Assembly (NCBI GenBank): GCA_023382265.1
Contig: JAMCPX010000073.1
Location: forward strand, 1-63,935
Length of the DNA stretch: 63,935 nt
DNA from: Deltaproteobacteria bacterium
Lineage (GTDB): Bacteria; JAMCPX01
Direction of reading: 5' to 3'
Shown here one piece after another: positions 1-63,935 of the stretch (within the stretch, counting starts at the first letter, position 1; each line of letters starts with the position of its first letter). The notes under the pieces are model-generated. The model saw only the letters and a program-made list of their open reading frames with translations. It had not been told where the DNA came from and did no database searches. Position numbers and translations under genes: made by a program.

Positions 1-153
1 GCCGTTTTGCATATTGAATAAGTTAAATGAAGATGCTGCTGATGGATTTGAATTACCTGCAAAAGATACACCTGAAAATAGAATGCCTAAAACCAACCCC
101 AAGGCCGCACACTGGATCGTCTGTGTGCGGAACACACTGCTAAAATATGTCAT
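1..153 (-). CDS. Secreted protein, N-terminal part only (runs off window)
   Basis: Reading leftward from an ATG at 151-153, 51 codons stay open to the window edge. The ATG is preceded by a GGAGGG ribosome site (158-163 on the plus strand, complement). The product has a polar start, a hydrophobic stretch around residues 19-31 (ALGLVLGILFSGV) and a plausible signal peptidase I site after SFA, so it is exported. The visible mature part is Asn/Ser-rich and has no recognisable domain. The family cannot be named from 51 residues. It was too short for a simple ORF screen but the start, Shine-Dalgarno and signal peptide together make it credible. Confidence 0.6.
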   Translation of the reverse strand, partial: MTYFSSVFRTQTIQCAALGLVLGILFSGVSFAGNSNPSAASSFNLFNMQNG

Positions 154-185
154 AAACCCTCCGTAAAGCTTTATATTTTCTAATC

Positions 186-199
186 CCCGGTTGACCGGG
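186..199. promoter_or_regulatory. Short GC-rich palindrome upstream of the secreted gene
   Basis: CCCGGT-TG-ACCGGG is a perfect 6-bp inverted repeat with a 2-base centre, lying 33 bases upstream of the minus-strand start at 153. The tiny centre favours a dimeric protein binding site over an RNA hairpin. No regulator is identified, so a role as operator is only a guess. Confidence 0.25.
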
Positions 200-322
200 A
201 ACTAAATTCTAATCCGCATTAAGAGGTGGATAAGGTCACATTCAGTCTTGATTATATGTAAAGCATAAGAGACTGGAATTGTCAAATGGATTTGTATAGA
301 TTATGTATATTCATTTTGACTG

Positions 323-890
323 TTATTCCAGTTCTAAGATAAATTTGCTGGAAGCCTTAGGATATTTCAAAAACGCAAGGTAATTATCTTTGAACTTACG
401 GTATAATTCAGCTAAAGGTGGTTTTTCTTTTTGCATAATCTCACACAATTGGTTAAAATAGGTTTCTACCTCAGTCTGTTCCCGTGCATTTTTGATAAGC
501 TTGGTAATCTGGATAGCCTGTGATGCTGTTTTCTTGGTCAGGTTGCGTACTAAATTGCGTACCAGATGCACATGGCACAGTTGATGGTCACTATACGGAT
601 ATAATTTCTTGATCACATCACTGATACCGGAAAAATTACCGGTAACAAACAGCAAAACCCTGTTGACTCCTCTGGTAATCAGTTGTTGAAACACCTTTGT
701 CCAGAATCCATTGCTCTCATTGCCCTTATATATCCAGAATCCAAGGGTATGCTTATTGCCTTCCGTGGTTGCCCCTACAGCAGAAAACAACGATATCTCA
801 ACAACATGGTTGTCTTGTGCCCGCAGCCGTGCTCTGTGTCTTGAATAACGCTTCAACTACAATAAATCCTATGCAACTAACCCTGCGGCA
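323..890 (-). pseudogene. IS256/mutator-type transposase remnant, frameshifted and truncated
   Basis: The longest open stretch (323-856, 177 codons from a TTG) contains IS256-family landmarks: a glycine-rich strand followed by LGFWIYKGNES, the VTGNFSGI segment and the HQLCHVHLVRN helix around the second catalytic Asp. The first catalytic region survives only in a different frame just upstream (858-890, reading IVVEALFKTQS, where the family has a D-A-x-Y motif), so there is a frameshift near 830-857. The Asp expected in the second motif appears to be Gly (VTGN). The C-terminus stops soon after FLKYPK, before the family's TTNAIES region with the last catalytic Glu. No terminal inverted repeats were recognised. 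This is an inactive transposon relic. Confidence 0.8.
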
Positions 891-934
891 ATACCTCGCT
901 GAGAAGCAGATGAGAACTGTGATCCATTAGCCTA

Positions 935-1825
935 TTACATCCTGAACAACTGTATGAGCATGCCGTGAAGTAAACCATGCGGAGATATGTGAAATCTCTT
1001 ATTCCCTGTTGCCTTAATAATTTCGAGCAATATCATTAAACCTGGCAGCAATATGTCAGCCTTATCAGCCTCAAGCCCTGTTAATGATTTTATCTCGGAC
1101 ACATGTAGCAAAGATAACTTTCCGTAAAACCCTTCCAGCATGGTTAAGGTAAGTCCATCCTGCGGTTTCAGGATATTGTATATAGTCCCGATATTTCCCG
1201 GGACACCAATCCATATTTCAGGCTCTGCACTTGTTATCTTTTTCAGTATGGTGGAAAAGTTATTCTTAACGGTTTTCTCGATCTCCAGCAGTTCACCTCT
1301 TGATGGGGGATCGTGTTTTATAAACTGCTCTTTTAACCTTACCGCACCCGTTTCTATTGCCACTGCCATTTCAATATGTTCGCGATCTCCTATCGACAGC
1401 TCCGTGCTACCGCCGCCAATATCAACGACCAGTGCTTTTTTCCCTCCTGTATCAATGCCGTTCACCGCACCCGTATGAATCAGCCGTGCTTCCTCATCTC
1501 CATGTATGATCTCTATGTCAAAGCCTGTCTTTTGTTTGACGAGTTTCAGGAAGGCATTATTGTTTTTTGCAGTTCTTAAAACGCTTGTTGAGATTAATCT
1601 TATCCTTGTTACATCGTATTTATCTATCAGGGTTCTTATTTCCTCAAGTGCATTTATGGTTCTATCTATTGCGGGTTGTTTTAGCATTCTGTCCGCATAC
1701 ATGCCGTCGCTTAACCTGTTTGGATACCTTATATAATATACAAGGTCGTATTTTTCATAAGAACCACTTGCAATTGCAAGCCGCATTGCATTTGTTCCGA
1801 GATCAACCGTTGCTATTGTTTGCAT
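935..1825 (-). CDS. ppx: Ppx/GppA-family exopolyphosphatase / pppGpp phosphatase
   Basis: 296-residue protein of the ASKHA-fold Ppx/GppA family, which hydrolyses terminal phosphates of polyphosphate or pppGpp in the cytoplasm. The N-terminus carries the first phosphate motif (VDLGTNAMRL, residues 7-16); the second, DIGGGSTEL, is at 135-143; the GDEEARL segment at 109-115 supplies the usual catalytic Glu region. The length is that of the short, two-lobe forms without the C-terminal HD domain, so whether it prefers polyphosphate or pppGpp cannot be decided. It lies downstream of polA, separated by about 100 bases, on the same strand. No unusual features in the active-site motifs. Confidence 0.88.
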   Translation of the reverse strand: MQTIATVDLGTNAMRLAIASGSYEKYDLVYYIRYPNRLSDGMYADRMLKQPAIDRTINALEEIRTLIDKYDVTRIRLISTSVLRTAKNNNAFLKLVKQKTGFDIEIIHGDEEARLIHTGAVNGIDTGGKKALVVDIGGGSTELSIGDREHIEMAVAIETGAVRLKEQFIKHDPPSRGELLEIEKTVKNNFSTILKKITSAEPEIWIGVPGNIGTIYNILKPQDGLTLTMLEGFYGKLSLLHVSEIKSLTGLEADKADILLPGLMILLEIIKATGNKRFHISPHGLLHGMLIQLFRM

Positions 1826-1931
1826 ATGATAGATCAGTAAATGTAAAAATGTGTGAAGTCAAATGGTTAGATTATTACAGCAATGCAAGAGCTCTGTTTA
1901 ATGAGTGTAAAATGAAATTGGATTGGTTGGG

Positions 1932-4526
1932 CTAACCAAGTGTCTCGCCCCAATTTTTACCGGAGCTTATCGATACTTTCAAAGGCACATGCAACTTGAA
2001 CGCATACTCCATTTCATGTTTTACAACCTTTGAAAATGCATCTATCTCTTCATTTTTTACCTCAAAAATCAGCTCATCATGAATTTGTAAAAGCATCTTT
2101 GCATCATACCCGTGTTTTTTTATTGCATTATCAACCCTCAGCATTGAGATCTTGATCAGGTCTGCTGCACTACCCTGTACAGGTGTATTGATCGCTATCC
2201 TTTGATATGCAGGATTATCCAGCGTCTTTGGTATGTACCTGCGTCTGCCGAGTATTGTTCCAACATAACCTGTCTGCCGTACACCATTTAGTATATCTTC
2301 TATGTATGCCCTTATGCCCTTATATTCATTGAAATAACTATCTATAAAGATCTGTGATTCTTCAGAAGATATATTAAGTTCTTTTGATAAGCCATAAGCA
2401 CTCATACCGTACATGATACCGAAGTTTATCACCTTTGCCCTTGTACGCATCATATCGGTTACATGTTCCATATCTACATGGAAGATCTTTGATGCCGTAA
2501 GTGAATGTATGTCGCGATCATGCAAAAAGGCATTTATGAGTGATTCATCCGATGAAAGGTGTGCCATAACCCTTAATTCTATCTGCGAGTAATCGGCACT
2601 CAGTATTGAACAACCCTTATCCGCAATAAATGCCTTTCTAATCAATTTGCCATTTTCATCCTTTACCGGAATATTTTGAAGATTCGGTTCGATGCTTGCA
2701 AGCCTTCCTGTCGCTGTTCCCGTTTGTATAAAATGCGTGTGTATCCTATTTGTTTTTTGATTTATGAACCTTGATAAAGAATCAATAAAACCATTTTTTA
2801 ACTTTGCAATGTTTCTATATTCGAGCAAAAATGCTACAAAAGGATGTTTGTCTTTAAGTGCCAGAAGCACTTCGTTATCGGTAGAATAGCCGTTTTTTGT
2901 TTTCTTTAAATGGGCCAGCTTTAATTCATTAAACAAAACACCCGCTACCTGTTTTGGAGAATCGGGATTAAAATCCGAAGTCACATAAGACTTCATTTCC
3001 TTTATTAAGGTATTGATCTTTTGACTGTATACACTTGACAGCTCATTTAAATATCCTCTATCAACGGCAATACCGGTATATTCCATCTTCGCGAGTATCT
3101 TTGATAAAGGCATTTCGATATTGGAAAAAAGCGGCTCAATCGCATCCTTGCTGAGCTTTTCTGAATAAATATTGTATAACTTTGCCAAAATCATTGCTGA
3201 TTTTGCTACATATATGGCATTATCTTTAACCGTTTTATACATATCACCCTGCTCTGCTAATTCATCCTCACTTATAACAGGCAGCTCTTCACCGAGTTCA
3301 GAAATAGCAAGTGCATCGATGGTATATCTTTTCATCTCAGGGTTACAAAGATATGATGCAAGCTCAACCCCGAATAGCTTTGCCTTTACATCAATATCAT
3401 GTTCAACAGCCCATCTGTAAACAGCCTTTGCATCATGAACAATGATTTTAATATCTAATCCAAGAATATCTTTTAGTTGCTCTGCAGAAGAGTCTTTAAT
3501 ATAATACGGCTGGTCTATAAAACTCCCGATCTCTTTACCAAGAATATACAATGTAATCCACTTTTGTTCGATAGCTGCTTCTTTAACAACATCGAATGAT
3601 GGAATCTCCTTATAATCAAAATTTATATCCGCCTTACCAATCTTATCCATAAGCCTGGTAAACTCCAGCTCTGTAAACGTCTTTATCAGCATCTCTCTTT
3701 TCTCCTGTCTCGATGGTGGAAGAAATGGCTTTGGCAGTGTTACCGTATTAAAATCTATCTCAACAGGAACATCATGTTTAAGCTCTATAAGCTGTCTCGT
3801 AATTTTGTATAACACTTCCTTTTCATTGATAAGCGATTGTTTGATGCGATTGCTTGAGATATCATTAATGTGTTCATATATGCCGTCAATGTTTGTATAC
3901 TTTGACAGCAGTTCTGCCGCTGTTTTTTTACCGATACCTGAAACGCCTTTTATATTATCAACAGCATCGCCTGTTAACATCAGGAATTCAGAGATCTGCG
4001 ATGGTTTTACCCCGAACTTATCGACAACATAAGATTCCGAAATCCATTGGTCTCTCATTGTATCAAGCATAACAACATTGTCGGAGATAACGGACATTAT
4101 GTCCTTATCAGAACTGATAATAATAACACCGAAATTCTTATCAACCGCCCTATCAGCTAAGGTTGCTATAATATCGTCAGCTTCATAACCTTCTTTTGAT
4201 ACCTGACTTACACCAAGCACATCATTGATCTCAAAGATGTAAGGAAACTGTACGGAAAGATCATCCGGTGGAGCACCTCTGTTTGCTTTGTATTCTACAC
4301 TTATGCCATCCCTAAAGGTTGGACCTTTAGAATCAAATACAACAATAAAATAATCAGGCTTATACTTCTCTATAACCTTTATAAGCATATTTGTATAGCC
4401 GTAAACAGCATTTGTGGGTATGCCTTTTTTATTGGTTAACGGCGGGAGTGCATGGTATGCACGGAAGATATATGAGCTCCCGTCAACCATGAACAACAAT
4501 GGTCTTTTAGAGACTGGGACATTCAT
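1932..4526 (-). CDS. polA: DNA polymerase I
   Basis: 864 residues with the full three-part layout. Residues 1-290 are the 5'-3' (flap) exonuclease, beginning with the metal-binding FMVDGSSYIFRAYH segment. The middle (about 300-450) is the 3'-5' exonuclease fold, but the proofreading motif I (D-x-E) is not present; WITLYILGKE stands where VAFDTET is expected, while a weak motif III (RYTIDALA) remains, so proofreading is probably lost, as in Taq polymerase. The polymerase domain has motif A (LSADYSQIELR, Asp near 643), motif B (RTRAKVINFGIMYG) and motif C (HDE near 817-819). Its start overlaps the end of the NAD(P)HX repair gene by 20 bases, suggesting coupled translation. Roles: Okazaki-fragment maturation and repair. 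Confidence 0.97.
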   Translation of the reverse strand: MNVPVSKRPLLFMVDGSSYIFRAYHALPPLTNKKGIPTNAVYGYTNMLIKVIEKYKPDYFIVVFDSKGPTFRDGISVEYKANRGAPPDDLSVQFPYIFEINDVLGVSQVSKEGYEADDIIATLADRAVDKNFGVIIISSDKDIMSVISDNVVMLDTMRDQWISESYVVDKFGVKPSQISEFLMLTGDAVDNIKGVSGIGKKTAAELLSKYTNIDGIYEHINDISSNRIKQSLINEKEVLYKITRQLIELKHDVPVEIDFNTVTLPKPFLPPSRQEKREMLIKTFTELEFTRLMDKIGKADINFDYKEIPSFDVVKEAAIEQKWITLYILGKEIGSFIDQPYYIKDSSAEQLKDILGLDIKIIVHDAKAVYRWAVEHDIDVKAKLFGVELASYLCNPEMKRYTIDALAISELGEELPVISEDELAEQGDMYKTVKDNAIYVAKSAMILAKLYNIYSEKLSKDAIEPLFSNIEMPLSKILAKMEYTGIAVDRGYLNELSSVYSQKINTLIKEMKSYVTSDFNPDSPKQVAGVLFNELKLAHLKKTKNGYSTDNEVLLALKDKHPFVAFLLEYRNIAKLKNGFIDSLSRFINQKTNRIHTHFIQTGTATGRLASIEPNLQNIPVKDENGKLIRKAFIADKGCSILSADYSQIELRVMAHLSSDESLINAFLHDRDIHSLTASKIFHVDMEHVTDMMRTRAKVINFGIMYGMSAYGLSKELNISSEESQIFIDSYFNEYKGIRAYIEDILNGVRQTGYVGTILGRRRYIPKTLDNPAYQRIAINTPVQGSAADLIKISMLRVDNAIKKHGYDAKMLLQIHDELIFEVKNEEIDAFSKVVKHEMEYAFKLHVPLKVSISSGKNWGETLG

Positions 4527-6069
4527 TAAGATTTGATATTACATAAGGTATACGATCAAGGAGATCCCCTGCAAGTATGGCACTGTTCTTACGATATGCA
4601 TAGATCATATCTCCTGCCATGCCATGTATAAACACGCCTGCTATTGCAGCATTCTCGGTGGTCAATCCAATTGCAATAAGGCCTGAAATAAGTCCTGTAA
4701 GCACATCTCCCATACCACCTGTTGCCATACCGGGATTGCCTGTTGGATTTACCCAGACATCCCCATTCTTTGCTGCTATAACAGTCTTTGCACCTTTAAG
4801 TACAAGTGTACATCTGTACCTTTTCGCAAAATCGGATGAAAGTCTTATCCTGTCCTTATTGATCTCATGTGCATGCATGTTTACAAGCCTGCCAAACTCA
4901 CCGGGATGCGGGGTAAGCACAAGATCCTCACGGCCCCTCGAAAGCAAAACGTCCGGATTATGCGCGATTATATTTATACCGTCTGCATCAATCACCATCG
5001 GTATTTTACATCTATCAAGAAGGTTATGAACAAAATCAATTGTTTCTTTTTCAGTACCCATGCCGGGACCCAAAGCAACAACATCACTCGTCTGCATAAG
5101 TTTATCTACCTGTTCTATTGCAGAGCGTGCTATAAATCCCTCGAGGGTTTCATTCAAAGGTTCTTTCAAAGCCTCTGTAACCGTTGATTCAAAAATAGGC
5201 ATTAAACCTTCCGGTCCTGAAACAGTAACAAGTCCGCTGCCAGCACGCAACGCAGCTTTTGCTGCGAGTATTACGGCCCCGCTTTTACCCTCCGAACCGC
5301 CGATAACAAGCACATGTCCATAATCACCCTTATTTGTGGATAGCCCTCTGGGTTTAAACATAGAACCAACCAGCTTATGTGTTACGAGGTTATAAGGTAC
5401 ACTTATACTATCAATAAGCCTTTTAGGTATCGATATGTCAGCTACCTCAAGATCACCCGCATGTTCACATCCTGGATGGACAACAAGGCCTATCTTTGCG
5501 AGCCCGAAAGTAACGGTTTTTTTAGCTCTTACCGCAGTACCGAGTACCTGACCTGAATCTGCATCAACACCCGATGGTATATCGACAGAAACGACGGGTA
5601 AACCCGACTCATTGATCATGTTTATTATCTCCATATACAATACTTTCACATCGCCTTTAATCCCTGTTCCAAGCAGTGCATCAACGACAAGTCCCTTTTC
5701 TTTTATATTAATACCGAGAGATTTAAGTTCATCGGTACTCTTTATATAATGTATGCGTTCCGTTATCCTGCTTAATGCCGTATGGTTTGCTTTTGCATCA
5801 TCCGAAAGCTCACCCGGATCCCCTAAAAACACTACATCCGTTTCAAAGCCGTTATTAATAAGGTATCTTGCAGTAACAAATCCATCCCCGCCGTTGTTGC
5901 CTTTTCCGGAGAACACAACAACACCCTTATCCGCATCGTTTTTAAAACCCTTTATGATTGCCTGATAAACCGATCTGCCTGCATTCTCCATAAGAATGAT
6001 ACTTTCAATACCAAACTCCAGGGCCTTTTTATCAAGTCCTCTCATAATTTCCGATGTTACCAATTTCAT
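4507..6069 (-). CDS. nnr: Bifunctional NAD(P)HX epimerase / ADP-dependent dehydratase
   Basis: 520-residue fusion of YjeF_N (about 1-215, epimerase) and YjeF_C (about 230-510, ADP/ATP-dependent NAD(P)HX dehydratase of the ribokinase fold). Together they repair hydrated NADH/NADPH. Landmarks: GKGNNGGDG at 55-63, the GTGIKGDV phosphate loop, and in the C-terminal half GPGMGTEKET and the GMATGGMGDVLTG motif with the catalytic Asp. The ATG has a strong AAAGGAGG ribosome site. In many bacteria this gene follows acpS; here a decayed acpS end lies 15 bases upstream of the start. The 3' end overlaps polA. Nothing is missing from the active-site motifs. Confidence 0.96.
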   Translation of the reverse strand: MKLVTSEIMRGLDKKALEFGIESIILMENAGRSVYQAIIKGFKNDADKGVVVFSGKGNNGGDGFVTARYLINNGFETDVVFLGDPGELSDDAKANHTALSRITERIHYIKSTDELKSLGINIKEKGLVVDALLGTGIKGDVKVLYMEIINMINESGLPVVSVDIPSGVDADSGQVLGTAVRAKKTVTFGLAKIGLVVHPGCEHAGDLEVADISIPKRLIDSISVPYNLVTHKLVGSMFKPRGLSTNKGDYGHVLVIGGSEGKSGAVILAAKAALRAGSGLVTVSGPEGLMPIFESTVTEALKEPLNETLEGFIARSAIEQVDKLMQTSDVVALGPGMGTEKETIDFVHNLLDRCKIPMVIDADGINIIAHNPDVLLSRGREDLVLTPHPGEFGRLVNMHAHEINKDRIRLSSDFAKRYRCTLVLKGAKTVIAAKNGDVWVNPTGNPGMATGGMGDVLTGLISGLIAIGLTTENAAIAGVFIHGMAGDMIYAYRKNSAILAGDLLDRIPYVISNLNECPSL

Positions 6070-6083
6070 TTTGCCTCCTTTAC

Positions 6084-6155
6084 CTAAAGGGTCATAAATG
6101 CAATAGCATAATCATGCTCATGTGTTAATGATACATTAAAATTAATACCATGTCT
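6084..6155 (-). pseudogene. C-terminal relic of holo-ACP synthase (acpS)
   Basis: Reading the minus strand, 23 codons followed by TAG encode a peptide ending VSLTHEHDYAIAFMTL, which matches the highly conserved C-terminal strand of AcpS (hVSLTHe-x-x-YAiAfv). The frame is closed by a stop immediately upstream (6156-6158), and no other AcpS motif (the D-x-x-E start or RFAAKEA helix) was found in the three frames of 6159-6290. The position, directly before nnr, is where acpS sits in many genomes. It is best read as the stump of a deleted or decayed acpS, so phosphopantetheinyl transfer must be done elsewhere in the genome. Confidence 0.7.
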
Positions 6156-6293
6156 TTAAAGCAGTGTACAGAAACGCTTGCGTATGCTCCCAATCATCTT
6201 CTTGTAATTTAAAAAACATAATCCATGAAGTTATTGTCTAATTCATAAAAATGCCGTACATTCAATATAAATATCTTAACAGGAGAAAATATT

Positions 6294-6956
6294 ATGGAGC
6301 TTTTTGACGCAATAATCACCCGCTCATCCAGGAGAGATTTTAAAAATATTCCGGTCCCTTTAGAATTGATAAATAAGATATTAAATGTTTCTTTAAGAGC
6401 ACCTTCATGGGCTAATTCGCAGCCATGGGAGCTTGCAGTATCGACAGGCAGAACCAGTGAATTCATAAAAAATAAAATACACAAATTGGCAAGTAATGAC
6501 GATCCGGGAAATCCGGATTTTCCCTTCCCCTCTTTCTGGCCGGAACAACAATACAAAAACATATTTGAAACCGGTAAAAAAAGGTATGAATCACTCGGCA
6601 TACCGAGAGATAATGTTTTAAAAAGAAAAGATGTAACTTTATCAAACTATCTTTTTTTTGGCTCACAGACGGCTATCTTCATCTACATGGATGAAAAACT
6701 CGGCATCTGGTCGGTGTTTGATTGCGGCATGCTTGCCCAAAATATTCTTTTATGCACGCATGAATTAGGACTCGGTGCTTGCCCTCAGGCTTATCTCGTT
6801 AGATACCCTGACATTCTTAGAGAAGCATTTCATTTACCGGCAAGTAAAAAATTTATTTTGGGGATATCTATAGGCTACTACAATAAAGAAGCCACTATTA
6901 ATAATATAGTTACTTCAAGAAATGGTTTAAACGATACCGTTAAGTATTATGACTAA
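6294..6956 (+). CDS. Nitroreductase-family FMN oxidoreductase
   Basis: 220 residues of the nitroreductase fold, a dimeric FMN- and NAD(P)H-dependent reductase. The N-terminus has the FMN phosphate contact typical of the family, TRSSRRDFKN (residues 9-18), followed by the APSWANSQPWEL segment (36-47) where family members read P-S-x-x-N-x-Q-P-W. GLGACPQAY near residues 158-166 matches the second FMN-binding stretch. An AGGAG ribosome site precedes the ATG. It is the only plus-strand gene in a minus-strand neighbourhood and stands alone. Substrate cannot be predicted; family members reduce nitroaromatics, quinones or flavin-like compounds. Confidence 0.9.
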   Translation: MELFDAIITRSSRRDFKNIPVPLELINKILNVSLRAPSWANSQPWELAVSTGRTSEFIKNKIHKLASNDDPGNPDFPFPSFWPEQQYKNIFETGKKRYESLGIPRDNVLKRKDVTLSNYLFFGSQTAIFIYMDEKLGIWSVFDCGMLAQNILLCTHELGLGACPQAYLVRYPDILREAFHLPASKKFILGISIGYYNKEATINNIVTSRNGLNDTVKYYD

Positions 6957-7048
6957 CTCATATTTGAGGCTTGCTTAATTTAAAGATATTCAATTCAGAT
7001 AAAGATTAGAATAAAAACATGCATTGAGGATTGAGATTGTTTATCTTT

Positions 7049-8302
7049 TTATTTTTTGGTTAAAACATCCCTGATAAATTTTATTCTCTGGATAATGGGC
7101 GGATGTGAATAATGAAACGCCGCATAAACCGGATGAGGATGAAGATTCGATAGATTATCTTTTGAGAGCTTGACAAGTGTACTTATCATACTTTCCGGAT
7201 CATCGGTAATTTCACAAGCAAAACGATCTGCCTCTTTTTCATGCATTCTTGAAAGAAAATTTAAAAATGGTGTAAAAGGAAACATAACAATCTCGCCTAA
7301 GAAGGCGAGAACAACAAGCTTGGCAAAAAATGTGCTCTTTTCTATATGAAAAAGTTCCGTAAGTAAATCAAACTTAAGTAATCTAAAAGAAACATAAAAA
7401 GCTATTAGCCCGATACCTTCTATTACGATCATACTTTTCAACAGATGCTTTTTTTTCCAGTGTCCAGCCTCATGTGCAAGTACAGATAATATCTCCTGAA
7501 TATTCATTTTTTTGAGAAGGGTATCGTAAAGCACGATCCGTTTTACTTTTCCTATACCGGTAAAATATGCATTTGTATGTGATGTCCTTTTTGATGCATC
7601 TATTTTAAATACCCTGCTTACCATTATACCAACTTTTTTCATAAGGCTATTTATGCCTTGCACAAGTGATTCATCGTCGATTGGTGTAAATTTATTAAAT
7701 AGAGGTTCTATAATATAGGGTGAGACATACATTATGAATATGCTGAATATCAAAAAAAAGCCCCACACCCACAACCACCAAAAATCGGGACTTTCAGTAA
7801 CAATGAATAGACCTATTGCTATAACAATTCCCATAATAATGGTAGATAAGATTATGGATTTTATGAAATCTGTAAGCCATAATTTCGGGTTTGTGTTATT
7901 AAATCCATATTTTCTTTCTATTATAAATACCTGATAAAGATTGAACGGCATCGTTATAATGCTTTCAACATAATACAGCGTAATAAAGAATATTATGCCC
8001 TCTGCCATAAAAGGCAGATTGAGAGATTCAATCCACGTATTATAGATATTTAACAATCCGCCGAATATAAATATGAGTGCAATAATACTATTAAAAACCG
8101 ATAATACAATTCCGTATTTTGTATTTTCAATAGTATAGTTCTGTGTTTTTATCAGTAATTCATTGTCTATCTGTCCTTGAAATTCAGAAGGAACTACAGA
8201 GCCGTACCTTTTAAGATATGCCATATTCAAATATTCAAGCCAATATCCAAATCCTGTTACGGCAAGATATGAAATCAAAATAATTATTAAATATATATTC
8301 AT
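7049..8302 (-). CDS. M48-family membrane metalloprotease, Ste24/CAAX-protease-1-like
   Basis: Integral membrane zinc protease. The zinc motif HEAGH is near residues 276-280 inside LAHEAGHWKKKH and the third ligand Glu is in EKEADRFA near 356. Several long hydrophobic segments fill residues 1-200 and 305-345, giving the multi-helix chamber layout of Ste24-like enzymes. I chose the ATG at 8300-8302 (MNIYLIIILIS...), which begins directly with the first membrane helix; an upstream TTG at 8338 would add 12 polar residues and overlap the HEAT gene. In bacteria these enzymes likely degrade membrane or misfolded proteins rather than prenylated ones. Downstream of the HEAT-repeat gene, probably co-transcribed. 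Confidence 0.9.
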   Translation of the reverse strand: MNIYLIIILISYLAVTGFGYWLEYLNMAYLKRYGSVVPSEFQGQIDNELLIKTQNYTIENTKYGIVLSVFNSIIALIFIFGGLLNIYNTWIESLNLPFMAEGIIFFITLYYVESIITMPFNLYQVFIIERKYGFNNTNPKLWLTDFIKSIILSTIIMGIVIAIGLFIVTESPDFWWLWVWGFFLIFSIFIMYVSPYIIEPLFNKFTPIDDESLVQGINSLMKKVGIMVSRVFKIDASKRTSHTNAYFTGIGKVKRIVLYDTLLKKMNIQEILSVLAHEAGHWKKKHLLKSMIVIEGIGLIAFYVSFRLLKFDLLTELFHIEKSTFFAKLVVLAFLGEIVMFPFTPFLNFLSRMHEKEADRFACEITDDPESMISTLVKLSKDNLSNLHPHPVYAAFHYSHPPIIQRIKFIRDVLTKK

Positions 8303-8321
8303 AGTCTTTACTTTAACCTGC

Positions 8322-8885
8322 TCAATCAAGCTCAGCAAGTGCTATCGCCGATGCGCTCCGTATTTCAGGAACCGGATGTGATAGAAGAATCATTAACGGC
8401 TTTTCGGCCCTTGCATCCCTGATCTTGCCTATCGCTAAAACCGCAGCAGCAACAACATCCTTGTTCGGATCTTTTAAAAGTTGTAATAAATAAGCAAGAT
8501 GCGCAGAGCTGCCAGTTTCACCAAGCGCCTTAATTGCTTCTATCTTTACATTTACATCATTGTCTCCAATACGTTTTAAAATAATATCAATATACTGCAC
8601 AGCCTTTTTTTCACCGAGTAATCTAACCGCATGAGCTCTTATGTTGGCTTCTATATCTGCACTAGCTATGGCAAGATACTCCAATGACTTTTGGGTGTTA
8701 ATGCCTGCAAGACCAAAAACAGCCCTTGATCTTGTCATAACATCATCGTTTTTCAGTGCCTCTGCAAATTTATTTATTTCACTCCTTGCATTAAGCTTTT
8801 CTATGGCTTCGGCAGCATGCTGCCTCACCTGTTCATCCCTGTCTTTTAAAAGTAACTTTAATGCCTCCAAACGCTCGTTTATCAT
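8322..8885 (-). CDS. HEAT-repeat protein
   Basis: 187 residues made almost entirely of about five paired-helix HEAT/PBS-lyase-type repeats, visible as repeated R-x-x-A-a-x-a-L-G/a-x-x motifs (for example VRQHAAEAIEKL, NIRAHAVRLLGE, VKIEAIKALGETG, VVAAAVLAIGKI). Such solenoids bind proteins; no catalytic residues are expected. The ATG overlaps the TAA of the upstream peptidase gene by one base (TAATG), so translation is coupled. No signal peptide, hence cytoplasmic. Its partner is unknown, though the tight linkage with the P1 peptidase and the membrane protease suggests a shared transcript. Confidence 0.85.
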   Translation of the reverse strand: MINERLEALKLLLKDRDEQVRQHAAEAIEKLNARSEINKFAEALKNDDVMTRSRAVFGLAGINTQKSLEYLAIASADIEANIRAHAVRLLGEKKAVQYIDIILKRIGDNDVNVKIEAIKALGETGSSAHLAYLLQLLKDPNKDVVAAAVLAIGKIRDARAEKPLMILLSHPVPEIRSASAIALAELD

Positions 8886-9853
8886 TAATGCCCCTTTAAA
8901 AAATCACTGTAACATGGAACCACGCCAAACCCATCTGCGTTCCTAACGGCCCTTTTAATCGCTTCTTCAGTAAGCACCGAAGCTGCATATCCTACCACAT
9001 CAATAAGGGCTCTCTTATTCCCTACCGATACGGCAAATACAACGTCTCCGTCAAAACTCGTTCCGGCAGGGGAGATCGCCTTTGTAATCCCGGATGCCGC
9101 CATCCTTGCTATGTTTATAAGTGTTGTTTTATCAAATTCTGCATCGGTTATGACAACACTTAGGTTTGTACTCTCTGTTACAGGATCTATAGGCTCTGAT
9201 AGACCGCCACCCATTAAAAAGTTTGAGGTGTTAATAAATTCATGTGAATATCGTTCTTTCCTCGCGCCTGCGATGATATTACGTTCATACCCTAAGACAT
9301 CCCCAAATGCATTAACCACAACATACACAGCAATTGTTGAACCATCTGACAACGTTTCATGTAATGTCCCTGCCCCGCCTTTCATTGAGTTATCAACGCC
9401 GAGTATTTTCCCGACCGTAGCTCCTGTACCAGCACCGTAAGAGCCTTCATGCACTTCTTTTGATAAAGCATTACATGCTGAATAACCCATATTAAAATCA
9501 GGGGTTATTCCTGTTGAAAATCTTAGATCAAAAATGGCTGCAGATGGAACAATCGGTATTGTTATACCCCGAATATCTGCACCTTTGTTTTTTTCTTTTA
9601 GCCATTTCATAACACCTGATGATACATCAAGACCAAATGCGCTGCCCCCTGTAAGTGTAATAGCATCAATCTTTGAAACAATATGTCCTGCTTCAAGTGA
9701 GTCTATTTGCCTTGTACTTGTTGCAAAACCATATTTATAAACCCCGGCAATGGCTCCATCTTCAAAGTATATAACACTCACCCCTGTCCTGTTCACTATA
9801 TCGGTGAATTCCCCGATAAAAACCTTATCAAATATAGTAATGCCTTTTGGCAT
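8885..9853 (-). CDS. P1/S58-family peptidase (DmpA-like aminopeptidase/esterase)
   Basis: 322 residues matching the P1 (S58) family, N-terminal-nucleophile hydrolases that cut themselves into two chains and act as L-aminopeptidases/D-esterases or amidases. Visible marks: the early TLTGGSAFGLD stretch, PIVPSAAIFDL, the glycine-rich GAGTGATVGK followed by KGGAGT, and the C-terminal FDGDVVFAVSVG. No signal peptide, so it should be cytoplasmic. Its last codon overlaps the start of the HEAT-repeat gene. Upstream lies the HD-GYP regulator gene on the same strand, 14 bases away. The natural substrate cannot be inferred. Confidence 0.9.
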   Translation of the reverse strand: MPKGITIFDKVFIGEFTDIVNRTGVSVIYFEDGAIAGVYKYGFATSTRQIDSLEAGHIVSKIDAITLTGGSAFGLDVSSGVMKWLKEKNKGADIRGITIPIVPSAAIFDLRFSTGITPDFNMGYSACNALSKEVHEGSYGAGTGATVGKILGVDNSMKGGAGTLHETLSDGSTIAVYVVVNAFGDVLGYERNIIAGARKERYSHEFINTSNFLMGGGLSEPIDPVTESTNLSVVITDAEFDKTTLINIARMAASGITKAISPAGTSFDGDVVFAVSVGNKRALIDVVGYAASVLTEEAIKRAVRNADGFGVVPCYSDFLKGH

Positions 9854-9867
9854 ATTATTCCCCCAAT

Positions 9868-11370
9868 TTACATTACTAATGGGATCTTGCCTTCTTCTAA
9901 CAATTGCAGCATCGTATTCACAAGCTCGGGATCAAATTGAGTACCGCTGTTATTTTTTAATTCTGAAATTACATCCTCCTTATTAAGGGCATCTCTGTAC
10001 GGTCTGTCAGATGTCATAACATCAAAGCTATCACATATTGACAGTATCCTTGCTACAAAAGGGATATGGTCTCCCTTAAGTCCCTCAGGATACCCTCTGC
10101 CGTCATACCTTTCATGATGATACAGAATATATGGAATTATATCCGATAAGAAGGACATCGGTTTAAGTATGTTGGCGCCTATTATCGTATGAAGCTTAAA
10201 CTGCTCATACTCTTCCTTATCAAGTCCTTCTTTTTTTGTAAGAGCATCATACCTGATACCTATTTTTCCTATATCGTGCAGCCTTCCTGCTAATGCAATG
10301 CGGGAACTTAGCTTTTCATCAAAACCAATCTTTTCTGCTAATATGACGGCATAAGCAGAAACTCTTTCGGAATGACCTCTCGTGTACGGCTCTTTTGCTT
10401 CTAATGCCTTAACAAGTGACTCAATCGATTCTATCATTGTTATCTGTAGGCCTTCATCATAACGTTTTACCTCAAGCAATGATGTAACCCTTTCTGCAAA
10501 AATAGCCAGAAGCTTTTCCTGAGCGTGAGTAAAGGGTATACCATTTTTTATTCTGAACACACAGAGTGAGCCGTAAAATCTATCCCTTAATCCAATAGCA
10601 ACACCGAGGTAAGACTTTATCTCAAAAGACAATGGTTTATCGTTTCTTATCTTATTTATATCCTTGCCTGTAAGATTCAATATACGGTCTTTTTCTAATA
10701 CCCTATAAACAATATCTTTGTTAAATCCTGATTCGAGTTCTTCCTGACTTACTTCCATTGTGGACCTGGAGATCTTCGTAATCACAGGTGAGTATATCTT
10801 TTCTTTTCTTGAAAAGATATCTACTTCTTTAAGAGCAATAATTGAAATATCAGAATCAAATTCTGTAAGCACTTTTTCAAGTACGAGATCAAGCACTGCT
10901 CTGACATTATCATTTAAAATCATTGCCTCACTTATCTGATATAGGGATAGTGCCTCTTTTAACTGGATATTTTCTTCTTCAAGTTTTCGTCTTCTTATGG
11001 CATTTTTTATGATCAACCCGAACTCTTCAAGCTTGAAAGGCTTTAATATATAATCAAGTGCGCCAAGTTTTAGTGCTGTAATGGCTGTTTCTACAGTCCC
11101 GAAACCTGTTAGAATTATAAACTTGTGATTGAGCCCTTCTTTATTTGCCTTTTCGAGCAATTCAATACCATTAAGCCCTGGCATCTCAAGATCGGTAATG
11201 ATGATATCATAATAGGAATGCCTCATGTATTCATAAGCATTGTTTCCATCTGAAGCAGTATCAACCTGATAGCCTTCTATAGAAAGGTATTCTTTTATGA
11301 GCTCCCTTATAGAACTCTCATCGTCAACCACGAGTATACGTACATTACCGTTATTATAGTTGTTTGTCAT
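9868..11370 (-). CDS. Response regulator with GAF and HD-GYP domains (c-di-GMP phosphodiesterase)
   Basis: 500 residues. Residues 10-125 are a CheY-like receiver with acidic pocket D16/D17, phospho-acceptor D60 (IIITDLEMPG) and the conserved Lys in LKPFKLEEFG. A GAF-like region spans about 140-305. Residues 320-490 form an HD-GYP domain with RGHSERV, LHDIGKIGI, YHHERYDGRGYPEGL and the D-x-x-DAL-type ICDSFDVMTSDRPYR segment. Intact HD and GYP motifs imply hydrolysis of cyclic di-GMP. The start overlaps the end of the histidine-kinase gene by 4 bases (ATGA), so kinase and regulator are certainly a pair. The output is a change in second messenger rather than DNA binding. Confidence 0.94.
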   Translation of the reverse strand: MTNNYNNGNVRILVVDDESSIRELIKEYLSIEGYQVDTASDGNNAYEYMRHSYYDIIITDLEMPGLNGIELLEKANKEGLNHKFIILTGFGTVETAITALKLGALDYILKPFKLEEFGLIIKNAIRRRKLEEENIQLKEALSLYQISEAMILNDNVRAVLDLVLEKVLTEFDSDISIIALKEVDIFSRKEKIYSPVITKISRSTMEVSQEELESGFNKDIVYRVLEKDRILNLTGKDINKIRNDKPLSFEIKSYLGVAIGLRDRFYGSLCVFRIKNGIPFTHAQEKLLAIFAERVTSLLEVKRYDEGLQITMIESIESLVKALEAKEPYTRGHSERVSAYAVILAEKIGFDEKLSSRIALAGRLHDIGKIGIRYDALTKKEGLDKEEYEQFKLHTIIGANILKPMSFLSDIIPYILYHHERYDGRGYPEGLKGDHIPFVARILSICDSFDVMTSDRPYRDALNKEDVISELKNNSGTQFDPELVNTMLQLLEEGKIPLVM

Positions 11371-13376
11371 AAATCTTTTTTGTGCACTATCGGTAATATT
11401 ATAGTAAATGTCGTGCCGATATTCAATTTTGTTTTGAGCAGTATCCTGCCGTGATGTTCCTGTACCGCGTTCATAACAATTACCATGCCAAGGCCTGTGC
11501 CCTTGCCGGAAGGCTTTGTCGTAAAGAATGGATTGAATATTTTCGAAAGATCTTCATCCGTTATGCCGATACCCTCATCTGATACTTCAACCTCAACATT
11601 TTCCTTGTCAAAGATCCTTGTGGCTATTGTCACCCTACCATTTTTACCTTCCATTGCATCCCTTGCATTTGAAATAAGATTTACGATCATTTGTTCCAGT
11701 GCATCCGAAATCCCTTCTATTTGAGGCAGATCAACAAATAATTTTATGACAAGCTCAATACCGCGTGTTTTGAATTCGTATTCCCATAACATCACGATTG
11801 ACTTGATTAAATCATTAAGATTAACCAAAGAAATTTCTTGTTTTGTCTGTCTTATGGAAAGCATTAGTTTTTTAACAAAAGAATTAAGTTTATTAGTTCC
11901 GTTAATAATCTTCTCTATCTTATCCTTGCCTGTTGTTATTCCATCATGATCAAGTTCTCTCAGTAATAACTCACTCTGCCCGGATATTACGGATATCGGA
12001 TTACTTAATTGGTGTGTAACACTTGCTATAACCTGCCCTATGCTTGCGAGTTTATCCGTGTGATAAAGTATACCCTTCATTTCTTCAAGTTTCTTTTTTG
12101 ACAGTTCAAGCTCAGATGTAAAATTCTCAAGCTTTGAATATGCCTTTTGAAGTTCACTAAAAACATGATTCCTGCCCTGATACTGGTTCTCTATTTCTTT
12201 TTTCTGCATTAATGTTTTAGAGTACAGTTTATTGTTTAAAATGCTTATGCCTATTTGAGAAACAAATTTTTCTAACAGAATAATATCGTCTTGCTCCACC
12301 TGTTCATTTTTTGATTCAACCTCAAACACACCTATCACATCTCCAACTGCTATAATAGGAATAAGTATGAAGGTTTTAGTTCCTGTTAATTCCTGGATAG
12401 CTTTTGCCTGTTCTTTCTGAAAAGATGGAATAGTGTCTACAAACAATAATCTCTCATCGTTAATGATAAAGCTTGCCCTTTCTTTTACTGCTTTAGCAAC
12501 ATAATTTTCCCCGCTGCTCATTATAAATCTTATCTTGGAAAGTTCTATGCCAAGAATATTATTTACACGTTCAACACCTTTCCGTGGTGAATAGCTGTAC
12601 ATGGTCAGCTCTGTTTTATTATCATTCAAAAGTCCGATACCGTTATAACTGTATCCAAAGGAATGCCTTACCATTCTGGTTATATTGTATAAAAATGAGT
12701 CGAGAGGCTCAAGCTTTCTGAAGCTTTCCGACACGTTTAACAGAAAATCTAACCTATTTTTTTCTCTCAATATAGCTAATTCGTTTTTTTTAAGTCTCTC
12801 CGCTACATAAAACTGAATGCCGACTATTATGGTAAATATTACAAAAGTCGTTAAAATGAAATCATACCTGTTTGGTTCCGTAGTAACAATAGTACGTGAA
12901 ATAATTTTATCTATAAATACAAAACTTCCGCTTTTAAGTGATCCGTATAAGTATACTCCGATAACATAAGAAACGATATTGAGACCAAAAAAAAATACAT
13001 CAATAATGAGGTTACCTAGTAAACTTATGAGAATTAGTTGAATAAAAGATAATAAAAAAAAGGGGCTTTTAGACCCGCCGGTGATTAAAACCGCGAACCC
13101 AATTAAAACTGTATCCAGTATTATGGTAGATATAAAAAGAGCATACTTGATAGGAGGGTAAAAGATTACACGATCTATTAAGAAGTTTATAATCAACAGT
13201 AATAACCCAAAGCCGATTATGTAAAGATATATGCCCGGGTGAGCTTTGAAATAATAAAGTAAAAGAATAGCAGCAAAGATATAAACTACATAGCGGGCAT
13301 TGATACCCCACCTCTGCCAGTTTTTTAAGTATGCTACCTTCAAGGAATTAAATAATGGCATAGGAATAACAATCAA
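11367..13376 (-). CDS. Membrane sensor histidine kinase with GAF domain
   Basis: 669 residues from a TTG (an ATG five codons later at 13361 is equally plausible; neither has a clear ribosome site). About six membrane helices fill residues 20-205, including the TGGSKSPFFLLSF loop seen in RegB/MASE-like sensors. A GAF-like domain (about 220-385) and a coiled coil (390-440) follow. The H-box is ASVTHQLSNPISV (His near 454). The ATPase domain has N-box NLISNARDAM, G1 DEGIGI, F-box NPFFTTKPSGKGTGLGM. It should phosphorylate the HD-GYP regulator encoded immediately downstream with a 4-base overlap. The ligand is not evident; SPFF-loop sensors often respond to redox state or membrane signals. Confidence 0.93.
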   Translation of the reverse strand: MIVIPMPLFNSLKVAYLKNWQRWGINARYVVYIFAAILLLYYFKAHPGIYLYIIGFGLLLLIINFLIDRVIFYPPIKYALFISTIILDTVLIGFAVLITGGSKSPFFLLSFIQLILISLLGNLIIDVFFFGLNIVSYVIGVYLYGSLKSGSFVFIDKIISRTIVTTEPNRYDFILTTFVIFTIIVGIQFYVAERLKKNELAILREKNRLDFLLNVSESFRKLEPLDSFLYNITRMVRHSFGYSYNGIGLLNDNKTELTMYSYSPRKGVERVNNILGIELSKIRFIMSSGENYVAKAVKERASFIINDERLLFVDTIPSFQKEQAKAIQELTGTKTFILIPIIAVGDVIGVFEVESKNEQVEQDDIILLEKFVSQIGISILNNKLYSKTLMQKKEIENQYQGRNHVFSELQKAYSKLENFTSELELSKKKLEEMKGILYHTDKLASIGQVIASVTHQLSNPISVISGQSELLLRELDHDGITTGKDKIEKIINGTNKLNSFVKKLMLSIRQTKQEISLVNLNDLIKSIVMLWEYEFKTRGIELVIKLFVDLPQIEGISDALEQMIVNLISNARDAMEGKNGRVTIATRIFDKENVEVEVSDEGIGITDEDLSKIFNPFFTTKPSGKGTGLGMVIVMNAVQEHHGRILLKTKLNIGTTFTIILPIVHKKDL

Positions 13377-13393
13377 AGAAAGAAATAATAACT

Positions 13394-13422
13394 AAAAAGG
13401 TGTGACGGGGAACACCCGTCAC
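13394..13422 (-). terminator. Rho-independent terminator of the HU gene
   Basis: Inverted repeat GTGACGGG / CCCGTCAC (13402-13409 and 13415-13422, 5-base loop) followed on the minus strand by ACCTTTTTAG. It lies 12 bases beyond the HU stop codon and insulates HU from the downstream histidine kinase gene. Confidence 0.8.
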
Positions 13423-13433
13423 TAAAAATGTCT

Positions 13434-13706
13434 TTACTTTACTACCTTTTTCAGACCAGATCCGGCTTTAAATTTTGGAACTTTCCTCGCGGGTATTTTG
13501 ATTTCAGCCTTTGTTTGAGGATTAATACCTTTCCTTGCTGCACGCTTAATTACCCTAAAGGTACCAAATCCGGGTAATGTTAACTTATCACCCTTTTTTA
13601 ATATATTTGTTACCTGTGAGATAAAAGCGTTTAAAACCTGTTCTGCTTTTGACTTAGCAATTTCTGCTTCGTCAGCGAGTTTCTTTACTAAATCTGCCTT
13701 TGTCAT
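13434..13706 (-). CDS. hup: HU-family histone-like DNA-binding protein
   Basis: 90 residues, the standard length. Starts MTKADLVKKLADEAEIAKSKAE (helix pair) and contains the family signature GFGTFRVIKRAARKG at about residues 46-60 with the NPQTKAEI arm and IPARKVPKFKAG strand. HU bends DNA and organises the nucleoid as a dimer. A strong AAAGGAGGG ribosome site precedes the ATG and a terminator follows, so it is a single-gene transcript with high expected expression. Whether it is the alpha, beta or IHF-like form cannot be told. Confidence 0.96.
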   Translation of the reverse strand: MTKADLVKKLADEAEIAKSKAEQVLNAFISQVTNILKKGDKLTLPGFGTFRVIKRAARKGINPQTKAEIKIPARKVPKFKAGSGLKKVVK

Positions 13707-13795
13707 AAACCCTCCTTTACATTATATGTTGTTTGCGTTAATATCAGAACCAACAGTTAAGTCAAGAACAATTTTAGACACAAACAGGCTTTAAT

Positions 13796-14338
13796 ATGGC
13801 CAATTTAGATGAAAATAATATAGATGAACAATTAAGATTGTTACAAATAAAAATGCAGGACCTAAAGTTTGATTACGAAAGATATTTCGCAAAAGATCTG
13901 AAATTAGAGCCGGTAAGAAAACGCGAAGACATAGACAGAATTCTTGTAAAGTTTAGTCAGATGCATTTTATAAAAGCGAGTCAAAAGTTTACTTATGAGA
14001 ATGTCATCTCTAAATTCGTAGCCCTAAAACGGTACTGGGATAATAGATCAAAGATGCTTGAATTATCCAAAATCAAAAAAGAAGAAGGAATGCCTGTCAA
14101 ATCAAACGATCATAATAACCGTATAGAAAAGGAACAGTACAGGGACGTTTATGACGAATATCTTAAGTTAATATCATTACGAATCCCTTCATTAAAACCG
14201 TTATCCTACAATGCTCTTAAAGCTACACTCGAAACCAAGCGTGCCCAACTCGTAGCACAGTATAAATGTAAGGACATAGAATTTAAAGTGGATTTTGAGA
14301 ACAGCAAATTAAAATTTAAAGCAGTACCAAAATATTGA
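13796..14338 (+). CDS. Conserved hypothetical protein, MXAN_5187 C-terminal-domain-like
   Basis: 180 residues, soluble, highly charged and largely helical. The pattern 'LxIKMQDLKFDYERYFAKDL' at 17-36 followed by a helical core with ASQKFTYENVISKFVALKRYW (60-80) resembles the deltaproteobacterial family named after MXAN_5187, whose C-terminal domain starts with L-K-x-x-Y-E-r-F-F-a-g-d-r and later R-f-e-s-L-x-x-r-y. A charged linker (90-110) and a basic C-terminal region follow. The function of the family is unknown. It stands alone, divergent from HU, upstream of the TetR-ETF cluster. Assignment is from memory of the motif and should be treated as likely, not certain. Confidence 0.65.
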   Translation: MANLDENNIDEQLRLLQIKMQDLKFDYERYFAKDLKLEPVRKREDIDRILVKFSQMHFIKASQKFTYENVISKFVALKRYWDNRSKMLELSKIKKEEGMPVKSNDHNNRIEKEQYRDVYDEYLKLISLRIPSLKPLSYNALKATLETKRAQLVAQYKCKDIEFKVDFENSKLKFKAVPKY

Positions 14339-14371
14339 TACAAAAAATGATCCTGCATCCTATAGATACTC

Positions 14372-14415
14372 TTGACAAATTGTATTGACACTAATAATGA
14401 ATGACTATTCAGTCA
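14372..14415 (+). promoter_or_regulatory. tetR-etf promoter with FadR-like palindromic operator
   Basis: TTGACA at 14372-14377 and TAATGA at 14395-14400 are spaced 17 bases. Overlapping the -10 and running to 14415 is the 18-base near-palindrome TGAATGACTATTCAGTCA (14398-14415), symmetric at 14 of 18 positions as TGAnTGAnTAnTCAnTCA. This closely resembles the TGAATGA/TCATTCA operators of acyl-CoA-responsive TetR regulators such as Bacillus FadR. Position over the promoter and immediately in front of a tetR gene indicates self-repression, relieved by a ligand. A second TTGACA at 14385-14390 may also be used. Confidence 0.7.
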
Positions 14416-14424
14416 AAATAATAA

Positions 14425-15036
14425 ATGAAAAAAAATATAAGACAAAATAACGATAAGAATGATAAGCACGAACAAATATTGAGGGCCGCCATTAAAACCT
14501 TCGCAAGAAAAGGATTTTACAATACCCGCATATCAGACATTGCAAAAGAAGCCAATGTAGCCGATGGCACAATATATCTTTATTTTAAGAACAAGGATAT
14601 ACTTCTTGTATCCCTTTTTGAAGAAAGCATGAATCAGATTATTCAAATGGTACAAGAAAGGCTTTCCACTATAAACGATCCGATCGAACAATTACGCACC
14701 TTTATAAAAATTCATTTTGAACTAATAAAAAAAGACAAATTCCTTGCAGAGGTCATATCCGTTGAGTTAAGACAGAGTAATAAGTTCATAAAGGAATACA
14801 AGAATATAAAATTCAAAGAATACCTGAATATTATATCCGGCATTATAAGGGATGCTCAGGCAAAAGGGTTGGTAGCAAGACATTTGATGCCCGGTATTAT
14901 GAAAAGGATAATATTCGGTGCACTTGATGAACTTACCTTGATCTGGGTTCTTGCAGGCGACTCTAAGTACACTATAGAAAAATTAAGCAATGATGCCACA
15001 GAAGTTTTGATTAACGGCATAGCTATAAAAAAATAA
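14425..15036 (+). CDS. TetR/AcrR-family transcriptional regulator of the ETF operon
   Basis: 203 residues. The N-terminal helix-turn-helix is classic TetR (ILRAAIKTFARKGFYNTRISDIAKEANVADGTIYLYFKNKDIL, residues about 19-61). The C-terminal ligand domain (FIKIHFELIKKDKFLAEVISVELRQS...) looks like that of the FadR/YsiA group that binds long-chain acyl-CoA. It is followed 17 bases later by etfB, and a matching operator covers its own promoter. Together this suggests a repressor of an acyl-CoA-oxidation electron-transfer module that responds to acyl-CoA. No Shine-Dalgarno is visible before the ATG, and the predicted transcription start lies only about 18 bases upstream. Confidence 0.9.
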   Translation: MKKNIRQNNDKNDKHEQILRAAIKTFARKGFYNTRISDIAKEANVADGTIYLYFKNKDILLVSLFEESMNQIIQMVQERLSTINDPIEQLRTFIKIHFELIKKDKFLAEVISVELRQSNKFIKEYKNIKFKEYLNIISGIIRDAQAKGLVARHLMPGIMKRIIFGALDELTLIWVLAGDSKYTIEKLSNDATEVLINGIAIKK

Positions 15037-15053
15037 ACATATAGGAGGTAGCA

Positions 15054-15806
15054 GTGAAGATTCTTGCAACAGTAAAAAGGGTAACAGATCCGGAGGCAAA
15101 GCTTAAATTAAAACCGGATGGCACATGGATCCAAACCGAAGGTGTAAAATTTGTTGTAAATCCATTCGACGAAATCGCTGTAGAAGAAGGCTTAAGAATC
15201 AAGGAAAAACATACGGGCGAGGTAGTAGTAGTATCTATAGGCGGTAAAGAAGTAACAGAACAGCTAAGAGCTGCCCTTGCCATGGGAGCTGACAGAGGTA
15301 TTTTTGTAAACTATTCTGGAAATTATGATTCAATGGATATCGCAAATATACTTTCAAAGATAGCCCAGCAAGAAAACCCGGATATCTTTATACTCGGGAA
15401 ACAAGCAGTAGATGACGATATGGGACAGGTAGGTTATATGCTTGCAGAATTATTATCCTACCCGCAGGCCGCTTTTGCATCCAAACTGGAGTTCTCTGAT
15501 GACAAGAAAAAAATAAAAGTGACAAGGGAAATTGATGGCGGCCTTGAAATAAAAGAGGTAGAAATACCATGTGTAATTACAGCGGACCTAAGGTTAAACA
15601 CTCCGCGGTATGCCTCTTTACCAAACATAATGAAGGCAAAACAGAAACCAGTAAAAGAATTATCTTTAAACGATCTCGGTATAAGTGTAAAACCGCATAT
15701 CATCATTAAAAAACTTTCAGAGCCGCCAAAAAGGAAAGGTGGGGTAAAGGTTGAATCTGTACAGGATCTCGTTAGCAAACTAAAGAATGAAGCAAAGGTC
15801 ATATAA
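15054..15806 (+). CDS. etfB: Electron transfer flavoprotein, beta subunit
   Basis: 250 residues starting at a GTG preceded by a strong AGGAGGT site. The sequence has family hallmarks: MKILATVKRVTDPEA at the N-terminus, NPFDEIAVEEGLRIKE (37-52), the ALAMGADRGIFV and QAVDDDMGQVG (about residues 120-130) stretches, and the ETF-beta signature VTREIDGGLEIKEVEIPCVITADLRLN (about 160-186). ETF is a soluble heterodimer that accepts electrons from acyl-CoA dehydrogenases. It is followed by etfA after 11 bases. No acyl-CoA dehydrogenase gene lies in the cluster, so the dehydrogenase partner is elsewhere. Confidence 0.96.
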   Translation: MKILATVKRVTDPEAKLKLKPDGTWIQTEGVKFVVNPFDEIAVEEGLRIKEKHTGEVVVVSIGGKEVTEQLRAALAMGADRGIFVNYSGNYDSMDIANILSKIAQQENPDIFILGKQAVDDDMGQVGYMLAELLSYPQAAFASKLEFSDDKKKIKVTREIDGGLEIKEVEIPCVITADLRLNTPRYASLPNIMKAKQKPVKELSLNDLGISVKPHIIIKKLSEPPKRKGGVKVESVQDLVSKLKNEAKVI

Positions 15807-15817
15807 AGGAGATAAAC

Positions 15818-16795
15818 ATGGGAAATGTAATCGTAATCTGTGAACAGAAAAACGGAGACATTATAAAAAACAGTCTCTCAGGGGTAAAAGCCGGTATTGA
15901 AGCTTCTAAAGCAATAAATGCCAAAGCGTATCTACTTTTTATGGGGCATGGCATTGATAAGCTAAAAGATAGTGCATCGCATTATGGCGCGGATGGAATA
16001 ATACTTGTTGATGACCCTGCACTCAAAGATTATACAGCAGAAGCATATGCCATTGCGGCAATAGAGGCTATAAAACAGTATTCTCCAGGCCTTGTACTTT
16101 CAACCATATCCGCATTTTCAAAGGAACTCCTGCCAAGACTTGCAGTAAAATTAAATGCAGGAATGGCATCGGATATACTATCGATAACTTATGATGGCGG
16201 AAAGATTTCCGGATTCACTAGATCTATGTGGGCTGGAAGTATTATTGCTGATGTTGCTGTAGAAAGCGAACCTATAATTGCAACTATAAGGGGAACGGCT
16301 TTTGAGCATGCACAAAATACTGATAAAACATCTGAGGTAAAAAATGTGCAGGTTAAAATCGATCCTCAGTTATTAAAGGCAAAGTTTATAGAAACAATAG
16401 AGCACAAATCTACAAGACCTCAATTAACAGAAGCCCCTGCAATAGTGTCTGGCGGAAGAGGAGTAAAGGGGCCTGAAGGCTTTAAGTCGATAGAACAACT
16501 CGCCGATCTGCTTGGTGCTGCAGTAGGGGCATCAAGAGCTGCAGTTGATGCAGGTTGGGTTCCGAATGACCTTCAAATAGGACAAACAGGGAAGATTGTT
16601 GCACCTGCCCTTTACATAGCTGTTGGTATTTCAGGCGCAATTCAACACCTTGCCGGTATGAAGGATTCCAAAACTATTGTAGCCATAAACAAGGACCCCG
16701 ATGCACCCATATTTCAGGTAGCAGACTATGGGCTTGTTGCCGATTTCTCAAAGGCAATACCTGAATTGATAGCAGAGATCAAGAAGGTAAAATAA
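15818..16795 (+). CDS. etfA: Electron transfer flavoprotein, alpha subunit
   Basis: 325 residues, normal length. N-terminal Rossmann-like domain (1-190) and C-terminal FAD domain: SGGRGVKGPEGF (near 209-220), SRAAVDAGWV, the QTGKIVAPALYIAVGISGAIQHL segment (about 262-284) and NKDPDAPIFQVADYGLVAD (about 295-313), which hold FAD. No extra ferredoxin domain is present, so this is a plain ETF and not a fused type. Together with EtfB it passes electrons from acyl-CoA dehydrogenases toward the quinone pool, here most likely through the membrane oxidoreductase encoded next. Confidence 0.96.
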   Translation: MGNVIVICEQKNGDIIKNSLSGVKAGIEASKAINAKAYLLFMGHGIDKLKDSASHYGADGIILVDDPALKDYTAEAYAIAAIEAIKQYSPGLVLSTISAFSKELLPRLAVKLNAGMASDILSITYDGGKISGFTRSMWAGSIIADVAVESEPIIATIRGTAFEHAQNTDKTSEVKNVQVKIDPQLLKAKFIETIEHKSTRPQLTEAPAIVSGGRGVKGPEGFKSIEQLADLLGAAVGASRAAVDAGWVPNDLQIGQTGKIVAPALYIAVGISGAIQHLAGMKDSKTIVAINKDPDAPIFQVADYGLVADFSKAIPELIAEIKKVK

Positions 16796-16894
16796 GGTTG
16801 TGAAGAGAACTGTCCCCTATATCAGAGAATATCAAAAAATAGGGCAGGAAAGAAAAATATGTATTTTGTGAATCACAGCGTCAATAGAATACAC

Positions 16895-16918
16895 AGGGGC
16901 GAAAAAAATTTCGTCCCT
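16895..16918. repeat. Palindromic interspersed element inside the etf operon gap
   Basis: AGGGGCGAAA (16895-16904) pairs with TTTCGTCCCT (16909-16918) with one G.T and a 4-base A loop. It sits in the 180-base gap between etfA and the oxidoreductase gene. Sequences of this GTAGGGGCGAAAATTTCGCCCC type are a common interspersed palindrome in bacterial genomes. It could act as an mRNA stabiliser or attenuator between etfA and the next gene, but there is no T-run, so it is not a normal terminator. Confidence 0.6.
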
Positions 16919-16975
16919 ACAGCTCTCACTATTGCATTTACCGGGTTATGGGAAAGGAATCTTTAAGGAGGTAAT

Positions 16976-19042
16976 ATGAAATCGATATTTGTAGCCATAG
17001 CTTTGATTGTATCTTTCGGTTATTTCTTCTACAAGGTTGTCACATTGGCCAGATTTGTTATGCTTGGCAAACCGGAGAACAGATTTGATCAAATGGGCAA
17101 GAGGACATGGATGATGTTAAGAAATGCGATCTTTCAGCTTGCCAATTTCAAGCGTCCTAAAGGCGACATACTCTATGCCGGCATAATGCATTTCATGATC
17201 TTCTGGGGCTTTATGATCCTGCTGCTAGGAGAGATAGAGATACTCATTGGAGGACTGGTACACGGGTTTACCTTTAAGTTCTTAGGTTATCCGCTTTACA
17301 ACATATTCATCTTCTCACAAGATCTTATGGCAGCAACAGTCCTAATTGCCATGATAATGTCGTTTGCAAGAAGGTTTATAGAACATCCAAAAAAACTAAA
17401 CTATCATCTAAGCTCTTACTTAATACTTGGACTCATAACCGGGCTTATGCTTACACTTTTTGCAATGAATATAAGCAACGGGGTAAACTCCGAAGAGCCA
17501 ATATCCAAAGCCGTGAACTGGATGCTATTTGCCGGTACATATATAAGTCTTTTTCATGTTACACAACCCTTTTCCCATATAGCCTATGAGATAATATGGT
17601 GGCTCCATGTACTCATGCTTTTATTCTTTCTTGATTTTATCCCGAATTCAAAACACCTGCATCTTCTCGGTGCAATACCAAACAACTTCTTTCTGAATCT
17701 TACAGATAAAACAATGCAGCTCCAGCCCATAAACTTCGAGGCAGAGGGTGCCGAGACCTTCGGTGTCTCGAAGTTTGAAGAATTAACATGGAAACAACTG
17801 CTTGACGGGCTAGCATGTACGGAGTGCGGCAGATGCACGGATGATTGTCCAGCAGCAAACACGGGCAAGATCTTATCACCAAGGGAAATCATTCTTAACA
17901 TCAAGGATAATATGAAGGAAAATGGACCGATGGTTCTGAAGTTAAAAGAAGGTGAAAAACTTCAGGATGCTCAAAGAGTCCAGCTCATAGCAGATGAGGC
18001 AGTTGGCGAGGAGCGCATGGCTTTCAAAAAAGAGCATCCTTCAGAGCATAATACAGCCACATCTATCTCTCCCCAGGAACTATGGGCTTGTACGACATGT
18101 GGTGCATGTCAGGAGATCTGTCCTGTTGAGAACGAACATATAAGAGACATTATTGATATGAGAAGGTACCTTGTCATGACAGAGAGCAAGATGCCACAGG
18201 AGCTTGCAAAAACATTAAGGAATAATGATACCAACGGCAATCCATGGGGGCTTGGCGCTGATGCAAGGCTTGATTGGGCAGAGGGACTCGGCGTTAAAAC
18301 TATGGCAGATCAACCGGATGCGGAGATCCTTTACTGGGTTGGGTGTGCGGGAGCTTATGATGACAGGAACAAAAAAATTGCAATTGCATTCGTTAAGCTC
18401 ATGCAAGCAGCCGGCGTTAAATTTTCCGTTCTTGGTACAGAAGAGACATGTTGCGGAGACTGGGTAAGAAGGGCGGGCAATGAGTACTCGTTTCAGGCAC
18501 TTGCAAAGCAAAACATAGAAACACTGAATAAGTACAAAGTGAAAAAGATTGTAACGGCATGTCCGCATGGATATTATACACTCAAGCACGATTATCCCGA
18601 ATTCGGCGGTAATTATGAAGTTATACATCACTCACAATTCATAAATCGGCTTATAAACGAAGGCAGGCTTAAACCAACAAAGTCCATGGAAAAGACCGTT
18701 ACATACCATGACTCCTGCTATCTCGGCAGGCACAATAACATATACTCAGAACCGCGTGATGTTGTAATCGCTGTTCCGCAGGTAAAGATGATCGAAATGA
18801 AACGTAGTCATTCAAACAGCTTCTGCTGCGGCGCCGGAGGTGCAAGAATGTGGCTTGAAGAAAAAGAAGGCGATCGTATAAATAGAGTAAGAACTGCTGA
18901 GGCACTTTCCCTTAATCCCGATATTATAGCAACAGCATGCCCATTCTGTATGACTATGATTGATGATGGTGTTAAGGATAAAGGTGTAGAAGATAATGTA
19001 AAAGTGCTTGATATCGCAGAAATAGCGCAACGGGCATTGTAA
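16976..19042 (+). CDS. Membrane Fe-S/CCG-domain oxidoreductase linked to ETF (ETF:quinone oxidoreductase, EMO type)
   Basis: 688 residues. Residues 1-230 hold about six membrane helices with several His residues, like the haem b-binding NarI/gamma subunit. Two 4Fe-4S motifs follow: CTECGRCTDDCP near 280 and CTTCGACQEICP near 371. Two cysteine-rich CCG domains come next (ETCCGDW near 491, SFCCGAGG near 616), as in heterodisulfide reductase HdrB and in succinate dehydrogenase E. This architecture, next to etfBA, is known from syntrophic and sulfate-reducing bacteria as the route from ETF to menaquinone. AGGAGG precedes the ATG. All cluster ligands are intact. Confidence 0.92.
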   Translation: MKSIFVAIALIVSFGYFFYKVVTLARFVMLGKPENRFDQMGKRTWMMLRNAIFQLANFKRPKGDILYAGIMHFMIFWGFMILLLGEIEILIGGLVHGFTFKFLGYPLYNIFIFSQDLMAATVLIAMIMSFARRFIEHPKKLNYHLSSYLILGLITGLMLTLFAMNISNGVNSEEPISKAVNWMLFAGTYISLFHVTQPFSHIAYEIIWWLHVLMLLFFLDFIPNSKHLHLLGAIPNNFFLNLTDKTMQLQPINFEAEGAETFGVSKFEELTWKQLLDGLACTECGRCTDDCPAANTGKILSPREIILNIKDNMKENGPMVLKLKEGEKLQDAQRVQLIADEAVGEERMAFKKEHPSEHNTATSISPQELWACTTCGACQEICPVENEHIRDIIDMRRYLVMTESKMPQELAKTLRNNDTNGNPWGLGADARLDWAEGLGVKTMADQPDAEILYWVGCAGAYDDRNKKIAIAFVKLMQAAGVKFSVLGTEETCCGDWVRRAGNEYSFQALAKQNIETLNKYKVKKIVTACPHGYYTLKHDYPEFGGNYEVIHHSQFINRLINEGRLKPTKSMEKTVTYHDSCYLGRHNNIYSEPRDVVIAVPQVKMIEMKRSHSNSFCCGAGGARMWLEEKEGDRINRVRTAEALSLNPDIIATACPFCMTMIDDGVKDKGVEDNVKVLDIAEIAQRAL

Positions 19043-19275
19043 CCAAAAGGATTTTATTATTGCAGGGGTGTACGAAAAACACTAATACGAGGTAATGAAA
19101 CAGGGTGCATAAAACGTATACCGAACACATTAACTGCGATCAGTATAAACTTCGTGAAGAAACTGTCACAACCCATCATCGCCGCTGAAACGATAAATCT
19201 AGCGTTTATACGCTTCAATCTGTCATTTCAGAATGATCTTTTTGCAGCCTTTAAATTTTATTTTTTATCTATGAG

Positions 19276-19719
19276 TTAGTTCTCGCTCTCTGATGAAACT
19301 TCTACTACAGGCGTTTTTGCCTTTGCTCTTTTAACCGATTTTTTCGCTTTTGGTTTTGATACTGTTTTACTCTTTACAGGACCAGACGATGTTGCTTCCT
19401 TATAAAGCTTTTCCGCCTGTTTTCTGTATCCTTCTATCTTTTTCTTAACGTCAGCAATGATCTTTGGAGCTCTATCCTTATAAAGGTTTAAGGCCCTATT
19501 TTGCACGTCCATGAACAGTTCTTCATATTTCTTCTGTTCCTGTTCTACCCTCTTAATAAGATTTTTGATCTGTGGATTCTTATTAGCCTTTTTCATCAGA
19601 TCCTTTTGTGCATTTTTTATTAAATCCTGTGCCTGTGATTGTGTCTTTTTTACCAGATCCATTGCCTGTTGTTCAAATTTCCTTACTAAATCTACCAAAT
19701 TTGTTTGTGCTTTCGCCAT
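19276..19719 (-). CDS. Phasin-like coiled-coil protein with lysine/alanine-rich tail
   Basis: 147 residues. Residues 1-105 are one long amphipathic helix or coiled coil rich in Lys, Gln and Ala (for example FEQQAMDLVKKTQSQAQDL) resembling phasins or apolipoprotein-like helices. Residues 108-140 form a basic tail with KPKAKKSVKRAKAK, like histone H1 or AlgP tails, ending acidic. No signal peptide. An AGGAGG site precedes the ATG. It could coat a polymer or lipid granule, or bind DNA with the tail. It lies alone between the oxidoreductase and the K+ channel gene with 233 featureless bases on its 3' side. Family assignment is tentative. Confidence 0.75.
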   Translation of the reverse strand: MAKAQTNLVDLVRKFEQQAMDLVKKTQSQAQDLIKNAQKDLMKKANKNPQIKNLIKRVEQEQKKYEELFMDVQNRALNLYKDRAPKIIADVKKKIEGYRKQAEKLYKEATSSGPVKSKTVSKPKAKKSVKRAKAKTPVVEVSSESEN

Positions 19720-19878
19720 ACAAAACCTCCTAATTAAATTATTATTAATATTCTATACCGCATTAAATCTATCATGTCAAAGAAAAGTTAAGCCTTATCC
19801 TTTGAACAAAAAATGCATTTAAAAAGTCAGGGAGTGAACAAGCGATTGCAGACTGCGTATGGGGATGGACAAATCAAT

Positions 19879-20895
19879 TTACTTTGTTGGCCTTTGAGGA
19901 GAAGTGATCTGTTCCAATTTTTCAAGAGTCTGCGCCCTGCCAATGGCTATAAGAATATCTCCGCTACTGATAGCAAATTGTGAAGCGGGATTGTACATAA
20001 ATTGCCCATCAGGTTTTCTTACAGCAATAATAATAATATCAAAAAGCTGTCTTATTTTTGACTCTTCGAGTGTTTTACCATTCAACGTAGAAGTTTTATC
20101 TATAGAAAGTTCTTCTATTTTAAGATCAATATTTGATTTATCAATGGCAAGCTCCATAAAATCAATCACATTCGGTTTTATTACACTATGTGCTATTTTT
20201 TCACCACCTATGATGTATGGGGATATTACTCTATTAGCACCAGCCTTATATAACTTTGAGATTGAAGAACTATCACCGGCCCTTGATATTATAAAAAGTG
20301 AAGAATTCATATCCCTTGCTGTCAGAACTGTATAAACATTGTCTGCATCATTTGCCATAACTGCTATAAGACCTCTTGCCTTATCTATGCCTGCCTTTTT
20401 TAAAACTTCTTCGTCTGTTCCATCACCTTGAATAAATAAGTATTCATTCTGTTCTGTCATGCCTAAAATACTTGCATCACGATCTATTGCAATAAATGAA
20501 ACATTATTATTCTTCAACACCTTAGCCACGGTGGTACCTATTCGTCCAAGACCGCATAGTATGTAATGATCCTTTAGTTGTTCTATTGCCTTTATCACTT
20601 TATTCCTCCCTATGGTTTCCCTTAATTCACCTTCTATTATAGCCCTGAATAATCCGCCGGCACTGTATGTAACAAAACCTATGCCTATAACAATCATGAA
20701 AACAGCAAATATCTCACCTTTTGGATCCAATCGCCTTGCCCCTCCACTATACCCGACAGTACTCAAGATTACGATGGTTGTGTACGCCGCCTCTACAAAG
20801 CTAAACTGCTCAAGATACATGAATCCCGCGGTCCCAATAGCAATTATAATAATAAGTGTTATTAAGTACCTATAAATGTTCTTAGGAATGGTCAT
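19879..20895 (-). CDS. Two-helix potassium channel with RCK (TrkA-N/TrkA-C) domains
   Basis: 338 residues. Two membrane helices (about 10-28 and 60-85) flank a pore loop with the filter TVGYSGG near residues 41-47. The usual filter is TVGYGD or TVGFGE; here the position after Tyr is Ser. Residues 108-225 form the RCK NAD-binding fold (GLGRIGTTVAKVL, DRDASILG, GDGTDEEVLKKAGI), and 250-335 a TrkA-C domain. The layout is that of MthK-like channels gated by a cytosolic ring. Its start overlaps the end of ilvE by 4 bases (ATGA), which is an unusual pairing and likely only reflects shared transcription. Confidence 0.92.
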   Translation of the reverse strand: MTIPKNIYRYLITLIIIIAIGTAGFMYLEQFSFVEAAYTTIVILSTVGYSGGARRLDPKGEIFAVFMIVIGIGFVTYSAGGLFRAIIEGELRETIGRNKVIKAIEQLKDHYILCGLGRIGTTVAKVLKNNNVSFIAIDRDASILGMTEQNEYLFIQGDGTDEEVLKKAGIDKARGLIAVMANDADNVYTVLTARDMNSSLFIISRAGDSSSISKLYKAGANRVISPYIIGGEKIAHSVIKPNVIDFMELAIDKSNIDLKIEELSIDKTSTLNGKTLEESKIRQLFDIIIIAVRKPDGQFMYNPASQFAISSGDILIAIGRAQTLEKLEQITSPQRPTK

Positions 20896-21815
20896 GCAGT
20901 ATAATAGAAAAGCCAGTTTTTATGCTTTTTATCTCTGCCTTTTACTATATTGAAGAATTTTTTTTGCAGTAATTGAAAGATCTTGCATGGTTTACCGTCG
21001 CCTATTCTTCTGTCATCAACTTCCCTTACAGGTGTAATTTCTGCTGCTGTCCCGGTGAGGAATACACCATCTGCTATGTAAAGTTCATCCCTCGTAAATC
21101 TTTCTTCTTCAACAGGGATACCGGACTCTTTTGCAAGCTGTATGATTGTTTCACGGGTAATACCGGGTAATATTGATGTAAGCGGTGGAGTTTTAATAAC
21201 ACCATTTTTAACAATAAAAATATTCTCACCGCTGCCCTCTGCAACATAGCCGTCTTGATCAAGAAGTATGGTTTCATCATAACCATTCAGTTTAGCTTCT
21301 TTTTTAGCAAGTATAGAGTTCATGTACGCTCCACTTATTTTAGCCTTGCTCATTACAGCATTAACGTTATACCGCGCATAAGAGGATATCCTTGCCCTAA
21401 TGCCGTTCAGAAGCCCTTCTTCGCCAAGATACGCGCCCCATGGCCATACAGCTATTACGATATGTATTGGATTATCTTCCACGTACAAACCCATATCGCC
21501 GTAACCTATAAATGCTATGGGCCTTATATAACCCTCTTTTAACTTGTTCTTCTGTAAAGTTTTTACGATAGCGTCCTTTATCTGCTCCTGCGTGAACGGA
21601 TAATCCATAAGCATTATATGTGCTGAATCAAAAAATCTTTTTACGTGGCTATCAATTCTAAAAACCGTTGATTTGCCATTAACCGTTTTATAGGCTCTTA
21701 TACCCTCAAATGGTGCAACTCCATAGTGCAATGAGTGTGTCAACACATGAATCTTTGCATCCTCCCATTTTACAAATTTGCCGTCCATCCAAATATAATC
21801 GGTTTTTTGTATCAT
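20892..21815 (-). CDS. ilvE: Branched-chain amino-acid aminotransferase
   Basis: 307 residues of fold-type IV PLP aminotransferases, normal length. Visible marks: YIWMDGKFVKWEDAKIHVL start, HSLHYG, FEGIRAY (family EGIRAY), the SKAKISGAYMNS segment with the PLP Lys, and the class IV signature from ETILLDQDGYVAEGSGENIF into FIVKNG. EGIRAY and GTAAEITPVREVD point to the ilvE rather than D-amino-acid subgroup. It catalyses the last step of Val, Leu and Ile synthesis and the first step of their breakdown. The downstream K+ channel overlaps by 4 bases; the upstream DUF4388 gene ends 11 bases before. Confidence 0.95.
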   Translation of the reverse strand: MIQKTDYIWMDGKFVKWEDAKIHVLTHSLHYGVAPFEGIRAYKTVNGKSTVFRIDSHVKRFFDSAHIMLMDYPFTQEQIKDAIVKTLQKNKLKEGYIRPIAFIGYGDMGLYVEDNPIHIVIAVWPWGAYLGEEGLLNGIRARISSYARYNVNAVMSKAKISGAYMNSILAKKEAKLNGYDETILLDQDGYVAEGSGENIFIVKNGVIKTPPLTSILPGITRETIIQLAKESGIPVEEERFTRDELYIADGVFLTGTAAEITPVREVDDRRIGDGKPCKIFQLLQKKFFNIVKGRDKKHKNWLFYYTA

Positions 21816-21826
21816 TGTTTTCCCTT

Positions 21827-23296
21827 CTATTGCTTAAAAAGTTTTTTGAATACACCTGTCTGATTTTTTTTTGAAAGTTCGTAAGCCCTTATCTCTCTAA
21901 GAGCATCAATGTTGCTTGGATTCAGACTATACGCCATTGCAAATTCTTCCATTGCTTTACCCTCATCACCTTTCACCTTGAGTATCCTTCCAAGAAAATA
22001 ATGCCCCGAATCCTGTTCCTTATTTAATTGCAGCCCTCTTTTTATATAATCGATCGCTTTTGATCTCGCCTGTTCAGAATCTGGATCAAGTTTGAATATA
22101 GACCATCCAAGATATGCTATATATTCACCTTCATTGGGATTAAGTTCAACAGCCCATTTAAAATTATCGTGAGCACCTTTCGCATCATTTGTTTTAAGAA
22201 GTACCTCTCCTTTCTGAAATTGCAACTCTGCCCTGAGTATTGCATCTGCTTCATTATCATCAGTATTTTTCTTACCCGTTTTCAGGTAATTATCGTATTT
22301 GGCATGTTCCTCTTCACTAAACAATGTTTCATAAGCATTTGTAATGATCGTAAATATCTCTGCCGCGATATCTCTTACCTCGGGTGGATATTCATAATAA
22401 TGATCCGGATGATATTCTTTTGCAAGCATGAAATATGCCTTTTTTATTAAAGCCTTATTTGCCTGTTGATTAACACCAAGACACTCGTAAAAGTTTTTTT
22501 CTTTTAAATTTTCGGTTTTGTCTTTCAATTGTTCCAACAGTTTTTTATGCTCCTGCGATAGCTCCTGTTTTGCTTGCATATGTGCCTGATTATTATCGAA
22601 CATTACATATTCAAGAGCAAAAAATAAAAATATCATGCTTCTTATTTGATTATTTGCAAGGAATGCTGTGATAATTTCTTTAAGCGTTTTGTTTGATGCC
22701 AGCTTTGTCAGTATATTTAGCTCTTCCTGTGTTAGTTGAAACAAAGACGGCTCATAGTTATAATGTCCTTTTATACATCTCTTGTTAAGATTTTTATTTA
22801 TAAAATCCAATATAATATCTTTTGGTAAATAGGTTTTTACACCCTCCAGGACAAGCGGGAATAAAGGTAATGATAAAGATGATAAAAGACTTTCCGGTAA
22901 AGTCATTTCTCTAAAATGGAACTTACCCCCTGCCATTGTGAATGTATAAACAAACCTCATTCTGAGTTGTAATTTTAGGGCATCATTAATATTGATGGGC
23001 AATAAGCCTCTTTTCTGTAAAACAGCTCCTTGCCGTTCCTTATTCTGTATTACCTCGTTTAAAGAAGTCTCATAATCGGATTGATTTATCAGCCCTGCTT
23101 CAAATAAAACCCTGCCAAGTGTTTCTTTCAATATGTTGGACCTGCCGGCTACGAGCATTCCATTCTTAAAGTATAACTCCTTCTTAAACTTACCTATTTC
23201 AGCCCTCAGAATACCTTCCAGCCTGTTTACTGAAATATTATAAAATGTTTTTATCAGTAATGGTTCCTCAATATTACCAGAATTACTATAATTCAT
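21827..23296 (-). CDS. DUF4388 / DnaJ-domain / TPR protein
   Basis: 489 residues in three parts. Residues 10-140 look like DUF4388 (PATAN-like), with GILRAEIGKFKKELYFKNGMLVAGRSN, found largely in deltaproteobacterial signalling proteins. Residues 268-340 are a J domain with FYECLGVNQQA, the HPD tripeptide near 295 and an EEHAKYDNYL end. Residues 355-475 contain about three TPR units (GEYIAYLGWSIFKL, GHYFLGRILKVKGD). Intact HPD implies it can recruit DnaK. The combination suggests an adaptor for the chaperone or a gliding/polarity complex. Downstream is ilvE, probably unrelated in role. Confidence 0.85.
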   Translation of the reverse strand: MNYSNSGNIEEPLLIKTFYNISVNRLEGILRAEIGKFKKELYFKNGMLVAGRSNILKETLGRVLFEAGLINQSDYETSLNEVIQNKERQGAVLQKRGLLPININDALKLQLRMRFVYTFTMAGGKFHFREMTLPESLLSSLSLPLFPLVLEGVKTYLPKDIILDFINKNLNKRCIKGHYNYEPSLFQLTQEELNILTKLASNKTLKEIITAFLANNQIRSMIFLFFALEYVMFDNNQAHMQAKQELSQEHKKLLEQLKDKTENLKEKNFYECLGVNQQANKALIKKAYFMLAKEYHPDHYYEYPPEVRDIAAEIFTIITNAYETLFSEEEHAKYDNYLKTGKKNTDDNEADAILRAELQFQKGEVLLKTNDAKGAHDNFKWAVELNPNEGEYIAYLGWSIFKLDPDSEQARSKAIDYIKRGLQLNKEQDSGHYFLGRILKVKGDEGKAMEEFAMAYSLNPSNIDALREIRAYELSKKNQTGVFKKLFKQ

Positions 23297-23365
23297 AATA
23301 GCCTTCTATTAGCATAAATCAATAAACTATTGCAAGTTCGTTCAATATTTGTGTAAATAACTTAA

Positions 23366-24502
23366 ATGTTTAAAAAGATATCCGGAACTTTTGTATTTAT
23401 ATGTGTTTTTTTATTTTTTAAAGCGTGCGCAGTGCATGCTCAATCCATACCAACTGTCAGAATTGATGTACTTAACAACATTAGTACGCTTCACATAGAA
23501 GGAAATGATCTAATGCTTATAGATACATACAGAAACCTATATATTTACAAAAACAACGGCTATTCCTATATTATCGTATCCGCTACAAATAATGGAATAA
23601 TGGTAAACAAGAAGATTTACCCAACAAGGCTTGTTACGCTCCTTTTCTCAAAAGGCATTATCCGGATAAACGGAAAACTCTTAAGAGGACATCTTGAGAT
23701 AGCTGTTTTAACTTCGGATAGGCTTGTTGTGATAAATGAGGTTGATCTCGAAAGTTATGTTGCGGGTATAGTAAACGCTGAGATGCCTCATAATTGGTCT
23801 ATTGAGGCTTTGAAAGCACAGGCTGTTGTTGCAAGAACTTATGCTATGTGGCAGAAAGAACGGCATTTAAACGATTATTATGATATGTCTGCAAATTTTA
23901 TGGATCAGGTTTATGACGGTGCAGAATCAGAAGACAAAAAGGGATGGGAAGCCGTAAACTCAACAAAGGGCGAGATTATAACTTATCACGATAAACCCAT
24001 CCTTGCCATGTATCATGCTATATGCGGCGGTGAAACGGAGAACTCAGAAGATGCTGTTGGTCATGATTATCCATATCTCCGTACTAAAAAGTGCGATTTT
24101 TGTAGATTTGCACCTGGGTTTAACTGGAAATACACTATCTCCTTCAATGAGCTTACAAGAAGATTAATAGCTAATGGATACAGGCTTTCAGGTGTTTATG
24201 GTTTTGCAGTTTTAAAGAGAAGCAGGACTAAAAGGGTTATGACCGCAAGAATCGTTATTGATCATGGTTACCTTGATCTCGACGGTACAACCTTAAGAAG
24301 TATTGTGGGTTACGATAAATTAAGAAGTACATTGTTCTGGTTCAGGATAAAACATGGCGATATTTTATTTAACGGCAGAGGTTTTGGACATGGAGTTGGT
24401 ATGTGTCAATGGGGTGCGTATGGTATGGCAAAAAAAGGCTATAACTATAAACAGATCATCCATTATTACTATACTGATGTTCATATAAAGAAGTTTTATT
24501 AA
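23366..24502 (+). CDS. SpoIID/LytB-domain protein (peptidoglycan lytic enzyme)
   Basis: 378 residues. An N-terminal signal peptide (hydrophobic 9-24, cleaved after VHA) exports it. Residues 130-370 form the SpoIID domain: VDLESYVAGIVNAEMPHNW, the catalytic-Glu EMPHNWSIEALKAQAVVARTYA region, SANFMDQVYDG, AMYHAICGGETENSEDAVG with conserved Cys and Glu, CDFC, and the C-terminal GRGFGHGVGMCQWGAYG signature. In sporulators SpoIID cuts denuded peptidoglycan; in Gram-negative bacteria the family likely remodels the cell wall in the periplasm. No Shine-Dalgarno is clear. It stands alone, divergent from the DUF4388 gene. Confidence 0.93.
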   Translation: MFKKISGTFVFICVFLFFKACAVHAQSIPTVRIDVLNNISTLHIEGNDLMLIDTYRNLYIYKNNGYSYIIVSATNNGIMVNKKIYPTRLVTLLFSKGIIRINGKLLRGHLEIAVLTSDRLVVINEVDLESYVAGIVNAEMPHNWSIEALKAQAVVARTYAMWQKERHLNDYYDMSANFMDQVYDGAESEDKKGWEAVNSTKGEIITYHDKPILAMYHAICGGETENSEDAVGHDYPYLRTKKCDFCRFAPGFNWKYTISFNELTRRLIANGYRLSGVYGFAVLKRSRTKRVMTARIVIDHGYLDLDGTTLRSIVGYDKLRSTLFWFRIKHGDILFNGRGFGHGVGMCQWGAYGMAKKGYNYKQIIHYYYTDVHIKKFY

Positions 24503-24637
24503 CCTGAAAAGGAAGTTTGTTTGCTCTTCTGCAAATAAAACGGCTTCGTTTTGAACAAGACAAGATATGGTTTACTTAAAACTTGTATTTCCACTGATTG
24601 TGATGCATAATTATAGATAAATGAAGGAGGATAATTT

Positions 24638-25243
24638 ATGAATAAAAACTCTTCCAAGGCTTATACGCTTAAAGATGGTTCTAAAATAACTATAAGACCT
24701 ATGCTTAAATCAGACGGAAACAAACTTTACGATTTTTTTATACATATACCTGAAGAAGATAGAGAGTTTTTAAGGCATGATGTGTCAGACAAAAAACTAA
24801 TTGACAAGTGGTGCAAAGAACTTGATTATGATAAAGTCTTACCTCTGCTTGCCCTTGATAAAGATGATAAAATAGTCGGCGACGCAAGCCTTCATTCGGA
24901 ATCGTACGGATGGACAAGACATATCGGTGAAATAAGAATAGTCGTTTCAAGATTGTACAGAGGTAAAGGGCTGGGCTTTGCTCTCTCAAGAGAGATATTC
25001 CTTGTTGCACTTGAAAAAAAGCTGTCTAAACTTATTGCAGAGATGGCCGCAGAACAAAAGGGTGCTATTAATGTATTTGAGAAACTTGGTTTTATAAAAG
25101 AGGCACAGCTTAAAAATCATATAATAAACCATAAAGGATTTACGCATGATCTTGTTATCATGACCAATGACGTGAAGGAAGCGGTAAAATTAATGGAGCA
25201 GTATGAAGTTGAAAAACTTTACCTTAATCCTATGGAAGGATAG
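24638..25243 (+). CDS. GNAT-family N-acetyltransferase
   Basis: 201 residues with an excellent GAAGGAGG site. The GNAT fold is visible: IRPMLKSDGNKLYDF (beta1-alpha1), GDASLHSESYG, the acetyl-CoA-binding VSRLYRGKGLGFALSREIF (R-x-x-G-x-G, near residues 105-125) and NVFEKLGFIKEAQLKNHI at the end. Residues 175-201 are an extra tail. The substrate is unknown; related stand-alone enzymes in anaerobes acetylate amino groups of metabolites or protein lysines. It is flanked by gaps of 135 and 201 bases, so it is probably transcribed alone. Confidence 0.9.
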   Translation: MNKNSSKAYTLKDGSKITIRPMLKSDGNKLYDFFIHIPEEDREFLRHDVSDKKLIDKWCKELDYDKVLPLLALDKDDKIVGDASLHSESYGWTRHIGEIRIVVSRLYRGKGLGFALSREIFLVALEKKLSKLIAEMAAEQKGAINVFEKLGFIKEAQLKNHIINHKGFTHDLVIMTNDVKEAVKLMEQYEVEKLYLNPMEG

Positions 25244-25444
25244 GTCTTTTATATATCTAAATTTATAGGCAAGATATCTCTAAAACGTATGGAAGCAACA
25301 AAAGATGACAGAATACTCTGGTAAATAATAAATCGGCGGACAGGCGTTTTATCTTTTCTATTGTAGCTAAAGCTGTTACAGACATGTATGGTAAACCAAT
25401 AACAATATTATTAATATGTGAAATCATTTTTATGCGGAGTGATT

Positions 25445-25864
25445 ATGGATACAAAAAAAATTTATAGAAGATTATCAAGAAGAATAGAAAACATGAATAG
25501 TTATGAGAAAACAAGACTATTTGCAATCATTGGAATGAGTATCTTTATTACACTCATACTAATAGGTTTAATCGTTTTTTTCTCTTTGAGAAACCTTAAT
25601 GTTATTATAGGTGTTGACACTACAGGACTCCTCGGTAACCCTTCTGTACTCATAAATAACCAGTCATCATCAACCATTAAAAATGTAAAAGTCATTATGG
25701 ACAATCAATACGAGTCATCCATAAAGTCTATAAAACCAAAAGCGTCTGCTGTTGTTTACTTTAACACCTTTACACCATTGCCGCCCAATAATTACATGCC
25801 AAAGCAGATCATGATTAAGTCGGGAATCGGTGTTGCAAAAAAAAGTATATCCCCTGAACAATAA
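25445..25864 (+). CDS. Small single-pass membrane protein, unknown function
   Basis: 139 residues from the ATG at 25445, chosen over a GTG at 25418 because GGAG stands just in front of it. A basic N-terminus (residues 1-25) is followed by one membrane helix (about 29-50), then an 80-residue outside domain with ILINNQSSSTIKNVKVIMDNQYESSIKSI. That part has the alternating pattern of an Ig-like or TRASH-type beta-sandwich but no family was recognised. The stop codon overlaps the priA start by one base (TAATG), so the two are translated in concert. Function unknown. Confidence 0.8.
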   Translation: MDTKKIYRRLSRRIENMNSYEKTRLFAIIGMSIFITLILIGLIVFFSLRNLNVIIGVDTTGLLGNPSVLINNQSSSTIKNVKVIMDNQYESSIKSIKPKASAVVYFNTFTPLPPNNYMPKQIMIKSGIGVAKKSISPEQ

Positions 25865-28086
25865 TGGAGAATAAAGAGCTTTTTGTTGATATAATCCTGC
25901 CCGTCCCGATTGATCAAAGCTTTACATATAGAATCGCTCCAAAACAACTGGATAATGAAGAAAACCCTATTATCCCGGGTATGCGCGTACTTGTTCCATT
26001 CGGTTCAAGAATGCTTGTTGGGATCATAAGAAAGATTGGCATTGATAAACCTGCGATTGATATAAAACTCATAAATCAGCTCATTGATCATAAACCGAGT
26101 GTATCAAAACCGCTTATGTCTGTGCTTGAATGGGCTTCGTCCTATTACATGCATCCGGTTGGTGACGTATTCAAACAGTTCATACCGCATAAAGGGGTAA
26201 GGCTTGAGCTTAACAAATTCTACAATATAAGCCGTCTGCCGTATAATTCTTCATCTCTTACAGCAAAAGAACTTGAGGTGCTTGAACATTTAGAAAAGAG
26301 AAAACACATATCAAAGAACAGACTTTTAAAAAAATTCGGCATCAACATTATAAATAGACTTGAAAAATTGGGGATCATAGAATCATCTTTTAAAGGGCCT
26401 GATAACAAAGAGCCGGGTAATTTCATTCGAGAAAACGAATATACACCTGAAAAATATTTTATTCCAGATGTAATACTTACGGCTAAACAAAACGCTATTA
26501 TTGAAGCACTGCAAAAGTCTTTCAACAGCGGAATATTTTCCACAAATCTTATAATGGGTATAACTGGAAGCGGTAAAACTGAAATCTATTTAAGGCTCAT
26601 ACACTACGCAATTGAACAGGGCAAAAATGCAATTGTCCTTGTACCCGAGATTGCACTCGCCCCACAAATGTTACAGAGGTTTAAAAGCAGGTTCGGGGAA
26701 TTGGTAGGAATTATGCATAGCGGGGTACAGCAAAAGGAACTCATTGAAAGCCAACAAAAAATTCTATCCGGGCGTATAAGGATTGTCATAGGCGTAAGGT
26801 CTGCGGTTTTTGCTCCTATAAAAAATGTGGGCGTTATTATTGTAGATGAAGAACATTCAAGCACATACAAACAGGAAGACAGGTTTAAGTATAACGCTCG
26901 TGACGTTGCAATAATGCGCGGAAAATTAGAACAGGCCATTGTTGTACTCGGCAGTGCAACACCTTCTATGGAATCATATTATAACGCTGTTACAGGCAAA
27001 TACAGACTTTATAAATTAACCAAACGAATAAATGAGCTTCCAATGCCAGAAATACATGTCATAGATCTCAAGAGAGAACACCCGCACAGGATAGGAAATG
27101 AACTCTTGGCAAAACCTGTTATGGATGCCCTTTCGGATACTATTTCAAAAGGCAAACAAGCCATCATAATGCTTAACAAAAGAGGTTTTTCTTCAAGCCT
27201 TGTATGCGATGATTGCGGTCATACCGAACATTGTCCCGATTGTGAGCTTTCACTAACTTATCACAAAACGGTAAACAAGCTGAAATGTCATTACTGTGGA
27301 TATGAAACTAATGCGACAGGAAAATGCCCCTCATGCGGTTCTGTTAATCTCAAACCGGTCGGCACCGGCACCCAAAGAATCGAGGAGGAATTGAAACATT
27401 TATTTAAAGATGTCCCGCTTGTAAGGCTGGATCGTGATACAACAGTCAAGCCCGGCTCACACGAACAGATACTTAATACATTTGGCAGCGGAGAAGCAAT
27501 AATTATGCTAGGGACACAAATGGTTTCAAAAGGTTTTGATTTTCCAAAGGTAGATCTTGTGTGCCTGCCTTTACTTGACATCGGTCTTAACCTTCCCGAT
27601 TTTAGAAGTGCTGAACACGTTTTTAATATTATAACCCAGTCGGCAGGAAGGGCCGGAAGGCTAACCTCTGGTGCAAAGGTTTATATTCAAACATACAATC
27701 CAGAATATTATGCAATAAAATATGCCGTTAATTATGATACTCAGACATTCTATGAGAGGGAATTAAAATATAGAAAGGAGCTTGATTATCCGCCGTTCTC
27801 AAGGCTCGTATTGCTGTTATTCAAGCATAAAAAGCTTGAGAAGCTTGAGAATGCGATGTCCAAAGTTACAGAGGAACTTAAAGCATTCAATAATCGGTTA
27901 ACCGTTTTAGGGCCTGCACCTGCACCACTCATTCGTGTGAAAGGATTTTATATTTATAATGTGCTTCTAAAAGCACATTCCTCAAAAACCATGTTAGATG
28001 TGCTTCATACGTTGAACAAGAATCTTAAAAGAACAATCGGTGATATTATAACCACCTTTGATGTGGACCCTCAGCACTTTCTATAA
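25864..28086 (+). CDS. priA: Primosomal protein N' (PriA helicase)
   Basis: 740 residues. The N-terminal 3'-DNA-binding domain (1-110) leads into a winged-helix part, then a helicase with Walker A GITGSGKTEIYL (near 235), DEEH Walker B, GSATPSMES and the C-terminal helicase lobe. Between lobes are eight zinc Cys: CDDC (near 448), CPDC, CHYC and CPSC (to about 489). The GTGTQRIEEEL and ITQSAGRAGR motifs are present. PriA reloads the replisome at stalled forks. It is coupled to the upstream small membrane gene. Length and motifs are normal for the family. Confidence 0.97.
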   Translation: MENKELFVDIILPVPIDQSFTYRIAPKQLDNEENPIIPGMRVLVPFGSRMLVGIIRKIGIDKPAIDIKLINQLIDHKPSVSKPLMSVLEWASSYYMHPVGDVFKQFIPHKGVRLELNKFYNISRLPYNSSSLTAKELEVLEHLEKRKHISKNRLLKKFGINIINRLEKLGIIESSFKGPDNKEPGNFIRENEYTPEKYFIPDVILTAKQNAIIEALQKSFNSGIFSTNLIMGITGSGKTEIYLRLIHYAIEQGKNAIVLVPEIALAPQMLQRFKSRFGELVGIMHSGVQQKELIESQQKILSGRIRIVIGVRSAVFAPIKNVGVIIVDEEHSSTYKQEDRFKYNARDVAIMRGKLEQAIVVLGSATPSMESYYNAVTGKYRLYKLTKRINELPMPEIHVIDLKREHPHRIGNELLAKPVMDALSDTISKGKQAIIMLNKRGFSSSLVCDDCGHTEHCPDCELSLTYHKTVNKLKCHYCGYETNATGKCPSCGSVNLKPVGTGTQRIEEELKHLFKDVPLVRLDRDTTVKPGSHEQILNTFGSGEAIIMLGTQMVSKGFDFPKVDLVCLPLLDIGLNLPDFRSAEHVFNIITQSAGRAGRLTSGAKVYIQTYNPEYYAIKYAVNYDTQTFYERELKYRKELDYPPFSRLVLLLFKHKKLEKLENAMSKVTEELKAFNNRLTVLGPAPAPLIRVKGFYIYNVLLKAHSSKTMLDVLHTLNKNLKRTIGDIITTFDVDPQHFL

Positions 28087-28170
28087 ATGCCCAAAATGCA
28101 ATACAGTTATTTTTGATTTCTTTATATCGAGCTTGTGATATTATTAATGCATGGATTCTATGGAAGGCAT

Positions 28171-29328
28171 ATGATTGGAATTGGAATAAATACAGGTACG
28201 TCGGCGGATGCAATTGATATCGCAATGATAAAGTTCGACATGGCATTACCTTACCCTGGAATAAAACCTCTGTGGTCAGGCACATACCCCTATCCGGCAG
28301 CATTAAAACGATTGTTTTTAGAACTGGTTGATCATACAAATACGTTTACACCATCAACATGGTTTGCCATGGCAGGGCAATTTGATTTTGGACTTGGTAT
28401 GGCATTCTCCGATGCATTATTAAAAGCGATCAACTCATCGGGCATCAAAAAATCCGGTATAGCATTCATAGGATCTCATGGTCAGACAGTATGGCATTCA
28501 CCGAAACCTCAAAAAATCCATACGGACAAACAATTCTCCACGGGTTCAACAATCCAGCTCGGCAGCCCTTCCGTTATGGCAGTGAGGACAGGCATACCCG
28601 TTGTAGCCCATTTCAGGGACAAGGACGTTGCCCTTAGAGGTCAGGGAGCGCCTCTTGCACCCGTTCTGCACTTTGAGCTTTTCAGACAATATGCACCGGC
28701 GGTTGTCCTTAACATAGGCGGTATTTCAAATATAACGGCAATACCTTCACATTCAAATTTTTATACAGTGCACGGCTTTGATACCGGACCCGGCAACAGG
28801 CTCATTGATATTGCAGTCGAGGCTTACACGAACGGCAGGAAGACTTTTGACACAAACGGAAGATTTGCAGCCAAAGGCATTGTTAATGCGGACATGCTTG
28901 AGCGGCTAATGCACGATCGGTTTGTCAAAAAACATCCGCCGAAGAGCACAGGCAGAGATCTTTACAATAAAACGTATATTACAATGCTTGATATTCCTCT
29001 CGATGACATTGATACTATTGCTACACTAACAGCCTTTACAGCACACTCCATTATGTATAACATAAAACATTTTGCAGGGCATAAAATCAAGAATATTATT
29101 ATATGCGGCGGTGGTGCCAATAACCTTACAATAATAAGACATCTGTCAGGACTGATGCACGGTGTGAGTATTAAAACAGTAGAGGAATTCGGCTATAAAC
29201 CTTATGTGATAGAGCCAATGCTGTTTGCATACCTCGGGTATCTCGGATTCAATAAAATACCCGTGAGCCTTAAAAACATAACAGGATCATTATCCGCATT
29301 TGTGCCCGGCGGGATATATTATCCATAA
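28171..29328 (+). CDS. AnmK-like anhydro-N-acetylmuramic acid kinase, divergent
   Basis: 385 residues from ATG 28171 (earlier ATG at 28147 and GTG at 28135 are possible; the domain begins at MIGIGINTGTSADAID either way). ASKHA-fold kinase with GSHGQTVWHSP, the FDTGPGNRLIDIAVEA segment and CGGGANNLTI phosphate motif, all typical of AnmK, which recycles cell-wall sugar. Two motifs differ from the usual family: GTSADAID where GTSxDGxD is expected, and AHFRDKDVALRGQGAPL where ADFRxxDxAxGGxGAPL is expected, so a conserved Asp is His and a Gly is Arg. The substrate may therefore differ. It follows priA by 84 bases on the same strand. Confidence 0.85.
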   Translation: MIGIGINTGTSADAIDIAMIKFDMALPYPGIKPLWSGTYPYPAALKRLFLELVDHTNTFTPSTWFAMAGQFDFGLGMAFSDALLKAINSSGIKKSGIAFIGSHGQTVWHSPKPQKIHTDKQFSTGSTIQLGSPSVMAVRTGIPVVAHFRDKDVALRGQGAPLAPVLHFELFRQYAPAVVLNIGGISNITAIPSHSNFYTVHGFDTGPGNRLIDIAVEAYTNGRKTFDTNGRFAAKGIVNADMLERLMHDRFVKKHPPKSTGRDLYNKTYITMLDIPLDDIDTIATLTAFTAHSIMYNIKHFAGHKIKNIIICGGGANNLTIIRHLSGLMHGVSIKTVEEFGYKPYVIEPMLFAYLGYLGFNKIPVSLKNITGSLSAFVPGGIYYP

Positions 29329-29412
29329 GTACAATTCGGGTTTTTGCATCTTTTGTGTTAAATCGTGGATCATACCACAACGTATGAATGTCCAGTTGGA
29401 GAACTGTGAGTC

Positions 29413-29844
29413 TCATATACTTGCCGGTAATACTCCAAAACCTTCTTTTCTTGACGCTTCTCTCATCCTGATATCAAAACATACAAAATGGTGCCCTTTC
29501 GGTTTCTTATCAGCCCACACTATAGCAGCAGCGAGCTGCAAAGCATCCGCAGCTCGCAACGGATGACTCATAAGCAGGCGTATCGCTATGTCCCTGATAT
29601 CCTCACATGGCTCTATTTCGGTCCATACGCCGGACAGGGAAACAAGTATTTCCCTAAGATCCTCGTTTTCTTCAGGTTTTAAAATGCCATCTCGTTGTAA
29701 ACGGGAAAACGCAGAATGGCACTCTACGGTACTTCCCCACCATACAATAATGGCATTGTCTTCTTTAGCAATATCCTCAACGGTTTTGGTCCTCGGTTCT
29801 GTTATGCATAATGGAATAATTGCTGAAGAATCCCAGAACTTCAT
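29413..29844 (-). CDS. vapC: PIN-domain toxin of a VapC-type toxin-antitoxin pair
   Basis: 143 residues of the PIN fold. The acidic residues that hold magnesium are in place: Asp near residue 5 (KFWDSSAIIPL), Glu near 41 (TVECHSAF), Asp near 99 (LRAADALQLAAA) and Asp near 123 (FVCFDIRMREAS). PIN toxins are RNases, often cutting tRNA or the ribosomal sarcin-ricin loop. The start overlaps the antitoxin gene by 4 bases, antitoxin first, the usual order. All residues look intact, so it is probably active. Confidence 0.92.
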   Translation of the reverse strand: MKFWDSSAIIPLCITEPRTKTVEDIAKEDNAIIVWWGSTVECHSAFSRLQRDGILKPEENEDLREILVSLSGVWTEIEPCEDIRDIAIRLLMSHPLRAADALQLAAAIVWADKKPKGHHFVCFDIRMREASRKEGFGVLPASI

Positions 29845-30134
29845 CTGCCTTCCTCGCGTTCTCTTAAAAGATTTACAAGTGCGTGTCCTTTTATATCTTT
29901 CGGCCTTTGCATTTTCCAGAAATCTTCCGTCAATGTCCCTGAACCAATACGGGCAACCCCTGCTTTTTCCAGCATCAACATATGTAAAGGTATCTTGCTT
30001 TCATCTCTTCCTAACGGGACTATCTTGGCAATTGGCATGCCCCTGTCGGTTACAATAACTTCTTCACCGGCTTTAACTTTTAACAAGTATTCGCTCAGAG
30101 ATGCCTTCAATTTGGAGACTGCAGCGCTTTTCAT
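29841..30134 (-). CDS. Phd/YefM-family antitoxin
   Basis: 97 residues. The N-terminus KSAAVSKLKASLSEYLLKVKAGEEVIVTDRGMPIAKIVPL is typical Phd/YefM, the DNA-binding dimer domain. The C-terminal tail (residues 50-97), LTEDFWKM and a charged end, should wrap the PIN toxin. It is translated just before the toxin (4-base overlap) and, by analogy, represses its own promoter with the toxin as co-repressor. Phd antitoxins normally pair with Doc or PIN toxins, so this combination is normal. Confidence 0.93.
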   Translation of the reverse strand: MKSAAVSKLKASLSEYLLKVKAGEEVIVTDRGMPIAKIVPLGRDESKIPLHMLMLEKAGVARIGSGTLTEDFWKMQRPKDIKGHALVNLLREREEGR

Positions 30135-30164
30135 TATATTTAACCTCTTTATCCCTTTTGATAT

Positions 30165-30197
30165 GACTAATATAGTCTAATCTATCGGATCTGTCAA
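30165..30197 (-). promoter_or_regulatory. Promoter and operator of the toxin-antitoxin operon
   Basis: On the minus strand TTGACA (30192-30197) is 17 bases from TATATT (30169-30174), near consensus. The -10 lies inside the palindrome GACTA-TAT-TAGTC (30165-30177), a good binding site for the Phd dimer. The antitoxin ATG is at 30134. This agrees with autorepression. Confidence 0.8.
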
Positions 30198-30400
30198 GCT
30201 TTACCGGGAACCCGTTTGATAGAGATAGCTGTGATCAAGGTATTATTTATTTTTTCATCCGGCTGCGGTGTATACCGCTGCCATGCCTTCAGATCATCTA
30301 GTTTTTGTTGCGCCCTGTATACGGACCCGGATAAAATAAAGGCATTAAAATCGATTTATAAAAGCCGCGATATCCGGACGGACGAAATATTAAGAAACGT
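30198..30400. other. Gene-free stretch between the toxin-antitoxin operon and a lipoprotein gene
   Basis: No credible gene. A 62-codon open frame at 30216-30404 has no ribosome site, an odd Cys/Ser-rich composition and no family resemblance. One imperfect stem, GGCTGCGGT / ACCGCTGCC (about 30270-30291, one T-T mismatch), is present; its role is unknown. Confidence 0.5.
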
Positions 30401-30429
30401 TTGACAGTTCTATCTCATCGGCATATTGT
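30401..30429 (+). promoter_or_regulatory. Probable promoter of the propeller lipoprotein gene
   Basis: TTGACA (30401-30406) and TATTGT (30424-30429) with 17-base spacing. A leader of about 80 bases follows; just before the ribosome site is a small hairpin AGCCTG-ATGAA-CAGGCT (30481-30497) with the AGGAGG of the gene some 10 bases on. Confidence 0.5.
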
Positions 30430-30517
30430 AGTTTCCATTCGTTACTTCACAGTTATAAGGGCTTTCTATTTGTATATTTGAGCCTGATGAACAGGCTGAA
30501 GATAAAGAGGAGGATAT

Positions 30518-32338
30518 ATGAAAGTAACCATTAAAACATTTCCTGTTTTTACATTTCTGTTGCTTATGTTTTTAGCAGGGTGCAGCGGAACAAATGGAAA
30601 ACAAGGTCCTGCCGGACCTACCATGCCGGTAATACAGAGTCTATCTATTGTAGGATTACCTGTAATACCGGGTAACAATGTTACAACAACTGTCATTGCC
30701 CAGAGCGCACAGGAGCTTGCATTGACCTACACGTGGACAGTATCTCCATCAAGTGAATGGAAAATAATAAATGGTGGGAATAGTCAAACAGCAACAATAC
30801 AAGCACTAGGTGGATATGATGTTACAGGAACCGCTATCATAGAGGTGTCAGACAGTAACGGTATGTATGCAATGGGGGTAATTGCTTTAAGCACTCAGGG
30901 GGATACTGCACCGGTGATAAATAGTATAACAGCGTCACCAAATCCCGTATTACCGAACGGCGTTATAACAGCAGTCGTCAACACCTATGATGCAGAAGGG
31001 AATAGTTTGAAATATACATGGGGGGCTTCTTCAGGATGGGCAATAACCGGTTATGGAACAACTGCTACTGTAGCAGCACCGTCAACATACAACACCGGTG
31101 GATATGTAACCGTAACCGTAAGTGATAATTATGGATACGCAGTAACCGGTACAATAGGTGTAAGCACCTCAGACATAATACCTTCAACACCTACAAATCT
31201 CACAGCATTGTCAAGGACATCAAGCATTCTGCTTACATGGAATGCTTCAACAGGGGCTGCAAGTTATAATATTTATGAATCAGCGGTTTCCGGCGGACCA
31301 TATACAGCGGTAGGAACAACCACAACAACAGCCTATACGGTAACCGGTATAACAATCAGCACACCTTACTACTTTGTTGTTACCGCACTGAACAATGCCG
31401 CAGAAAGTGGATATTCAAACCAAGTAAAGGGGAGTAAGCTTATCTCAGCAACGTATGCTTTAGGCACCAGTCCCTATGGTATATCGATAGACGCTTCCGG
31501 CAATATATGGGTTGCGAATTCTGGCAGTAGTACTGTAACCAAATTAAGCCCTACAGGCGCTACAATCACCACGGTTACCGTAGGCTCCTATCCCTATGAT
31601 ATGGCGATAGACGCATCCGGCAATGTCTGGGTTACGAATTATGGCAGTAATAATGTAACCGAATTAAGCCCTGCCGGCGCTACAATCACCACGTATGCTG
31701 TAGGCACCGCTCCAATTGGTATAGCAATAGACGCATCAGGCAATGTCTGGGTTGCGAATTATGGCAGTAATAATGTAACCGAATTAAGCCCTGCCGGCGC
31801 TACAATCACCACGGTTACCGTAGGCTCCTATCCCCGTGGTATAGCGATAGACGCATCAGGCAATGTCTGGGTTGTGAACTCTGGTAGTAGTACTGTAACC
31901 GCATTAAGCCCTACTGGCGCTACAATCACCACGGTTACCGTAGGCTCCTATCCCCGTGGTATAGCGATAGACGCATCAGGCAATGTCTGGGTTGCGAATT
32001 ATGGCAGTAGTACTTTAACCGCATTAAGCCCTACTGGCGATACCATAGGCACGTATGCTGTAGGCACCGTTCCCATTGGTATAGCAATAGACGCATCAGG
32101 CAATGTCTGGGTTGCGAATTATGGCAGTAATAATGTAACCGAATTAAGCCCTGCCGGTGCTACCATAGGCACCTATGCTGTAGGCACCTTTCCCATTGGT
32201 ATAGCGATAGACGCATCAGGCAATGTCTGGGTTACGAATTCTGTTAGTGATAGTGTAACCGAATCAATGGGTATTACAAAAGGGCCTCAATACTTCCCAT
32301 ACACAGGTCCTCAATTCCCGGGCGGAGGAAACTTTTAG
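30518..32338 (+). CDS. Surface lipoprotein: PKD-like domains, FN3 and a seven-blade NHL/Vgb-type propeller
   Basis: 606 residues. Signal peptide with lipobox LAGC (lipidated Cys near 22), then a short collagen-like GKQGPAGP. Two PKD/Ig-like domains (about 40-125 and 130-222) with LTYTWTVS and the ITASPNPV opening are followed by an FN3 domain (about 225-305). Residues 308-590 hold seven 40-residue units of the form GIAIDASGNVWVANYGSNNVTELSP, i.e. a beta-propeller of the NHL/virginiamycin-lyase kind. No catalytic role is evident; a binding or adhesive surface role is inferred. It shares its front half with the broken gene at 61366. AGGAGG site and a strong terminator bracket it. Confidence 0.88.
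   Translation: MKVTIKTFPVFTFLLLMFLAGCSGTNGKQGPAGPTMPVIQSLSIVGLPVIPGNNVTTTVIAQSAQELALTYTWTVSPSSEWKIINGGNSQTATIQALGGYDVTGTAIIEVSDSNGMYAMGVIALSTQGDTAPVINSITASPNPVLPNGVITAVVNTYDAEGNSLKYTWGASSGWAITGYGTTATVAAPSTYNTGGYVTVTVSDNYGYAVTGTIGVSTSDIIPSTPTNLTALSRTSSILLTWNASTGAASYNIYESAVSGGPYTAVGTTTTTAYTVTGITISTPYYFVVTALNNAAESGYSNQVKGSKLISATYALGTSPYGISIDASGNIWVANSGSSTVTKLSPTGATITTVTVGSYPYDMAIDASGNVWVTNYGSNNVTELSPAGATITTYAVGTAPIGIAIDASGNVWVANYGSNNVTELSPAGATITTVTVGSYPRGIAIDASGNVWVVNSGSSTVTALSPTGATITTVTVGSYPRGIAIDASGNVWVANYGSSTLTALSPTGDTIGTYAVGTVPIGIAIDASGNVWVANYGSNNVTELSPAGATIGTYAVGTFPIGIAIDASGNVWVTNSVSDSVTESMGITKGPQYFPYTGPQFPGGGNF
31450..32270 (+). repeat. Seven near-identical 120-bp tandem repeats in the propeller gene
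   Basis: Units are 120 bases long, each one 40-residue propeller blade. The central units differ by only a few bases (GACGCATCAGGCAATGTCTGG recurs in phase). Blade ends alternate between two forms: GTxYAVGTxPIGIAI and TTVTVGSYPRGIAI. The high DNA identity suggests recent duplication or gene conversion, and copy number may vary between strains. Confidence 0.9.
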
Positions 32339-32363
32339 GTTTAAGCTAAGAAGTGATTGAGTT

Positions 32364-32402
32364 ATAAAATAAGGGCGGGTTTTCCCCGCCCTTATTTTAT
32401 AA
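32364..32402. terminator. Strong bidirectional rho-independent terminator
   Basis: A 16-base stem (32364-32379 with 32385-32400), GC-rich core AAGGGCGGG / CCCGCCCTT and A/T-rich outer arms, so a T-run exists in either direction. It closes the lipoprotein transcript 26 bases after its stop. The rest of the 32339-32636 gap holds no credible gene. Confidence 0.9.
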
Positions 32403-32636
32403 GCAATCCAGCTATTCCAACTATTTGGTTGTTGCAATAGGCAATCGTCTTGAACATGTCCAGCAGAAACATGAGCATCCTTTTTTATTATTACTCAGGC
32501 AGATTTCATAAGCAGCTTCGTATGTGTTATGGACTCTTACACTGCATCGGCAAACTTGGGTACCGCATAGAATTACAATTATTTTATATCATTATTTCTT
32601 GCAGTATGCTATTATTAAATAAAACTATCGGTTAAA

Positions 32637-33020
32637 GTGTATACACAGGGAATTTATACGGTAAGGATAAAGAGAATATATGATAAACCCTCAGAGACAG
32701 ACGGGTTCCGGATACTCGTTGACAGATTGTGGCCGAGGGGAATGAGCAAAAAGGATGCAAAGGTTGGACTGTGGTTAAAGGAGATTGCACCTGGGGACAA
32801 TTTAAGAAAATGGTTTGGCCATGACCCTGAAAAATGGTATGAGTTCAAGCGCAGGTATTTTAAGGAGCTGGATTCCCTGACCGAAAAACAAGACCTTCTC
32901 AACGTTATTATAGAGTATTCACGAAAAGGTGCTGTTACGCTGCTATATGCAGCAAAGGACGAGGACCATAATAATGCCGTTGCAATTATGGAATACCTGC
33001 ACACAAAATATGAGATTTAA
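32637..33020 (+). CDS. DUF488-family protein (YeaO-like)
   Basis: 127 residues from a GTG. The family signature is clear: [30 protein letters not shown] (10-39), [22 protein letters not shown] (48-69) and the end with [14 protein letters not shown]. It is a small single-domain fold of unknown biochemistry, often found near stress or MarR-type regulators. The start lacks a good ribosome site, but downstream ATGs would cut off conserved residues. Flanked by a terminator upstream. Confidence 0.9.
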
Positions 33021-33074
33021 TATTTCTTTCCAGGATAATCTAAATCCGTCTTTTCATGATGATACGATGATTGA

Positions 33075-33188
33075 ATGAAAACAGATATAGTAGGGTCTCA
33101 CGATTCAAGGTACAGGTTGTTCTTTCTTCCGGCTGGTGCCGCAGTCGCCGGTATCCTGGCCGGGCTAGTCTCTTACAACAATATCTAA
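33075..33188 (+). CDS. Possible 37-residue membrane peptide or gene stump
   Basis: An ATG at 33075 opens 37 codons. Residues 14-33 (LFFLPAGAAVAGILAGLVSY) are a perfect single membrane helix after a polar start. No ribosome site is visible. The pattern resembles the first helix of ClC-type transporters (RLFFL...GxLAGLVS), so it may be the stump of a deleted gene rather than a functional small protein. It lies between DUF488 and tRNA-Lys. Confidence 0.3.
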   Translation: MKTDIVGSHDSRYRLFFLPAGAAVAGILAGLVSYNNI

Positions 33189-33205
33189 TTGTTTGAAAAA
33201 CAAAA

Positions 33206-33278
<73 letters not shown>

Positions 33279-33328
33279 AAGATTTGATAATAAATAATAG
33301 ATAGCATGTAATAGTCAAGTAATTACTT

Positions 33329-36031
33329 TTAGGATACGGGTAAGCTGAGCAATTCAATTATCTCTTTTCTTGACAGACTTTTTGCGATACCTGTATCGTC
33401 ACTTTCAACAACGCTGTTCATCAGCTCTGCCTTTTTGTTTATAATGTTATTAATCTTTTCCTCAAGAGTGCCTCTTGTTATGAGTTTAAACACCTGCACG
33501 CTGTTTTTTTGGCCTATCCTGTGAAGCCTGTCTGTTGCCTGATTTTCCCTCGCTGCATTCCACCATCTATCATAATGTATCACAATAGATGCTGCCGTTA
33601 GATCTATGCCGATACCGCCAGCGAGAAGGCTGCCTACAAACACTGTGTATCTTGGATCTTCCTGGAATTTTTTTATCACATTAGAGCGATTTCTGGTTGA
33701 ACCTCTCAGTGAAACAAAAGAAACTCTTTTCTTTGACAGCCAGCGTTCTATTATATCAAGCATCTCAAGATATTGGCTAAACACTGCAATCTTTTTACCA
33801 GAATCCAATGCTTCTTCCATGATTTCTTTAAATAACTCGAATTTGCCTGATGTGGCTGGTATTGCTTGATCGTCTATTATAAGATTCGGATGGTCACATA
33901 ACCTTTTGAGCTTTGTAATGAGTGCAAATATATGCATATAATCAACAGGTTTTGTTTCGTCTTGCAGATTTTTTATAATTTTGCTGCCCTGCGCATCAAT
34001 AAATCCCTTGTATATAGCTACCTGATGGGGTGTGAGTGTGCAATATCTTAAATCCTCCACTTTTGGCGGCAGTTCTTTCAGTACTGTTTCTTTTAATCTT
34101 CTTAATTTGAATGGATGTATGATCTTTTTAAGTAATTCTTTTTTATCTTGATTCCCGTCTTTTGTTATTGGTGTATCATATTCTTTAATAAACCCTTCAA
34201 TAGAGCCGAGATATCCAGGTAAGAGGAAATCGAATATAGACCATAGCTCGGACAGTCTATTTTCTATAGGTGTTCCTGTCAACGCGAGTTTATGTCTTGC
34301 ATTAAAAGATTTTACGGACTTAAAGGTTTTTGTTTGATGGTTTTTTATCTTTTGCGCCTCATCAAGAATAACATATTGCCATTCCGGCTTTGATAATTTT
34401 TCGATATCGTTTATCATTACCGTATATGTTGTCAGCAATATGTCGTATGACGAATCGGCAGTAATAACTCTGTTTTTTCCGTAATATTTGTTTATCCTTA
34501 TCCATGGGAGGTATTTCTGCAATTTATTTTCCCAGTGATCAATAACAGATGTCGGAGATATGATAATGCTTGGAAGTGTGGATCCAGCCTTGTATAAGGC
34601 GGCAAGCAGTGCCATTGCCTGGTGAGTTTTACCGAGTCCCATTTCATCGGCAAGCACGCCGTTTAAATTGTTTTTATATAAAAACCACAACCAGTTATAA
34701 CCCGCCATTTGATACGACCTTAGCTCCCCAATCATACCGATATCTTTTTCTTCAGGGGCAGGAGATGGCTCTGAAATGCGGTTTAGTTCATAATAGAATT
34801 TATTAAGCGGCTCGGGTTCTTCTATATCTGTTTTATCCATTTCTGTTTTAAGCCTTATATAGTCAAGCCTTGATAACTTGATTCTCCCGTCATCCGTCAT
34901 ATTACCCTTTTTTGTGAAGCCTGTTAAGATATCATCAGAGAAGTATAGCCAGTCGTCTTTATACCTGACAAAGCCGTTTTTGTCTTTTTGTTTAAGGATT
35001 TCTCCGAGGCTTAAATTTATTCCGGAAACTTCATAGTACGGAGAAAGGTATATCCAGTCTGATGCATCTTCTACCCGTAATCTTGAAAGCTTTGATCCTG
35101 TTAATATACGGCTTTTTTTTACCTGTTCCGAAGGCTTGAATCGTTTTTCCTGTTCAAGAGAGATAATGTTATACCTAAAGAAGTTTATTATCTCTTCACC
35201 CTCATATATAAGAGGCTGTTCACCTTTAAAGTAAGGCATAAGTGTATCCGGAAGTCCCTGTATCCTGATAAAGGAATTATTATACCAGAACCATTTATCA
35301 TTTATGATATGAGATTTTACCTGATCGGCATTCAATATGATTTCATTATGGTCCGACATAATACGATAAACCGGTGTTAGAATAAGTCTGTTGCCGCTAT
35401 CAAAGTCGGCAAGCAATTCATAACGAATGGGTTTATCGGTGAATGTTACACTTGATGCACGCTCGGATATGTTTATGTCCGGAGACAGGCATAATTGCCG
35501 CAGTAAATCCGGTGATTCATGTGGTGGAACAGTAAGTCTTGCCGTTCTGCCGCTTGATTTATCCTGAAGTGTTATTTCGATAGAAGGACCGTCATTAAGA
35601 AGATCAACGGAAAGACTAATCTGATCCAATAATGAGAACCATGATACAAATATACTATAACCGGGATTTTTTGATATATCCCTCATAACGGATAACGAGG
35701 GTAATGATTTTTTGTTTTGCTTATATAAATCCTCCCTCTTGTGTATCCATACAAGCAATGCAGCAACCTCATGTTTACATATCCATCCCCATTCGCTTGA
35801 ATATGAGCATGTACATTTCATGGTAGTAATCTTATCGCTGTTCTGAAATATGTTTACCTCGTACGGCTTCTTGTTGTGACCGCGCACTATTGCCGATAAG
35901 ACATTTTCCTTGATGTTAATGGACAGGACATTATTATTATGAAAGTATGAAAGCCCCTTTTGCCATATTTCATGTGTAACCATATCCCTGATATGTCCAT
36001 AATTTACGGTTTTTAAATCAGCATTTATCAT
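33329..36031 (-). CDS. SNF2/Rad54-family helicase with SWIM zinc finger
   Basis: 900 residues. Near residues 75-95 a SWIM finger (CTCSYSSEWGWICKHEVAA, C-x-C...C-x-H). Residues 130-430 form the bacterial SNF2-associated region. Residues 440-890 are the motor: Q-like YQMAGYNWLWFLYKNN, Walker A DEMGLGKTHQAMA, DEAQ Walker B, LTGTPIENRL, and in the second lobe SLLAGGIGIDLTAAS and ATDRLHRIGQKNSV. It translocates on duplex DNA. Bacterial members resemble the RapA/HepA-like group and are used in repair or in remodelling transcription complexes. It stands alone upstream of tRNA-Lys. Confidence 0.93.
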   Translation of the reverse strand: MINADLKTVNYGHIRDMVTHEIWQKGLSYFHNNNVLSINIKENVLSAIVRGHNKKPYEVNIFQNSDKITTMKCTCSYSSEWGWICKHEVAALLVWIHKREDLYKQNKKSLPSLSVMRDISKNPGYSIFVSWFSLLDQISLSVDLLNDGPSIEITLQDKSSGRTARLTVPPHESPDLLRQLCLSPDINISERASSVTFTDKPIRYELLADFDSGNRLILTPVYRIMSDHNEIILNADQVKSHIINDKWFWYNNSFIRIQGLPDTLMPYFKGEQPLIYEGEEIINFFRYNIISLEQEKRFKPSEQVKKSRILTGSKLSRLRVEDASDWIYLSPYYEVSGINLSLGEILKQKDKNGFVRYKDDWLYFSDDILTGFTKKGNMTDDGRIKLSRLDYIRLKTEMDKTDIEEPEPLNKFYYELNRISEPSPAPEEKDIGMIGELRSYQMAGYNWLWFLYKNNLNGVLADEMGLGKTHQAMALLAALYKAGSTLPSIIISPTSVIDHWENKLQKYLPWIRINKYYGKNRVITADSSYDILLTTYTVMINDIEKLSKPEWQYVILDEAQKIKNHQTKTFKSVKSFNARHKLALTGTPIENRLSELWSIFDFLLPGYLGSIEGFIKEYDTPITKDGNQDKKELLKKIIHPFKLRRLKETVLKELPPKVEDLRYCTLTPHQVAIYKGFIDAQGSKIIKNLQDETKPVDYMHIFALITKLKRLCDHPNLIIDDQAIPATSGKFELFKEIMEEALDSGKKIAVFSQYLEMLDIIERWLSKKRVSFVSLRGSTRNRSNVIKKFQEDPRYTVFVGSLLAGGIGIDLTAASIVIHYDRWWNAARENQATDRLHRIGQKNSVQVFKLITRGTLEEKINNIINKKAELMNSVVESDDTGIAKSLSRKEIIELLSLPVS

Positions 36032-36280
36032 ATCAAATTATTCATTTTATCAAGAAATAAACAGATGTCAAATATGGGTGTTGATTTTTATATACTTTCC
36101 TCTTATCCATATTAAACATATCCTCCGGCAAGCCTTTGTATTTGTCTTAGCTTTATTCGGAGTCAGAAAGTTTAAAAATGGCTGGACTTTGTACTGCATC
36201 CGATTTACAATGGATTCAAGATTATTTATAACTGCCCGGCATAAAAGCATAATTTTCAGGTACGTTAAAGGAGGAATACA

Positions 36281-36970
36281 ATGGAGTTTCTAAACACAAT
36301 AATTATAAAACCATTTGTTGCGTGGTATCACACGGTCGTGAGCTATATACCGAATATCATGACGATGCTGTTTGTAATTGTAATAGGGTTTATACTTGCA
36401 TGGCTTTTGAAGAGGATGACAAGATTTTTATTTAAGCTTATAAAATTTAATGAACTCGGAGAAAAAGCAGGGCTTTCCGTGATATTCAACGATAATTCCT
36501 TAAGTGTTATTGGAGAGAGATTCGTATATTGGTTTATAGTGTTTGTTTTCCTTATGCTCGGACTCAGTGCTCTGAAACTTACACCAATAGATCATCTTAT
36601 AACTAGCTTTTTTCTTTATCTCCCAAAATTAATTGCAGCAATTATTATATTTATAGCAGGCTACTTATTAGGAGATTTTCTTGATCGCATTATGGTCCTT
36701 GCGGCAGTTGGCTCCCATCTTCCTCATGCAAAAGCAATAGGCAGATTAACGAAGCTTGCTATTGTAATATTCTTTATCTTTATTTCACTTGATCTGCTTG
36801 AGATAGGAAAGAATGTAATCGTTGCGGCATTTTCTATAATTTTTGGAGGCGCTGTGCTGGGACTTGCAATCGCATTCGGTTTTGGTGCAAAGGACCTTGT
36901 AAAAGAATGGCTTGAAAAAATGGTAAAGGATTCCAGAAATGATAAAGATGATGGGATATCACACCTGTGA
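36281..36970 (+). CDS. MscS-type TM-helix membrane protein (CmpX-like)
   Basis: 229 residues with about five membrane helices (20-42, 72-98, 105-133, 150-180, 184-205). Carries two copies of the conserved TM_helix repeat of small mechanosensitive channels (VIVIGFILAWLLKRMTR and IFIAGYLLGDFLDRIM), ending LAIAFGFGAKDLVKEWLEKM, like the inner-lining helix of MscS. It has no cytoplasmic beta domain, so it is CmpX-like. May sense tension or c-di-GMP-related envelope changes. AAAGGAGG site before the ATG. It is isolated from neighbours. Confidence 0.85.
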   Translation: MEFLNTIIIKPFVAWYHTVVSYIPNIMTMLFVIVIGFILAWLLKRMTRFLFKLIKFNELGEKAGLSVIFNDNSLSVIGERFVYWFIVFVFLMLGLSALKLTPIDHLITSFFLYLPKLIAAIIIFIAGYLLGDFLDRIMVLAAVGSHLPHAKAIGRLTKLAIVIFFIFISLDLLEIGKNVIVAAFSIIFGGAVLGLAIAFGFGAKDLVKEWLEKMVKDSRNDKDDGISHL

Positions 36971-37015
36971 GCATTAGCCCAAAAATCGCATTCCTGGGTT
37001 AGTGAACAAATACGA

Positions 37016-38002
37016 TCATTTTCCTCTATCCTCGTCCTTACCCATTGTCTCTATGTAATGCCTTTTGTAGATATATCTACCAAGTGGATTGTCAAAGCTT
37101 GTCCAGTTTCCATCATTATTCGTTTCATTCTTGATATGAGCGCGCATACTTGCGATCTTCGCATCCATATCCTCCGCATAATGCAGTATTATTGCTTCCA
37201 TTAATTTGGGTCTCTTAGGAGATCCAAATTCATACTCACCGTGATGGCTTAGTATACTGTGCTTTAAAAGCATAGCAAGCTCCAAAGGAAAATCCTTTAT
37301 TTCGGATATAAGTTTATCAACAATCACGGTACCAATAACAATATGCCCTATAAGCCTTCCTTCATCCGTGTACTCTGTTGCAAATTCACCTCCGAGTTCT
37401 TTTATTTTACCTATATCATGAAACATAGCCGCTGTAAGAAGCAGGGACCTGTCAATGCCTTCGTATATGCTAACGATCATATCCACAAGTTTTACAACAT
37501 TAAGTGTGTGCTCAAGTAAACCTCCTGCATAAGCATGATGTATGCTCTTTGCGGCACTTGATGCTTTGAATAAATTAATCATATCTTCTTTCGAAAAAAA
37601 CAACTCCGTGAGTGATTTCAAATGCGGATTGTCCATCGTAGCCATAAGCATCTTTAATTCGTAAAACATCTCATCGGATGAACGTAGAGATCTCATTACA
37701 TAATCGGAGAGTTCTACAAGTGATTTATCGATCCATCTGATCTCGTCAACTGATACCTGCAGTTTACCTTTATAATTATTTACCCTTCCCCTCACCTGTA
37801 TTACGTCATTAGTGCTTATTGTAGAATCTATCTCTTTTGCATTATCCCACACCCTTGCCTCTACATCACCCGATTTGTCTCCCAATACAATTGTAAGATA
37901 ATCTTTACCAGTCTTTCCTGTACCAAGATTCTTATCCTTAATAAGAAAGGTGCTGTCAACTATCATTCCTTCTTTTAAATCTGTAACCATACTTTTTTTC
38001 AT
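37016..38002 (-). CDS. OB-fold/HD-domain 3'-5' exoribonuclease, YhaM-like
   Basis: 328 residues. N-terminal OB-fold nucleic-acid domain (15-95, LGDKSGDVEARVWDN, VRGRVNNYKGKLQVSV). Residues 155-300 are an HD phosphohydrolase: HHAYAGGLLEHTLNVVK, MFHDIGKIKEL (the HD), LKHSILSHHGEYEFGSPKRP and a late Asp in YAEDMDAKI. The OB-HD order is that of YhaM/CBF1, which degrades RNA and some DNA 3'-5'. The upstream ABC permease gene ends 4 bases before it, so it is co-transcribed with the exporter, likely by chance. Confidence 0.9.
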   Translation of the reverse strand: MKKSMVTDLKEGMIVDSTFLIKDKNLGTGKTGKDYLTIVLGDKSGDVEARVWDNAKEIDSTISTNDVIQVRGRVNNYKGKLQVSVDEIRWIDKSLVELSDYVMRSLRSSDEMFYELKMLMATMDNPHLKSLTELFFSKEDMINLFKASSAAKSIHHAYAGGLLEHTLNVVKLVDMIVSIYEGIDRSLLLTAAMFHDIGKIKELGGEFATEYTDEGRLIGHIVIGTVIVDKLISEIKDFPLELAMLLKHSILSHHGEYEFGSPKRPKLMEAIILHYAEDMDAKIASMRAHIKNETNNDGNWTSFDNPLGRYIYKRHYIETMGKDEDRGK

Positions 38003-38006
38003 ATAT

Positions 38007-39692
38007 CTACCCTTCCTGCGTCTTTAACGCATTTTCTGCTTTTTCTCTTATGTATAAAACAGGATACACGATAGTTGCAAATGATATAAGATACATAAAG
38101 CTTATCCAGATGTAATCATAAAATGTAAGACCTGCTGGAAATACAAATTCCTTCATAACCCTGTATGTGGGTATTGACTGTATAAGAAGCACAATCCCCG
38201 TAATTCCTAGGCTTACAATCATAAACAACAATCCGCCGAACCCCATTGCAATGTCGGCAACATTTTCATAATGGTATTTCGGGTAGATTGCACCAAAACT
38301 AACACCAAGATTTGCAATCGCTGCCGTCAACAACATCATCGTAAAGATCGACAGATACATAATGTACCAGAAAACACCGAGCACATGGTTTGTAAAATAA
38401 ACAATGCCGAATGCAACAATCAAAAGTGGTACAAGGTTATAAAGAATCTTTGCTCTTAACAGTTCGGAAAGTTCATTCGGGGAAACCTTTATCAACCACA
38501 TAGCCCGTCCCTCAAGGCTGACAGCGGAGAACGCAAACCTTGCAGATATAGCAGTAATAACAAATGCAGCGAGTCCAAGATTAAAGAATGCAACTGCATT
38601 TTTTATATACAGGGTCGGGAAAGGTATGCCGTTTAGAGGCAGCACTGTAAAATTGTAAACATAAACAAGTACAAGCGCACCAAGCAAAAGCAGCTGTGAC
38701 CACTGAGATGCATCTCTGAAAAACCCAAGGACATCCTTTTTGATTATCGCATTTACAAATATATTCTTCTTCCCGATTATTTTGTTGAATGATCTGTAAA
38801 ATATGCCTTTCCTTTTTAGCCTGGCAGTTTTAGATTCTTGAGCCTTTGTAAATCCCTTCATATAAAAAAGGTATGCCGAGAATACACCTATGCTGACACC
38901 CGCAAAGGCTGTTGTGATAAGTGGCAGTAGTGACTTTAAGGCATCATTATATTTATATGAAAGCATAGATAAGAGTGTCATACTTAGCCATGTACTCGGT
39001 AAAAGCATTGATTGCGATGAGCGGAGTGCTGCTAAATAGCCTATTACATTCTCAAATTTCTGCGGATTTAAAAACTGTTCCGGCCTTGCGATTCTAAAAC
39101 CTATGTACATGGATATAAACACCACAATAGAAATAAACAGCATAAACTCTCTAAAACGTCTTGCGGGTAATATGTATGTAATAATCATTGTGAATATAAT
39201 ACCCAAGGTTGACGCAACAAAGGTAAGGGATGCGAGTGCTACAATCATACCAATATAATAATAAATATTCCCTCCAATTACTGTACCATAAGCAATATAA
39301 ATGGGTGCACCGAATAAAAGAACCATCCATGAACTCTTAATAGTTGTTTGTACAAGTCTTGCATAAAAAAACTCCTCAAGGGTTATAGGGATACTGATAA
39401 GAAGAGAAAGATCATCTGAAACATAATAAGTTGATATGGCGGTAATTATATTACTGAAAATCAGCATGGCAAAAAATATAAGGTTGACCATGTAAAGCAT
39501 CTTTCCTATAAGTAATTGACCTATCAGTTCTGTCTTTGAGAAGTACACAAGCATTGTTGAAAAAAAGAGATACTCACCCACAAAAAAACTCATCGCCAGT
39601 AAGAACATACCAATGATTTTTATTCTATTTTTATTATCTTTTAAAGAGGTGAATCTTTTGAATGATAAGAGTGCAGGTTGGATGGCTCGCAT
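38007..39692 (-). CDS. ABC-2-type exporter permease (large, ~12 helices)
   Basis: 561 residues, mostly hydrophobic helices (about 12). Resembles the long putative ABC permease family with an N-terminal YYVSDDLSLLISIPITLEEF stretch and a central charged loop (residues 290-310). Partner of the ATPase encoded immediately upstream on the same strand, no gap between them. Direction is likely export; substrate unknown, lipids or drugs being common for such pairs. Confidence 0.85.
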   Translation of the reverse strand: MRAIQPALLSFKRFTSLKDNKNRIKIIGMFLLAMSFFVGEYLFFSTMLVYFSKTELIGQLLIGKMLYMVNLIFFAMLIFSNIITAISTYYVSDDLSLLISIPITLEEFFYARLVQTTIKSSWMVLLFGAPIYIAYGTVIGGNIYYYIGMIVALASLTFVASTLGIIFTMIITYILPARRFREFMLFISIVVFISMYIGFRIARPEQFLNPQKFENVIGYLAALRSSQSMLLPSTWLSMTLLSMLSYKYNDALKSLLPLITTAFAGVSIGVFSAYLFYMKGFTKAQESKTARLKRKGIFYRSFNKIIGKKNIFVNAIIKKDVLGFFRDASQWSQLLLLGALVLVYVYNFTVLPLNGIPFPTLYIKNAVAFFNLGLAAFVITAISARFAFSAVSLEGRAMWLIKVSPNELSELLRAKILYNLVPLLIVAFGIVYFTNHVLGVFWYIMYLSIFTMMLLTAAIANLGVSFGAIYPKYHYENVADIAMGFGGLLFMIVSLGITGIVLLIQSIPTYRVMKEFVFPAGLTFYDYIWISFMYLISFATIVYPVLYIREKAENALKTQEG

Positions 39693-40439
39693 TTATAGAT
39701 CAAGCTCCTCAACAAGGTTTTCATGAGTGAGCTTTAAGAAAACGGTTTCAAGTGAACCGCCTTTTACGTTTGCCTGCTCCTTTAGCTCCTGAACAGTACC
39801 AAGCGCTATGATCCTGCCCCCATCTATGATCCCAACCCTGTCTGAAAGCTGTTCTGCTATGAACAGATCGTGGGTTGACATGAGTATAGTCTTGCCTTTC
39901 TTCTTTATACTTTTAAATATGGCTTTTAACAGTGCCATTCCGCGGGGATCAAGTCCAACCATGGGCTCATCCACTATGATATACTTTGGATTGTGAATCA
40001 TTGCTGATGCAAATACAAGTCTCTGTTTCATCCCGTGCGAATACCCTTCTATGAGTTCATCCTTAAAGTTATCTATTGAAAACAACTTTAGTAATTCCTG
40101 TGCGTACTCCTCTACGTCAAAACCGTCGAGATTATACATATTGGCAACAAAAAGCATGTATTCATAACCGGTAAGTTTTTCATAAACGAATGGTCTGTCC
40201 GGGATGTAGCCAATGAGCTTTTTTGCACCGACAGGCTGTTTCATGATACTGTGTCCATCGATATGGATATCGCCTGATGCAGGATTTAAAAGTCCTACTA
40301 TCATTTTCATAAGTGTTGTTTTACCTGCACCATTAGGACCAAGCAGTGAAAACAATTCGCCATCCTTTATAACAAGGCTTACATCATCAACAGCTTTAAT
40401 ATTCGTAAAATTTTTTGTTATATTATCTATCTTGATCAT
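39693..40439 (-). CDS. ABC transporter ATP-binding protein
   Basis: From the ATG at 40439 (MIKIDNITKNF), 248 residues; longer starts (40457 or upstream) run into mutM. Walker A is LLGPNGAGKTTLMKM, signature YSHGMKQRLVF (SHGMK in place of SGG), Walker B YIIVDEPMVGLDP and the switch His in STHD. The C-terminal extension (about 215-248) is short. It energises the permease downstream, which starts at the next base after its stop. Confidence 0.93.
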   Translation of the reverse strand: MIKIDNITKNFTNIKAVDDVSLVIKDGELFSLLGPNGAGKTTLMKMIVGLLNPASGDIHIDGHSIMKQPVGAKKLIGYIPDRPFVYEKLTGYEYMLFVANMYNLDGFDVEEYAQELLKLFSIDNFKDELIEGYSHGMKQRLVFASAMIHNPKYIIVDEPMVGLDPRGMALLKAIFKSIKKKGKTILMSTHDLFIAEQLSDRVGIIDGGRIIALGTVQELKEQANVKGGSLETVFLKLTHENLVEELDL

Positions 40440-40444
40440 ATTGT

Positions 40445-41203
40445 TCAATGCTGACATACCGGACAGTAAACCGTGCGTCTCCCTGCAAATCTTATTTTTA
40501 CAATGCCTGTAGAACATACAGGACAGTCAACCCTATTTTCAAGTGATAGAAATCGCCTGTCTTCTCTTCCGTACGCCACTGTCTTTTTTATTGCATCTTC
40601 AAGTACTTTTACAATCATTTGATAAAGCCTTTCTGATTCATCTTTTTTCAGCGAGCCGGTATCCCGCATGGGAAGTACGCCTGCTTTAAATAGTATCTCA
40701 TCCGCATAAACAGAACCTATGCCCGCTATAATAGACTGATCCATTAGAAACCGTTTCATCTTCGTCTTCTTTTTCAATAATGAATCTTTCAGATATGTCA
40801 GAGTAAATCGATCCTTTTCTGCAACGGGATCATACCCAAGCACGGCAAGTTCCTCAATTTGCTTGTTAAACCATATTGATGCCCATTTAAAAATGTATAA
40901 ATTCTTTCCTGTATTAAAACCAAATTCTGCACATATTGATGATAAACCACGCGTTGAATCGGCAATAGCCATTTCACCAAATAAGCCAAAATGCAATACA
41001 AAGGTTTTATTCCCTGAAAATTTAAATATTAAATATTTACCCCTTCTATCAATCCGATCAAGCGATTTCTCTAAAAAATCTTTTTCCGATCCATTATGCT
41101 TAATAATACCCTTTTTGACAATATTTATATGCTGTAAACGCTTTTCTTTAAAGTTTCTTTCCATTGCTATGCGTCTCACTTCGACCTCTGGTAATTCCGG
41201 CAT
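40445..41203 (-). CDS. mutM: Formamidopyrimidine-DNA glycosylase
   Basis: 252 residues. The start is the ATG at 41203 because Fpg needs Pro as the second residue (MPELPEVEVRR); an earlier TTG would spoil this. Pro2 and Glu3 are the catalytic residues; Lys in the KGIIKH/GRRGKY region follows. The H2TH segment is QSIIAGIGSVYADEILFKAGV, and the C-terminal zinc finger has CPVC...CPVC. It removes 8-oxoguanine in the base-excision pathway. Stop lies just before the ABC ATPase start, and its start is overlapped closely by ptsN, so all are in one operon. Confidence 0.95.
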   Translation of the reverse strand: MPELPEVEVRRIAMERNFKEKRLQHINIVKKGIIKHNGSEKDFLEKSLDRIDRRGKYLIFKFSGNKTFVLHFGLFGEMAIADSTRGLSSICAEFGFNTGKNLYIFKWASIWFNKQIEELAVLGYDPVAEKDRFTLTYLKDSLLKKKTKMKRFLMDQSIIAGIGSVYADEILFKAGVLPMRDTGSLKKDESERLYQMIVKVLEDAIKKTVAYGREDRRFLSLENRVDCPVCSTGIVKIRFAGRRTVYCPVCQH

Positions 41204-41205
41204 GC

Positions 41206-41661
41206 TCAATCCATTCCATTTGTTATGTTCATAACATCTTCGGGGGTATTCACATTGAGCAGCTTACTTTTATTCTGTTCTACTTTTAAAAGTCTTGATA
41301 CCCTTACAAGTGCATCAAGATATGATTCACGGTTTCGAGCCGGTCCTATGAACATGAATACGATCTTTACAGGCTCGGTAGTTTTGTCATACTCGATACC
41401 ATCCTTATCTATACCAATCACAAGCAAGGTATTATCGATCTTATCGGATATAATATGCGGCAGTGCAATACCGCTGCCTATGGATGTCGACATAACACTC
41501 TCGCGCTCTATGAATTTGTTAAATAAAATATCCCTTTCTTCAAAAGGATCTATTTTTACAAGCATATCTATAAGACGCAAAAGTACAGGATCTCTTTTTT
41601 TTATATCAAATCCTATTTGTATAAGTCTTTTATCTGCAATATTCGAAAGTTTTATAGTCAT
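41206..41661 (-). CDS. ptsN: PTS EIIA-Ntr-type protein (PtsN)
   Basis: 151 residues of the fructose/mannitol EIIA fold. The phosphoryl-accepting His is in GIALPHII (near residue 67). No IIB or IIC domain is attached and no sugar permease is nearby, so it is the regulatory EIIA-Ntr kind, usually involved in nitrogen and potassium control. 4-base overlap with the alcohol dehydrogenase gene upstream and end close to mutM, suggesting shared transcription. His is intact. Confidence 0.9.
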   Translation of the reverse strand: MTIKLSNIADKRLIQIGFDIKKRDPVLLRLIDMLVKIDPFEERDILFNKFIERESVMSTSIGSGIALPHIISDKIDNTLLVIGIDKDGIEYDKTTEPVKIVFMFIGPARNRESYLDALVRVSRLLKVEQNKSKLLNVNTPEDVMNITNGMD

Positions 41662-42845
41662 ACATGCATTGATTTAATTAATATAGTAACTACAGCATCT
41701 TTATTAAGTCTTGAACTGCCTGAAAGGCTACCATGCTTATAGCCGTACAACCTTATAACATCTTCTGAAAGTACGGCAAGTGCTTCATGTTTTATGCCTA
41801 CATTCTCCAGGTGTTCTTTTATACCGATCTCATTAAGCCAATTTTTAATCTTAAGGATAGCGGCTTCTGCCTTTTCTTCCATGGTACCTGTATAATCAAA
41901 AAGCCTTTCTCCAAGTTTTGCAATCCTTTCCGGTCTCACGTCAAGCATAAACTCAAGATACGGCACAAGTATAATGCCGAGTCCCCTGCCGTGACTGATG
42001 TCATACCATCCACTCAATACATGCTCAATTTGATGGATTGGGAAACTTCCTCCCCGTCCTGCTGACGGTATGCCTGATAGCGCAAGACTGCTTGCCCAGC
42101 TTAAATATGATCTTGCTTCAATATCATCGGGATAAGCAATTGCCTTTATAGTATATTCAATAACAATCTGTAAGAGCCCCTCTGTCATTCGATCGGAGAC
42201 ATCCGATGTATTATTACCAGTTATATAGGTCTCAAGCAAATGGCATAATATATCGGTTCCGCTATCTGCCGTTGTCTTGCTGTTAGTGCTAACGGTTAGC
42301 TCCGGATCGATCACTGAACAAACAGGGGTAAGTATCTCATGTTCGAGTACTGCCTTCTCGTGCGTATCCCATTTTGTTATAACTGCTGTTCCGTTCAGTT
42401 CCGAGCCTGTAGCAGCTATTGTAGGTATGGTAATAACCGGCAGTGCATTGCTAATTCTATCGGGTTCTTTATCCCAGCTTCTTATATAATTCCATACAGA
42501 ACCCTTGCTTACAGAAACAAGGGCAATGCCTTTGGATGCGTCCATAACAGAACCGCCGCCGAGTGCTATTATAAAGTCACAGCCTTCTTTCTCAGCCATC
42601 ATTGCGCCCTGGTCAACCGAATCAACCCTTGGGTTCGGTTCAATTTTGTCATAAACAACCGCTTGAATATCTTCTTTATCAAGCATAAGAAGCAATTTAT
42701 CGGTTAAGCCAAGCCTTTTCATCGCAGACCTGCCCGTTACAAGCAAAGCCCTATCGCCGAATCCTCTTGCCCTCTTAGCTGCGTTTTGAAATTCACCGGT
42801 GCCGAAATAAACCTTTGTTTTTCTATACCAGTAAAAACTATCCAT
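41658..42845 (-). CDS. Iron-containing alcohol dehydrogenase (BDH-like)
   Basis: 395 residues of the group III, Fe-dependent alcohol dehydrogenases. The N-terminal NAD(P) part has FGTGEF, ALGGGSVMDASKG; the C-terminal helical part has the metal ligands: Asp in ADSGTDILCHLLETY, His in PIHQIEHVLSG and the HGRGLGI His. The WYRKTKVYFGTG opening and MKRLGL match the BDH (butanol dehydrogenase) subgroup. NADPH-dependent reduction of aldehydes to alcohols is the normal role. Downstream is ptsN with a 4-base overlap. Confidence 0.93.
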   Translation of the reverse strand: MDSFYWYRKTKVYFGTGEFQNAAKRARGFGDRALLVTGRSAMKRLGLTDKLLLMLDKEDIQAVVYDKIEPNPRVDSVDQGAMMAEKEGCDFIIALGGGSVMDASKGIALVSVSKGSVWNYIRSWDKEPDRISNALPVITIPTIAATGSELNGTAVITKWDTHEKAVLEHEILTPVCSVIDPELTVSTNSKTTADSGTDILCHLLETYITGNNTSDVSDRMTEGLLQIVIEYTIKAIAYPDDIEARSYLSWASSLALSGIPSAGRGGSFPIHQIEHVLSGWYDISHGRGLGIILVPYLEFMLDVRPERIAKLGERLFDYTGTMEEKAEAAILKIKNWLNEIGIKEHLENVGIKHEALAVLSEDVIRLYGYKHGSLSGSSRLNKDAVVTILIKSMHV

Positions 42846-42943
42846 AATAGACCAATTTAGTGCAGTTTTTTGCCTATTACAACAATTATTTGGAAATGAC
42901 GCTTAATGTGTGAATGGAGCCTCTCTTTTTTCACTGTTTCGGG

Positions 42944-42979
42944 ATAATCAAAAGATTTCATCGGCGTTTACATCCGGGG
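42944..42979. repeat. Interspersed repeat, copy 1
   Basis: ATAATCAAAAGATTTC followed by a GGCGTTT...CCGGGG block. A second copy lies at 58815-58849. The first 16 bases are identical; the rest differ by a handful of changes. It lies in the gap between the dehydrogenase and DUF4398-like genes. Confidence 0.7.
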
Positions 42980-42981
42980 TA

Positions 42982-43067
42982 AAGCGTCTATGCTGTCATT
43001 CCCGCGAAAGCGGGTACCCAGAGAATGTATGCCCGCGTACTCTGGTATAACGGATACCCCGACGCTT
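42982..43067. repeat. Nested foldback element (MITE/REP-like)
   Basis: AAGCGTC (42982-42988) is matched by GACGCTT (43061-43067). Inside are CCCGC-GAAA-GCGGG (43001-43014) and CCAGAG ... CTCTGG. The CATTCCCGCGAAAGCGGG core is a common interspersed palindrome of Gram-negative genomes. It lies directly next to the copy-1 repeat above. Confidence 0.7.
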
Positions 43068-43141
43068 GCGTTGTGTAGCTTCATTGTTTATTCTATGTTT
43101 AGCAAACTACCACAGCCGGATACATCGGGTTTCACATCAAA

Positions 43142-44728
43142 CTAATGTAAATAATAAACAAACCCTACTCCCATATAAAGTCCACCAAGATTTAAAGAAG
43201 CACCTTGTTTGTTTATATTGGAGATATCTCCCCATGAGAGCCGCGCTAATCCGGAGATTGCAAAACTTGAGGAAAATAAATAGTTAACACCTAATTGAGC
43301 GGACACATTATATGTGAAATAGTTAAGATTCTCCTCCGATGTACTTACAGAGGCATAATCCAAATGCTTCATGAGGTAATAGACTCCGATACCGGGTCCT
43401 AAATGAATATCAAAATTATTAATAAGTATGTGATACTCCGGCGCAATCAAGCCTGACAGTATAACCATTCTATATGTACCATTGCTGTTATTAAATACAA
43501 AATTCGATTTTGCATATCCAAATCCGCCGGACAGATCAACACCGAGGCTATGAGAAAATTTCCTCGTATAGTCAACAAAGGCTCCGTAAGGATTTAAAGC
43601 CACTTTATTTATACCATAGGTACTATGCAGACTATCAAGATACGAGCTATCAAAAATGTTTTGATAAGCAGCCGTTATCCCGATATATTGCTTGCTCTCC
43701 TCAAGTGCATAAGCAGGCGGTGAGCCGGCCTGGAATACGACATAATGCTCAGGCCAACCGACATTGCCTGCTCTATCAATGGTTGCAATGGTAATTTGAT
43801 TTGCTGTTTTTATATTGATGGGTACTTTTTGATCAAAACTACCGCTCGCATTTGTTGTTCCGGAAATCTTACCAAAGCTGCCATTTATTGTAACAACCGT
43901 ATCGGGCTCTGTAGAACCCGTTATATGCTCTACACTATAGCCTGTCATAACAATACTCTTGCCCATTTTCGGGGCTGAAGGAATAATGGAATCCTGAAAT
44001 ATATTGGCTATTCCCGGATCGAGATCCGTATTTAATGCATAAACCTGTAACTGGTTCAGTTTATTTGGTGCCAACGGCACTTCAGCATCAAACTGACCGG
44101 TTTTTCCATCAGCCATTGCCCACATGTCGGACTCTGCACCATAGATCCTGATTATACTCCCGGGTATCGAATAACCAGAGACTTCTATTACAGGAGCATT
44201 TGTGTATTCTATCATTGGATTTAGAACAACATGCCCGATTACACCATGAGCAGCCAATAATTTTTCATATTCAAGCTCCGCAGGGGTTAGGTTTTTCATT
44301 TTTGCCTGAGCCAAGTTAAAGTTAAATTTCTGGCTTTTATTTTCATTCGCTTTGTTCATCAGGGTAATTTCTTTTGCCTCGTTAGAAAGCTGTGTGGACA
44401 GTTTTAACAGCAGATTACCTTCATCTATAGAATTTGCAGCGATCTGTTGTCTGCCTCTTATAAGAAGTCTGTGCGCATTTGAAATCTCTTCTTTTGCATA
44501 TTTTAATGCACCCACAGATACTGCATCATTGTATGCGACTGTTGCATTTTTTAAAACAGGATTGGAACCCATATTTAATGCCGAATGCTGACAGGATGAT
44601 AGGAAGGTCGCGATCACAGTTATTAATCCTAATAATGCGGTAGTGTAGTAGCGGTTGGTTTTAAACCTATTCCTACTCCTGCTCAAACCTGCGTTCCACT
44701 TAAAATATTTTAATTCCTTTTTTTCCAT
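43142..44728 (-). CDS. Outer-membrane protein with DUF4398-like region, Ig-like domains and C-terminal beta-barrel
   Basis: 528 residues from ATG 44728 (TTG/ATG choices upstream at 44752 add 8). A signal sequence with a hydrophobic core ends in FLSSC, a probable lipobox. Residues about 55-135 form a DUF4398-like helical region (KNATVAYNDAVSVGALKYAKEEIS). Two Ig-like or CNA-B-like domains with PGSIIRIYG and TGSTEPDTVVTINGSFG follow. The last 160 residues are a beta-barrel with alternating hydrophobic strands ending ...GVGFVYYLH. Family unclear. The protein would sit in the outer membrane with the folded part in the periplasm. Confidence 0.7.
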   Translation of the reverse strand: MEKKELKYFKWNAGLSRSRNRFKTNRYYTTALLGLITVIATFLSSCQHSALNMGSNPVLKNATVAYNDAVSVGALKYAKEEISNAHRLLIRGRQQIAANSIDEGNLLLKLSTQLSNEAKEITLMNKANENKSQKFNFNLAQAKMKNLTPAELEYEKLLAAHGVIGHVVLNPMIEYTNAPVIEVSGYSIPGSIIRIYGAESDMWAMADGKTGQFDAEVPLAPNKLNQLQVYALNTDLDPGIANIFQDSIIPSAPKMGKSIVMTGYSVEHITGSTEPDTVVTINGSFGKISGTTNASGSFDQKVPINIKTANQITIATIDRAGNVGWPEHYVVFQAGSPPAYALEESKQYIGITAAYQNIFDSSYLDSLHSTYGINKVALNPYGAFVDYTRKFSHSLGVDLSGGFGYAKSNFVFNNSNGTYRMVILSGLIAPEYHILINNFDIHLGPGIGVYYLMKHLDYASVSTSEENLNYFTYNVSAQLGVNYLFSSSFAISGLARLSWGDISNINKQGASLNLGGLYMGVGFVYYLH

Positions 44729-44812
44729 TATCACCGTGCCCCCTGTAAGCATATATTATGTAAGCATATATACAAACGATTTACATTATTTTTTATATTT
44801 TTTGTTTGCACA

Positions 44813-45217
44813 CTATTTCCTTACTACAAAAGTATCTGCAAGTACATCACCTATGCGCAGGCCATTAATGTCCGTGTAAAGGAAATATACTTCTACTGCT
44901 ATTACAGTCAAGCCAAATGATATAAATAAAAATAATCCTATCACAGGTATAATAAACATAAATACTGCAAAGCCGAAAGGTATATTCCTCAGGACGGATT
45001 TATGGATTGAGCATTGAGCAGATGTATCCTGAATTACAACCTTTGTGCCTACCAATAGTTTACCAATGGATCTGCCCTCCATAAGCCCATCCGCAATGAG
45101 TATATAGACGAGCCCTGTAATTGAACCAATAGGAGATAGTACACTCGCCAGTATGAGTGCAAAAGCCATATCTATAAACTTTGCGGATACCCTTTCAAGA
45201 AAGGTCGCTCTATTCAT
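44813..45217 (-). CDS. RDD-family membrane protein
   Basis: 134 residues with four membrane helices. The family marks are ERVSAKFIDMAF (R...D) near the start and GRSIGKLLVGTKVV (49-62) in the middle, and the C-terminal RIGDVLADTFVV (R..D.L..T.VV). RDD proteins are small integral membrane proteins, some acting as sodium/proton antiporters. It overlaps the DUF4177 gene upstream by 8 bases. Confidence 0.88.
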   Translation of the reverse strand: MNRATFLERVSAKFIDMAFALILASVLSPIGSITGLVYILIADGLMEGRSIGKLLVGTKVVIQDTSAQCSIHKSVLRNIPFGFAVFMFIIPVIGLFLFISFGLTVIAVEVYFLYTDINGLRIGDVLADTFVVRK

Positions 45218-45413
45218 CTTTTGTCAGTTCACCTTTTTTAATAAACATAAGGAATGCCATCACAGGTCTTCTCTGGGCTTCTTTCATTGCATAGGTTATC
45301 CTGTCAAATTCCCATCCCTTATTACACCATTCGTTAAGGGCTTTCTCAATTTCAGAATCCGTCACAATACTTAACTCAACTACCTTATACTCCAACCCGC
45401 CGCTATTATCCAT
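45210..45413 (-). CDS. DUF4177-family small protein
   Basis: 67 residues: LEYKVVELSIVTDSEIEKALNEWCNKGWEFDRITY matches the DUF4177 pattern (YKvv..... ..l...LN..g.eGWelv). Soluble and small; function unknown. The end overlaps the RDD gene by 8 bases, so these are coupled. It is separated from the radical SAM gene by a few bases only. Confidence 0.85.
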   Translation of the reverse strand: MDNSGGLEYKVVELSIVTDSEIEKALNEWCNKGWEFDRITYAMKEAQRRPVMAFLMFIKKGELTKDE

Positions 45414-45424
45414 ATTTGTTATAC

Positions 45425-46531
45425 TTAAAGAACTTCTATACTTATATTTTTTTTATTCTCAGTCATATTCTTTTCATATCCTGGCGGGACATAGATACAG
45501 TACGGCTCTTCATCAAGATAATCACCCGTTTGATAATAAGCTCTTGCCCTGCACCCGGCGCATACAGCTTTATACTCACACGCACCACATTTGTCTTTCA
45601 AAAGCGAAGGCTCCCTAAATTCTTTGAAGATCCGGGAATTTTCCCATACGTCTTCAAATGTTTGTTTCTTTAAATCGCCTGCTGCAACCGGCAGATAACC
45701 GCATGGCTGTACAATACCAAGCCTTGAGATGAAGGCAACAGCACTGCCAGCAAGACAACCCTTTGTCATAGCAGCCATGCCATGAGTCTGGAAACTCAAT
45801 TTTACGCCATCGCGCTTTGCCCTTTGTCTTATAATCCTGTAGTAATGAGGCGCACAGGTGGCTTTTAACTCGATCTCTTTATGAGCTGTAAATTGATCAT
45901 ACATCCAGTTCAATATATCCTCATACTGAGTCGCAGGCAGCATCTCGCTATCCGCTATCATTACTCCGCATCCAACAGGAACAAGCATGAAATAATGCAG
46001 CGCATTTACCTTTAAGTTCAGTGCGAGGTTAAATATGTCGGCAACCTGATGCACATTATGCTTTGCTATTGTTGTGTTGATCTGCACTTCCACGCCGGCT
46101 TTTTGGACATACCTGATTCCATTCATAGCTGCTTCAAATGATCCGGGTAAAGCCCTGAAGCTGTCGTGAACGTCAGCATTGGCGCCGTCAATGCTGATCG
46201 CAACACGGATTACGCCGGCATTTTTTATTTGTTTTGCTTTTTTCTCATCTATAAGGGTTCCATTCGTGGCAAGTGCAATCCTCAATCCCTTTGAAACGCC
46301 ATAAGACGCAATATCAAATATGTCTTCTCTGTATAACGGTTCTCCGCCGGTAAGAACGAGTATGGGCTTGTAAGAGTCTGCAATATTATCAATGATATTG
46401 AAAATCTCTTTTGTTGAGAGCTCACCCTTCATCTTCTCCGGCATTGCAACTGCCCTACAGTGTATGCATCTTAAATTGCACTGTGCTGTTAGTTCCCAGA
46501 ATATCAACCTTGGTAAATATGTGTTTTCCAT
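45425..46531 (-). CDS. ahbD: Radical SAM/SPASM enzyme, AhbD-like haem b synthase
   Basis: 368 residues from ATG 46531 (longer starts overlap hemB). The radical SAM cluster is CNLRCIHC (in TAQCNLRCIHCRAV), with TGGEPLYREDI, SIDGANADVHDSFR, and the SPASM region containing GCLAG, CGYLPVAAGDLK, and CGACEYKAVCAGCRARAY, followed by GDYLDEEPYC. This strongly resembles AhbD, which converts iron-coproporphyrin III to haem b, and its close relative AhbC. The gene follows hemB, consistent with haem synthesis. Which of AhbC or AhbD it is cannot be decided with certainty. Confidence 0.8.
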   Translation of the reverse strand: MENTYLPRLIFWELTAQCNLRCIHCRAVAMPEKMKGELSTKEIFNIIDNIADSYKPILVLTGGEPLYREDIFDIASYGVSKGLRIALATNGTLIDEKKAKQIKNAGVIRVAISIDGANADVHDSFRALPGSFEAAMNGIRYVQKAGVEVQINTTIAKHNVHQVADIFNLALNLKVNALHYFMLVPVGCGVMIADSEMLPATQYEDILNWMYDQFTAHKEIELKATCAPHYYRIIRQRAKRDGVKLSFQTHGMAAMTKGCLAGSAVAFISRLGIVQPCGYLPVAAGDLKKQTFEDVWENSRIFKEFREPSLLKDKCGACEYKAVCAGCRARAYYQTGDYLDEEPYCIYVPPGYEKNMTENKKNISIEVL

Positions 46532-46547
46532 ATTTATGCTTATTCCC

Positions 46548-47528
46548 TCATGCGCGTTTAAGTTCTCTGGCAGCACTCTTTGCAAAGTATGTAAGTATCA
46601 TGTCGGCACCCGCCCTTTTTATTGAATACAGTATCTCCATCATTACCGATTCTTCATCAATCCATCCAAGCTTTGCTGCAGCCTTTACCATTGAATATTC
46701 TCCGCTTACATTGTATGCTGCAACTGGTAAAAGTGCTGCCCGTTTTACCCTGGAGATCACATCGAGATAACTTAATGCAGGCTTAACCATTACGATATCA
46801 GCGCCTTCTTCAACATCCGTTAAAACCTCATTTATAGCCTCTCGCGTATTTCTATAATCCATCTGGTATGATCTCCTATCCCCGAACTTCGGAATTGACT
46901 CCGCCGCATCTCTGAAAGGACCATAGAAACTGCTTGCATACTTTGCAGCATAACTCATTATCGCTATGGAAGAAAAATCATTCTCATCAAGTGAATGTCT
47001 TATTTTCTGAACCATGCCGTCCATCATCCCCGATGGGGCTATAATATCTGCTCCTGCCTTTGCCTGTGCTATTGCAACCTTCCCAAGATACTCAAGTGTC
47101 CTGTCATTATGAACATCTTTATCGGAAATTATCCCGCAATGTCCATGTGATGTATACTCACATAAACACAGATCTGCAATAATAGTGATATCCTTTACCT
47201 TTTGTTTTATAACTTTTATTGCCTCTTGAACAATGCCTTCTTCATTATATGCATCAGAACCTGTTTCATCTTTTTGAGGCGGTATGCCGAAAAGCATTAC
47301 AGCGGGTATACCAAGCACTTTTGCTTCCTGAATATCTTCAATCAAATAGTTGATTGATTCTTGATAGCAGCCAGGCATTGAGCGAATCTCCTTTTTTGTA
47401 TTTTTTTCATAAGTCACAAAAACAGGATATATGAAATCATTAACACTCAAGTACGTTTCACTTACAAGGTCCCTTATTTGGCTTGTCCGTCTTATTCTTC
47501 TACCTCTGTGTATAGGGTATATCGGCAT
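46548..47528 (-). CDS. hemB: Delta-aminolevulinic acid dehydratase (porphobilinogen synthase)
   Basis: 326 residues. Marks: [18 protein letters not shown] start, the [14 protein letters not shown] stretch with zinc-binding Cys, SGMMDGMVQ, and the active Lys in [13 protein letters not shown]. The cysteines of the zinc site are all present, so it is of the zinc-dependent class. It condenses two molecules of 5-aminolevulinate. Downstream is an AhbD-like gene, so this is likely a small haem-synthesis operon. Confidence 0.97.
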
Positions 47529-47625
47529 ATAAATAACTCCTGTTTACGAATTTAATAATACTTATATCAAATTTCCAACTTTTACAAATATTAAGTCGTC
47601 TAAGCATAAAACGAATTTCGTTTTG

Positions 47626-48138
47626 TTAAAATACTATTTCAAGAAAGCATACAACAGTCATGGCTATTACAATAAATCCCTTTAATAGGGTACCCTTTAA
47701 TCTGCCAAAGGCTGCCGCTATGCTGCCTCTGGTTGCATTATCAAGGCCTTTTGCCTCCGCAAGAGTTACAATAAAAGCACCCGCAAATGCGCCTATGACT
47801 GCACCAAACAATGCTCCAATCCCGAGTAAGAACGGTGCAAGCACTATCGAACCAGCTATAGAACCTCCTACGGATGCAATCAGGCCCTTTCGGGAGACCC
47901 CTGCCCTCTTTGCATCTTTAATGCCCCATAATGTCTCTCCCAGCTCCCCGATCAACGTAAGGACTCCAAAGATTATTACCGTTATCCATCCTATGTAATG
48001 TGCCTTTGTTATGATGACAAAGCCCAAAATGGCTATAAATGATATGAGCGTCCCAGGCATACCGAACACAACAGATATAGATGCTGCCGCCAGAATCAAA
48101 AATAAAAGTATTACTAATAGTGTCTGAAAAAAGCTCAT
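47626..48138 (-). CDS. DUF456-family membrane protein
   Basis: 170 residues with about four membrane segments. The FGMPGTLISFIAILGFVI opening and the central GETLWGIKDAKRAGVSRKGLIASVGG, then GIGALFGAVIGAFAGAFIVTL match DUF456, glycine-zipper-rich proteins of unknown function. It follows accD with only two bases between; gene order is common to a few delta-type genomes. Confidence 0.88.
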   Translation of the reverse strand: MSFFQTLLVILLFLILAAASISVVFGMPGTLISFIAILGFVIITKAHYIGWITVIIFGVLTLIGELGETLWGIKDAKRAGVSRKGLIASVGGSIAGSIVLAPFLLGIGALFGAVIGAFAGAFIVTLAEAKGLDNATRGSIAAAFGRLKGTLLKGFIVIAMTVVCFLEIVF

Positions 48139-48140
48139 TC

Positions 48141-48986
48141 TTAATCGGTCCGTAATTTTTTTTCTATATTCCCTGTCAGCCTTATCAACTGGGTAATGGT
48201 TTTTTTTATAACCTTTCTCTCTACAACCATATCGATCATCCCATGTTCAAGTAAGAATTCTGCTCTTTGAAAACCTTCCGGTAATTTTTGGCTTAACGTA
48301 TCCGATATAACCCTTGGTCCTGCAAAGCCTATCAGTGCCCTTGGCTCTGCAATCATTATATCTGCAATACTTGCAAAACTTGCTGCAACTCCCCCAGTTG
48401 TCGGGTCTGTGAGCAGTGAAATGTAAAGTGCCTTTGTTTTATTTAACCGATTTAAAGCTGCGTTTGTTTTAGCCATTTGCATAAGTGAATAAATGCTTTC
48501 CTGCATTCTTGCGCCGCCGGAAGATGTTATAACAACTAGATTAGACTGCTCTTCTGTAGTTTTCTCTATAAGTCTTGTAATCTTTTCACCCACAACAGAA
48601 CCCATGCTGCCACCCATAAAATCAAAATCAAAGATACCGATATTTATAAACAATCCGTTTATTGTTCCATAACCTGTTATTACGGCGTCCTTTAATTCTG
48701 TCTGTTTGATTGTCTCTTTTAATCGATCTCTGTATTTAGTTTTGTCCCTAAAATCCAATGGATCTGTAGATTCCATTGTAGCCCATAATTCATGAAAAGT
48801 GCTGTCATCTATAAGTATGTTTATCCATTCTTTTGCAGATAATCTAAAGTGATAATTACACTTTGGGCAAACCTTGAGGTTCTTTTCTACTTCTTTTCTA
48901 TAAACTATTTCACCGCAGTTATTGCATTTTAACCACATGCCATCAAGACTGTTTTTTGTTTTATCTCCAGAACCCAATAGTGCCAT
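48141..48986 (-). CDS. accD: Acetyl-CoA carboxylase carboxyltransferase, beta subunit
   Basis: 281 residues with an N-terminal zinc ribbon (CNNC, then CPKC, near residues 22-41) and the crotonase-type carboxyltransferase fold with FDFMGGSMGSVVGEKI, TSSGGARMQE and the TDPTTGGVAASFA loop. It forms the carboxyltransferase with AccA, not in this window. It catalyses the first committed step of fatty-acid synthesis. 1-base gap to the phosphodiesterase gene upstream. Confidence 0.96.
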   Translation of the reverse strand: MALLGSGDKTKNSLDGMWLKCNNCGEIVYRKEVEKNLKVCPKCNYHFRLSAKEWINILIDDSTFHELWATMESTDPLDFRDKTKYRDRLKETIKQTELKDAVITGYGTINGLFINIGIFDFDFMGGSMGSVVGEKITRLIEKTTEEQSNLVVITSSGGARMQESIYSLMQMAKTNAALNRLNKTKALYISLLTDPTTGGVAASFASIADIMIAEPRALIGFAGPRVISDTLSQKLPEGFQRAEFLLEHGMIDMVVERKVIKKTITQLIRLTGNIEKKLRTD

Positions 48987-48987
48987 T

Positions 48988-49746
48988 TTAAATCTTTATT
49001 ATTTGATTAAGTTTTAAAACCTCTATGGATGGATCGATTTTACCAAGTTCTCCGCTAACCTGATCATAGAATTGCGGTTTTATATGGTACACGTAAACAG
49101 CAACCCTTTTCCCTATCTTTTTTATCTCCTCTGTAATCATTCGTGGAGTAAGATGTTTTGTCAATAACGCGAGATCTCTCTTATCCTCAGGAAATGAAGA
49201 TTCGATGAATACGGCCTTAAGATTATCTTTGTTTGATGCCATATTCCATATTTCATCCGTTGAACCCGTATCCGAACTAAACACAACGCTGCTCTCCCCA
49301 TCGTCCATAATAAAACCGGATGCTGGAACGGTATGATTTACAGGGCAGGCTGTAAAAGATATTCCTCCCAACTTTATAGTCTCCCGTGCACCTATTTCTC
49401 TCATCTTTACAATCGGTGCATCTTTTGTAGGTATCTCGGTAAAATCAGGCCATATATGCCAGTTGAAAAGATGTTGTTTTATGGCTTTAAGAACAACAGG
49501 CATTCCATATATGGTAAAACCTTTGCCGTTAGATCCAACAACATTATCTGCAAGAAATAAAATATCCCTGCTATGATCCGCGTGTGAATGTGTGATAAAG
49601 ATATGTTCTACATTGAGCTGTTCTTCCATTGTTAGTACGCCTGTTATTGCACCGGCATCAAGTATGATCCGTTCATTTATAAGAAACGATGTTGTTCTGT
49701 AATTGGGCAGTTCTCCGCCGTGGCAGCCGAGCACTCTTATATTCAT
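48988..49746 (-). CDS. Class-II-type 3',5'-cyclic-nucleotide phosphodiesterase (metallo-beta-lactamase fold)
   Basis: 252 residues with the metal motif THSHADH (near 53-59) followed by SRDILFL, GIPVVLKAIK-like and a late His. The pattern NYRTTSFLINERIILDAGAI at the front and HADHSRDILFLADN is the class II PDE (PDE1/CpdP-like) signature. It hydrolyses cAMP or cGMP. It directly neighbours a Crp-family regulator gene (6-base gap), which strongly suggests that the pair handles a cyclic nucleotide signal. Confidence 0.82.
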   Translation of the reverse strand: MNIRVLGCHGGELPNYRTTSFLINERIILDAGAITGVLTMEEQLNVEHIFITHSHADHSRDILFLADNVVGSNGKGFTIYGMPVVLKAIKQHLFNWHIWPDFTEIPTKDAPIVKMREIGARETIKLGGISFTACPVNHTVPASGFIMDDGESSVVFSSDTGSTDEIWNMASNKDNLKAVFIESSFPEDKRDLALLTKHLTPRMITEEIKKIGKRVAVYVYHIKPQFYDQVSGELGKIDPSIEVLKLNQIIKI

Positions 49747-49752
49747 ACAACC

Positions 49753-50394
49753 TCACATGTTTTCAAATTGTTCCTTCATTATAAGATAATCGAGATACTT
49801 TTTAAGATTATCCGTATTCCTGACCACAATACCCTGATCTGTTGTTTCTACAAATCTACCCTTTATAAGTTTATCTATCATTGTTTTTACCTTATCATGC
49901 TCAAGCCCTGTTATTATAGAGAGCCTGCCGATATCTGCACGTATTAGTGTTCCATTCTCTGCCCCTGTACCGCTTTCACCAAGCTTTAAAAGTGTTACTA
50001 CAACCCGCTGTCCTGCATCCTTTATCATAAGATTCGTTATCTGGGTATCTGCGTCCTCAAGCCTTTTTGCAAGTATCCTGATTATCCTTATTGCGATTTC
50101 ACCATTATTGCGGATCATAGTATCAAAAGTGTTGTTATTTATAACGAGTATCTTTGAGCTTTCTTCAACCATTGCACTTGCTGATCTCGGTTTTTTGTTG
50201 AGTAAAGACATCTCTCCAAAGAAATCGGATGCACCAAGCATTGCAAGTACCTTCTCTGCACCGCTAACTTCTTTATAAATCTTTACCTTACCGGTATTGA
50301 CAATATACATATCATCACCGGTATCACCCTCTTTAAACAGGATTGTCCCTTTTGGAAATTCTTTGCCAAACCTGTTAAATAATTCATCTTCCAT
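49753..50394 (-). CDS. Crp/Fnr-family transcription regulator with cyclic-nucleotide-binding site
   Basis: 213 residues. The N-terminal cNMP domain contains the phosphate-binding cassette FFGEMSLLNKKPRSASAMV (near 65-83), with Glu and Arg as in proteins that truly bind cAMP or cGMP. A long dimer helix (105-140) leads to a winged helix with recognition helix TGLEHDKVKTMIDKL. At the positions of E. coli CRP Arg180, Glu181 and Arg185 stand His, Asp and Thr, so DNA choice may differ. No cysteine cluster, so not FNR-like. Next to the phosphodiesterase gene. Confidence 0.9.
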   Translation of the reverse strand: MEDELFNRFGKEFPKGTILFKEGDTGDDMYIVNTGKVKIYKEVSGAEKVLAMLGASDFFGEMSLLNKKPRSASAMVEESSKILVINNNTFDTMIRNNGEIAIRIIRILAKRLEDADTQITNLMIKDAGQRVVVTLLKLGESGTGAENGTLIRADIGRLSIITGLEHDKVKTMIDKLIKGRFVETTDQGIVVRNTDNLKKYLDYLIMKEQFENM

Positions 50395-50419
50395 GGTACC
50401 TCCGTAAACTTTTATTAAT

Positions 50420-50550
50420 TAATACGAACGAACTAAATATCATTACATTGTCTCCGCGAGTAAAGCAATCTGCCGGCCATGAGGGATTGATTCGTCATGG
50501 TACAAAGTGCCATTCCTCACAATGACGCTTTACTAAACACGTCCGTATTA
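50420..50550. repeat. 131-bp MITE-like element with terminal inverted repeats
   Basis: TAATACGAACG (50420-50430) and CGTCCGTATTA (50540-50550) match at 10 of 11 bases as inverted repeats. Inside, AGTAAAGC and GCTTTACT form a second pair and the arms hold CAATCTG / GATTGATTCGTC like sequences of the CATTGCGAG-type interspersed family. It has no coding potential. It sits between apgM and the Crp gene. Confidence 0.7.
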
Positions 50551-50571
50551 GCATACAAACAGGCATACAAG

Positions 50572-51777
50572 TCATCCATCCCAGCCGTTTAACAGCTTCT
50601 GCATAATCTCAAAGCCATTCTCTATGTACACACCACCCTTTTCTGCATCAAATTCATCGTAAGCATATTCATTTTTTACCTCGTTTGTAGAATCATAAAA
50701 AAGAAATGGTACAGGTTCTTCTGTATGGGTTTTTTTTATGATAGGGGTCCTATGGTCGGGCATGATCAGCATTCTGAATGTCCCAAATCGTTTTATCCCT
50801 TTTAGTACACCTCCTACGACCTTTTCATCAAAATCCTCTATTGCCTTTATCTTTAAGGGCAGATTACCTTCGTGTCCTGCCTCATCGGGTGCTTCGACAT
50901 GAATATAGATCAGGTCATGTGAGTTTAATGCCTCAATCCCGTAATCAGCCTTGCCTTTATAATTGGTATCAACATAACCCGTTATCCCGGGCACATCTAT
51001 TATATCAAGTCCTGCAAGTTTTCCTATGCCTTTTACAAGATCAACAGCAGAGATACATGCGCCCTTAATACCATACAACTCTTCAAAAGAAGGGATTGCC
51101 ATTGCTTTTCCTAGCCCCCATAGCCAGATACTATTTGCGGGTTTTTTGTTCTGTTTTATGCGGCTTTTGTTAACCTGGTGTGATGACAGTATGTCCCATG
51201 AATCTTTCATCAGCGAGATCAATTCATCAGAACGTTCACCCTCAGGCAGATTTAAGTTTATGTCCTGATCGGTTATGTCATGCGGAGGCATGGTTTTTAT
51301 TTTATCATTACCGTATGACCATACGATTATATGCCTGTAGCTAACACCGGGATAAAATTTTATACCGTCTCTTTTTAATGAACCGGCAAGGGAATTTATA
51401 AGCTCCGTGGCCTCTTCTGTTGTTATATGGCCTGCACTGTAATCATCCATGGTTGTTTTAGCCCCGTGCATGCCCAGAGTAACAAGGTTACACCTGCATG
51501 CAACGTCATTACCCTTAAGTTCTATGCCCTGTCCTGCTGCCTCTATAGGAGCCCTGCCTGTATAATATTTTTCCGGGTCATAACCAAAAATGGACATATT
51601 ACCTACATCACTGCCAGGATGCATGCCGTGAGGGATAGTCCTTGTCATTCCGACAATGCTTTTTTTCGCAAGCTCATTTATATTCTTTTTTCTGGCGACC
51701 GAGAGTGGTGTGCCTCTGTCAAGTTTTTCAATGGGATAATCAGCCATACCATCGCCTTGCAATATAACATATTTCAT
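50572..51777 (-). CDS. apgM: 2,3-bisphosphoglycerate-independent phosphoglycerate mutase, ApgM type
   Basis: 401 residues from the ATG at 51777, chosen because AAAGGA stands before it and the family begins MKYVILQGDGMADYP. Alkaline-phosphatase superfamily metal motifs are visible: GDGMADYP, GSDVGNMSIFGYDP (with the Ser nucleophile), EAPDEAGHEG and MPDHRTP. This archaeal type (distinct from GpmI) is also frequent in Aquificales and deltaproteobacteria. It interconverts 3- and 2-phosphoglycerate. The gene is divergent from the lipoprotein at 51985. Confidence 0.95.
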   Translation of the reverse strand: MKYVILQGDGMADYPIEKLDRGTPLSVARKKNINELAKKSIVGMTRTIPHGMHPGSDVGNMSIFGYDPEKYYTGRAPIEAAGQGIELKGNDVACRCNLVTLGMHGAKTTMDDYSAGHITTEEATELINSLAGSLKRDGIKFYPGVSYRHIIVWSYGNDKIKTMPPHDITDQDINLNLPEGERSDELISLMKDSWDILSSHQVNKSRIKQNKKPANSIWLWGLGKAMAIPSFEELYGIKGACISAVDLVKGIGKLAGLDIIDVPGITGYVDTNYKGKADYGIEALNSHDLIYIHVEAPDEAGHEGNLPLKIKAIEDFDEKVVGGVLKGIKRFGTFRMLIMPDHRTPIIKKTHTEEPVPFLFYDSTNEVKNEYAYDEFDAEKGGVYIENGFEIMQKLLNGWDG

Positions 51778-51880
51778 AGCCAATCCTTTCAAATACTGTA
51801 AAGCATAACCACTAAGCTATATAATTTATAATCAAAAGTAAAGCCTGTTTTAATTCTTACGCAAAAATGCGCGACAGGCA

Positions 51881-51923
51881 TGTGATGTATATCACAAGGA
51901 TATTAAAATAGTATGTATATATA
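51881..51923 (+). promoter_or_regulatory. CRP-type operator and class II promoter
   Basis: TGTGATGTATATCACA (51881-51896) is a perfect TGTGA-N6-TCACA, the CRP consensus. A TATATA -10 at 51918-51923 predicts a start near 51930. The site centre (51888.5) is then at -41.5, exactly the class II activation position. No -35 is needed in that setting. The lipoprotein gene (ATG 51985) follows. Confidence 0.75.
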
Positions 51924-51984
51924 ACCACATCGGAACTTTTTTTAAGACAGCCTGTTTATCAAGTAAAAAGGGAGGTAAGGTAAA

Positions 51985-52863
51985 ATGGTTAAAAAGACTT
52001 TAGTGGTTTTAGGTATAATGGTGTTGGTTGGATTTCAATTAACAGGGTGCGGCAAACAAACGGTTGGCGAATCATCAGCTCAAATAGCTCAAACGACAGA
52101 GGAATCCATCAGCGGGGCTTCAAATGATTCAATTGCATTATCCAATGTAAGTAATTCCCAGCTTGGTATAGCCGATTACGGCTTAAGTGTTGTGGCATCT
52201 GCTTGTCCAAATGTAACAAAACCGGTAGTTACCAATACAATGAATTCAACAACATGGACTTTAGACATCAACTTTGGCAATGGCTGTATACCAAATTATT
52301 TCACCAACATTATGACAAGCGGCAACATAACAATGACTGTTACAAGATTTACGGATGGAACTAATGTAACAGCTACAACAATCGATACGAATGGCGACAT
52401 TGAAAGAACAAGATGGGACGGCGCATCTCTCTATATAAGCGGTACCACAGATATTGTAAGAACTGGTACTGTATCTCAGACAAGCACCACAAGAACAAGG
52501 GCAATAACGGTTAACGAGACGCGGGTTGCAATAAGTCCAAGAGGCAAGGTTGTGATGAATCACAACCTTAGCTTAAACTTTAATGCAGCCGATACACTTT
52601 CTTCTTCAACTCCATCAACTATTATCCAGAGGGTATTGAACGGAACAGGCAGCGTTGATCATTTACTCGCAAAGGTGCTTGCCGGTATAACGGTCACGAA
52701 CCTCACCTATGAACAAGGCTATTGTCATCCTGTAGACGGCACGGTGATACTCGTCCTGACAAAAGATACGGATGGAAGCCCGATCGGAACATACACTCTC
52801 GTATTCTCACATAGTTCAGCAACGCTTAATGGCAATCCAATTACATTAAACCCTTGTGATTGA
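51985..52863 (+). CDS. Lipoprotein of unknown function
   Basis: 292 residues. Signal peptide with LTGC lipobox (Cys 22), then a Ser/Gln-rich linker (30-55), then a mature domain with much beta structure and many Thr. It has two to three Cys pairs (ACPN, NGCIP, GYCHP, NPCD) that may form disulphides. No family recognised. GGGAGG site precedes the ATG. Controlled by the CRP-type site upstream, closed by a terminator. Confidence 0.82.
   Translation: MVKKTLVVLGIMVLVGFQLTGCGKQTVGESSAQIAQTTEESISGASNDSIALSNVSNSQLGIADYGLSVVASACPNVTKPVVTNTMNSTTWTLDINFGNGCIPNYFTNIMTSGNITMTVTRFTDGTNVTATTIDTNGDIERTRWDGASLYISGTTDIVRTGTVSQTSTTRTRAITVNETRVAISPRGKVVMNHNLSLNFNAADTLSSSTPSTIIQRVLNGTGSVDHLLAKVLAGITVTNLTYEQGYCHPVDGTVILVLTKDTDGSPIGTYTLVFSHSSATLNGNPITLNPCD
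52545..52570. repeat. Perfect 24-base palindrome inside the lipoprotein gene
   Basis: AAGGTTGTGAT (52546-52556) and ATCACAACCTT (52559-52569) are exact inverted repeats around GA. This contains a TGTGA-N4-TCACA variant of the CRP consensus. In mRNA it would make a strong hairpin. It encodes KVVMNHNL. Confidence 0.6.
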
Positions 52864-52892
52864 AAAATTGTAAGAAACCGGGTTTGTGTTCT

Positions 52893-52925
52893 ACAGGGGT
52901 GTGTGGCAATACGCCCCTGTTTTTT
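52893..52925 (+). terminator. Rho-independent terminator after the lipoprotein gene
   Basis: ACAGGGGTGT (52893-52902) pairs with ACGCCCCTGT (52911-52920), one G.T, followed by a T-run at 52920-52925. It lies 30 bases beyond the stop codon and before the outer-membrane gene at 52982. Confidence 0.88.
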
Positions 52926-52981
52926 GTGATGTTTGTCATAGACATAAATCCGTTCTTTGTTACCGTATAACGGATTATTAT

Positions 52982-54427
52982 ATGCGATATAAATTTCTTT
53001 TTCTATGCATTAGTATTAACATCATGTCCGTAAAAGCGTACGCCTGGTCTGTTTCTACAACAGGGAGCATAAGTTTGAGGTATCAGAAGGGTAAAAACCT
53101 TGGCTTGCTTAATCCCGGCGTTCAATACTCTGATGAAGCTTTTTCATCAGCATATCTTATGCCAGAGGTTGATTTGAGTCAGGGCGGCTGGTTTGATGGT
53201 GCTTTAGAACTCTACACAAGTGAGCTTTCGAGGAGGACATTTTCTTATAACAGCCTGAACCTTTACGGTGTAGAGAATGTAAACGATTATTTTAATGATA
53301 CACACTTTATCAGAAAGGCTTATGTATCTTTTAACCCGTCGGATAGTATAACGTTGTCCGCAGGTGAAATGCATATCATTGGCGGTTCAAGCCTGATCTT
53401 TGATAATTATCAGCCTTCCATTACATTTGATTATGATATGACGGATACACTCAATATTCCTCTTTCTTATGAATTAAACATAGTAAAGGTTGAGCCTTAC
53501 ATGCTTTATGACCCATCAAGAACCAGCATGTTTTACGATAATGAATTAACGTATAGTTTTTCCTTGTTCGAGTATATTACGTTGTTTTATGCTAATTTTG
53601 ACGACACCGATAATACACTCGCACCTTTACTTAACGGCATGATATACTCGGCCGATTTTAATAGAGAAACCTTGGATCGCCTGTCTGCCGTCTACGGAAA
53701 GGTAAAAGCAGCAGAGATAGAAACCTGCATTCAGGAAGAGTATTCAAATGGAGGTCCGGTAACCTCATCACGTACAAACATAAACTGGGCAGGGTTAACA
53801 GGTGACAAGTATTTTGGCGAATTAGAATTTAATGTTACAGGTGTGCTTGATTTTGGTAACGGAAGTATTTCAGGCGTTAATTGTTTCAGTCCTAACGTAA
53901 AGCCGGTCTTTAACCGTGATTTTCTGACTTACGGTTATCTTGGTGATGCTAAGATAAAATATCATATAGACGATATTGGTAAAATCGGTTTATTCTTTAA
54001 TATCTCCTCTGGCGATAAAACACCCATGCAGGCTATTATATCACAGGGTACTTTAAACAGCTTTATGTCCGTGTTTCCTTACAATACAGAAACAGATCTG
54101 TTTTTTAACGGCGGCATAAACCAGAATCTTAATTCAGGAACAATAGCGATTGCAGGCAGGAATGGACTTGGAATTGTTGCCTATGGAGGTATCATGGATT
54201 TCTATCCTGTAAAATCGATTGAATTTACAATCACGCCTGCATTGTTATATCCCGAGATGACAGCGGACTTCTATGGATTTGAAACCGATTTTACATTCAC
54301 ATATACGATTAATAAACATGTTTCATTTCCTTTTGAATTCGATTATTTCAAAGCTGGCGATTATTTTAAATACTATTCATCAGTGTCCCTTGCCCAGGTA
54401 CTGTTCGGCGCTGATATTACATGGTAA
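52982..54427 (+). CDS. Outer-membrane beta-barrel protein of unknown family
   Basis: 481 residues from the ATG at 52982. This start begins a clean signal peptide (MRYKFLFLCISIN..., cut after AYA); an upstream start at 52886 runs through the terminator. The mature protein is rich in alternating beta-strands with Tyr/Phe girdles (STTGSISLRYQKGKN, FYANFDDTD, GEMHIIGGSS) and ends in an aromatic residue (GADITW), typical of barrels inserted by BamA. It resembles alginate-export or porin-type proteins in layout only. No neighbour gives a substrate. Confidence 0.75.
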   Translation: MRYKFLFLCISINIMSVKAYAWSVSTTGSISLRYQKGKNLGLLNPGVQYSDEAFSSAYLMPEVDLSQGGWFDGALELYTSELSRRTFSYNSLNLYGVENVNDYFNDTHFIRKAYVSFNPSDSITLSAGEMHIIGGSSLIFDNYQPSITFDYDMTDTLNIPLSYELNIVKVEPYMLYDPSRTSMFYDNELTYSFSLFEYITLFYANFDDTDNTLAPLLNGMIYSADFNRETLDRLSAVYGKVKAAEIETCIQEEYSNGGPVTSSRTNINWAGLTGDKYFGELEFNVTGVLDFGNGSISGVNCFSPNVKPVFNRDFLTYGYLGDAKIKYHIDDIGKIGLFFNISSGDKTPMQAIISQGTLNSFMSVFPYNTETDLFFNGGINQNLNSGTIAIAGRNGLGIVAYGGIMDFYPVKSIEFTITPALLYPEMTADFYGFETDFTFTYTINKHVSFPFEFDYFKAGDYFKYYSSVSLAQVLFGADITW

Positions 54428-54465
54428 TATGAATCTCAACGCACGTTTTAAGATAAGATATGATT

Positions 54466-54477
54466 AGTTCCGGAACT
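54466..54477. promoter_or_regulatory. 12-base perfect palindrome before the ECF sigma gene
   Basis: AGTTCCGGAACT is self-complementary. It includes GGAAC, the usual -35 core of ECF promoters, 15 bases before the ATG at 54492. It may be an operator or part of a self-regulated promoter. Confidence 0.4.
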
Positions 54478-54491
54478 TTATTTATTATGAC

Positions 54492-55049
54492 ATGTTTAAC
54501 AATATGAATGATGAGATGGATAAAAATACAGTACTTATGCTCAAGCTCAAAAATGGCGATCGGGTGGCATTTGATGAACTGTATAGAAGATTTAACAAAA
54601 AGATATATAATTATGTATTTAGAATGGCTGGGAATAAAGAAACAGCAGAAGATATAACACAGGAGGTATTCGTAAAGATGTATGTATCCGCAAAGTATTA
54701 TGAACCAACGGGAAAATTTACAACATGGCTTTTCACAATTGCCACAAATACAATCATAAACGAACATCGTAAAGATAAACGGACCACATCTCTCGAAGCA
54801 GAGCCTTCCGTGGATGCAGAGCAATTCACTGAGAACAGGATCATAATTAATGAGATGGAGCAGGATTTACTAAACAGTATAAACAATCTGCCCGAGAATC
54901 AAAAAACCGTAATCGTTCTCAGGAGCTATGAAGGCATGGATTATGAAGAAATAGCAAAGGTGATCAATAATACGACAAAAGCCGTAAAATCCCTTTTAAA
55001 CAGGGCGAGAAAGAGGTTAAGCAATGAGTATAAAAAATCTGATATGTAA
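54492..55049 (+). CDS. ECF-type RNA polymerase sigma factor
   Basis: 185 residues. Region 2 (25-95): ELYRRFNKKIYNYVFRMAGNKETAEDITQEVFVKMY, FTTWLFTIATNTIINEHRK. Region 4 (125-180): LPENQKTVIVLRSYEGMDYEEIAKVINNTTKAVKSLLNRARKRL. No extra domains. The last 26 bases overlap the gene of the anti-sigma factor, so they are coupled. The factor should direct RNA polymerase to an envelope-stress or metal regulon. Confidence 0.94.
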   Translation: MFNNMNDEMDKNTVLMLKLKNGDRVAFDELYRRFNKKIYNYVFRMAGNKETAEDITQEVFVKMYVSAKYYEPTGKFTTWLFTIATNTIINEHRKDKRTTSLEAEPSVDAEQFTENRIIINEMEQDLLNSINNLPENQKTVIVLRSYEGMDYEEIAKVINNTTKAVKSLLNRARKRLSNEYKKSDM

Positions 55050-55515
55050 AATCAGGCTAAAATTTTCAAGGTCCCGTATCTCCGAATATGTCGATAACGA
55101 GCTTGATGATAGAGGCATTGACAGGGTAAAAGCCCTGATCGGCAATTGTCCTGCAGCAAACGCATACTACAATAAATTGAAGCACATAGACAATGCAATA
55201 AAAGCCATCCCCGAATATGAACCTTCCGATTCACTTAAAAACAGGATCGATCGGGCTATAATAAACCGGGATGCGGGATATGACAGTAGAAAGAAGGGTC
55301 TTAAATGGGTGTATGCCCTCTCATCGGTTATGGCTATTTTGCTTGTGGTAATGACCTTAACACATATTCATAATTACCGGGCAAGAATACACGGAACCGG
55401 CATGTTTGCAAATATGAATATGTATAAAAACATGGACATGTATGAACACATGGACATGTATGAACACATGGATGAAATAAGAGCTATAAGTAAAACAAAT
55501 CAATCTGGGGGTTGA
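55024..55515 (+). CDS. Putative membrane anti-sigma factor with Met/His-rich tail
   Basis: 163 residues. N-terminal segment ISEYVDNELDDRGIDRVKALIGNC resembles the anti-sigma domain (S-x-Y-x-D-x-E-L), but the usual zinc ligands H-x3-C-x2-C are missing (GNCPAANA). One membrane helix (about 94-113). The periplasmic tail (120-150) is made of Met-rich repeats GMFANMNMYKNMDMYEHM (18-base DNA repeat unit). Such Met/His clusters can bind copper or silver, but the 4-residue periodicity also fits an amphipathic helix. Overlaps sigma by 26 bases; next gene is 1 base away. Confidence 0.75.
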   Translation: MSIKNLICKIRLKFSRSRISEYVDNELDDRGIDRVKALIGNCPAANAYYNKLKHIDNAIKAIPEYEPSDSLKNRIDRAIINRDAGYDSRKKGLKWVYALSSVMAILLVVMTLTHIHNYRARIHGTGMFANMNMYKNMDMYEHMDMYEHMDEIRAISKTNQSGG

Positions 55516-55516
55516 G

Positions 55517-55777
55517 ATGACAGGTATTATTATTGCGATATTTTTATCAGGTATTGGTGCAGGGCCAAATAGCAGCTCACATCCGCGTATGCCGTATACA
55601 TCAACTTTTACAGGAACGGCATCCCATTACATTACCCAAACAGCAAAGCAAAATAAAAGCATCAAAAAAGAAGATAAAGACATCATTAAACACTTGGAGA
55701 TCTTAAAAGATATGGCTATGTATGAGGACCTTGCTCTTTACAGGTATATGAAGGTCTTTGAGCAGGAGGAAAAATAA
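55517..55777 (+). CDS. Small exported protein in the sigma operon, unknown
   Basis: 86 residues. A short hydrophobic N-terminus (TGIIIAIFLSGIGAG) acts as a signal or anchor. The remainder is polar; the C-terminal helix KDMAMYEDLALYRYMKVFEQ resembles the Met-rich repeats of the anti-sigma factor encoded just before. It starts one base after the anti-sigma stop and ends overlapping (TAATG) the DUF3106 gene. Function unknown, but the context suggests a role in the same signal. Confidence 0.75.
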   Translation: MTGIIIAIFLSGIGAGPNSSSHPRMPYTSTFTGTASHYITQTAKQNKSIKKEDKDIIKHLEILKDMAMYEDLALYRYMKVFEQEEK

Positions 55778-56277
55778 TGAAATATTTTAAATTAGTTGTG
55801 TTTTTTTTATGGCTTATGTTTATGTCAGCCATTGTGTACGCACAAACAGCCGTGAATGTATCCAATGGCCAAAAACAATGGGAATCAATGTCTAAAGCAC
55901 AAAAACAGGAACTGAGTAAGGCATTTAAAAAATGGCAGTCCCTGCCCGAGGATAGACGCGGGAAGATCATCCAAAATTATATGTTGTTCAAGTCCTTATC
56001 AAAGGATGAGCAAAAAAGGATCATAAAGGAATACAAACATTTTCAAAACCTCCCGGAGGATAAGAAAAGACTCGTAATGGATAATTATCAAAGGTGGAAA
56101 TCCATGCCATCCGCAAAAAGACAGATCATTTTAAGAAATTATAAAATCTACCAATCCTTATCACCGAGAGAAAAAGAAGCTCTTAGGAGGCAATATTTAA
56201 AGTGGAAAGGCATTACACCGGCACAAAGGGAAAGAATAAAAGAACTGATCAGAAACCGCAAACTCAAAAAAGAGTAA
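55777..56277 (+). CDS. Periplasmic DUF3106-family protein
   Basis: 166 residues with a signal peptide (hydrophobic 6-20, cut after YAQ). The mature part is about five helical repeats of the form W-x-x-L/M-x-x-x-x-R/K-x-x-I/L-x-x-N/x-Y-x-x-(W/F) (for example FKKWQSLPEDRRGKIIQNYMLF). This is DUF3106, often in ECF operons and similar in layout to periplasmic stress sensors such as CpxP/Spy or zinc-resistance proteins. It is the last gene of the operon. Binding partner unknown. Confidence 0.88.
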   Translation: MKYFKLVVFFLWLMFMSAIVYAQTAVNVSNGQKQWESMSKAQKQELSKAFKKWQSLPEDRRGKIIQNYMLFKSLSKDEQKRIIKEYKHFQNLPEDKKRLVMDNYQRWKSMPSAKRQIILRNYKIYQSLSPREKEALRRQYLKWKGITPAQRERIKELIRNRKLKKE

Positions 56278-56340
56278 TACCAAAAGATGCGTTTAAAAAA
56301 ATAAGGGGACAATGCTGTTGCATTTTTTTAGTCAAGCCAT

Positions 56341-56368
56341 TTGCCTTTTGCAGATTTTAGTGTATGAT
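56341..56368 (+). promoter_or_regulatory. Promoter of the large secreted protein
   Basis: TTGCCT (56341-56346) and TATGAT (56363-56368) with 16-base spacing, then CGGAGGT (56377-56383) and ATG at 56388. Start is therefore likely near 56375. Confidence 0.5.
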
Positions 56369-56387
56369 TAAATAAACGGAGGTGTAC

Positions 56388-58733
56388 ATGAAAAAGACTT
56401 TTTTCACAATAATGTTACTTTTTCTTATTTTTATACCGATCATTTCACACGCAGATGTTTATGGTCCGCCTCGATGGCATCCCGATGCTGTCAACCTCGT
56501 TATATATCAAAGGTTGTTTAATTACATTTCACAAAGTTTTACCGGACTGACAGCAAATATTCCCATCCCATGCAGTCATATCTGTTCGGGTGGAAGCTGT
56601 GGAGACTGTGGCCAATGTACAAGCTATATCGATCCCATGAATCTACATCTTACTATACCTGCCCAGTACAATGGCCAGCCAAACCTTAACTTCTCATGGC
56701 AGGGATCCACGCAGAGCTTATTGGTAACAGTAAATGAGATCCATGGATACATTCCACAGGGTACTGCTGACGCAGAGACAACTCTTAATTTATGTGTTTG
56801 GCCGCTTCCTTCATGTCCTCTCTGTGCGGGATTTTGCAGCACAACTTTAGATGATATAAATGTGGATGCAAATAACGTCGCACTAAACATCCAGCCCCAG
56901 ATTACGGGAGATTATCTTAAATTTAAGACGGTTGGAAACCCAAGTATTACTTTTAACAATGTTACGGTCGGGAATATAAGCAGTAACAGCGGCAGCATAC
57001 TGTGTCAGGCAGGAGGTGCGGTAGCCAATCTTTTCTATCAATTGCTTCAGCCTATTATACAAAGTCTGGTTGATACTGTCATTACACAGTTTGTAAACAC
57101 TCAGCTTTTACCAAGCATCTCCGGTATGATAAATAACGTAAACGTTAACCTTTATATGCACGGCAGTTTCACCCCGATCGCATATCAGGTAAGGCCTTCT
57201 TTTTTCTATCAGGCACTAAATATCACGGCTAATGCCGCACAAATAAATCTTGATGCAGGCATTGGGTCTGCTATTGGTTCAGTCGATTGTCCTCCAACCC
57301 CCCTTGCACAAAAGCCGCCGGACAATGTAATACCTCCGACAATAGATACGGGAAGAACGGATTCTATGCTGGCATTTGGTGTTTCACAGGATGTTATAAA
57401 TGATGCACTTTATGCTGTTTATCAAAGCGGCATGATATGCATAACCGCGCCGCCATTGCCTGTTGGTTTGCTCAAAACTATTATACCTCAACTACCGAGC
57501 AGCGGTTCCCTTATTCTCAAGATCATACCTACACAGGCTCCCACCATTACACTCGGGAGCCCCCAGAATCTATGGGATACGGTTAACCTGAACGGGCTTA
57601 TTATTGAAGGTCTGCTAGGAGTTGATGAGGCTCAGACGTATCCGGGCGCAAACGAGCCCTACAATACTCAGTATACCGATGCATTCATCATGAGCACAGA
57701 TCTATCCATAAGAGCAGAGGTTTATATTGACCATAATAAATTAGATCAAAACGGAAATCCAATGCTCGTGGTTGCAATAGATAGCAGCCCGCAGGGCATG
57801 AAGATCAATAATACCGTGCTCTCTTCCGAGCTTACAAACCCTTCAAACATCAATAATGTGATAAAGCTCGCCATGAGCCTCGCGTCCGGTTTTATTGGAA
57901 CAGCATTACCTGCAATGAGTTCTGCATTTACATTCAGCGGAGTTACAATACTGGTAAAGGACATCATTCCATCAGGAGGATATATAAACGTTTATATAGA
58001 TCTGTCGGGCTTTATGAATTTGCTTTCATCTACGTCACTTGCCCCGCCTCAAATGGCAACGCTTACTTATAATAATCCATCAACGACCAATCTCAAAACA
58101 CTCTCACTGGCGAATAATGCTCAGCCTTTGATAAACACAAACTCTGATATAGCTTTTAATCTTGCCGATACACTTCCACCGCATACACAGTTATCATGGA
58201 GGCTGTCCGATCAATCCATTTTTGGAGATGTGTGGCAGGGCTGGTCATTATGGACCACAGATACAACGATAACTCTTGATAATCTAATGGATGGAGAGCA
58301 TACACTTGAGGTAAGGCTGATGGATAGCCGGACAGGCATAACATCAACCAGTACTTATACATCATTTAAGGTAGATACGGTTAAACCCGAATTGAAGCTT
58401 ATCAGTGCTAATTATCCAACCTTTGTATTTAACATGAGCGATCCTGTTACAATGCCAAGACTTATGTATGCTGTAGACAACCCTGCTTCTTTTACCAAGC
58501 TTGGATATAATGAAAATACTGTTAACTTAACAAACAGTACCGCCGGAACACACACGCTTTATGTTAAGGCAATAGATGAGGCAGGTAATACATCAAGTAT
58601 GGAGTCCATACCTTATACAGTTACCGGCAAGACATCGGACGGGTGCGGTACAGTACCCTTTGATGATAACAACCCTTACACGCTTTTAGTGGTATTGATT
58701 CCATTGTTCTTAATATTTATAATAAGGCTCTGA
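56388..58733 (+). CDS. Large secreted Cys-rich protein with C-terminal membrane tail, lipid-binding-like
   Basis: 781 residues from ATG 56388 (GGAGGT before it). Signal peptide (hydrophobic 5-20, cut after SHA). Two Cys clusters: CSHICSGGSCGDCGQC (near 60-75) and CVWPLPSCPLCAGFC (near 138-152). The following 300 residues, with LFYQLLQPIIQSLVDTVI and alternating strands, recall BPI/LBP-type lipid-binding folds in layout. A later Ig-like domain (560-660) precedes GCGTVPFDDNNPYTLLVVLI and a final hydrophobic helix ending IIRL. That C-terminal Cys plus helix is like a MYXO-CTERM-type sorting tail. Family unknown. Confidence 0.7.
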   Translation: MKKTFFTIMLLFLIFIPIISHADVYGPPRWHPDAVNLVIYQRLFNYISQSFTGLTANIPIPCSHICSGGSCGDCGQCTSYIDPMNLHLTIPAQYNGQPNLNFSWQGSTQSLLVTVNEIHGYIPQGTADAETTLNLCVWPLPSCPLCAGFCSTTLDDINVDANNVALNIQPQITGDYLKFKTVGNPSITFNNVTVGNISSNSGSILCQAGGAVANLFYQLLQPIIQSLVDTVITQFVNTQLLPSISGMINNVNVNLYMHGSFTPIAYQVRPSFFYQALNITANAAQINLDAGIGSAIGSVDCPPTPLAQKPPDNVIPPTIDTGRTDSMLAFGVSQDVINDALYAVYQSGMICITAPPLPVGLLKTIIPQLPSSGSLILKIIPTQAPTITLGSPQNLWDTVNLNGLIIEGLLGVDEAQTYPGANEPYNTQYTDAFIMSTDLSIRAEVYIDHNKLDQNGNPMLVVAIDSSPQGMKINNTVLSSELTNPSNINNVIKLAMSLASGFIGTALPAMSSAFTFSGVTILVKDIIPSGGYINVYIDLSGFMNLLSSTSLAPPQMATLTYNNPSTTNLKTLSLANNAQPLINTNSDIAFNLADTLPPHTQLSWRLSDQSIFGDVWQGWSLWTTDTTITLDNLMDGEHTLEVRLMDSRTGITSTSTYTSFKVDTVKPELKLISANYPTFVFNMSDPVTMPRLMYAVDNPASFTKLGYNENTVNLTNSTAGTHTLYVKAIDEAGNTSSMESIPYTVTGKTSDGCGTVPFDDNNPYTLLVVLIPLFLIFIIRL

Positions 58734-58776
58734 CCCCATCTGGGTTCTTCATCAGAGATGCTTTTAAAAAATGCAT

Positions 58777-58804
58777 GGGCGGTTCGATGGACCGCCCCTT
58801 TTTT
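58777..58804 (+). terminator. Rho-independent terminator
   Basis: GGGCGGT (58777-58783) and ACCGCCC (58791-58797) with a 7-base loop, then CTTTTTT. Ends the transcript of the large secreted protein. Confidence 0.88.
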
Positions 58805-58814
58805 GGACAGCTCT

Positions 58815-58849
58815 ATAATCAAAAGATTTCCTTGGCGTTTGCGCCGGGG
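58815..58849. repeat. Interspersed repeat, copy 2
   Basis: ATAATCAAAAGATTTC identical to 42944-42959, then the GGCGTTT and CCGGGG blocks of the same repeat. It lies between a terminator and the 3' end of the porin gene. Confidence 0.7.
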
Positions 58850-58857
58850 ATGTTCCT

Positions 58858-60015
58858 TCAAAATCCTACTTGCAGGTTTAATGCTACCGATTGATCATTA
58901 TAAGTTGTTTTATTTTTCATGAGATTATAGCCTTTTGCACTAAACATATTGTAGTCAAGAGCGATAATGGAATCCTTTGTTATATCATAGCTGACACCTA
59001 TAAGACTCCAGCTGTTTTCCATAGATGTGAGTGCCCCATAAAGGCTTGTTGAATAGACAATCCCGAGATTGGTTGCAGGCGAGATCTTATCGCTGACTGG
59101 TGTGTATGAATCACTGCCATTGGGCTTCATATAAAGATAGCGTGCAAAAACCCTTATTGATTTTTCCTGAGGTATCCTTAAAAATCCCCAAAAGCTGTAG
59201 CCATACCCGTGGTTAAACTTTGCGTATTGCATATCCGCAGGCGTAATATGATCATCAGCCCATAAGTAATCACCAGCCAGCCTTAAGATATCATTAGAGT
59301 ACATCAGCATGGCTATCGCCCTTTTCGGATTATAATCAGGTATGCCGTTGTGCTCACTTTCGTCCAATCCGAATAGATTTAATGTAAACGGCTTCAGGTT
59401 TAAGCCTATTCTTGCTGAAGCTGCATAGCCTTTGCCGTTCTGTGCTGTCTGATAACCCTCTCCGTTTGAACCCATTATATGATAGTCTATTAATTTATTT
59501 AACAGACTACCTACAATTGCTACACCATAATCAGAAGACGGCATAAAGCCTTCATAATCTGACGGGGTTTGTGCAAGAAATCTATACGTCCATACACCTT
59601 CTTCATAAGGTATCCATGGTGTTTCTGTGAGCCCAAATCGTATTTGTGTATTCTTTAAAGGGGTATAGATACCGTACAGATATTTGACGAACACATTGCC
59701 TCTACCGTTCGCTGCAGAAGGATCTGCATAAGCTTCATCTACGGTAAACTTACCTGAGAATTTATTGTTTGCCCTGCCTATAACCGTTAAGTACGCCCTC
59801 GACAATCTTAACCCATTTATGCTGCCTGTATTTGTGTTTGCCTGGGCCTGGCCAACATTCGATGCATCAAAATGATCACCCGATGCATAAACGCCGTTGA
59901 GATACGCAGTTACCCCAACATTTAGGTGATCATTAATTTGATACCCATACGCTCTGCCGGAAATGATCGTAGAACCAAGTAAGAGCGCGGTTATTAGCCT
60001 GTTTTTTAGATTCAT
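58858..60015 (-). CDS. Outer-membrane porin-like protein
   Basis: 385 residues from the ATG at 60015, chosen for its AAGGAGG site; earlier in-frame start at 60048 adds 11 basic residues. Signal peptide cut after AYG. The mature protein is about 16 beta-strands with LRLSRAYLTVIGRANNKFSGKF, RFGLTETPWIPYEEG, and ends in GF (Phe at C-terminus) as required for BAM assembly. Layout matches phosphate-selective porin O/P-type proteins. Substrate unknown. Confidence 0.82.
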   Translation of the reverse strand: MNLKNRLITALLLGSTIISGRAYGYQINDHLNVGVTAYLNGVYASGDHFDASNVGQAQANTNTGSINGLRLSRAYLTVIGRANNKFSGKFTVDEAYADPSAANGRGNVFVKYLYGIYTPLKNTQIRFGLTETPWIPYEEGVWTYRFLAQTPSDYEGFMPSSDYGVAIVGSLLNKLIDYHIMGSNGEGYQTAQNGKGYAASARIGLNLKPFTLNLFGLDESEHNGIPDYNPKRAIAMLMYSNDILRLAGDYLWADDHITPADMQYAKFNHGYGYSFWGFLRIPQEKSIRVFARYLYMKPNGSDSYTPVSDKISPATNLGIVYSTSLYGALTSMENSWSLIGVSYDITKDSIIALDYNMFSAKGYNLMKNKTTYNDQSVALNLQVGF

Positions 60016-60161
60016 AATCTTCCTCCTTATTTTTTTGTTATACCCCAATGTAGCAGTTGTTCTTTAAAAACGTATTGCACGCCTGTAAATTTTAAGTAAA
60101 AGCTTTTACCCCATGCAACAGCACGACTAACTTTAAAAATTAAAGATATGTTGTCATTTAC

Positions 60162-60190
60162 TTGACAAAGAAATATATATTGTCTTAATA
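60162..60190 (+). promoter_or_regulatory. Promoter of rplU-rpmA
   Basis: TTGACA (60162-60167), 17-base spacer, TTAATA (60185-60190). Start near 60197; the rplU ATG is 60226, so the leader is short. Strong, as expected for ribosomal proteins. Confidence 0.75.
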
Positions 60191-60225
60191 ATGTAAGACT
60201 AAATTTTGTAAGTGAGGGAAAACTT

Positions 60226-60549
60226 ATGTATGCGATTATAAAACATTCGGGTAAACAATATTTAATTGAACAGGGAGATATCGTTCTACTCGATAGGATA
60301 AACGATGTAACCAAAGACGGTGAATTAGAACTTAAAGATGTTATAATGGTCAATGATGGAACAAACACGGTGATCGGTAATCCTGTTATACCTGATGCTT
60401 CTGTTAAAATAAAGGTCTTGGGAGAGTTAAAAGGTAAAAAAGTAATCATCTTTAAGCAGAAAAGAAGAAAGAACTACAGAAAGAAAACCGGGTTTAAACC
60501 CACTTTTACACAGGTATTGGTAGAAGATATTATTTATCAGAAAAACTGA
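60226..60549 (+). CDS. rplU: 50S ribosomal protein L21
   Basis: 107 residues of normal length. Starts MYAIIKHSGKQYLIEQGDIV; the C-terminus contains the L21 signature FKQKRRKNYRKKTGFKPTFTQV. It binds 23S rRNA. 9 bases before rpmA, the usual order. Confidence 0.97.
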   Translation: MYAIIKHSGKQYLIEQGDIVLLDRINDVTKDGELELKDVIMVNDGTNTVIGNPVIPDASVKIKVLGELKGKKVIIFKQKRRKNYRKKTGFKPTFTQVLVEDIIYQKN

Positions 60550-60558
60550 GGAGAATAT

Positions 60559-60810
60559 ATGGCTCATAAAAAAGGACAGGGCAGCGCAAGTAACGGCAGA
60601 GACAGCCATGGTCAGAGACGCGGAGTAAAGCTTTATGATGGAGATAAGGTTAAAGCAGGAGGTATAATTGTAAGGCAGGTTGGAATGAGATATATGCCTG
60701 GCAAAGATGCCGGGCTCGGTAAGGATTATACGATTTTTGCGCTTAAAAATGGAACTGTTAAATTTGGCCGTTCAGGGGATAAGGTCACTGTAAACATTTT
60801 AACCGAGTAA
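60559..60810 (+). CDS. rpmA: 50S ribosomal protein L27
   Basis: 83 residues. N-terminus [20 protein letters not shown] with the tail that reaches the peptidyl-transferase centre; [21 protein letters not shown] is the signature. The N-terminal tail needs no cleavage (Met-Ala-His-Lys form). Usually followed by obgE; here it is not, the next gene on that strand being a lipoprotein 550 bases on. Confidence 0.97.
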
Positions 60811-60868
60811 CACAATAAGATTGTAAGAAAAAACCCATGCTCAGAGTGTGTTTTGGGCGTATAAACCG

Positions 60869-61189
60869 TTACATCTGTTCTGAATTGAGACATTGATAAA
60901 TCCTGAAAAGATTGATCCCTGTTCTTTCAATGGTCATCAAGTCATGGGCAAGGTATCGGTTGGTAATACCGTATAAGGAGCAGTACACGCTCCGGTGTGC
61001 AGACATAAGTGCTTGGTGTATAGATGTAACCATATTGTCCAAGGGTGAAAAATAAACGGTCATTTTACACGTCGCCGTTTGATGAGCATATGCAGGCATT
61101 GCAATCAAAAGGAAAAAAGATATAACTACTGTTTTTATGGTTCTTCCCTGTAATTTTTCAACCGTTATCATAGTACAATTATTCAACAT
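60869..61189 (-). pseudogene. N-terminal remnant of a phospholipase-D-type nuclease
   Basis: 106 codons. A hydrophobic export signal (residues 18-35, cut after AYA) is followed by VYFSPLDNMVTSIHQALMSA and HRSVYCSLYGITNRYLAHDL, matching the first strands and helix of PLD/Nuc endonucleases (VYFSPxxxxxxxIxxxIxxAkxSIyixxYxfT). The frame ends before the H-x-K-x4-D catalytic motif, so it cannot be active. It is a truncated relic, or possibly a repurposed short secreted protein. Confidence 0.6.
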
Positions 61190-61314
61190 GCGTTTCTGGT
61201 TGTCAAACCTGATTTCTGAGACGAGCTATCATAAGGAATTTGAATGTCATTGCGCCGCATAGCACGAATTAGTCGTTCAATTAACGCAAATATACGGACG
61301 TTATCCCGAAGTGA

Positions 61315-61345
61315 TTGACAGGTGGATCATGCTTTATGTTATGAT
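61315..61345 (+). promoter_or_regulatory. Promoter of the frameshifted lipoprotein gene
   Basis: TTGACA (61315-61320) and TATGAT (61340-61345), spacing 19; TATGTT at 61335 gives 14. AAGGAGG follows at 61354-61360 and ATG at 61366. Confidence 0.5.
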
Positions 61346-61365
61346 GATATAAAAAGGAGGTTACC

Positions 61366-63494
61366 ATGCGTGCAAAATCTATTTATACATTCATAATTCT
61401 TGGAATGCTTGTCATGCTTCTTATCGCAGGATGTTCCGGTAGCAAGGGCACAACTGTTGTACACCAAGTCGTTCAAGGGTCGTCACCTGTTATCCAAAGT
61501 TTGTCCGTTCAGGGGCTGCCGTCTGCCCGGGGCGGTACGATCTCACAGCGACCGTGGTTGCGGGCAGTGAACAGGGACTTGGGCTGACCTATACATGGAC
61601 AGCGTACAACGGCTGGTCTGTCATCAGCGGGGGCAGTACACCTACTGCAACCATTAAAGCGCCCGATACCTACGCTGTAAGCGGCACGGCAACTGTAGAG
61701 GTGTCGGACACAAACGGCAGGTATGCGTTGGTCCCCATCCCGGTCAGCACGGTGGGCAACAGAGCACCGGTCATCAACGCTATCAGCGCATCGCCGAACC
61801 CTATAACACTCGGTGGTCTGATGGCTATAGCCGTAACAGCGTCTGACCCTGACGGCGATACGCCTTCATACACATGGCAGGCATCTCAGGGATGGACGAT
61901 TGCAACAGGACAGGGCACGAGCGCCATCACTGTTACAGCGCCAACTCAATATGGTGTTTCCGGGACGGTTACCGTTACCGTGGATGACGGCCATGGTAGC
62001 GCTGTGAGCTGGTCTTTACCGGTCAGCACATATTTCGAATTTCTTCCGTCAATCACCGTGTCTCCGCAGCCGGTCATTACTTCCACAACCTTGACCTGTA
62101 ACGGGTATTATCCCCTGAACAATACCCTTACCTTCAACTGGACTGTCGGTGGTTTACCGATAACGACCGGCAACCCTGGCGTCTGGAATTCACCGGGCTT
62201 ACCCGGGTCTTACGTAGTCGGTGTGACGGTGGAAGATGGGAATGGAATCGCAATCAGCACAACAACCCCGATACAGGTAAACAGTATAAGCCCCTGGCCA
62301 ATGTTCCATGGCAATATACAATTAACAGGACAAAGTCCCATAAATACAAGCTCAATAACCAACACAATTACATGGACAACCTCAACCATAACTCCAGGAG
62401 CAACAGTACAGCACGTGGGTTCGCCTGTGATCGGTGCAGACGGAACCATCTACATAGGGAATTCTGAACAAATTAGTGGTACTACCGATATCGGCTATTT
62501 GTATGCACTCAGCCCAACATACGGTACGGTCGAATGGATCTACCCAACCGGCCCTATGAGGTATCCGCCTGTGGTTGGTGCGGATGGGACAATCTATGCG
62601 GGGGCCCTTTGGCCGTACACTTCGGGGGCGGGTTCTACTGCCTGTATCTATGCGCTCTATCCGACAGGCGGTCTCAAGTGGAGTTACACCTCCTCTTCGG
62701 CCAATATAATTTACCCTCCGACGATCGGCGCGGACGGTACAATCTATGTGGCAATTAGTAGTAAGAATAATGGTAGCTATCTCTATGCACTCAACCCCAC
62801 CGACGGCTCGGTCAAATGGAGTACCCCAATCGGTTCAGGTGTTGTGGGAAATCTTCAAACACCACTGGCGATCGGCCCAGACGGGACAATCTATACACTA
62901 GGGACTAGCACGCCGGTTGGTTCATCATCACCGTATTCTTGTTTATATGCACTCAACCCAACAGACGGCTCGGTCAAGTGGGTCTTTTATGGTACAGGTG
63001 GTCTAAAATATGGACCTGAACCAGCGATCGGTACAGACGGGACTATCTATCTTGCGAACTATCAAAGTCTCTATGCAATCAATCCCAATGGCAGCTCCAA
63101 ATGGACGTTCACCTCTAGCGTGCCTATAGTGCCTATATTGACTACACCCGTAATCGATTCAAAAAAAGGGATGATAATTATAGGTAGAAGTACGGAATTG
63201 CAGGCCCTCAGCATCACAAACGGTGCTCTCAAATGGACATATCCCCCCTATCCCTATCCGTCAGCCTTTATGGTGTATTCCCAGCTGGCGATCGGTGCGG
63301 ACGGCATGATCTATTTCGGGGTTTCACTAGGTTTTTACTACCCCGAAAACATTTTTGCGCTCACATCGGCAGGAGGGCTGAACTGGTCGTACACAACCTC
63401 AAGCGACTCAGCGGTGAACACCACCCCGGCGATCGGTGCGGACGGTACGGTCTATTTCGGGACTGCGGATGGCTACGTCTATGCGTTTCACTGA
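61366..63494 (+). pseudogene. Lipoprotein with PKD-like domains and PQQ-type propeller, interrupted by a frameshift
   Basis: The N-terminal part (61366 to about 61540) has signal peptide and lipobox IAGC (Cys 23), then VIQSLSVQGLPSARGG. At the CCCGGGGCGGTACG stretch (near 61530-61541) one base seems missing; the rest continues in another frame as LTATVVAGSEQGLGLTYTWTA and runs to 63494. The joined protein has two PKD/Ig domains, and a PQQ/WD-like propeller with repeats of IGADGTIYVG and LYALNPTDGSVKW. It is a paralogue of the 30518 lipoprotein in its first half. Either a sequencing error in a G-run or a real phase-variable or decayed gene. Confidence 0.75.
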
Positions 63495-63557
63495 GAGGGA
63501 TTTCAGAAACTGAGGCGTTGCACCGTGGTTGTTCAATAAAAATGAAAAGGCGCATTC

Positions 63558-63584
63558 AAGGGCGGGTCAAAACCCGCCCTTTTT
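63558..63584 (+). terminator. Rho-independent terminator
   Basis: AAGGGCGGGT (63558-63567) pairs with ACCCGCCCTT (63572-63581), 4-base loop, then a T-run to 63584. Closes the lipoprotein transcript. Confidence 0.9.
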
Positions 63585-63662
63585 AGTTTCCTTTCTGTCT
63601 GCAAGATTCATAGGATAAACCACGTGCGTCCGGGAATTTGACCGTAGCAGAGCAGCAACCAC

Positions 63663-63697
63663 TTGACTGCGAAAAGCAGTGTTGTATAAGATACAAC
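63663..63697 (+). promoter_or_regulatory. Promoter of tRNA-Arg with overlapping palindrome
   Basis: TTGACT (63663-63668), 16-base spacer, TATAAG (63685-63690). A perfect inverted repeat GTTGTAT-AAG-ATACAAC (63681-63697) covers the -10, as an operator would. Confidence 0.6.
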
Positions 63698-63709
63698 AGT
63701 ATAAGTTCT

Positions 63710-63782
63710 GTGCCTGTAGCCCAGTGGATAGAGCGACGGACTCCGGCTTCGTAGGTCGGGGGTTCAAATCCCCCCAAGCACT
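63710..63782 (+). tRNA. tRNA-Arg (anticodon CCG), with mismatches
   Basis: 73 bases. Anticodon arm ACGGA-CTCCGGC-TTCGT with anticodon CCG; T arm GGGGG-TTCAAAT-CCCCC. Acceptor GTGCCTG/CAAGCAC has a C.A mismatch (5-68) and the D arm GCCC/GAGC another (12-23). The discriminator is T, where A or G is normal, and CCA is not encoded. The anticodon and T arms are intact. May be functional after processing, or a decaying copy. Confidence 0.75.
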
Positions 63783-63935
63783 CTTTAATCAAAAAAATTC
63801 CTCAATGCCTTGCATCGGGGTTTGCCATAAATTCCTCTCCAGGCCATGCTTCTCAGCCGGCGGTTTGAACCCGGGACTTTAGCCGCAGGACTTGCGCCTA
63901 AGGAGGAGTTACGCTTACGGAGGACTTTCTCATCA
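63783..63935. other. Window end with no gene, imperfect direct repeat
   Basis: No open frame with support. The stretch TGCGCCTAAGGAGGAGT (about 63892-63908) is followed by TACGCTTACGGAGGACT (63909-63925), a 17-base imperfect direct repeat matching at 13 positions. A T-arm-like sequence (CCGGGTTCAAACC on the minus strand) is present but not part of a foldable tRNA. Confidence 0.4.

Follow-up and report, generated by a model that had tools for sequence, protein, structure and literature searches.

A predicted autoregulated ECF sigma factor operon with a DUF3106 protein and a secreted copy of the anti-sigma tail motif

Gene content and conservation of the operon

The window analysed here, by which we mean the whole stretch of 63,935 nucleotides, is contig 73 of a deltaproteobacterial draft genome of 2.63 Mb (GCA_023382265.1; JAMCPX010000073.1). 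Its plus strand carries four tightly joined genes that form one operon and encode an ECF sigma factor (54504..55049), a membrane anti-sigma factor (55024..55515), a small exported protein (55517..55777) and a DUF3106 protein (55777..56277; PF11304). Every joint given in the original prediction could be reproduced from the coordinates: the sigma stop at 55049 and the anti-sigma start at 55024 produce a 26-base overlap, a 1-base gap separates the anti-sigma stop at 55515 from the small ORF at 55517, and in the TAATG at 55775-55779 one base is common to the stop of the small gene and the start of DUF3106. The operon is genuine, and it is conserved. Seven of the eight further genomes in the family have a DUF3106 homologue (45-51% identity). 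All six of these whose contigs span the region show the gene order outer-membrane protein, sigma, anti-sigma, small protein, DUF3106, which with the window included makes seven of seven covered genomes (the seven family operons referred to below). The contig of a seventh relative stops within the operon, yet the small protein and DUF3106 are present, and the small protein was found in all eight family loci. The isolate names of the family's public records may point to mine sites.

The gene for an outer-membrane beta-barrel-like protein (52886..54427, plus strand) is conserved immediately 5' of the sigma gene in the six relatives; its true start probably lies at about 52982 (MRYKFLF), and a more distant counterpart is present in locus L022 (profile E = 4e-15). 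Ahead of it is a gene for a lipoprotein of 292 amino acids (51985..52863, plus strand; function not assigned), which matched no Pfam family and which also remains close to the operon in relatives. Directly downstream, and outside the conserved operon, an exported protein of 783 amino acids is encoded (56382-58733); its N-terminal part is rich in Cys (CSHICSGGSCGDCGQC), and it contains a Big_13 domain.

Because the homologues start MRDEMD, the sigma factor probably begins at the ATG at 54504 rather than at 54492, the start first listed. It contains regions 2 and 4 only, as is the ECF pattern (Sigma70_r2, E = 4e-19; Sigma70_r4_2, E = 7e-15; TIGR02937 sigma70-ECF above its cut-off), and its best relative in the PDB is SigW (E = 7e-23). 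The anti-sigma factor combines, according to profile and model, a class I cytoplasmic domain, one transmembrane helix (a hydrophobic stretch at approximately residues 95-118, read from the sequence) and a short periplasmic tail. A profile of 17 homologues matches RsiW (4e-8), RslA, ChrR and RsrA, and these relatives, the adjacent ECF gene and the transmembrane helix place it among the class I membrane anti-sigma factors. In the AlphaFold model residues 1-60 are predicted with a pLDDT of about 95 and the tail with low confidence (about 51-60); the best matches of the fold search, all weak, were the MucA, RsiW, RseA and RslA domains. The zinc motif Hx3Cx2C is absent, as had been predicted, with Pfam zf-HC2 reaching only E = 0.041 (11 of the 17 homologues match it at E<=0.1). 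This absence is unremarkable, since zinc and non-zinc members are intermixed in class I and the motif is optional (PMC7406223).

The small protein matched no Pfam family. The DUF3106 protein consists of a signal peptide and seven 18-residue helical repeats, and its assignment to PF11304 is clear (E = 7e-21; 75 bits against a cut-off of 24.3). Past the signal peptide its net charge is +23, within a range of +7 to +34 across the set, and its AlphaFold model has eight helices (mean pLDDT 87) whose packing is uncertain (pTM 0.51). Neither a Metal_resist/LTXXQ domain of the CnrX or Spy/CpxP type nor an RseB domain was detected in it by Pfam, PDB sequence or PDB fold, so homology to CnrX, Spy/CpxP or RseB is unsupported by these searches; Foldseek against the PDB returned no match better than E = 1.8. 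Weak matches to amyloid precursor protein among the PDB sequences (E = 0.004) were judged to be a composition effect of a helical, charged sequence. No mention of DUF3106 or PF11304 was found in the literature searched, which took in a minority of the subscription-journal papers. Our analysis bears out the earlier proposal of an ECF sigma/anti-sigma operon with periplasmic partners.

Promoter and predicted regulon

A predicted autoregulatory promoter of the ECF type (54472..54499, plus strand) precedes the sigma gene in the form GGAACTTT-N14-GTTTAA, with 16 nt between GGAACT and GTTTAA, and is conserved in all seven family operons. The -35 element reads GGAACTTT except in two operons with GAAACTTT and one with AGAACTTT, while GTTTAA stands at a fixed spacing. 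Within the window the pattern GGAACTT-N14-18-GTTTAA has a single match, against 0.02 expected. The promoter ends 3-4 nt ahead of the sigma start codon in six of the seven family genomes, and the sigma mRNA would accordingly be nearly leaderless. The 12-base palindrome with a GGAAC core that the original prediction placed before the operon does exist (54466-54477), but it is not conserved: only its right half, which is the -35 element, is kept in relatives. A role of the palindrome as an operator was rejected, since conservation is confined to the GGAACTTT half.

A second predicted copy of the promoter, with one mismatch (GGAACTTTTTTTAAGACAGCCTGTTTAT; 51932..51959, plus strand), precedes the lipoprotein gene, whose start lies 25 nt past it with a ribosome-binding site, making the lipoprotein a predicted regulon member. 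In three other family genomes the orthologous lipoprotein gene is preceded by a site in the same position (four genomes in all), and the transcription unit probably extends upstream to about 51932, taking in this promoter copy, the lipoprotein gene and the outer-membrane-protein gene.

Searching nine family genomes with one mismatch allowed and the spacing fixed gave 26 sites, compared with 9 for the reversed pattern that served as a control. The operon or an exported-protein gene follows 23 of these sites, and the remaining three are within a coding sequence or antisense to one; among the nine control sites there is none ahead of a plausible gene of this kind. Target starts usually follow 22-36 nt after the -10 element, with a ribosome-binding site. 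The list of targets is partial because with two mismatches the signal merges with the background, and that search returned the background level only.

The sites recur before orthologous genes. All five full orthologues of a Met-rich, ZraP-like periplasmic protein have one (the spacer being 17 in one case), and a sixth orthologue, cut short, lies at a contig edge. "ZraP-like" describes general architecture only, since the protein falls below the cut-off of every known family and gives only weak matches (PRK11546, E = 0.006-0.25; PF13801, E = 0.03; PDB 3lay, E = 0.11). The copy in the window's own genome (contig 49; L115:1594-2022) is Met-rich with a C-terminal MMGKGMGPGM and stands behind the same promoter as the operon. 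Further sites precede the gene for a secreted protein of 85 amino acids (GPHPRIVKAIDMLRHTRSVLEQAP; loci L167, L175, L187 and L177) in three genomes, twice in G006, a protein without a Pfam family; the gene for an fn3 lipoprotein in two genera; and the gene for a FecR/DUF6600 exported protein in three genomes, with two more FecR-gene sites in a wider pattern whose spacer is one or two bases longer. Since these promoters match that of the operon, we infer that the operon's own sigma factor uses them; the promoter could also serve a further ECF factor. Every predicted target that could be recognised is an exported protein, which supports the envelope-stress role envisaged at the outset.

The hexad-repeat tail and its linkage to DUF3106

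The periplasmic tail of the anti-sigma factor (55402..55485, plus strand; tail profile E = 1.3e-11 as a training member) was first noticed for its repeated Met/His units, and the 18-base DNA repeat reported to underlie them is present (55420-55472; period 18, 2.9 copies, 94% match). A repeat expansion is ruled out as its explanation, relatives without the repeat having an equally long tail. The Met-rich tail is one form of a hexad repeat, h-x-h-h-x-x, whose intervening positions are acidic or Asn. The small protein, for which a matching Met-rich helix had been predicted, carries a second and separately secreted copy of this motif (55679-55768; E = 3.8e-11, also a training member). In other phyla the hexad tails are likewise borne by anti-sigma factors, mostly with Leu or Ile at the core, for example EIVKNIEMLENLEILENLDLLTDL (L068), ELELIENYELIQDLELLENL (L063) and RVELLENLELLENIELFEDF (L117); among 28 such distant tails, aligned by hand, the core is 99% hydrophobic (L 49%, I 15%, M 14%, V 6%, Y 6%, F 5%). 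Throughout the members checked the tails are acidic and DUF3106 is strongly basic. The 18-residue repeat of DUF3106 equals three hexads in length, which may be coincidence.

In line with the copper- or silver-sensing relay first suggested, one competing account has Cu(I) or Ag(I) bound by the Met/His units of the tail and of the small protein, and the signal passed on to the sigma factor. The window's tail does contain two MxxH units, like the SilE motifs MxxH/HxxM (PMC5008109), a feature shared with SilE/PcoE-type Met/His silver-binding proteins, Met makes up 47% of the core positions in the family's anti-sigma tails (30% in its small proteins), and one predicted target is the Met-rich ZraP-like protein. 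The observation named beforehand as speaking against metal binding, namely Leu or other residues in place of Met in homologues, was looked for and found: Met is exchanged for L, I, V or F even inside the family, and largely for Leu or Ile in other phyla, with the hexad register unchanged. The MxxH units are not conserved as ligands as they would be in a protein of the SilE type, the small protein of G001 (NINVYKDFNLYRYINVF) has no MxxH, no metal transporter adjoins the operon in the loci read, and the match to ZraP is weak. We consider copper or silver sensing through the tail very improbable; a metal input for the window's own lineage keeps a weak residue of plausibility, and metal is not the conserved function. 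The tolerated hydrophobic exchanges fit better with the other reading offered at the time, that of a plain interaction helix, and a tag for protein binding is a more likely role of the tail than the sensing of copper or silver. The Met-rich tail is the local form of a widespread Leu-rich motif that travels with DUF3106.

PF11304 was found in 36 of 290 sampled genomes (30 above the cut-off), and outside the family an ECF sigma gene precedes DUF3106 by 0.75-2.6 kb, in the same orientation, in 34 of the 38 loci read, indicating that this type of operon is widespread. Among 22 loci chosen by DUF3106 alone, without regard to the tail, an ECF sigma gene lies upstream in 18 and a tail is detectable in 14, with none detected in the other eight. 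In the first genome set nearly every strong tail match adjoins DUF3106, although this set is not independent, most of its genomes having supplied training tails. We also ran a profile built from 25 tails, together with PF11304, against 198 genomes of another phylum; G177 alone among them had contributed to the tail profile, and the rest were held out. A tail match at E<=0.01 was obtained in 19 held-out genomes. In all but one of these, 18 genomes belonging to about 10 families, DUF3106 follows the match on the same strand at a distance of roughly 0.2-1.6 kb, and a random position would fall in such a stretch about once in several thousand; the exception is a match in a 671-amino acid ORF of G389. 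Long DUF3106 ORFs (418-464 amino acids) with extra N-terminal sequence occur at L022:4469-5740, L023:24-1280 and L062:3490-4884; by eye the extension in L022 looks FecR-like, and the predicted targets, too, include a FecR/DUF6600 protein. G071, which has a sigma operon, encodes a second DUF3106 protein without an adjacent sigma gene (contig 2; L057:3578-4333).

Linkage and charge do not prove contact between the tail and DUF3106, and genomic linkage would be equally expected of co-regulated partners that never meet. The tail might then be a segment for protease recognition, membrane contact or self-association, and DUF3106 a co-regulated chaperone or envelope protein. A role in membrane contact or as a cleavage site would not predict that the motif is repeated on a separate secreted protein, and the tail and DUF3106 are oppositely charged throughout; we regard the absence of binding as unlikely, but as the most serious of the competing accounts. 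Another account accepts that the tail and DUF3106 bind and makes the small protein a bridge or co-sensor in a three-part complex instead of a competitor. The presence of the small gene in all family operons and the overlap of its stop with the DUF3106 start, which suggests fixed proportions, agree with such a complex. Outside the family, a second tail-bearing frame occurs in five loci (L060, L063, L069, L117 and L122), but most DUF3106 loci have the tail without a separate small protein, and the identical type of motif on both proteins points to one shared site, making a bridging role rather improbable.

Proposed control circuit and comparison with known systems

ECF sigma factors are a main bacterial route for sensing envelope trouble, and to our knowledge few of their systems have a known periplasmic partner. 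An ECF sigma factor with a membrane anti-sigma factor and a periplasmic partner is of a known kind, and what is new here is the DUF3106 partner, the hexad motif and the secreted copy of that motif. We lean, on balance, towards an autoregulated envelope-stress system in which the basic DUF3106 protein docks on the acidic anti-sigma tail, a secreted copy of the tail motif competes with it and the sigma factor acts through promoters of its own. In such a circuit the membrane anti-sigma factor would hold the sigma factor, its tail of hydrophobic and acidic hexads offering a putative docking site for DUF3106, and the small exported protein, with the same motif, would compete for DUF3106. Envelope trouble may draw DUF3106 off the tail, or onto it, as either direction of control would serve, with the anti-sigma factor then inactivated, probably by proteolysis. 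The freed sigma factor would transcribe its own operon and the genes for exported proteins from the GGAACTTT-N14-GTTTAA promoters.

The roles of docking partner and competitor are suggested by analogy with RseA/RseB (PMC8103513) and CnrYXH (PMC7689651). The RpoE/RseA/RseB system of Escherichia coli likewise has an ECF sigma factor, a membrane anti-sigma factor, autoregulation and envelope targets, and RseB, encoded in the same operon, is a periplasmic protein thought to act on the periplasmic part of the anti-sigma factor (PMC8103513). DUF3106, however, is not RseB by either Pfam or PDB fold, and the tail of the window's system is a short hexad repeat with a secreted copy. The cobalt/nickel system CnrYXH of Cupriavidus metallidurans also joins a membrane anti-sigma factor to a periplasmic sensor protein (PMC7689651), whereas in the DUF3106 system there is no CnrX/Metal_resist match, no metal ligands are conserved and no RND efflux genes adjoin the operon in the loci read. 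The window's system may work like RseAB or CnrYXH, but with no match of DUF3106 to RseB or CnrX it is a member of neither. SigW/RsiW and other class I pairs are the closest solved relatives of the sigma factor and the anti-sigma domain, but the anti-sigma factor of the window differs in having no zinc motif and in its DUF3106-linked tail.

By tying DUF3106 to an anti-sigma tail motif, to a secreted copy of this motif and to a predicted promoter with a list of targets, our analysis gives a previously uncharacterized domain, spread over many bacterial lineages, a signalling role that can be tested. That DUF3106 proteins form a widespread, hitherto undescribed class of periplasmic ECF co-regulators reading the hexad motif, with some lineages secreting a free competitor copy that sets the threshold, is a tentative generalization to which we give a little less than an even chance.

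Elsewhere in the window, we noted an exported protein of 606 amino acids with near-identical repeats around GNVWVANYGSNNVTELSPAGATI, probably a beta-propeller (30518-32338), and, near the contig start, a transposase-like ORF fragment on the minus strand (323-856), recognized by eye only.
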